Virus record (IMG/VR): IMGVR_UViG_3300009161_000264
Location: 1 to 21,897 of that record
Strand: one strand, 5' to 3'
DNA length: 21,897 bases
Source of the DNA: a virus
The notes below the pieces were generated by a model, which did no database searches, was not told the origin of the DNA, and was given only the letters and a program-made list of their open reading frames with translations. The translations under genes were made by a program, and so were the position numbers. How positions within the stretch are numbered: the first letter of the stretch is position 1; each line of letters starts with the position of its first letter. Below are positions 1 through 21,897 of the stretch, piece by piece.

Positions 1-1
1 C

Positions 2-1381
2 GCTGCTTCTACTTATGCGCCTCTAGCATCACCAACACTTACTGGTACAGTAACTCTTCCAGAATCAACTTCAATTGGAAACGTAAGCAACCTAGAAATA
101 GGATATGTAAACGGAGTAACATCAGGAATTCAAACACAATTAGATGCCAAGCAAGCAGTTGTTGCTAACGTTTCAGATGTTGAAATTGGCTATCTTGATG
201 GCGTAACATCAGCAATTCAAACTCAATTAAATACCAAGCAGCCAGTTGTTGCTAACGTTTCAGATGTTGAAATTGGCCATCTTGATGGCGTAACATCTGG
301 TATTCAGGGTCAGATTGACCTTAAAGCACCACTTGCTTCCCCAACATTTACAGGCACAGTTACCCTGCCAGCATTAACAGTATCTTCAAGCATGCTTGCT
401 GCAGACGCAGTTACTTCTGGAAAAATTGCAAATGGAACAATTATAAATGAAGATATTTCTGCATCAGCAGAAATTGCAACATCTAAAATTTCAGGACTTG
501 ATACAGCTCTTGGGCTTAAAGCACCACTAGCCTCACCAACCTTTACTGGAACAGTAACTCTTCCAGCAGGAACAATTACTACAGGAATGATTCTTGATGG
601 AACAATCGCAGATGCAGATATTAATGCAGCTGCCGCAATTGCTCAGTCTAAGATTTCAGGATTAACTTCTGATCTCTCAAATAAACTATCTTCAGCAACA
701 GCAGCTTCAACATACGCTCCACTGGCTTCACCAACACTTACTGGTGTTCCAGTAGCTCCAACAGCAGCGGCAGCAACAAACACAACACAAATAGCAACAA
801 CTGCTTATGTTCGTGCAGAAGTTGCAGCACTTGTAAATTCCGCAGGAGCAACTCTTGATACTCTTGGTGAGATTGCAACAGCTCTTGGAAATGATGCAAA
901 TCTATCTACAACTCTTACAACTGCAATTGCATTAAAAGCACCACTTGCTTCACCAACATTTACAGGCACAAATACTGTAGCAAATATTACAGTATCTGGA
1001 ACATCAAATATGTCAGCAAATGGTGTGCAGTTTTCAGATGGAACACAAACAAAAGCTGGAGTTCCATCATTAACTACAATTGGAACTACAATTTCTGCAG
1101 CATATAACCTATCAACAGGTGGACTTACATTGAGAGATCAATTAATTCCAATATCAGGAACATATGTTGTAACGGTGCCAACAAATGCAACAACAGCATT
1201 CCCAGTTGGAACTTCAATTGATTTTTATCAATCAGCAGGAACTGTTGCAAGTTTTGCTGGTGCAGTTGGAGTTACAATTAACGCAACTCCAGGATTAAAA
1301 TTAAGAACAACATATTCATCAGCAACATTAACTAAGGTTGCAACAGACACTTGGTTACTAGCGGGCGACTTAACAGCATAA
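2..1381 (+). CDS. Repeat-built tail fibre protein, 5' end cut by the window
   Basis: The frame is open from base 2, so this is the C-terminal 459 residues of a longer protein; the ATG at 392 is internal. The visible protein is almost wholly repeats: three 29-residue units with the core NVSDVEIGYLDGVTS and five copies of a 16-residue APLASPTFTGTVTLP-type module, followed by a non-repetitive C-terminal domain of about 110 residues from GVPSLTTIGTTISAAYNL to the end. Such Ala/Thr/Ser/Gly-rich modules are typical of trimeric phage fibres, where the shaft is repetitive and the tip contacts the host. The role as a distal tail or host-recognition fibre is inferred from composition and repeat style. 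The next structural gene starts 29 bases later, so the two are probably co-transcribed. Confidence 0.8.
   Translation, partial: AASTYAPLASPTLTGTVTLPESTSIGNVSNLEIGYVNGVTSGIQTQLDAKQAVVANVSDVEIGYLDGVTSAIQTQLNTKQPVVANVSDVEIGHLDGVTSGIQGQIDLKAPLASPTFTGTVTLPALTVSSSMLAADAVTSGKIANGTIINEDISASAEIATSKISGLDTALGLKAPLASPTFTGTVTLPAGTITTGMILDGTIADADINAAAAIAQSKISGLTSDLSNKLSSATAASTYAPLASPTLTGVPVAPTAAAATNTTQIATTAYVRAEVAALVNSAGATLDTLGEIATALGNDANLSTTLTTAIALKAPLASPTFTGTNTVANITVSGTSNMSANGVQFSDGTQTKAGVPSLTTIGTTISAAYNLSTGGLTLRDQLIPISGTYVVTVPTNATTAFPVGTSIDFYQSAGTVASFAGAVGVTINATPGLKLRTTYSSATLTKVATDTWLLAGDLTA
14..982 (+). repeat. Dispersed 48-bp fibre module (APLASPTFTG type), five copies
   Basis: Copies are at about 14-61, 323-370, 518-565, 713-760 and 935-982, all in the reading frame. 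Each encodes (K/Y)APLASPT(F/L)TG followed by a Thr/Val-rich end. Gaps between starts are 309, 195, 195 and 222 bases, all multiples of three. The module probably forms a recurring shaft element of the fibre. Confidence 0.85.
80..322 (+). repeat. 87-bp (29-codon) tandem repeat in the fibre gene
   Basis: Units start at 80, 167 and 254 and keep an exact 87-base period. Each encodes a unit beginning NVS(D/N)(V/L)EIG and containing GVTS(G/A)IQ(T/G)Q. Units two and three are nearly identical at the DNA level over about 50 bases, while unit one is diverged (NVSNLEIGYVNG). This suggests a recent duplication on top of an older one. The third unit runs into an APLASPTF module. Confidence 0.9.
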
Positions 1382-1410
1382 TGAAAAAATTAAAGACAGG
1401 GGCTAAATAA

Positions 1411-2421
1411 ATGGCAAATAAGAAAATAGGTAGAAAATCCTCAGCACAGGATAACTTCTTAGAACCAAGTGCAGTAACATCATTAACCGCAACAAATGTT
1501 GGAACTAGCCGTTCATATAATAATGGCGCAGCATCCCTTACATGGTCTTTGCCAGCCGCGTCACCCCCAGCAACACTTTATACAATTACATCAAGCCCAG
1601 TAACAACAACTCAAACTAGTTCAAGCACTAGTTATACGTTTACAGGCTTAGCAAGCGCAACAGCTTATACTTTTACCGTTGTTGCCTCTAATGCTGCTGG
1701 TTCAGCACAATCAACAACATCTAATTCAATAACTGCTACTACAATCCCACAAGCCCCAGCGGCATCAGCTTCTACATCTGCAGCTGGTCCAAGCCCTGTA
1801 CCAGCATCTGGTTCTGATAGAATAACATTTTCTGCCAATGCAACTGGCGGTTCTGCAATTACTTCATATAGAATAACATCTAGCACAAGAGGAGAGCTTT
1901 CTGCAGCCGCGACATCGCCATTTGATACTGCATCACCAGGTGCTGAAACATATACAGTTTTTGCAGTTAATGCTAATGGGTCCTCACTAGGAACCACAAC
2001 CTCCGATCCAGGAACATTTACGCCACCACACTTCCCACCATTCTTCCCACCATTCTTCCCACCACACTTCCCACCGTTCTTCCCACCATTCTTCCCACCA
2101 CACTTCCCACCATTCTTCCCACCACACTTCCCACCGTTCTTCCCACCATTCTTTCCACCACACTTCCCACCATTCTTCCCACCACACTTCCCACCATTCT
2201 TCCCACCATTCTTCCCACCGTTCTTCCCACCGTTCTTCCCACCATACTTCCCACCGTTCTTCCCACCACACTTCCCACCGTTCTTCCCACCGTTCTTCCC
2301 ACCGTTCTTCCCACCGTTCTTCCCACCACACTTCCCACCGTTCTTCCCACCACACTTTGTTGGCGCCAGTTATACATATTGTTCTTGTTGTTGCTGCGGT
2401 GGAAACACATGGTTCTGTTAA
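1411..2421 (+). CDS. Virion surface protein: two FnIII-like domains plus a PPxF repeat domain and Cys-rich tail
   Basis: 336 residues. Residues about 18-111 and 113-204 look like two fibronectin type III-type beta sandwiches: the first has [32 protein letters not shown] and TATTIPQAP. Residues 205-316 are 28 uninterrupted Pro-Pro-X-Phe units (X is His, Phe or once Tyr), half proline in all. The last 20 residues hold six cysteines, four of them consecutive (CSCCCCGG...C). FnIII domains on phage tail proteins usually aid weak binding to cell-surface polymers. There is no signal peptide. An AGGGG at 1398-1402 is a likely ribosome binding site. Position next to a fibre gene supports a tail or decoration protein; the PPxF domain's role is unknown. 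It could be a stiff extended rod or a substrate for the oxygenases encoded downstream. Confidence 0.7.
2023..2358 (+). repeat. 12-bp tandem repeat, 28 units, encoding (Pro-Pro-X-Phe)28
   Basis: Exact 12-base period over 336 bases, with units of the form ccaccacacttc or ccac(c/c)(a/g)ttcttc type. X is His in units 1, 4, 7, 9, 12, 14, 21, 26 and 28, Tyr in unit 19 and Phe elsewhere. A higher-order pattern is visible: units 14-20 (2179-2262) and 21-27 (2263-2346) are an 84-bp near duplicate. His and Phe codons here (cac, ttc) differ at two bases while the proline wobble base drifts freely. The repeat has no spacers and is coding, so it is not a CRISPR array. Confidence 0.97.
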
Positions 2422-2432
2422 TTAATATCAGT

Positions 2433-2454
2433 GGGGCGGTAGAAATATCGCCCC
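2433..2454 (+). terminator. GAAA-tetraloop hairpin after the PPxF gene
   Basis: GGGGCGGTA at 2433-2441 pairs with TATCGCCCC at 2446-2454 (one G-T wobble), enclosing a GAAA loop. It begins 12 bases after the stop codon and just before a promoter, which fits a transcription boundary. There is no T-run after it, so termination would be imperfect, or the hairpin may protect the 3' end. Confidence 0.6.
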
Positions 2455-2460
2455 CAGGTA

Positions 2461-2489
2461 TTGATAAAATTAAAAAGTTAATGTATAAT
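2461..2489 (+). promoter_or_regulatory. Sigma70-type promoter for the oxygenase operon
   Basis: TTGATA at 2461-2466, a 17-base spacer, and a perfect TATAAT at 2484-2489. A start of transcription near 2496 would put the AAGGAG of the first gene almost at the 5' end of the mRNA, giving a very short leader. It sits right after the 2433-2454 hairpin and is the only strong promoter I see before 8423 in this gene cluster. Confidence 0.7.
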
Positions 2490-2506
2490 TCTATAAAGGA
2501 GAAAAA

Positions 2507-2950
2507 ATGCCAAAGTTTGCATATGTAAAAAATGGAACAGTCAAATATGTTCAATTAATTAGTTCGTCTAATCCAGCGCAAGATAGGTGGATAGCTTTAA
2601 ATAGATCTGGAGTTGTTTTAAAATACTCATCTAATTATGACATTATGCCAGGGGACTTATTTGTAGATGATAAATTCTATAAGAAAGATATAGAAACTGA
2701 TGCCACTACCTTAGCAGAAGAAGCCGACTTTGGGTTACCAGCAGTAAGATTTGCAGGAATTATAGATGGCGAAGTAGTAGGGCAATGGGGAGAAGGCAAA
2801 GAACTCTTTGATACTCAAGAAGAAATTGATGAATTTATTGATGATGTACTCACTTCAGAAATAGTTGAAGTAAGCAAAGCCGAACAGTTTTTAGTTGAAA
2901 AAGGTTGGCTCTATGATGGAGTTGATTTTACTAATCCAAACAATGTTTAA
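2507..2950 (+). CDS. Small accessory protein, possibly tail-fibre related
   Basis: 147 residues, acidic, soluble, no membrane segment. The N-terminal half has alternating beta-strand-like patterns ([30 protein letters not shown]) and the C-terminus ends [13 protein letters not shown]. That ending resembles the GW-Y-G-x-F-x-P ends of many phage tail fibre assembly or tail accessory proteins, but I cannot place it in a named family. The start is supported by AAGGAG at 2496-2501. It is the first gene of the operon and its stop overlaps the next start (TAATG). Function is not assigned. Confidence 0.65.
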
Positions 2951-3201
2951 TGACCGAAAAAGAAAATAAACAAAGCGCCTGGCAAAAGTATAAAGAAAAT
3001 TTAGGAACCACTAGACCGTGGGATCTTTTAAATCCAGCTACAGAATATGTAGACGCAAGCGTATCTAAAGAAAGATTTGACATTTGTCTTTCCTGTCCAG
3101 AATTAATAAAATTAACAAAGCAATGTAAACAATGTGGATGTTTTATGGTCTTGAAAACTAAATTACAAGACGCTACCTGCCCGTTAGGAAAATGGAGCTA
3201 A
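2950..3201 (+). CDS. Six-cysteine zinc-ribbon-like mini-protein
   Basis: 83 residues. Cysteines sit at about 46, 49, 59, 62, 64 and 77 in the arrangement CLSC, CKQCGC and TCPLGKW. Two CxxC knuckles and a nearby extra cysteine suggest a zinc or other metal site. Small proteins with this CxxC-CxxCGCF...CP(I/L)GKW pattern recur in marine and freshwater phage genomes to my knowledge, but I know of no proven function. The N-terminal 40 residues are charged and probably flexible. It starts inside the previous stop (TAATG) and ends 4 bases before an oxygenase gene. A partner or metal-handling role for the operon is only a guess. Confidence 0.7.
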   Translation: MTEKENKQSAWQKYKENLGTTRPWDLLNPATEYVDASVSKERFDICLSCPELIKLTKQCKQCGCFMVLKTKLQDATCPLGKWS

Positions 3202-3205
3202 AAAG

Positions 3206-3865
3206 ATGTATGAAAAAGAAGAGCTTGCCCCAGGAATTTGGGTTTACAGAGATGTAATAAAAAAAGAATTTGATATTACAAATCGGCTTGAATCGGGAAT
3301 TATAAATTCTAAAGGTATTCATACATGGAGAGATGCAACAGTAGGATACAGAGAAAAAAAACCAGAATATAGAGATTGCGTTGATTTTAAATGGAAAAAA
3401 TTTGATGAAGGCCCAGGTAATAAATTTGATCGTGAAATAAACTCCGTTTGGCAAGATGTTTATGATGCACAAAAAATAGCACTAGATGATTATTGTTCAT
3501 TTTACAATATTGACATGAAGTATTGGGAAGCTATGAACTTTATTAAATATGGACCAGGTCAACATTTCTCTTATCATGCAGATCACGGATGGTCTTATAT
3601 ATCAACAGTTTCAATGGTTGCATATATTAACGATGATTATGAAGAGGGCGGATTGAGATTTGATAAGTTTGATTTAACAATTAAACCCACTGCAGGAGAT
3701 TTATATATCTTCCCTTCAACATTTTTATTCTCTCATGCAGCATTACCAGTAAAATCAGGATTAAAATACTCTATTGTAACAATGACTGATTATAATGATA
3801 AAACGCATAATGAACAATTTTATAAACAGTTTATGTCGGAAGATTCAATTAAAGACGGGTATTAA
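3206..3865 (+). CDS. 2OG-Fe(II) oxygenase, prolyl 4-hydroxylase-like (1 of 7)
   Basis: 219 residues. A P4H-type double-stranded beta helix is evident: metal ligands H124 and D126 (YHADHG), the strand motif INDDYEEGG at 141-149, a KPTAGDLYIFP strand at 160-170, the third ligand H177 and K187 ten residues later as the expected 2-oxoglutarate-binding base. This family couples 2-oxoglutarate decarboxylation to hydroxylation, often of proline in P4H-like members; the actual substrate is unknown. The N-terminus (LAPGIWVYRDVI) matches the N-terminal motif of the paralogues at 6005, 7606, 8457 and 9185. GGAG at 3193-3196 supports the start. The protein is expected to be cytoplasmic. Confidence 0.9.
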   Translation: MYEKEELAPGIWVYRDVIKKEFDITNRLESGIINSKGIHTWRDATVGYREKKPEYRDCVDFKWKKFDEGPGNKFDREINSVWQDVYDAQKIALDDYCSFYNIDMKYWEAMNFIKYGPGQHFSYHADHGWSYISTVSMVAYINDDYEEGGLRFDKFDLTIKPTAGDLYIFPSTFLFSHAALPVKSGLKYSIVTMTDYNDKTHNEQFYKQFMSEDSIKDGY

Positions 3866-3867
3866 TT

Positions 3868-4602
3868 GTGGACTTTGATGTCTATAAGATTGACCCAATT
3901 AATTCCGCCGACATCCAGCCACTTGGAATTAAAAGGCAATGGATGGAAGAAACTTCTGACAAACACGCCTATCACTGTTTTCCAGTAAGTCTTTCTAATG
4001 CGCTTGGTTGGGGAATATCCTTTCCCACAGACATATCTTTTATTTGGGACGGCATTTCAGATTCAACTGATACTCATGTTCAAGTTTTAAGCGGGAAACA
4101 ATTTGTATCAACCGCAAGAGCCAATGCAACTATAAGCTTCAATACTAATCTTGTAATAACCACTAAAGACAATTTATCCATGCTTGCTATGCCAACTCCA
4201 AATTGGCCAATAGACGGAGTATGGCCATTCACAACATTAATTAGCACATCCTTTTTTAAAGGAACTTTTCCTATAGCCTGGAGAATAACTAAAAAAGATA
4301 AAATTATTACAATTCCTGCAAATACCCCAGTTGCTTCAATTATTCCAATATCTCTTTCTGAATTAAGTGGGTCTGTAGCAACCCTAAAACGGTACCAAGA
4401 TTTGCCTCAAAATTTCTTTCCAAAAGAAGATTATGGTAAGATTGTTAGCGATATAAATAAGTCTGGTAAGTGGACAGATTTTTATAGAGATGCCGTAGAT
4501 CATAAAAGAAATTCTATAGGAAGTCATGAAGTAAAAGCGCTAAGGCTAAAAGTAGATAATACTTTGTTTGATGGACCAGAGGGATGTGGAATTCCAAAAT
4601 GA
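3868..4602 (+). CDS. DUF6065-like protein
   Basis: 244 residues with a GTG start two bases after the previous stop. The pattern I recall for DUF6065 is visible in order: W25 in KRQWMEET, a HCFPVSLSNALGWGI block at 36-50, a MPTPNWPIDGVWPFTTLI block at 108-125, FPIAWRI at 134-140 and IPANTPVASIIPI at 149-161, then a more polar helical C-terminus. The family has no established function that I know of. It appears to be a beta-rich, possibly double-stranded-beta-helix fold, but that is inference. It lies between two oxygenase genes and next to a second protein with the same C-terminal block, so a shared process is likely. Confidence 0.6.
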   Translation: MDFDVYKIDPINSADIQPLGIKRQWMEETSDKHAYHCFPVSLSNALGWGISFPTDISFIWDGISDSTDTHVQVLSGKQFVSTARANATISFNTNLVITTKDNLSMLAMPTPNWPIDGVWPFTTLISTSFFKGTFPIAWRITKKDKIITIPANTPVASIIPISLSELSGSVATLKRYQDLPQNFFPKEDYGKIVSDINKSGKWTDFYRDAVDHKRNSIGSHEVKALRLKVDNTLFDGPEGCGIPK

Positions 4603-5318
4603 ATAAAATTAAATTTCATTCAAATAAATCTTATAATAAAGAAGAAACTGCTCCTATGCCAATGGCAAAAGTTATTCCTAAATGGTGGCGAGATGCTGAT
4701 ATATACATAAAAGACTTTTATGGAGATTTTGTTTCTAATCAATCAAATGATGGTGGTAAAGCTCTTAATTTTAAAGCATGCCCAGCAATGCTGGATACAT
4801 TTACAACAGGATATACATTAGTGACTCCATGTGAAATTGAATTTTATGAAAAAAATGGAAGAATTAAAGCAAAGTTTCCAGTGGAGTTTGAGGACTTTGT
4901 TGGAGAGCGTGGAGTATCAATGGGTTTTGCAGTGCCTCCAGGGTATGAAGCAAATCATTTTCATTGGTATGCAAATTGGGCGCCACAATTACCAGATGGA
5001 TATAGTTCTATTTATGTTCCTCCAATTAATCATTTTGATTTGCCGTGGATTACTGTCGGTGGTATAATAGATAGCGATAAGGTAACAACTTCTGGACTTA
5101 TTCCATTTTTTATTAAAAAGGGTTTTACTGGAATAGTACCGCAAGGGACCCCATACCTGCAGATTATTCCTTTTAAAAGAGAAGATTGGGAATCAGAAAT
5201 AATTTTTCATAAAAAGTTAGAAATTATGACTAAGGCAAAAAATACCTCTGATTTATTTAGACAGCCAGAAGGCGGAGTCTATAAAAAGTTATTCTGGACA
5301 AGGAGAAAGTACAAGTAA
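4599..5318 (+). CDS. Second DUF6065-like or related protein
   Basis: 239 residues from the ATG at 4599, which overlaps the upstream TGA (ATGA); an in-frame ATG at 4584 is possible but adds only MWNSK. The N-terminus has PMPMAKVIPKWWRD, then a FKACPAMLDTFTTGY block at 58-72, a long beta-rich middle with NHFHWYANW, and GIVPQGTPYLQIIPFKREDW at 178-197. The last block aligns with IPANTPVASIIPI of the gene before it, so the two are probably distant paralogues, here with stronger sequence than function clues. Proteins like this are seen as neighbours of 2OG oxygenases in other environmental phages as far as I recall. Function unknown. Confidence 0.6.
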   Translation: MNKIKFHSNKSYNKEETAPMPMAKVIPKWWRDADIYIKDFYGDFVSNQSNDGGKALNFKACPAMLDTFTTGYTLVTPCEIEFYEKNGRIKAKFPVEFEDFVGERGVSMGFAVPPGYEANHFHWYANWAPQLPDGYSSIYVPPINHFDLPWITVGGIIDSDKVTTSGLIPFFIKKGFTGIVPQGTPYLQIIPFKREDWESEIIFHKKLEIMTKAKNTSDLFRQPEGGVYKKLFWTRRKYK

Positions 5319-6008
5319 ATGCAAAATCAAGTTAATACCAACGACGCCCACGATTACAGATCTCTTGGATCAATTACGCCTTCAGGATTTTTTGGCACAG
5401 GCCCAGAAAATATTGTAGAATTAAAAAACTTTTTAACAGACGAAGAAAGAGAAAGACTTACTAATTTTGCTAGAACAAACAAGACTTGGGATATAACAGA
5501 TTCTCATGTAAATGAAAATGGAACAGTTATTTATGATGCCAGTGCCTGGGCTGATAGAGTCTGCACAAGAAGGTCGATGGAAATTTGTTCAGACCCACAG
5601 ATTGTTGATGTTGTAGAAGGATTAATTTCTAGACTTCGATTAGAGGTAGAAAAATTTTTTAAAGTTAAAGTTCAGGCAACAGGCCCAGCTATAGTTAGAT
5701 GGCCAGTTGGTACTAGACAAGATCCACATGCAGATAAAGAGTTACATGAAGGACCCGATGCGGGAACCCCAAATGATTTTCCACATTACGACCTAGCGTC
5801 TTTGTTTTATTTTAATGATGACTATGAGGGCGGAGAGCTTTTTTTCCCAGTACAAGGTATTGAATTTAAACCAGTTGGAGGCTCAGCATATTTTTTCCCT
5901 GGAGATAAAGGGTATATTCATGGAGTAAGGCCAATAATACAAGGCGGAAGGTATACATCACCATTCTTTTGGCAAATACTAGAACACACTGGAGACAAAA
6001 AGCCATGA
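5319..6008 (+). CDS. 2OG-Fe(II) oxygenase, prolyl 4-hydroxylase-like (2 of 7)
   Basis: 229 residues. Ligands H137 and D139 (DPHADKE), FNDDYEGGELFF at 165-176, PVGGSAYFFP at 185-194, third ligand H201 (YIHGV) and R211 ten residues later for the 2-oxoglutarate carboxylate. This is closer to the classical prolyl 4-hydroxylase layout than its neighbours: the N-terminal NIVELKNFLTDEERERL segment is a standard P4H opening, shared here only with the gene at 6849. It follows the previous stop directly (TAAATG), with AAGGAG in the preceding gene as ribosome binding site, and its stop overlaps the next start (ATGA), so translational coupling is likely. Substrate unknown. Confidence 0.9.
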   Translation: MQNQVNTNDAHDYRSLGSITPSGFFGTGPENIVELKNFLTDEERERLTNFARTNKTWDITDSHVNENGTVIYDASAWADRVCTRRSMEICSDPQIVDVVEGLISRLRLEVEKFFKVKVQATGPAIVRWPVGTRQDPHADKELHEGPDAGTPNDFPHYDLASLFYFNDDYEGGELFFPVQGIEFKPVGGSAYFFPGDKGYIHGVRPIIQGGRYTSPFFWQILEHTGDKKP

Positions 6009-6859
6009 CACTAGAATACGTAGAAATTTATCCAAAAATATTTGTTTTTAAAAATCCATGGAAAGATATTGATTTACTTGTAGAAACAATAAAAAAGTCG
6101 GAAGAAGAACCAGAAGGATCAGCCCTTCATTGGAAAGGCTGGTACACATTTGGCAAAGAAGCAGATCAATTTGACCATTCAGTAGTAGAGTCAGATAGAA
6201 AACAAACTGAGTTAAAGTTATGGAATGAAATAATTGAAGTTTTTCATGAAACAACATCTTATTATGCAAACAAATTTAATATACCAGTCGATAAAGATAA
6301 AAAAGTTTTTAATAAAGATGCTGGAACAGAAGATTTTATGTGGAAACTTATGGGACCATCTATATGCAAGTATGACGTAGGTGCAGGAATTGAAGATGAA
6401 GACCTAGCTATGCACGTTCATACAGACTATCAGAGGGAGTACCATGATTTTAGAGGGTACAAGTTTGCTTTTACCTGCACAATGTATTTAAACGATGACT
6501 ATGAGGGCGGCGGAGTAGAATATTTGGTTGACAACAAAGCTCTTTATTATAAACCAGAAAAAGGAGATGTTTTAATATTTCCAGCAGGAGATCCAGATTT
6601 TCTTTCTGATCAGGGTGAATACTATATGCACGGAGTAAAAAAAGTAGCTGTTAACCCAAAGTACTTTATTAGAAACCACTGGGTTAGATTTTATCCTGGA
6701 TCAAAAGAGTGGTTAGAAAATGAAGAATTATACGGTAAAGAAATGTGGAAAGAAATGGAAATTGCCAGAACAAAAAAAGAAAGAACAGAAGGCAAATATC
6801 AAAGTCTAAACTACGATGAAATTAAAAAGCTAGAAAGGATTATCTTAAATGACATTTAA
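6005..6859 (+). CDS. 2OG-Fe(II) oxygenase, prolyl 4-hydroxylase-like (3 of 7), with C-terminal extension
   Basis: 284 residues from the ATG at 6005, chosen because it overlaps the upstream stop as ATGA and gives the N-terminal EIYPKIFVFKN shared with paralogues; an earlier in-frame ATG at 5969 lies well inside the previous gene. Ligands H139 and D141 (HVHTDYQ), LNDDYEGGG at 162-170, KPEKGDVLIFP at 183-193, third ligand H209 (YMHGV) and K219. It has a lysine- and glutamate-rich extension of about 50 residues after the catalytic domain (from PGSKEWLENEELYG), which most of its paralogues lack. The extension could be for protein contacts. Substrate unknown. Confidence 0.88.
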   Translation: MTLEYVEIYPKIFVFKNPWKDIDLLVETIKKSEEEPEGSALHWKGWYTFGKEADQFDHSVVESDRKQTELKLWNEIIEVFHETTSYYANKFNIPVDKDKKVFNKDAGTEDFMWKLMGPSICKYDVGAGIEDEDLAMHVHTDYQREYHDFRGYKFAFTCTMYLNDDYEGGGVEYLVDNKALYYKPEKGDVLIFPAGDPDFLSDQGEYYMHGVKKVAVNPKYFIRNHWVRFYPGSKEWLENEELYGKEMWKEMEIARTKKERTEGKYQSLNYDEIKKLERIILNDI

Positions 6860-7604
6860 TCTAGAAAATCAAAATAGGGTCAAAGAAGATATAGTATTTT
6901 TTGAAAATTTCCTTACAGAAGAACAATGTTCTAATGTAATTAAATATTGGGAGCATTCTGCAGAAAAAGGTACACTCCCATGGGCTCCAATTTCATTCTA
7001 TGATTCGTTTGCATCAAATTTACCAGATGATGACGACAAAGAAAAATTTGGGTTAGAGCCAGATTTTTTTACAACGCTACAAGATAAAATTCAAGAGGCT
7101 ACAGAAATATGTAGAGGAGATAAACTTAAGTTGGTAAGCTACCATGCTCAAAAGTGGATAGAGGGCGCATATGCAGGATATCATTCAGACAATACGCCAC
7201 TAGAATCACCAGAGTATAATTCATTTGAAAGAAGTAAATGGGCAGCTTTTCTTTATTTAAATGAAGATTTTGAGGGTGGAGTTTTAAACTTTAGAGATCA
7301 CGAAATTGCCCTTCAGCCAAAAGTTGGAATGCTTGCTGCATTTGCAGGAGGACATGACAATATTCATGAAGTACAAATGATTACTAAAGGAACGCGATGG
7401 ACAATTGGTTCTTTTTGGGACAATATAGAAGCTGAATACGATGATGCTAAACAAGCTTTTTGGGAATCAGATATAGCAGAACAAAGAAAAAGACAAGCCG
7501 AAGACGCAGAGTCTTGGGCAGCATTAAAAGAAAAGGGAGAAAGGTTAAAGCCTGGCCCAGATCAAACTGCTAAAAAAGACGTTGCTTTAATAATAGGAGA
7601 ATAA
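6849..7604 (+). CDS. 2OG-Fe(II) oxygenase, prolyl 4-hydroxylase-like (4 of 7), with charged tail
   Basis: 251 residues, starting inside the end of the previous gene. Ligands H112 and D114 (YHSDNTP), LNEDFEGGVLNF at 137-148, QPKVGMLAAFAGG at 156-168, third ligand H173 (NIHEV) and R183. The N-terminal DIVFFENFLTEEQCSNV is the classical P4H opening, shared with the gene at 5319. After about residue 192 a highly charged, predicted helical tail (Glu, Lys, Ala, Gln-rich) follows, unlike the others. It is the most diverged member of the six with an intact site: YEGG has become FEGG. Substrate unknown. Confidence 0.87.
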   Translation: MTFNLENQNRVKEDIVFFENFLTEEQCSNVIKYWEHSAEKGTLPWAPISFYDSFASNLPDDDDKEKFGLEPDFFTTLQDKIQEATEICRGDKLKLVSYHAQKWIEGAYAGYHSDNTPLESPEYNSFERSKWAAFLYLNEDFEGGVLNFRDHEIALQPKVGMLAAFAGGHDNIHEVQMITKGTRWTIGSFWDNIEAEYDDAKQAFWESDIAEQRKRQAEDAESWAALKEKGERLKPGPDQTAKKDVALIIGE

Positions 7605-7605
7605 T

Positions 7606-8415
7606 ATGATAAAAGCTACAGTATTAGAAAACGGAATGATTAGAGAAGAACTTCACCCGCAAGTTTATTATTATAGAAATGCTATACCAAATGTAAAAGA
7701 ATGGCTAGATCGTGTAAATGATTCTGAAAATCACCCAGAACTACATTCAATAATTACACCATGGAATCAATGGGATGTAGATGAAAACAGGTCATTGGGG
7801 CACCCATATGTTTACGGATACAAAAAGCTTTGCCTGCTTAATAGTGTTTTCAACATAGACAAAGATGTTTCCGAGGAAACAAAGGAACTTTTTATTAACA
7901 TAAGAGACCCCTTGTTTAATGCCATGAAAGCAGTATGCGAAGACTATAAGAAAGAGCAAGGCATAGACAAAGAGCTTATCATACTTCCTCAATTTGGAGT
8001 TCATAGATACCGCGCTGGAAAGTTTATGGGAGTACATCATGATTCTCAAGAAGGAGATACACGATTACTTTATTCGCTAGTTGTTTGGCCAAATGATGAT
8101 TACGAAGGCGGAGAGCTTTCTTTTTCTATTAAGAATGGAGTATTGACTGGCACAGATAGTGCCCTGTGGGGAGACATTGATGATCCAAGAAATGAGGGAC
8201 AATATGATTTTTATATTAAGCCAGAAGCTGGAAGCATTGTAATTTTCCCCTCACCATCTCCATTTAGTCATACAGCTCATGAAGTAAAGTCTGGATGGAA
8301 GTACATGTTGCCAATGTTTTGGATAGACCCAACTGGAGAAGATGTTCTTTTTAAGTTAGACCCAGAGTTTAAGTTAGAATTTGTATACCCAGATAAAGAA
8401 GACTTATTTAAATGA
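7606..8415 (+). CDS. 2OG-Fe(II) oxygenase, prolyl 4-hydroxylase-like (5 of 7)
   Basis: 269 residues, one base after the preceding stop, with GGAG just upstream. Ligands H144 and D146 (VHHDSQEGD), PNDDYEGGELSFS at 162-174, KPEAGSIVIFP at 205-215, third ligand H222 (FSHTAHEV) and K232. The insert between the fourth strand and the KPEAG strand (LTGTDSALWGDIDDP...) is shared with the next gene. The two share long blocks: TPW..W near the N-terminus, H.DSQEGD/DQQEGD, NDDYEGGELSFS, SHTAH.VKSG.KYM. They are clearly tandem duplicates that have since diverged, so each probably has its own substrate or site. Substrate unknown. Confidence 0.9.
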   Translation: MIKATVLENGMIREELHPQVYYYRNAIPNVKEWLDRVNDSENHPELHSIITPWNQWDVDENRSLGHPYVYGYKKLCLLNSVFNIDKDVSEETKELFINIRDPLFNAMKAVCEDYKKEQGIDKELIILPQFGVHRYRAGKFMGVHHDSQEGDTRLLYSLVVWPNDDYEGGELSFSIKNGVLTGTDSALWGDIDDPRNEGQYDFYIKPEAGSIVIFPSPSPFSHTAHEVKSGWKYMLPMFWIDPTGEDVLFKLDPEFKLEFVYPDKEDLFK

Positions 8416-8422
8416 TAGATAG

Positions 8423-8431
8423 TGGTATAAT
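8423..8431 (+). promoter_or_regulatory. Extended -10 promoter inside the oxygenase operon
   Basis: TGGTATAAT, an extended -10 box, lies in the 41-base gap that is the largest break in this operon. I see no convincing -35. Transcription from about 8438 would give a short leader with AAAAGGAG at 8444-8451. It could boost the last two genes of the array separately. Confidence 0.5.
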
Positions 8432-8456
8432 GAATAATGTATTAAAAGGAGAACAA

Positions 8457-9173
8457 ATGATATCTGAAAAAATGTTTGACAAGGTTTATTACTACAAGAA
8501 TGTTTTATCCGACCCTCAAAATCTAATAAAATTAATTGAGGAAACTCAAAGCGATGACTATAAAGAGTTTGTTACTCCATGGGAAGAGTGGTCGGCCTGC
8601 AGTGGAGAAATGTATGTTTATGGAAATCATAAAAGAATAAAGTGTCTTACTATTGATGACGTAATGCTTAAATGCTCAGAAAATATTTTAGATAATTCTA
8701 AATATATCTTTAATGAAATTTTTGAAGGATTTAAAAACGTTTGTTTAGATTATGCAGAAAAAGTAAACGAAGAGGCTAAGGTTATTTTAATGACAGACAC
8801 TGCAATTAAACGTTATGAAACGGGTACATTTATGGGATCCCATTTTGATCAGCAAGAAGGAGATCAAAGATTAAAGTATTCTTTAGTAATGTATTTAAAT
8901 GATGACTATGAAGGCGGCGAGCTTTCGTTTAGTGTTAAAGATGGAGTACTTACTTCAACAGATAATGCAGCCTCAGAAGATTTTGAAAGTGATAAAAATA
9001 TAGGAAAATTAACTTTTTCTGTAAAGCCTGAAGCTGGAAGTGTAATAATTTTTCCTTCAGAGTCTCCATATAGTCACACAGCACATTTAGTAAAAAGCGG
9101 ATTCAAATACATGGTTCCGTCATTTTGGTTGAATAAAGGCTCATTTGTTGATGGAGTCTTTGTTCCAGAATAA
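8457..9173 (+). CDS. 2OG-Fe(II) oxygenase, prolyl 4-hydroxylase-like (6 of 7), tandem duplicate of the previous gene
   Basis: 238 residues from the ATG at 8457, which has AAAAGGAG five bases upstream; an in-frame ATG at 8412 overlapping the previous stop would add 15 residues with no homology to the paralogue and would start before the promoter-like box at 8423. Ligands H129 and D131 (SHFDQQEGD), LNDDYEGGELSFS at 147-159, KPEAGSVIIFP at 190-200, third ligand H207 (YSHTAHLV) and K217. Very close in layout to the gene at 7606, including its insert after the NDDYEGG strand. The N-terminal KMFDKVYYYKN motif is also shared. Substrate unknown. Confidence 0.9.
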   Translation: MISEKMFDKVYYYKNVLSDPQNLIKLIEETQSDDYKEFVTPWEEWSACSGEMYVYGNHKRIKCLTIDDVMLKCSENILDNSKYIFNEIFEGFKNVCLDYAEKVNEEAKVILMTDTAIKRYETGTFMGSHFDQQEGDQRLKYSLVMYLNDDYEGGELSFSVKDGVLTSTDNAASEDFESDKNIGKLTFSVKPEAGSVIIFPSESPYSHTAHLVKSGFKYMVPSFWLNKGSFVDGVFVPE

Positions 9174-9184
9174 AGGATTTTAAA

Positions 9185-9730
9185 ATGGCAATGTATGTTT
9201 TTCAAGAGCTGGCACCAAAAGTTTTTTACTTTACCTATTGTCTTCAAGAGATTGGTGGGTACATCGGATTCCTTGAAGAAAGTGAAAAGAATACAAGTAA
9301 TCTAATTAGTAAATGGCATGATGAAGAGTATGGATATGAAAAAAGAATATCCTCTGATTTTTCAAATGAAACAGAAACTGTAGATACCCGTAGCCTTTTT
9401 ATAATTAATAATTTAAAAGCCACATTTCACTATTGTTTTACTCAATATAAAATATTTAACAATATAGAAGAGCCAGTTAACTTGAGCCCTAAGTACTGGG
9501 TTAGAAAACATAATGAGGGCCAAGTAAAAAATAACTGTGGAGCAAATGGTAAATACACTGCTAGATTATACATCAATGATTCTTTTTCTGGTGGAGAAAT
9601 TTCAATACCTGGAAAACCTAGTTTTAAGCCAGAAGCAGGCAGCATAATTATAGCTCCATCAGATGTACAATTAACCGCAGAACCAGCTTATGGCAATTCA
9701 AGATATATTGCTATAGGCCATTGGGTTTAA
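9185..9730 (+). CDS. Degenerate 2OG oxygenase-fold protein (7 of 7), probable pseudoenzyme
   Basis: 181 residues, shorter than its paralogues. The fold markers remain: N-terminal ELAPKVFYFTYCL, YINDSFSGGEISI at 129-141, FKPEAGSIIIAPSD at 147-160 and R173 in the 2-oxoglutarate position. The metal site is gone: where HxD should precede the YIND strand there is NNCGANGK, and where the third His should stand ten residues before R173 there is Gln-Leu. It therefore cannot bind iron in the usual way. The frame is intact with no stop, so selection has probably kept it, perhaps as a binding or regulatory subunit of one of the active paralogues. AAAGGA upstream supports the start. Confidence 0.78.
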   Translation: MAMYVFQELAPKVFYFTYCLQEIGGYIGFLEESEKNTSNLISKWHDEEYGYEKRISSDFSNETETVDTRSLFIINNLKATFHYCFTQYKIFNNIEEPVNLSPKYWVRKHNEGQVKNNCGANGKYTARLYINDSFSGGEISIPGKPSFKPEAGSIIIAPSDVQLTAEPAYGNSRYIAIGHWV

Positions 9731-9748
9731 CCCCTAACCTGCTATAAT
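9720..9748 (+). promoter_or_regulatory. Extended -10 promoter for a leaderless LamG mRNA
   Basis: TGCTATAAT at 9740-9748 with TTGGGT at 9721-9726 as a weak -35 (16-base spacer). Only six bases (aaaaca) separate TATAAT from the ATG at 9755, so transcription should start at or within a base of the start codon. No ribosome binding site precedes it. It overlaps the stop region of the previous gene. Confidence 0.65.
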
Positions 9749-9754
9749 AAAACA

Positions 9755-11518
9755 ATGTCATATTATTTGTCTTTAATTAAAGACTCACCACTTGCCTTTT
9801 GGAAGATGGACGAGTCTTCTGGATCTATTGCATATGATTCATCTGGCAACGGTAATAATGGTACATATGCTGGACAGATATTAAAATCTGGAATGCCAAT
9901 TGTATCTGGCGGAGTGCATTCGAATAAAATAGATAATGTAAACTATGTACAATTTACCCTTTCAAAAGATTTTTCTGGAACAACTGGCACTGGCGGATTT
10001 GCAACTAATTCAACATACGATAATGATTTTACATTAGAGGCATGGATACATCCAAAAACATTAACCTCATTAACACCGATACTTGCAGATTCAAGTGGTA
10101 TTGGATTGTATTGGGATAAAGGAAATATTGTATTTAAATTAGAGAGTGAAAGAATTGATTATTCAGTTCCCAATCCCAATAGAGTAATTTATGTTGTTGG
10201 TGTCTATTCAGTTTCTTCTATGAGTCTTTATATTGATGGTGTTTTGGTAGCATCTAAATCAATATCTATTAAATTTACAAACACTAGCGTTACCCTTTCT
10301 TCAGGACCAGCCTCGGCTGGAGAATATTTTATAATTGATTGCCCAGCAGTATACAGATATTCATTATCTCAAGCAGCAATAATGTTACACTACAATAATC
10401 TATCATTAAATAATGATGAACAAGTTTCTGTACCAGACCTAGGCGAATTGTTTAGGGGATCAGAAAAATATCAAGATATAGAAACAAGATATGTTTATCC
10501 AGTCCAGGTTGCTTGGGACACATTAATATATGACAACGAAGCGTTATCTTATAGTAAAAATAATAATAGCATTTATTTAAATTCAGGATTTACATCTGGA
10601 GAATTTGTAGAGGATATATTTTTAAATATTACAAAAAATTATGTATCTTCAAAAATTGATTGGGTTTCTTCTAGTGGAGTATCGGTATATGTTTCAGAAA
10701 CTTCAAATTCTGGCCCTTGGACACCTTGCGTAAATGGGTCACCAATACCAGGCTTTTCTCAAGGTTCTGCATTTTCTTCAACAAAAGTATTATATTTTAA
10801 ATTTGTATTTACATCTACAAACTCAGACGTTTACTTACCAGAACTATATTCTTTAAAAATTTATTTCTACTCTGAAAAGAAAATGTTTTCACATAATGGC
10901 GGAAGTACATTGTCGATATCACAACCTACATCTGGATCAAATTGGGATTTTGATGTATCCAATAATAGCTATCCAATTAGAACTAGAAATTATTATAATG
11001 GAATAAGACCAAAAACCTCAGCATTTTTTATAGAGTCAATAAATAATGTTAGGAATATTGAAATGATATTTACTCCAAAATCATTGTCTAGCGGTCATTT
11101 AATATTTAATAAAACTGGATCCACAGAGACTTCTCTTTCTTGGGCGGCAGGCGGAGTGATATCAAAATCTAACATTAGTAATATTTATATAAATGGCCAG
11201 GATATCTCTTCAGCAACAAACATATCTTCGTATTTGTATATAGATGAGCCTAACTATATATTAATAAAGACAACCACTATAATTGTTGGTCAAATATGGT
11301 TTAATGGGAAGCAGCTGGTGGGAGTCAGATCAAGCGTCTTAGACGATAATTTATATCAAAATATAGCGCTATATGCAAATGATTCTATTAGTCATCAAGA
11401 GCATTATGATTTATATATCGGGAAGACGGCTTCTGTTGCCCAGGGATCGGCCATGGAGCTGACAGAAGAGTCAGTAAGAACATACTCAAGAGACAGGGTC
11501 GTGTTCCAAATACTATAA
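9755..11518 (+). CDS. LamG / concanavalin A-like surface or tail protein
   Basis: 587 residues. A laminin G-like jelly roll covers roughly residues 1-225: FWKMDESSGSIAYDSSGNGNNGTY at 15-38 is the classic opening, with DFTLEAWIHPK at 91-101 and MSLYIDGVLVASKS at 156-169. A second similar lobe may lie at about 428-570 (VRNIEMIFTPKSLSSGHLIFNK, IYINGQDIS, IWFNGKQL). Between them is a beta-rich linker. Such domains in phages usually bind carbohydrate on tail fibres, spikes or capsid decorations. The protein begins on an apparently leaderless mRNA, and the dyad after its stop may separate it from the assembly genes. Placement between the oxygenase operon and the portal module is unusual for a tail protein; a role in host contact is inferred. 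Confidence 0.75.
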   Translation: MSYYLSLIKDSPLAFWKMDESSGSIAYDSSGNGNNGTYAGQILKSGMPIVSGGVHSNKIDNVNYVQFTLSKDFSGTTGTGGFATNSTYDNDFTLEAWIHPKTLTSLTPILADSSGIGLYWDKGNIVFKLESERIDYSVPNPNRVIYVVGVYSVSSMSLYIDGVLVASKSISIKFTNTSVTLSSGPASAGEYFIIDCPAVYRYSLSQAAIMLHYNNLSLNNDEQVSVPDLGELFRGSEKYQDIETRYVYPVQVAWDTLIYDNEALSYSKNNNSIYLNSGFTSGEFVEDIFLNITKNYVSSKIDWVSSSGVSVYVSETSNSGPWTPCVNGSPIPGFSQGSAFSSTKVLYFKFVFTSTNSDVYLPELYSLKIYFYSEKKMFSHNGGSTLSISQPTSGSNWDFDVSNNSYPIRTRNYYNGIRPKTSAFFIESINNVRNIEMIFTPKSLSSGHLIFNKTGSTETSLSWAAGGVISKSNISNIYINGQDISSATNISSYLYIDEPNYILIKTTTIIVGQIWFNGKQLVGVRSSVLDDNLYQNIALYANDSISHQEHYDLYIGKTASVAQGSAMELTEESVRTYSRDRVVFQIL

Positions 11519-11541
11519 TTTTGTCAGACCGAGTGACAAAA
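11519..11541. promoter_or_regulatory. Inverted repeat, possible operator or weak terminator
   Basis: TTTTGTCA at 11519-11526 and TGACAAAA at 11534-11541 are perfect reverse complements around a 7-base gap. The repeat begins one base after the LamG stop and ends just before the -35-like TGGACT of the next gene. The stem is weak in G+C and no T-run follows, so an operator for a dimeric repressor is as likely as a terminator. A TATAAT at 11514-11519 touches its left edge. Confidence 0.5.
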
Positions 11542-11544
11542 ATC

Positions 11545-11573
11545 TGGACTTGTGACCGTAAAGGTGATAGAAT
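11545..11573 (+). promoter_or_regulatory. Promoter for the portal module
   Basis: TGGACT at 11545-11550 and TAGAAT at 11568-11573 with a 17-base spacer. The -10 is eight bases before the ATG at 11582, so the mRNA would be leaderless or have one to two extra bases. No Shine-Dalgarno is present. It lies directly downstream of the 11519-11541 dyad, which could control it. Confidence 0.5.
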
Positions 11574-11581
11574 AAAGCATT

Positions 11582-11926
11582 ATGGACATAAAAAGAACTA
11601 GCGCAAAAATGAAGTCTGGTGAAACCAGGCTTGGGGTCTATGTCTGGGAGATGCCAGATGGAAGATGGATCGGAGACGAAGATAACAACTTTCTGTCTAT
11701 AGCATCAATGCTTGGGAATAGGGAAAGAATAGCGGCCCTTGCCAATGCTGTAAGACATCATGGAATTAACGAAGGCCAGCCAAAGTTTATTGAAGGAAGC
11801 AGGCAAATTGATGACGAAGAATTTGAGTACCAAAAACAAAGATTAAGGTGGGGATTGACTCCAGATCCATTAGATATTGGAGTTCATAAAGATGAAATGG
11901 CTAAACTTAGGGGGCCAAAAAAATGA
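11582..11926 (+). CDS. Unknown small protein ahead of the portal gene
   Basis: 114 residues, charged, with no membrane segment or signal peptide. Visible segments are ETRLGVYVWEMPDGRWIGDEDNNFLSIASMLGNRERIAALANAVRHHG, which looks like a short beta hairpin followed by a helix, and a basic C-terminus (AKLRGPKK). I do not recognise the family. Its stop overlaps the portal start, so it is probably translated together with the portal. A DNA-packaging or portal-related accessory role fits the position but is not shown by sequence. It has no visible ribosome binding site and seems to start a leaderless mRNA. Confidence 0.65.
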   Translation: MDIKRTSAKMKSGETRLGVYVWEMPDGRWIGDEDNNFLSIASMLGNRERIAALANAVRHHGINEGQPKFIEGSRQIDDEEFEYQKQRLRWGLTPDPLDIGVHKDEMAKLRGPKK

Positions 11927-13503
11927 TTGAATCCAGCGAAGAAACGGTAAATAATAATATTGAGATATCAAACTCTGAAGATTGGATGAAGTTTAATAAT
12001 CCAATAGTTCAAACAGATGAGGATCCTTTTTCTATTGAAGGAGAAGAGATTCTAAAGGTTGCAGGACTTGGACCTTCTTTTAGAAGAAAAGTTTCTAGAG
12101 ATTTACAAAAATCCTTTACTGGAAAAGACTCCACCTCTAGCCAGCAGCTACAATATCAGCAAGCGGTAAGCGGATACCTTCAGTTTGACGTTGTTCACCC
12201 AGAATATAATTTAGATTATCTTTCAACAATTTATGAAGTATCTCCCTACAATTATGCTGCAATAAATGCAAAGGTTGCAAATATAGTTGGCTTGGGCTTT
12301 GATTTTATTGAGTCTAGAAAAACAACTGATGCTTTTGAAGACATAACAGATGAAAAACAATTAGCCCGTGCTCGAAAGAAATTAAGTAGAATTAAGCAAG
12401 ACTTGCACGATTGGTTAGAAGACTGCAATGAGGATGAGACTTTTAAAGAAACGCTTGTTAAGTTCTACACTGACCTAGAATCTACTGGTAATGGCTATCT
12501 GGAGGTCGGTAGAACGACGACTGGGAAGATTGGGTACATCGGGCACATACCATCAAAAACAATGCGTGTAAGACGCTTCAGAGACGGTTTTGTACAATTG
12601 CTATATGGCAAGGTTGTATTCTTTAGAAATTTCGGGGATCAAAAAACCGAAAACCCAATTGCTGGTATTACAGATAGACCAAATGAGATTATTCATATAA
12701 AGAAATATACTCCAAAAAATAATTATTATGGAATTCCAGATATTATTGCAGCTCAAAATGCCATGGCAGGAAATGAATTTGCTGGCAAATATAACCTTGA
12801 TTATTTTGAAAACAAGGCGGTTCCAAGATATATTATTACCGTTAAGGGTGCAAAGCTATCGGCAGAATCTGAACGCAAATTGCTTGAGTTTTTCCAGGTG
12901 GGATTAAAGGGGAAGAACCATAGATCCTTATATATCCCATTACCACCAGACTCATCAGATTCTAAAACTGAATTTAAAATGGAACCGATTGAAGCAGGCG
13001 CACAAGAAGGCTCATTTGAAAAATATAGAAATTCAAATAGAGATGAAATATTAATGGCTCATAGAGTACCTGTTAATAAAATTGGAACCCCTGCTGGCAT
13101 AAATTTAGCGGCAGCAAGAGATGCAGATAAGACATTTAAAGAGCAAGTTTGCCGACCAGCCCAAGAAAATTTAGAGAAGAAATTAAATAAAATAATTGGA
13201 GAAATGACAGATTCATTAATTCTTAGATTTAATGAATTAAGTTTAACTGATGCCAATACTCAGTCTCAAATAGATGAAAGATATTTAAGATTCCAGGTCC
13301 TAACTCCTAATGAAATTAGAATTAGAATGGGCATGGTTCCCAGAGAAGGTGGAGATGTACCTGTCGACCTTGCTGCCCAAGCTGCTGAAATTAAAGCTCA
13401 GGCAAATCAAAGCCGTGAAAGAGATCAGGCAAGATCTTCTAAATCACCAGATAAATCGGGCGAAGGCCGAAATGCAAAGGGCGACGGAAGACAAGTCAAC
13501 TAG
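11923..13503 (+). CDS. Phage portal protein
   Basis: 526 residues. Portal proteins form the dodecameric ring at one capsid vertex through which DNA passes and to which the tail joins. Supporting features are the N-terminal segment YNLDYLSTIYEVSPYNYAAINAKVANIVG typical of PBSX/HK97-type portals, a central YGIPDIIAAQNAMAGNEFAGKYN block around residues 268-292, an YITVKG-like strand, the helix SERKLLEFFQVGLKGKNHRS and the PAGINLAAARDADKTFKEQV segment of the clip and stem. The C-terminus is hydrophilic and disordered. The start overlaps the previous stop and is preceded by AGGGGG. The terminase that normally precedes a portal is not within the window. Confidence 0.92.
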   Translation: MIESSEETVNNNIEISNSEDWMKFNNPIVQTDEDPFSIEGEEILKVAGLGPSFRRKVSRDLQKSFTGKDSTSSQQLQYQQAVSGYLQFDVVHPEYNLDYLSTIYEVSPYNYAAINAKVANIVGLGFDFIESRKTTDAFEDITDEKQLARARKKLSRIKQDLHDWLEDCNEDETFKETLVKFYTDLESTGNGYLEVGRTTTGKIGYIGHIPSKTMRVRRFRDGFVQLLYGKVVFFRNFGDQKTENPIAGITDRPNEIIHIKKYTPKNNYYGIPDIIAAQNAMAGNEFAGKYNLDYFENKAVPRYIITVKGAKLSAESERKLLEFFQVGLKGKNHRSLYIPLPPDSSDSKTEFKMEPIEAGAQEGSFEKYRNSNRDEILMAHRVPVNKIGTPAGINLAAARDADKTFKEQVCRPAQENLEKKLNKIIGEMTDSLILRFNELSLTDANTQSQIDERYLRFQVLTPNEIRIRMGMVPREGGDVPVDLAAQAAEIKAQANQSRERDQARSSKSPDKSGEGRNAKGDGRQVN

Positions 13504-13521
13504 TTCTGCTCAACTGCTTAT

Positions 13522-13550
13522 TTGCCTTAAGATATATACAAGTCTATAAT
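13522..13550 (+). promoter_or_regulatory. Promoter for the protease/scaffold-capsid operon, leaderless type
   Basis: TTGCCT at 13522-13527, a 17-base spacer and a perfect TATAAT at 13545-13550. The ATG at 13559 follows after eight bases without a ribosome binding site. A strong promoter here suits high expression of scaffold and major capsid protein. Confidence 0.7.
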
Positions 13551-13558
13551 ATACACAT

Positions 13559-14878
13559 ATGACAATAGAAAAATCGCATTGGTCTTCTAATGGAAATGTT
13601 ATCAATTTATCAATTCCATTCACAAAGGTCAATAGAGAAAAAAGAACAGTCTCGGGTTTTGCTACCCTCGATAATATCGATCAGACTGGTGATGTTGTTA
13701 CCCAAGAAGCAAGCGTAAAAGCTTTTGAAAGCTTTAGGGGAAACCTCAGAGAAATGCATCAGCCGCTAGCCGTTGGCAAAGTTGCATCTTTTAGACCAGA
13801 AACATTTTATGACCCATCCACAAAAGAATTTTATAACGGTGTTTATGTAGACGCTTATATTTCTAAAGGTGCACAAGATACCTGGGAAAAAGTTTTAGAC
13901 GGAACCCTAACTGGATTTTCAATCGGCGGAAAGATTATTGAATCTGATGATGAAGTAAATAAGTCAACAGGTAAATCAATAAGATTTATTAAAGATTACT
14001 CACTTGTAGAACTTTCAATTGTAGACTCTCCAGCAAATGAGCTTTGCAACATTGTCTCTATTGAAAAAGTTAATGGTCAATTAATATTTAAAGGAATAGC
14101 TGCAGACGTTAAAATGGAAAACATTTTTTATTGTGCAGAAAGTGATTCTGTTTTTATGTCAACAGAGTCTGAATACATATCTCCAGTTACTGGAAAGAAA
14201 ACAGAATTAATCGGATGGGTGGAGTCAAATGATTCCAACAAGTCAAAAGAAATAGATAAGATTCTTGATTCACGTAGATCAAGATTGCAAACATTGCCAC
14301 AGGATAATAAAAATCCAGCTAAGGCAATTGCAGAAGGAGGAAATGAAGTGGAAAAGCTTAACACAACAATCGAAGCAGCTCCAGCAGTAGAAGAAGCAAC
14401 ACCAGTTGCAGAAAATATTGAAGTAGTTGCTGAAACAGTAGAACAACCTACTGAGGTTTTAGCTGAAGTAACTTCTGCCGAAGTTCTGGAAAAATCAGCA
14501 GAACTAACAGACCAGGATTCAAACCCTGATTTTGTTAAAATGCTAGGCGACCTTAAGGGTTTCTTCTCAGAAACTTTGGAAAAAGCCTCTGAGGCAAACG
14601 CTGCTCAGGTATCAACAATCAAGGAGACAGTCGAAACTTTTAGTAAGAATGTCGATTTGAGAATTTCAGAATTAGCAGAAAAGCACACCGAACTTTCAAA
14701 CGCAGTTAGCTCCATTAAATCAATTATGGATACTGTTGAAAAGAGAGTCGACGCAGTTGAATCAGACACTGCAATCAAGAAGTCCTCTGACCTTGGCGGG
14801 TCACAGGTTGTAATACAGAAATCAAAATCAAAATGGAACGGCACTTTCCTCGGTTCCGTTAGCGAATTAACAAAATAA
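13559..14878 (+). CDS. Prohead maturation protease (S78/XkdF-like) fused to scaffold
   Basis: 439 residues. The first 190 or so form a herpes-assemblin-like phage protease: H67 in REMHQPL, S121 in GFSIGG and the diagnostic YSLVELSIVDSPANELCNI at 147-165, the usual surroundings of the catalytic His and Ser. The enzyme matures the prohead by cleaving scaffold and capsid N-termini and itself. Residues from about 265 are acidic and Ala/Glu/Val-rich, then a long coiled coil (about 330-410), and end in a basic WNGTFLGSVSELTK tail; this is a scaffold. The mRNA seems leaderless. An internal start at 14348 should also give the scaffold alone. Confidence 0.88.
   Translation: MTIEKSHWSSNGNVINLSIPFTKVNREKRTVSGFATLDNIDQTGDVVTQEASVKAFESFRGNLREMHQPLAVGKVASFRPETFYDPSTKEFYNGVYVDAYISKGAQDTWEKVLDGTLTGFSIGGKIIESDDEVNKSTGKSIRFIKDYSLVELSIVDSPANELCNIVSIEKVNGQLIFKGIAADVKMENIFYCAESDSVFMSTESEYISPVTGKKTELIGWVESNDSNKSKEIDKILDSRRSRLQTLPQDNKNPAKAIAEGGNEVEKLNTTIEAAPAVEEATPVAENIEVVAETVEQPTEVLAEVTSAEVLEKSAELTDQDSNPDFVKMLGDLKGFFSETLEKASEANAAQVSTIKETVETFSKNVDLRISELAEKHTELSNAVSSIKSIMDTVEKRVDAVESDTAIKKSSDLGGSQVVIQKSKSKWNGTFLGSVSELTK
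14348..14878 (+). CDS. Nested in-frame scaffold protein (internal start)
   Basis: A GTG at 14348 lies in the protease reading frame (residue 264) and is preceded by AAGGAGG at 14334-14340 with seven bases between, the strongest Shine-Dalgarno in the window and one with no other gene start to serve. Initiation there gives a 176-residue acidic, coiled-coil protein, as expected of a phage scaffold. The arrangement mirrors the lambda C/Nu3 pair, in which the scaffold is the C-terminal part of the protease made from an internal start. The expression is inferred from sequence. Confidence 0.7.
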   Translation: MEKLNTTIEAAPAVEEATPVAENIEVVAETVEQPTEVLAEVTSAEVLEKSAELTDQDSNPDFVKMLGDLKGFFSETLEKASEANAAQVSTIKETVETFSKNVDLRISELAEKHTELSNAVSSIKSIMDTVEKRVDAVESDTAIKKSSDLGGSQVVIQKSKSKWNGTFLGSVSELTK

Positions 14879-14896
14879 GGGTATGGTGAAAAACTA

Positions 14897-15952
14897 ATGA
14901 GTAATGAACTATTAGCAAAAGCAGCAGAAGCAGGTACAACTCTAACAGGTGGTATGGCTGGTTCAGCAAACCCTACTGACGGAATTCACGTAGGTTCCGA
15001 GGGTAAGGGAGGCTTGCTCAATCCTGAGCAATCCGCAAGATTCTTAGATTACATGTTCGATGCAACAGTAATCGGTAAAGTGGCTCGTACAGTACGTATG
15101 AAGTCAGATACCACAGAGATTGATCGTATCGGAGTTGGCGAAAAGCTTATGAAGCTTGCCGCTGAAGCCGAGAACACTGGGGCAAATTCTGCCGTACAGT
15201 TCTCAAAGATTTCTCTCACAACTAAAAAGCTTCGTCTAGATTGGGAACTTTCAACTGAGTCTCTAGAAGACAATATTGAAGGTGCAGATCTAGAAGATCA
15301 TATTGCACGTCTTATGGCAACACAAGCTGGTAACGACCTTGAGGACGTAGTCCTTAACGGTAACACAGCTCTAAGTGGAGATGCACTTTATAAGTCATTC
15401 GACGGTGTTGTTAAGATTGCAAAGGCAAATGGCCATGTAGTAGCTGGAGCGGGCGCAGCAGTGTCTCGTGACATCTTCAACAAGGCTCTTAAGGCAATGC
15501 CAAGAAAGTACAAGCAACGTCGTCCAGACCTTCGCTTCCTTTCTGGTTCAAACCTAATTCAAGATTATTTGTACTCAACTTCACAGCTAGGTAACTATGG
15601 TTCTGCAAACCCACAGGATATTGCTTCAAGCATTATTCGTGGAAACGAATCAGGACTAGGTGGCCCAGCAGGTTTCGTAGCACCATTCGCATTTGGTATT
15701 CCAATTGTTGAAGTTCCGCTACTTAAGGAAACACAGACTGGCTCATACGCAAGCCCATCAGGAGAGCACGGAGATATCCACTTGACATTCCCAAATAACG
15801 TTGTTATTGGTGTTAAGCGCGATGTAACCGTTTATCGCTTCTTCTGGCCAAAGAAGGACTCAATCGAATATACAATGTATACTCGTATTGGTACCCAAAT
15901 TGAGCAGGCAGATGCATGGGTTGTAGTTAAAGACGTTAAGGTTGCTGCCTAA
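14897..15952 (+). CDS. Major capsid protein, HK97 fold
   Basis: 351 residues. The protein forms the icosahedral shell. The region GGLLNPEQSARFLDYMFDATVIGKVARTVRMKSDTTEIDRIGVGEK is a typical N-arm and E-loop-type opening of HK97-fold capsid proteins, followed by KLRLDWELSTESLEDNIEGADLEDHIARLMATQAGNDLEDVVLNGN, which is the spine helix region, and by a C-terminal RDVTVYRFFWPKKDSIEYTMYTRIGTQIEQADAWVVVKDVKV strand set. There is no long N-terminal scaffold domain, consistent with the scaffold being encoded just upstream. Codon choice is shifted (cgt for Arg, aag for Lys) against the aga/aaa of the oxygenases, which suits very high expression. A GGTGA at 14885-14889 is the ribosome binding site. A terminator follows at 15979. 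Confidence 0.95.
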   Translation: MSNELLAKAAEAGTTLTGGMAGSANPTDGIHVGSEGKGGLLNPEQSARFLDYMFDATVIGKVARTVRMKSDTTEIDRIGVGEKLMKLAAEAENTGANSAVQFSKISLTTKKLRLDWELSTESLEDNIEGADLEDHIARLMATQAGNDLEDVVLNGNTALSGDALYKSFDGVVKIAKANGHVVAGAGAAVSRDIFNKALKAMPRKYKQRRPDLRFLSGSNLIQDYLYSTSQLGNYGSANPQDIASSIIRGNESGLGGPAGFVAPFAFGIPIVEVPLLKETQTGSYASPSGEHGDIHLTFPNNVVIGVKRDVTVYRFFWPKKDSIEYTMYTRIGTQIEQADAWVVVKDVKVAA

Positions 15953-15978
15953 TATATAGGCTTCAACTTGCTGGAAAG

Positions 15979-16010
15979 GCCCCTAATTAATTTTAGGGGC
16001 TTTTCATTTT
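15979..16010 (+). terminator. Intrinsic terminator after the major capsid gene
   Basis: GCCCCTAA at 15979-15986 pairs perfectly with TTAGGGGC at 15993-16000 (loop TTAATT), followed by TTTTCATTTT. This is a canonical rho-independent terminator, 27 bases after the capsid stop. It should cap the abundant capsid mRNA. Confidence 0.9.
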
Positions 16011-16020
16011 AATTTAGTAG

Positions 16021-16029
16021 TGCTATAAT
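16021..16029 (+). promoter_or_regulatory. Extended -10 promoter for the connector genes
   Basis: TGCTATAAT, identical to the boxes at 9740 and 20124, right after the capsid terminator. No clear -35 exists, which fits an extended -10 promoter. AAAGGAG at 16043-16049 and the ATG at 16055 follow at normal spacing. Confidence 0.65.
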
Positions 16030-16054
16030 TTAGATACATACCAAAGGAGTATAT

Positions 16055-16453
16055 ATGTCATTTGACACACTTAAAGTCAAAGATTTAAAAAGTTTAGCAG
16101 CAGACTTTGCTGTTGACGCTAATGGACTAAAGAATAAGGCAGAAATTATTGCAGCACTCTCAGAAGAGGGAGTTACATGGTCTGTTTATCAAAGTACACT
16201 TAAGAACATAGAAAACGCAAAAGAAGATTCAGATGAAGTTCTACCGAGACTTGACCCTAATCAAAAGCTTGATGAGGATATGGTTTTAGTTAAGATGGAT
16301 AGAGCAAACTACAGATACGATGCACTAGGATTTACTTTTACTCAAGCGCACCCATTTGTAGCAATGAAGCCCGATGCGGCTCAAGAAATTTTTGATAAGG
16401 AGGACGGGTTTAGATTGGCTACGCCAAGAGAGGTACAAGAGTACTATAACTAA
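16055..16453 (+). CDS. Head protein with SAP/HeH-like N-terminal domain
   Basis: 132 residues. The first 45 residues (TLKVKDLKSLAADFAVDANGLKNKAEIIAALSEEG) match the helix-extended loop-helix pattern of SAP/HeH/Rho-N-like DNA-binding domains, as often seen in small phage head genes after the major capsid gene. The C-terminal part (MVLVKMDRANYRYDALGFTFTQAHPFVAMKPDAAQEIF) ends in a Tyr-Asn tail and looks like a short beta region with a helix; I do not recognise it. It may bind DNA inside the head or help connect capsid and neck. It has its own promoter and ribosome binding site. Function inferred from position and motif. Confidence 0.65.
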   Translation: MSFDTLKVKDLKSLAADFAVDANGLKNKAEIIAALSEEGVTWSVYQSTLKNIENAKEDSDEVLPRLDPNQKLDEDMVLVKMDRANYRYDALGFTFTQAHPFVAMKPDAAQEIFDKEDGFRLATPREVQEYYN

Positions 16454-16462
16454 ACTCAAGAC

Positions 16463-17500
16463 ATGGCAGAAGTATACGTTGACGAACCATATTCTTTAAT
16501 AGTTCAAGGCTTTGATTTTGAAGGATTTGGAAACTATCCTGTAGAAACAAAGCTGTTTGTAAAAGGAGAGCCAGTAACTCCCAGTTCTGTTTTAGTGGAT
16601 ATCTACGAATCATGGCTAGGTGAATATCAAGAAACTCAAACAAATCCATTAACTTCTGCTGGTACAAATATATCTACCGTCATTGTTGATACAGATGTGG
16701 GAGTTTATTCTGTAAACATTCCATCGGCTTTAAGCTCTAATGCGGCATATGGTAAAACTCTTAGATTAATATGGAAATATGTAGTTGACGGGGTAACCTA
16801 TAAAAAACAAACTTGGGTTGAGTTTGTATTCCCATATGTTTCTTTAGTTGAAGCCGCAGATCAGCTAGGTTTTGGTTCAGACGCCAATGACCCAAACCAT
16901 AAAACATTTAAAGAACTTAAAAGGGCAGAAAAATATGCCAGGATGATGATAGAAAGCTATACCAATCAAAAATTTTATCCACACCTAGATACTGTTTCAG
17001 TAATGGGCAACGACTCAGATGTTTTGCCTTTGCCAAAAAGAATTACCGAAATAATTAGGATCAAAGAGGGAGATCAAGTTTGGTGGGATACCTATGGAGC
17101 AATAAATAACATTGGATATCAACTAAAACAAACTTTTAGCTCATTTGCAATAACAGTAGATAGATCTGCACTGTTGTCTTCAGATGTTTATATTGCAAAC
17201 GGAATGGTTCCACCATCTGCTGATTCTGTTTCCTCAAATATATTTAAAAGAGGAAAAATTTATACTATACACGGCCCATTTGGTTGGGATCACGTTCCAG
17301 CAAAAGTTGAAGAGGCTGCAATAGAATTAATGAAAATGTATTTTTCAAAAGACCGTGTCTGGAAAGATAGATACATCAAGAAAATAAGTACAACAGATTG
17401 GGATTTTGAATACTCTTCACAATCTTTTACAGGAACTGGGTCATCGTATGCAGACAAGCTCCTTGAAGAATATGTTGTTACATCAATGGCCTTGATATAA
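16463..17500 (+). CDS. Head-tail connector (adaptor) with N-terminal beta domain
   Basis: 345 residues. Residues 1-125 form a beta-rich, immunoglobulin-like region (LIVQGFDFEGFGN, VLVDIYESW, VGVYSVNIPSAL, LIWKYVVDGVTYKKQTWVEFVF). Then YVSLVEAADQLGFGSDANDPNHKTFKELKRAEKYARMMIESYTNQKF is an adaptor-type helical bundle of the gp6/gp15 connector group, followed by a receptor-like LPLPKRITEIIRI strand. Such proteins dock under the portal ring. The extra N-terminal domain is unusual in length and may decorate the neck. The start lacks a visible ribosome binding site. The stop overlaps the next start as TAATG, so translation is coupled. Confidence 0.65.
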   Translation: MAEVYVDEPYSLIVQGFDFEGFGNYPVETKLFVKGEPVTPSSVLVDIYESWLGEYQETQTNPLTSAGTNISTVIVDTDVGVYSVNIPSALSSNAAYGKTLRLIWKYVVDGVTYKKQTWVEFVFPYVSLVEAADQLGFGSDANDPNHKTFKELKRAEKYARMMIESYTNQKFYPHLDTVSVMGNDSDVLPLPKRITEIIRIKEGDQVWWDTYGAINNIGYQLKQTFSSFAITVDRSALLSSDVYIANGMVPPSADSVSSNIFKRGKIYTIHGPFGWDHVPAKVEEAAIELMKMYFSKDRVWKDRYIKKISTTDWDFEYSSQSFTGTGSSYADKLLEEYVVTSMALI

Positions 17501-17925
17501 TGTTTGATGCAGCTGATGGTTTAATGACCATGAAGATGGATATATATCGCCAGCAAGAGCAGCAAGATTCAGACACAGGCGCTATGAAGAGACAGTTTTT
17601 TTATATAAAAACTGTTGATTGTTATGCCAGGGGAATAATTAATCAGTCATCTGGAAAGTCAAGTGATAAACAAAAGTTTTCAAACAAGTACTCTAACAAT
17701 CAATATTTAGAAGCAAGAACTTCCGATAGACTTACCGCAAGAGACAAAGTAAAGAATATTAGAGATGTAAACGGGAATCCAATCTGGTATGAATTAAATT
17801 ATCCAAGCGATACTAGTACAGTATTTGATGTAGTTGGAACAACTCCGATTGCCGACCCTTTTGGAAATGTAGTAGGGTATAACTCATCATTACAAAGAGC
17901 GGAGAATCAGCAAATTGACATCTGA
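17500..17925 (+). CDS. Head closure / head-tail joining protein
   Basis: 141 residues, beginning inside the stop of the previous gene. The size, the beta-rich pattern (MKMDIYRQQEQQDSDTGAMKRQFFYIKTVDCYARGII), the RTSDRLTARDKVKNIRD stretch before a strand and the position directly after an adaptor all suit the SPP1 gp16-type head completion family, which seals the capsid after packaging. I see no catalytic motif. Assignment rests on order and secondary-structure pattern, so it is moderate. Confidence 0.6.
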   Translation: MFDAADGLMTMKMDIYRQQEQQDSDTGAMKRQFFYIKTVDCYARGIINQSSGKSSDKQKFSNKYSNNQYLEARTSDRLTARDKVKNIRDVNGNPIWYELNYPSDTSTVFDVVGTTPIADPFGNVVGYNSSLQRAENQQIDI

Positions 17926-18706
17926 AATTTTAGCAATACAAGCAGCCAGCGGATTAGTTAATCTAATGTCCAATAAGCCTGTTAGCGGCGTAATAAGAGA
18001 CAGTACTGTTGCACAGATATCTGCTGCCCTATTCTACAAAACAAATGTTATGGCCAAGCTTGCATCAAACGCTCAATTTCAATTAGCCTTTAGAAATGTT
18101 ATCTTTGATCAACTTCAAGTAGATTTTGGCGATTATATAGACGCAAAATCAAGAACATCTCCAAAAGCTTTTCACCATGTTTACGAATGGGGTCAGCCTG
18201 GTGATAGTCAATCTAGATTATTTAAATTAAAAAAGTTGCCAGCAGACGGCCTATCTTTAAAAATTAATTATGAACTTATAGATTCAAAATCCTTTGTTCC
18301 ATCTGAAAATTCTAATAATAGACACGTCTTTGTTAAAAAAGCTTCTATTATGGAAGAGGGAAAAACTGTAGTTATATCACCAAGATCTTCAGAAAGACTA
18401 GTGTTTGATATAAACGGATATACTGTGTTTATGCCAAAGGGTGACTCTGTCACAGTAAGAAAACCAGGTGGAGCGGCAACAAAAAATTCATTTCTTTCTG
18501 CATATAAATACTTTTTTACAGGACAGTTAGTAAACATGTCTATAAAAAAATCGGGATTTCAAAGACTTTTTAATTCATCTTTATCCAGAGCATTGGGTGT
18601 ACCAGCACAAGTTAAAACAGTTAAATATAGCTTCTCTCCAAATCAGTTGGCAAATGAAGCAGATGCCGCAACTTCGATAGCATTTGCGAGGTTAGCAAAT
18701 GGCTAA
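17915..18706 (+). CDS. Neck protein, HK97 gp10-like position
   Basis: 263 residues from a TTG start that overlaps the previous gene; GGAG at 17901-17904 is the likely ribosome binding site. It has an N-terminal helical segment (ILAIQAASGLVNLMSNKPVSGVIRD) and a beta-rich core with FHHVYEWGQPGDSQSRLFKLKKLP and KASIMEEGKTVVISPRSSERLVFDINGYTVFMPKGDSVTVRKPGG. The MEEGKTVVISP and SERLVF parts resemble a pattern seen in phage minor head/neck proteins. In siphoviruses a gp10-type neck or tail completion protein sits between the closure and terminator genes, as here. It is longer than the usual 110-170 residues. Role inferred. Confidence 0.55.
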   Translation: MTSEILAIQAASGLVNLMSNKPVSGVIRDSTVAQISAALFYKTNVMAKLASNAQFQLAFRNVIFDQLQVDFGDYIDAKSRTSPKAFHHVYEWGQPGDSQSRLFKLKKLPADGLSLKINYELIDSKSFVPSENSNNRHVFVKKASIMEEGKTVVISPRSSERLVFDINGYTVFMPKGDSVTVRKPGGAATKNSFLSAYKYFFTGQLVNMSIKKSGFQRLFNSSLSRALGVPAQVKTVKYSFSPNQLANEADAATSIAFARLANG

Positions 18707-19208
18707 TTATAAATTAGATGCAATGTTTGAAATAAGAAAGTTTCTTTGGAGCAGGCTTACTGCGCTAGACATATTTGAGGAAAATGATTACTACTCAGAC
18801 AACCTTGGAGAAGCCCTTATCCCAATAGTTCCAGTCCAGCAACAGCCAGAAATGAATCAATTTTTAAGCGGGAAGAAACACATAGTCTACGATAAGATAG
18901 GAATGTCTTATGAGGACAACTGGATGATATGTTGCGAACAAATTCTATTAACCCTATATTCGCCAGATCTCCTTGATATTGTTGAAATAAGGAACTTCTT
19001 AACTGATGAGTTTAGGAGAATGGACGAGTCTGCAAAGGATGTAAATAAATGGGCGGGGCTATCAAATAAGTTTAAATTCCATAGCATCCATATAGCAGAC
19101 ATATCATCTACAGCCCCATCAGAAGAAATACATGGATTCTTTGCCTCAGATGTAATATTGGAGATAAAATATTCAAGAATAACTAACGGGGCAGGCAGAT
19201 TCCTATAG
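18699..19208 (+). CDS. Tail terminator protein
   Basis: 169 residues, starting inside the previous gene. A helical N-terminus (DAMFEIRKFLWSRLTAL) is followed by strands and an internal MICCEQILLTLYSPDLLDIVEIRNFLTDEFRRMDESAKDVN, and the C-terminal strand VILEIKYSRITN. This is the usual arrangement of tail terminators, which cap the tail tube and stop its growth. Position before the major tail gene supports it. Sequence similarity in this family is weak, so the call depends on gene order. Confidence 0.6.
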   Translation: MANYKLDAMFEIRKFLWSRLTALDIFEENDYYSDNLGEALIPIVPVQQQPEMNQFLSGKKHIVYDKIGMSYEDNWMICCEQILLTLYSPDLLDIVEIRNFLTDEFRRMDESAKDVNKWAGLSNKFKFHSIHIADISSTAPSEEIHGFFASDVILEIKYSRITNGAGRFL

Positions 19209-19209
19209 C

Positions 19210-19238
19210 TTGCTTTATAGCAAAAGAAGACCTATAAT
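19210..19238 (+). promoter_or_regulatory. Promoter for the major tail protein
   Basis: TTGCTT at 19210-19215 and TATAAT at 19233-19238 with a 17-base spacer, one base after the tail terminator stop. It leaves a leader of about 65 bases with AAGGAG at 19295-19300 before the ATG at 19310. A dedicated promoter suits the tail tube protein, which is needed in many copies. Confidence 0.7.
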
Positions 19239-19309
19239 TAGCATAGAGGAAAGGGCCTAGCCAGCCACATATATATATATTAATTTCATGAAATAAGGAG
19301 AAATAAACA

Positions 19310-20053
19310 ATGGCACAAAACATTGGAAATGCAAAAAATATTCTTGTCGGTGCATCCCCGTTGTTCTTGTCTGTAGACGACATTACAGTAGCAGGATACG
19401 ATGATAGTATGGAAGCAGGACAGACAAACGCAGGAACAGCAGCAGTTGGCTCAGTAAAGCCATCTACACTAGTTCCAGCATTTGCATCAGGAACATCTTA
19501 CACAGATACTCTTAATGCAGGAACGGTTAATAAAGCAGGAGGCGTAACAGCTGCAGCTTACCGCAACGTAGGTTTCACAAATAACGGCCTTCAGATTAGT
19601 TACCAACCAACATATGATTCAGTATCAGTTGATCAGCTTCTAGACACAGCTAAGCTGTTTAAGTCTGCGATGACTGTTCAAATTTCTACAGAAATGGCAG
19701 AAGGTACTCTAGAGAACGTTCTTGCCGTATTTGGTCAAAAGCAAGATACTCTAGTATCAGCAGGTACTGGCGCAACAGCAACTGACACACTTGGTTTGGA
19801 AGCAGGTGCACTTGGTGCAGCTCCAACAGAGCGTCAGCTAATTGCAGTTGGACAAGGTCCAACTTCACAAGCAACATCAACTGAGCGTGTATACTATGCA
19901 CGTCGCGTTTTGTCTGTTGAACAGTCACAGTTCTCTTTGGCTCGTACAGCAGCAACAACATTCCCAGTAACATTCCGTCTTCTACCATCAGGTGCCTCAG
20001 CTCACGTTGGTTCAGAATACGGTAAGATTATTGACCGCGTTCTAACAGTTTAA
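19310..20053 (+). CDS. Major tail (tube) protein
   Basis: 247 residues. It builds the tail tube by stacked hexameric rings. It starts MAQNIGNAKNILVGASPLFLSVDD and runs through alternating strands with a small-residue loop rich in Gly, Ala and Thr (AGQTNAGTAAVGSVKPSTLVPAFASGTSYTDTLNAG). The LQISYQPTYDSVSVDQLLDTAKLFKSAMTVQISTEMAEGTLENVLAVFG region is typical of tube proteins of siphoviruses, and VTFRLLPSG precedes the C-terminus. It has its own promoter and ends at a strong hairpin, so it forms a one-gene unit. Codon choice (cgt, ctt, aag) is again shifted as in the capsid gene. Confidence 0.85.
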   Translation: MAQNIGNAKNILVGASPLFLSVDDITVAGYDDSMEAGQTNAGTAAVGSVKPSTLVPAFASGTSYTDTLNAGTVNKAGGVTAAAYRNVGFTNNGLQISYQPTYDSVSVDQLLDTAKLFKSAMTVQISTEMAEGTLENVLAVFGQKQDTLVSAGTGATATDTLGLEAGALGAAPTERQLIAVGQGPTSQATSTERVYYARRVLSVEQSQFSLARTAATTFPVTFRLLPSGASAHVGSEYGKIIDRVLTV

Positions 20054-20070
20054 TTATATTAATAATTAAT

Positions 20071-20102
20071 ATCAAAGCCCCCAAGAAATTGGGGGCTTTG
20101 CT
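20071..20102 (+). terminator. GAAA-tetraloop terminator after the major tail gene
   Basis: CAAAGCCCCCAA at 20073-20084 and TTGGGGGCTTTG at 20089-20100 form a perfect 12-bp stem with a GAAA loop. It is 19 bases after the stop. T-rich sequence after the stem is short (CTGTTGT), but the stem is very stable. Confidence 0.85.
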
Positions 20103-20103
20103 G

Positions 20104-20132
20104 TTGTACCCGCATAATGGTTATGCTATAAT
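20104..20132 (+). promoter_or_regulatory. Promoter for tail chaperone and tape measure genes
   Basis: TTGTAC at 20104-20109, 17-base spacer, TGCTATAAT at 20124-20132. It begins just past the tail terminator hairpin. The leader carries AAGGAGGA at 20149-20156 before the TTG at 20161. This is the third exact TGCTATAAT of the window. Confidence 0.7.
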
Positions 20133-20160
20133 AATTTAGACGATCCTTAAGGAGGATAAA

Positions 20161-20493
20161 TTGGCAACAACAGTATATGATGTAGAAGAGATTGAATTAC
20201 AAAGCGGAGCTAAAGTAAAGCTTAAGCCATTATCAATCAAACAGTTACGAAAGTTTATGATAGTAATTAAGAAAGTTCAAGATGCAGAAGATGAAACAGC
20301 AACCCTTGGAATTCTTGTTGAAGCGTGTGGAGTTGCACTAGAAACACAGCTACCAGATTTAGTTGCAGACCTTGAAAAATTAGAAGAAGCTTTAGACGTT
20401 CCAACAATTAACCGCATCCTAGAAGTTTGCGGAGGAATTAAGATGGACGACCCAAACCTAATAGCGGCAGCGGTACTGGCTGGTCAGATCTAG
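20161..20493 (+). CDS. Tail assembly chaperone, short product (gpG-like)
   Basis: 110 residues from a TTG start, chosen because of AAGGAGGA at 20149-20156. The protein is acidic and mainly helical (KQLRKFMIVIKKVQDAEDETATLGILVEACGVALETQLPDLVADLEKLEEALDVPTINRILEVCGG). In long-tailed phages such a protein, together with a longer frameshift product, holds the tape measure protein in a soluble state while the tube grows. The stop lies at 20491-20493; the frame continues in the -1 frame from 20442 to 20831. Position between major tail protein and tape measure is the classical one. Confidence 0.82.
   Translation: MATTVYDVEEIELQSGAKVKLKPLSIKQLRKFMIVIKKVQDAEDETATLGILVEACGVALETQLPDLVADLEKLEEALDVPTINRILEVCGGIKMDDPNLIAAAVLAGQI
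20451..20457 (+). promoter_or_regulatory. Programmed -1 ribosomal frameshift site (CCCAAAC)
   Basis: C CCA AAC fits the X XXY YYZ slippery rule in the zero frame: CCA and AAC are the zero-frame codons, and after slipping one base back the tRNAs pair with CCC and AAA. It is the only such heptamer in the overlap 20442-20493. A stem GCGGC (20464-20468) with GCCGC (20499-20503) begins six bases downstream and could stimulate the slip. Confidence 0.85.
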
Positions 20494-20831
20494 ATTTAGC
20501 CGCGTTAGAGGGTGAAGTTTTTCTTTTAGGACATTGGAAGAATTACGAAGAGTTAGAAGAAAACCTATCAATGCCAGAACTGGTTCAAACCATAACAGCG
20601 ATGAATCGAAAAGAACATAACCAGAGAAAGTTTGCAGCATCACTAAAAGGAATCCAATTGGATGATGACGCAGAAGAAGAAAAAGAAAAAGGTTCTACCT
20701 TTGAAGATATCCAAAGAAGAGCCCTTGGAATTACAGCATCAGCAGATGATGTTGTTGGATTACAAGGACCTCTAGCAGCAGATGCTGGATTTGGAATTGG
20801 CGCAGGGTTAGGATACTCTAGGAGTAATTAG
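20457..20831 (+). CDS. Tail assembly chaperone, frameshift extension (gpT-like)
   Basis: This 124-residue extension is open in the -1 frame and is joined to the first 99 residues of the chaperone to give a 223-residue product. It reads PNSGSGTGWSDLDLAALEGEV onward, then a helical LVQTITAMNRKEHNQRKFAASLKGIQLDDDAEEEKEKGSTFEDIQRRALG region and ends RSN. Charged and helical like the T domain of lambda gpGT, which contacts the tape measure protein. A start at the internal ATG 20571 would make an orphan without a ribosome binding site, so the frameshift reading is preferred. The tape measure GTG overlaps its stop. Confidence 0.82.
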   Translation, partial: PNSGSGTGWSDLDLAALEGEVFLLGHWKNYEELEENLSMPELVQTITAMNRKEHNQRKFAASLKGIQLDDDAEEEKEKGSTFEDIQRRALGITASADDVVGLQGPLAADAGFGIGAGLGYSRSN

Positions 20832-21897
20832 TGGCTGACGAACAAATTGTAACCAGTATAGTCGCAAAAGCCGACTTATCTAGCCTTGTGTCTGAAGTAC
20901 ACAGGGCCAGTGCTAGTCTTCAGCAATTACAAAGAGAACTCCTTGCTTCTAATAGAGCAATATCTTCTTCAACAAAATTAGCAAATAATTTATTTAGAGA
21001 TACATTAAGTGGAAGCGGACAATTTTCCAGCCACTTTGTAAACCTTAACTCAGACGTTGATAAGTTTGGTAAAAACTTAGATGCTGGTCGATTAAAGCTT
21101 AAGAACTATTTCCAAACTTTTAGAGAGCATGCTACATCTCAAAAGGGAATGATAAGGGAGCTTGCCAAGGAGCAGGTAATGCTTCAAAATTCAATACTGC
21201 AACCTCTAGGTAGAAATGCTCAAGGTTTAATGCAGTACAACGTTATGATTCCCAGAGGCTTAGATGCTGTAAAAAATAGCACACAGCTAGCTCGCATGGA
21301 ACTTCAGATAATGAATCGTGCACTATCTGAAGGAGCAGGATCTTTAATTAACTGGGGTAAAAATACTCAGTGGGCAGGTCGTCAGCTTACAGTTGGACTT
21401 ACAGTTCCTTTAACAATGTTTGGTGCTGCAGCAGGAAAAGCATTTAGAGAAGCAGACCAAGAGCTAGTAAGACTTACAAAGGTTTATGGGGGATTAGCTG
21501 CAACATCTGCAACAGATTTAAAAGCAATTAGAGAAGAAGTTATTCAAACAGCTAAGTCATTATCACAAACAATGGGTGCATCTTTTAAAGATACTATCGC
21601 ACTTGGTGCCGATATTGCAGCTACAGGAAAAACTGGAAATGATCTTTTAGGATCAATTACAGAAACAACAAGATTATCAATACTTGGTGAAGTTGACAGA
21701 CAAGATGCAATGAAAGCAACACTGTCAATTCAAACAGCTTTTAAGCAAAATACAAAAGAGCTTACAGAATCAATTAACTTTTTAAACGCTGTTGAAAACC
21801 AAACATCAACAACGCTTGGTGATTTAGTAGAAGCAATTCCAAAAGCTGGTCCTGTTATCAAGCAATTAGGTGGAAGCGTAAAAGACTTAGCTCTTTA
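20831..21897 (+). CDS. Tail tape measure protein, 3' end cut by the window
   Basis: Open from GTG at 20831 (overlapping the previous TAG) to the window end, 355 codons so far, with AGGAG at 20820-20824 as ribosome binding site. It begins ADEQIVTSIVAKADLSSLVSEVHRASASLQQLQREL, a helical coiled-coil-like stretch, has a hydrophobic WGKNTQWAGRQLTVGLTVPLTMFGAAAGKAFREADQEL block near residues 173-205, and a TP901-type core (QETAKSL-like helix, FKDTIALGADIAATGKTGNDLLGSITETTRLSILG). The protein fixes tail length and is injected ahead of DNA. Its full length, and hence tail length, cannot be judged here. Confidence 0.88.
   Translation, partial: MADEQIVTSIVAKADLSSLVSEVHRASASLQQLQRELLASNRAISSSTKLANNLFRDTLSGSGQFSSHFVNLNSDVDKFGKNLDAGRLKLKNYFQTFREHATSQKGMIRELAKEQVMLQNSILQPLGRNAQGLMQYNVMIPRGLDAVKNSTQLARMELQIMNRALSEGAGSLINWGKNTQWAGRQLTVGLTVPLTMFGAAAGKAFREADQELVRLTKVYGGLAATSATDLKAIREEVIQTAKSLSQTMGASFKDTIALGADIAATGKTGNDLLGSITETTRLSILGEVDRQDAMKATLSIQTAFKQNTKELTESINFLNAVENQTSTTLGDLVEAIPKAGPVIKQLGGSVKDLAL

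Follow-up and report, generated by a model that had tools for sequence, protein, structure and literature searches.

The window analysed here is the whole 21,897-nucleotide stretch of a viral IMG/VR record (IMGVR_UViG_3300009161_000264), and all features described below lie on its plus strand. It begins with a gene for a tail-fibre-like protein (2..1381; PHROG tail fibre families, best E 1.9e-29), which is cut at its 5' end by the contig and directly followed by a repeat gene (1411..2421). The latter encodes an FN3-domain protein (Pfam fn3, 2.6e-10; weak PHROG 'major tail protein' match, 6.5e-5) with a terminal (PPxF)28 tract at 2023..2358, which holds 56 prolines and is followed by a Cys-rich C-terminus. 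We propose this protein as the substrate of the enzymes encoded downstream. Two small proteins precede these enzymes: the first (2507..2950) has an orthologue in locus L341, with none detected in L334 and L337, and gave no Pfam or PHROG match; the second (2950..3201) has four cysteines, is DUF6171-like according to a PF19668 match barely above the cut-off (4.2e-6), and matches phrog_13558 (2.7e-18).

The nine genes that follow are referred to as A to I. Six of them encode 2-oxoglutarate (2OG)-Fe(II) oxygenases: A (3206..3865), D (5319..6008), E (6005..6859, its ATG at 6005 overlapping the stop codon of D), F (6849..7604), G (7606..8415) and H (8412..9173). Protein I (9185..9730) is a conserved pseudoenzyme of the G/H class, whereas B (3868..4602) and C (4584..5318) are a DUF6065 and a DUF6065-like protein. 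A preliminary description had placed seven genes of the 2OG/Fe(II) oxygenase fold at 3206-9730, which was borne out by Pfam for six of them and by blastp alignment for I. It had also spoken of a tandem array in a 7.2-kb block. The genes are indeed closely packed, with intergenic gaps of -19 to +11 bases, but the block measures 6.5 kb, 78% of it 2OG genes, and is not contiguous, as B and C (3868-5318) split it between A and D, its first and second 2OG genes. Downstream lies a gene for a LamG/concanavalin-like protein (9755..11518; PF13385, 2.1e-13; phrog_11584), of which sister phages without the array also have one.

Family, conservation and fold of the oxygenases

The six enzymes all scored above the curated Pfam cut-off of 27 bits for 2OG-FeII_Oxy_3 (PF13640), with 45 bits for A (which also matches phrog_61, 8.5e-24), 28.8 for D, 32.3 for E, 35.6 for F, 40.6 for G and 47.2 for H. 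Each of them has the HxD motif, the distal His and the Lys/Arg (Lys type in A, Arg type in D), and among 765 profile hits from the array and related proteins, 703 retain an intact H-D-H-K/R site. Protein I gave no Pfam match in a profile scan that included PF13640; it aligns with G and H over almost its full length (blastp 1e-7, 3e-8), and has lost the HxD and the distal His while keeping the Arg. The earlier count of six intact sites and one degenerate copy is confirmed; farther orthologues of I (L349, L352 and L354) still have an intact site, so that 'degenerate copy' is the right name for it. Purifying selection acts on every gene of the array, and for I the dN/dS is about 0.08-0.16 in three comparisons.

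Arrays holding 3-11 2OG genes were found in more than 200 IMG/VR loci examined, a redundant count, and the array is far from a chance assembly. Its members sort into the classes A, D, E, F and G/H/I, common to most arrays sampled, and G and H (40% identity, blastp 7e-66) are the sole pair resembling a recent duplication. Recent tandem amplification was rejected for this reason: the orthologous enzyme classes are old, which makes the array a co-inherited module. The depth of the array had been taken as a sign of an evolving modification system, a view that does not agree with the age of these classes and their recurrence in most arrays sampled. Neither is the number of 2OG genes remarkable, as T4-like cyanophages have up to five (PMC3037559) and one has 24 (PMC9602691).

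Enzyme D is the sole 2OG paralogue that was modelled. Its profile matched B. anthracis P4H (2.2e-6) and P3H1 (1e-5) in the PDB, and its model (pLDDT 91.8) has a double-stranded beta-helix fold that matches P3H1 and PHD2 with Z scores of 15-16, the best match being P3H1 at 16.4. Chlorovirus vCPH, Chlamydomonas P4H bound to (Ser-Pro)5 and B. anthracis P4H are also among its fold neighbours. For D, the paralogue compared in this way, the closest relatives by profile and predicted fold are therefore protein prolyl hydroxylases, and structure prediction agrees for this protein with the 2OG fold proposed earlier. The model also matches PiuC and a Shewanella oxygenase whose substrate is untested, so that fold likeness does not by itself fix the substrate.

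It could be argued that the enzymes serve DNA hypermodification by hydroxylating nucleic-acid bases, as phages have 2OG base oxygenases and labels like 'DNA endonuclease V' occur among the weak PHROG matches. However, these labels come from models that match 2OG proteins themselves, TET/JBP-type base-hydroxylase Pfam families found no match in any of the nine proteins, and location and fold favour protein targets, which makes such a function extremely unlikely. The preliminary proposal had favoured protein or glycan modification at the virion or cell surface over DNA metabolism; its direction, taken as modification of virion surface proteins, is well supported, by the prolyl-hydroxylase relatives and by the proline-rich tail-region protein encoded upstream.

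The PPxF repeats and their association with the array

The repeat gene at 1411-2421 lies outside 3206-9730 and was not part of the preliminary finding. Its tract consists of 28 unbroken PPxF units (18 PPFF, 9 PPHF and one PPYF). Among 1387 PP pairs, Phe occupies the fourth place (+3) in 99.6%, with an entropy of 0.04 bits as compared with 2.5 bits at x, and the PP-to-PP spacing is 4, 6, 7, 10 or 13. Ascertainment bias was rejected as the source of this motif, since a recount limited to loci retrieved by way of portal, D or B, which were not chosen by repeat, gave the same result. Judged by this pattern, PPxF looks like an enzyme recognition site, and we consider it probable that the array hydroxylates the prolines of the adjacent PPxF tail-region protein.

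The number of enzymes weighs against this reading, as six with intact active sites exceed the obvious need of a two-proline unit. Six paralogues that span five or more old classes would also fit enzymes that act on the repeats mainly at Phe, His or x, or a set of which only some act on the repeats and others elsewhere (FN3 domain, fibre protein, host proteins). Some other 2OG protein hydroxylases do act on non-proline residues, and no other residue of the unit varies as little as the Phe at its fourth place. However, this Phe is also explained as a recognition residue next to the prolines, and among solved structures those nearest to D are prolyl hydroxylases; we regard both alternatives as unlikely.

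The repeats reside among tail genes, in proteins of FN3 type or in large ones of structural appearance, and for the 1411-2421 protein the FN3 domain, the weak tail match and the neighbouring genes suggest a place on the virion. This setting speaks against the idea that the tract yields a secreted RiPP-like peptide as its multi-core precursor, with the array and the DUF6065 proteins as tailoring enzymes. Short repeated cores beside several tailoring-type enzymes and the Cys-rich C-terminus would suit such a peptide, but neither a peptidase nor a transporter was noticed in the array, and we find this origin very unlikely. In some repeat proteins HINT-like C-termini were noticed by eye, while Pfam matched no such domain in the two that were scanned.

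Viral contigs of this kind that carry both array and repeat number well over a hundred. When loci were found through enzyme D, a Pro/Phe-repeat ORF was present 1.5-4 kb upstream in 37/37 of those with at least 5 kb of upstream sequence, and when they were found through protein B the repeat gene was upstream in 43/43 covered loci. Among loci found through the portal, 13 have both, 15 have neither, none has the repeat without the array and four have the array without the repeat; the contigs of these four stop short of the repeat gene, and for one of them locus L266, on the same contig, shows the repeats. Search by repeat DNA placed 549 of 593 2OG genes downstream on the same strand and 15 upstream on the same strand. 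Repeat loci apparently lacking an array were dismissed as exceptions: of 18 records with repeats and few or no 2OG genes nearby, 16 have a 2OG gene elsewhere on the contig (some up to seven), and the remaining two, at 14.6 and 36.8 kb, are fragments. No such repeats were found near single phage 2OG genes (0/80 loci), neither 2OG genes nor PPxF pairs were found in 14 sister phages without the array, and no PPxF repeats were found in cyanophage S-SCSM1, for which 24 2OG genes are reported. Cellular contigs gave 15 stretches with the repeat pattern in 11.3 million; those with clear FPP-type repeats (L321, L325, L331 and L332) lie on contigs that also carry 2OG genes, DUF6065 genes or both, and so look like binned phage DNA.

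These loci are phylogenetically non-independent, and the D sequences form five clusters at 80% identity. Array and repeat agree in 70/70 rows of the portal tree, on which one or two changes suffice, so that the Fisher p of 7e-6 for their association in the related portal-found loci is not independent evidence. The type of repeat follows enzyme D (partial Mantel r 0.43, p 0.0005) and not the portal (r -0.03, p 0.81); repeat type thus goes with enzyme type, not with phage backbone, although linkage alone could yield the same pattern. Indeed, linked genes transfer together, and in sister phages other surface proteins occupy the cassette slot. The array could then act on surface glycans, lipids, small metabolites or host 2-oxoglutarate levels, with the repeat gene merely sharing an exchangeable host-interaction cassette, and metabolic or DNA repair roles have been proposed for cyanophage 2OG genes (PMC3037559, PMC9602691). 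Against this stand the contrast between 37/37 and 43/43 for arrays and 0/80 for single 2OG genes, the contigs where repeat and 2OG genes are both present yet apart, and the protein-hydroxylase fold predicted for D. We therefore hold a target other than protein to be improbable, and the host-metabolism (AMG) reading is disfavoured by the co-occurrence and its controls.

A proposed two-part module and its known counterparts

The preliminary description had allowed for several targets or for ordered action on one, which the present data narrow to a single most probable one, the PPxF repeats. In the proline hydroxylation that we favour, the array and the repeat protein encoded upstream would form a two-part module, in which the array does the modifying. 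We infer that the phage would express both, and that the six predicted-active oxygenases, with Fe(II), O2 and 2-oxoglutarate, would hydroxylate prolines in the 28 P-P-x-F units. The paralogues would probably split the work, by first and second proline, by 3- and 4-position or in successive passes, and proteins I, B and C may serve as scaffolds or adaptors that hold the substrate. Such modification would give the tail or fibre a stiff rod, rich in hydroxyproline and similar to polyproline II. A broader proposal, to which we give an even chance, is that freshwater actinophages make a hydroxyproline-rich virion appendage from PPxF repeats by means of a dedicated hydroxylase set, a pseudoenzyme and dUTPase-fold helpers, carried as one exchangeable cassette in the host-recognition slot, as a phage counterpart of collagen/extensin maturation.

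Phages of aquatic bacteria encode many 2OG oxygenases, the substrates of which are uninvestigated (PMC9602691). The locus offers a concrete and testable enzyme-substrate pair, namely six hydroxylases with intact active sites and the adjoining PPxF-repeat protein. If the proposal is true, this freshwater phage would chemically harden or decorate its own surface protein, as animals do with collagen and plants with cell-wall proteins. It would apparently be the first phage to build a hydroxyproline-rich structural protein post-translationally, no such report having been found in the literature searched, and would make stiff, repetitive hydroxylated fibres accessible in a genetically encoded form in a prokaryotic system.

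Among the best fold matches to D is chlorovirus PBCV-1 vCPH (PDB 5c5t), a viral P4H with Z 15.4 and Foldseek rank 1. It is a lone enzyme of an algal virus, whereas here six active-site-intact paralogues of a phage stand beside one repeat protein. The chlorovirus P4H hydroxylates Pro peptides in vitro in a sequence-specific manner, its role is unknown, and hydroxyproline was not found in the virions (PMC7019647), which counts against proline hydroxylation in our phage. Algae and plants combine P4H with long proline-rich repeats in their hydroxyproline-rich glycoproteins (Chlamydomonas P4H, mastigoneme), as is proposed here for the array; the algal repeats form extracellular polyproline-II rods (PMC11015965), and the fold of Cr-P4H, in its structure with (Ser-Pro)5, closely matches D. 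However, that system belongs to the eukaryotic secretory pathway and its hydroxyproline is glycosylated, whereas the phage has PPxF and no glycosyltransferase was recognised in the array. The collagen hydroxylases (P3H1, C-P4H) and B. anthracis P4H, which give the best profile and fold matches to D, act on Gly-X-Y or collagen-like chains, a pattern that the phage repeats do not have. T4-like cyanophages carry several oxygenases of the same superfamily per genome (PMC3037559, PMC9602691), but PPxF repeats were absent in the three genomes checked, including S-SCSM1, and the 2OG genes are separated from one another in the regions inspected. Isolated Nanopelagicales phages, which are freshwater actinophages, have collagen-like repetitive structural proteins in their tail-fibre/host-recognition island, with no mention of an oxygenase or hydroxylase in the text of that report (PMC10202952).

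The DUF6065 proteins

Protein B, which lies directly 3' of A in the arrays inspected, scored far above the curated cut-off of PF19541 (109.3 bits against 26.6; 2.8e-31). A search of phage records with B gave no match, and no report on DUF6065 was found in a literature search. Protein C matches phrog_7084 (3e-31) and is tied to B solely by hhalign (prob 95.9); it had no Pfam family even at E 1, did not reach the DUF6065 cut-off, matched no dUTPase family and gave no match in a PDB sequence search. Its monomer model (pLDDT 87.6) is predicted to have a dUTPase-like fold, with dUTPases making up all 50 VIA matches listed (Z 8.4-10.1, 113-128 residues aligned) and a best Foldseek E of 1.7e-3. If the proposed module is real, DUF6065 would gain both a context and a likely fold. 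A G-x-I-D-x-D stretch in C was also seen, by eye, to resemble dUTPase motif 3.

Seven oxygenase-like genes in one packed block

The 21.9-kb IMG/VR virus record carries genes for a portal (11923), a protease, a major head protein and a tape-measure protein. Nine closely spaced genes, with intergenic gaps of -19 to +11 bases, form a block between a tail-fibre-like gene upstream (2-1381) and a LamG protein gene downstream (9755-11518), and seven of them are 2OG/Fe(II)-oxygenase-like. The coordinates and the count of seven 2OG-fold genes in the preliminary description were correct: six enzymes, A (3206-3865), D (5319-6008), E (6005-6859), F (6849-7604), G (7606-8415) and H (8412-9173), exceed the Pfam cut-off, each with the HxD, the distal His and the Lys/Arg, and the degenerate I (9185-9730) has lost its iron ligands. 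Two DUF6065-type genes, B (3868-4602) and C (4584-5318), lie inside the block 3' of A, and B directly follows A in the arrays inspected.

The array is not a recent amplification: in a tree of 153 enzymes from 24 loci, the G/H/I group and each of A, D, E and F are separate classes, every one with members from many arrays. Only G and H, which are 40% identical, look like a younger duplication. Purifying selection was found on all genes, including the pseudoenzyme I, with dN/dS mostly 0.03-0.2, although the most distant comparison gave higher values for some genes. Within the clade of the window, I is conserved as a pseudoenzyme; farther orthologues, those of the related loci L349, L352 and L354, still have the iron site.

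A PPxF repeat gene linked to the array

The gene at 1411-2421, whose product is the candidate substrate, encodes an FN3 domain followed by 28 uninterrupted P-P-x-F units (nt 2023-2358). Among loci sampled independently of the repeat, it adjoins the array in 37/37 found via enzyme D with enough upstream sequence and in 43/43 found via B, and the portal-found loci have both (13) or neither (15), the contigs of the remaining 4 arrays stopping short of the repeat gene; these co-occurrence counts are not independent trials, since one or two gains or losses on the portal tree suffice for the distribution of array and repeat. In the reverse approach, in which IMG/VR was scanned for repeat DNA, 549 of the 593 oxygenase genes in the loci obtained lay downstream on the same strand and 15 upstream on the same strand, and 16 of 18 records with few or no oxygenases near the repeats had at least one on the whole contig. 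PPxF-type repeats were absent around single phage 2OG genes (0/80 control loci) and from a cyanophage reported to have 24 oxygenases (PMC9602691), and the contigs of sister phages without the array had neither oxygenase nor PPxF pairs.

Across 86 repeat segments, all taken from loci selected by criteria other than the repeat, Phe stands three residues after the first Pro in 99.6% of 1387 cases, and the x residue varies freely. The spacing of PP pairs varies (4, 6, 7, 10 or 13), so simple tandem repetition at the DNA level does not account for the near-constant Phe; the pattern is the one expected of a motif recognised by an enzyme. Over 53 loci, repeat type correlated with D given the portal (partial Mantel r 0.43, p 0.0005) and not with the portal given D (r -0.03, p 0.81). 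Repeat type goes with the enzyme instead of the phage backbone, and thus the repeat gene and array move between phages as one unit, although linkage alone could cause this tracking.

Predicted folds and proposed function

In profile searches D matches the Bacillus anthracis prolyl 4-hydroxylase and human prolyl 3-hydroxylase 1, and its model (pLDDT 91.8) resembles P3H1 (Z 16.4), PHD2, and the chlorovirus and Pseudomonas P4H; Foldseek also matched the Chlamydomonas P4H bound to (Ser-Pro)5. Because the matches to PiuC and to an uncharacterised Shewanella oxygenase are almost as good, the predicted fold of D, the one paralogue modelled, speaks for prolyl hydroxylation without proving it. B belongs to DUF6065 (Pfam), and C (phrog_7084) is its kin by profile comparison. 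C has a predicted dUTPase-like fold: dUTPases fill all of the best 50 rows of a second structure comparison of its model (pLDDT 87.6; Z 8.4-10.1), the Foldseek match by itself being marginal (1.7e-3), and C matched no dUTPase sequence family. Haloarchaeal tailed viruses, HF1 among them, also encode relatives of C, and no oxygenase neighbours were recognised in the one virus examined. Speculatively, C might be a trimeric adaptor for a repeat protein.

We propose that the array oxygenases would hydroxylate prolines of the PPxF tract, which would then become a tail or fibre rod rich in hydroxyproline. The direct basis is the genes, sites, fold, co-occurrence, motif and co-variation; from these we infer catalysis, the modified residue, division of labour, virion location and the roles of B, C and I. 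Some part of the array, at least, probably acts on the PPxF repeat protein. Pairs of a P4H and a proline-rich partner are already known (collagen, algal wall proteins, chlorovirus), whereas a phage module of a conserved hydroxylase set and a PPxF protein appears undescribed, no report of one having turned up in searches of open-access papers on phage or virus oxygenases, hydroxylation or their hosts.

Host, genomic slot and repeat variants

The nearest isolates by portal are Streptomyces phages (about 56-58% identity), and four of the larger module-bearing contigs (54.9-114 kb) encode WhiB, which freshwater studies use as an actinophage marker (PMC6802176). In sister phages the slot of the module holds other surface proteins, some glycine-rich, as would fit a host-recognition region. 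In L045 (458-4563), a relative without the array, the slot has a Gly/Tyr/Cys-repeat protein and an NDP-sugar-dehydratase-like gene.

Phe codons in the repeat (2023-2358) are TTC in 44/46 cases, compared with 36/168 for the remaining genes of this AT-rich phage, which may reflect avoidance of T runs. Reverse-strand ORFs at 1987-2355 (-) and 2018-2554 (-), rich in WWEERWEE and VVGRTVGR, were rejected as genes, being mirror images of the repeat DNA. Second, large structural-looking proteins with PPxF-repeat ends, one with a weak PASTA match, occur on module-bearing or repeat-bearing contigs (L368:138-2537, L262:8942-11326, L354:1-1683). Other repeat proteins have, beyond the repeat, a C-terminal domain that by eye is HINT/autoprocessing-like (L022:2-1099, L033:1-1065, L036:1-1068, L043:2-1105, L039:1216-2574), with no Pfam match to such a domain in L022 and L039. 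Finally, four bacterial MAG contigs (L321, L325, L331, L332), labelled Verrucomicrobiales, Gammaproteobacteria and Chitinophagaceae, have 2OG and/or DUF6065 genes in addition to FPP-type repeats, and are probably phage contigs binned into MAGs.
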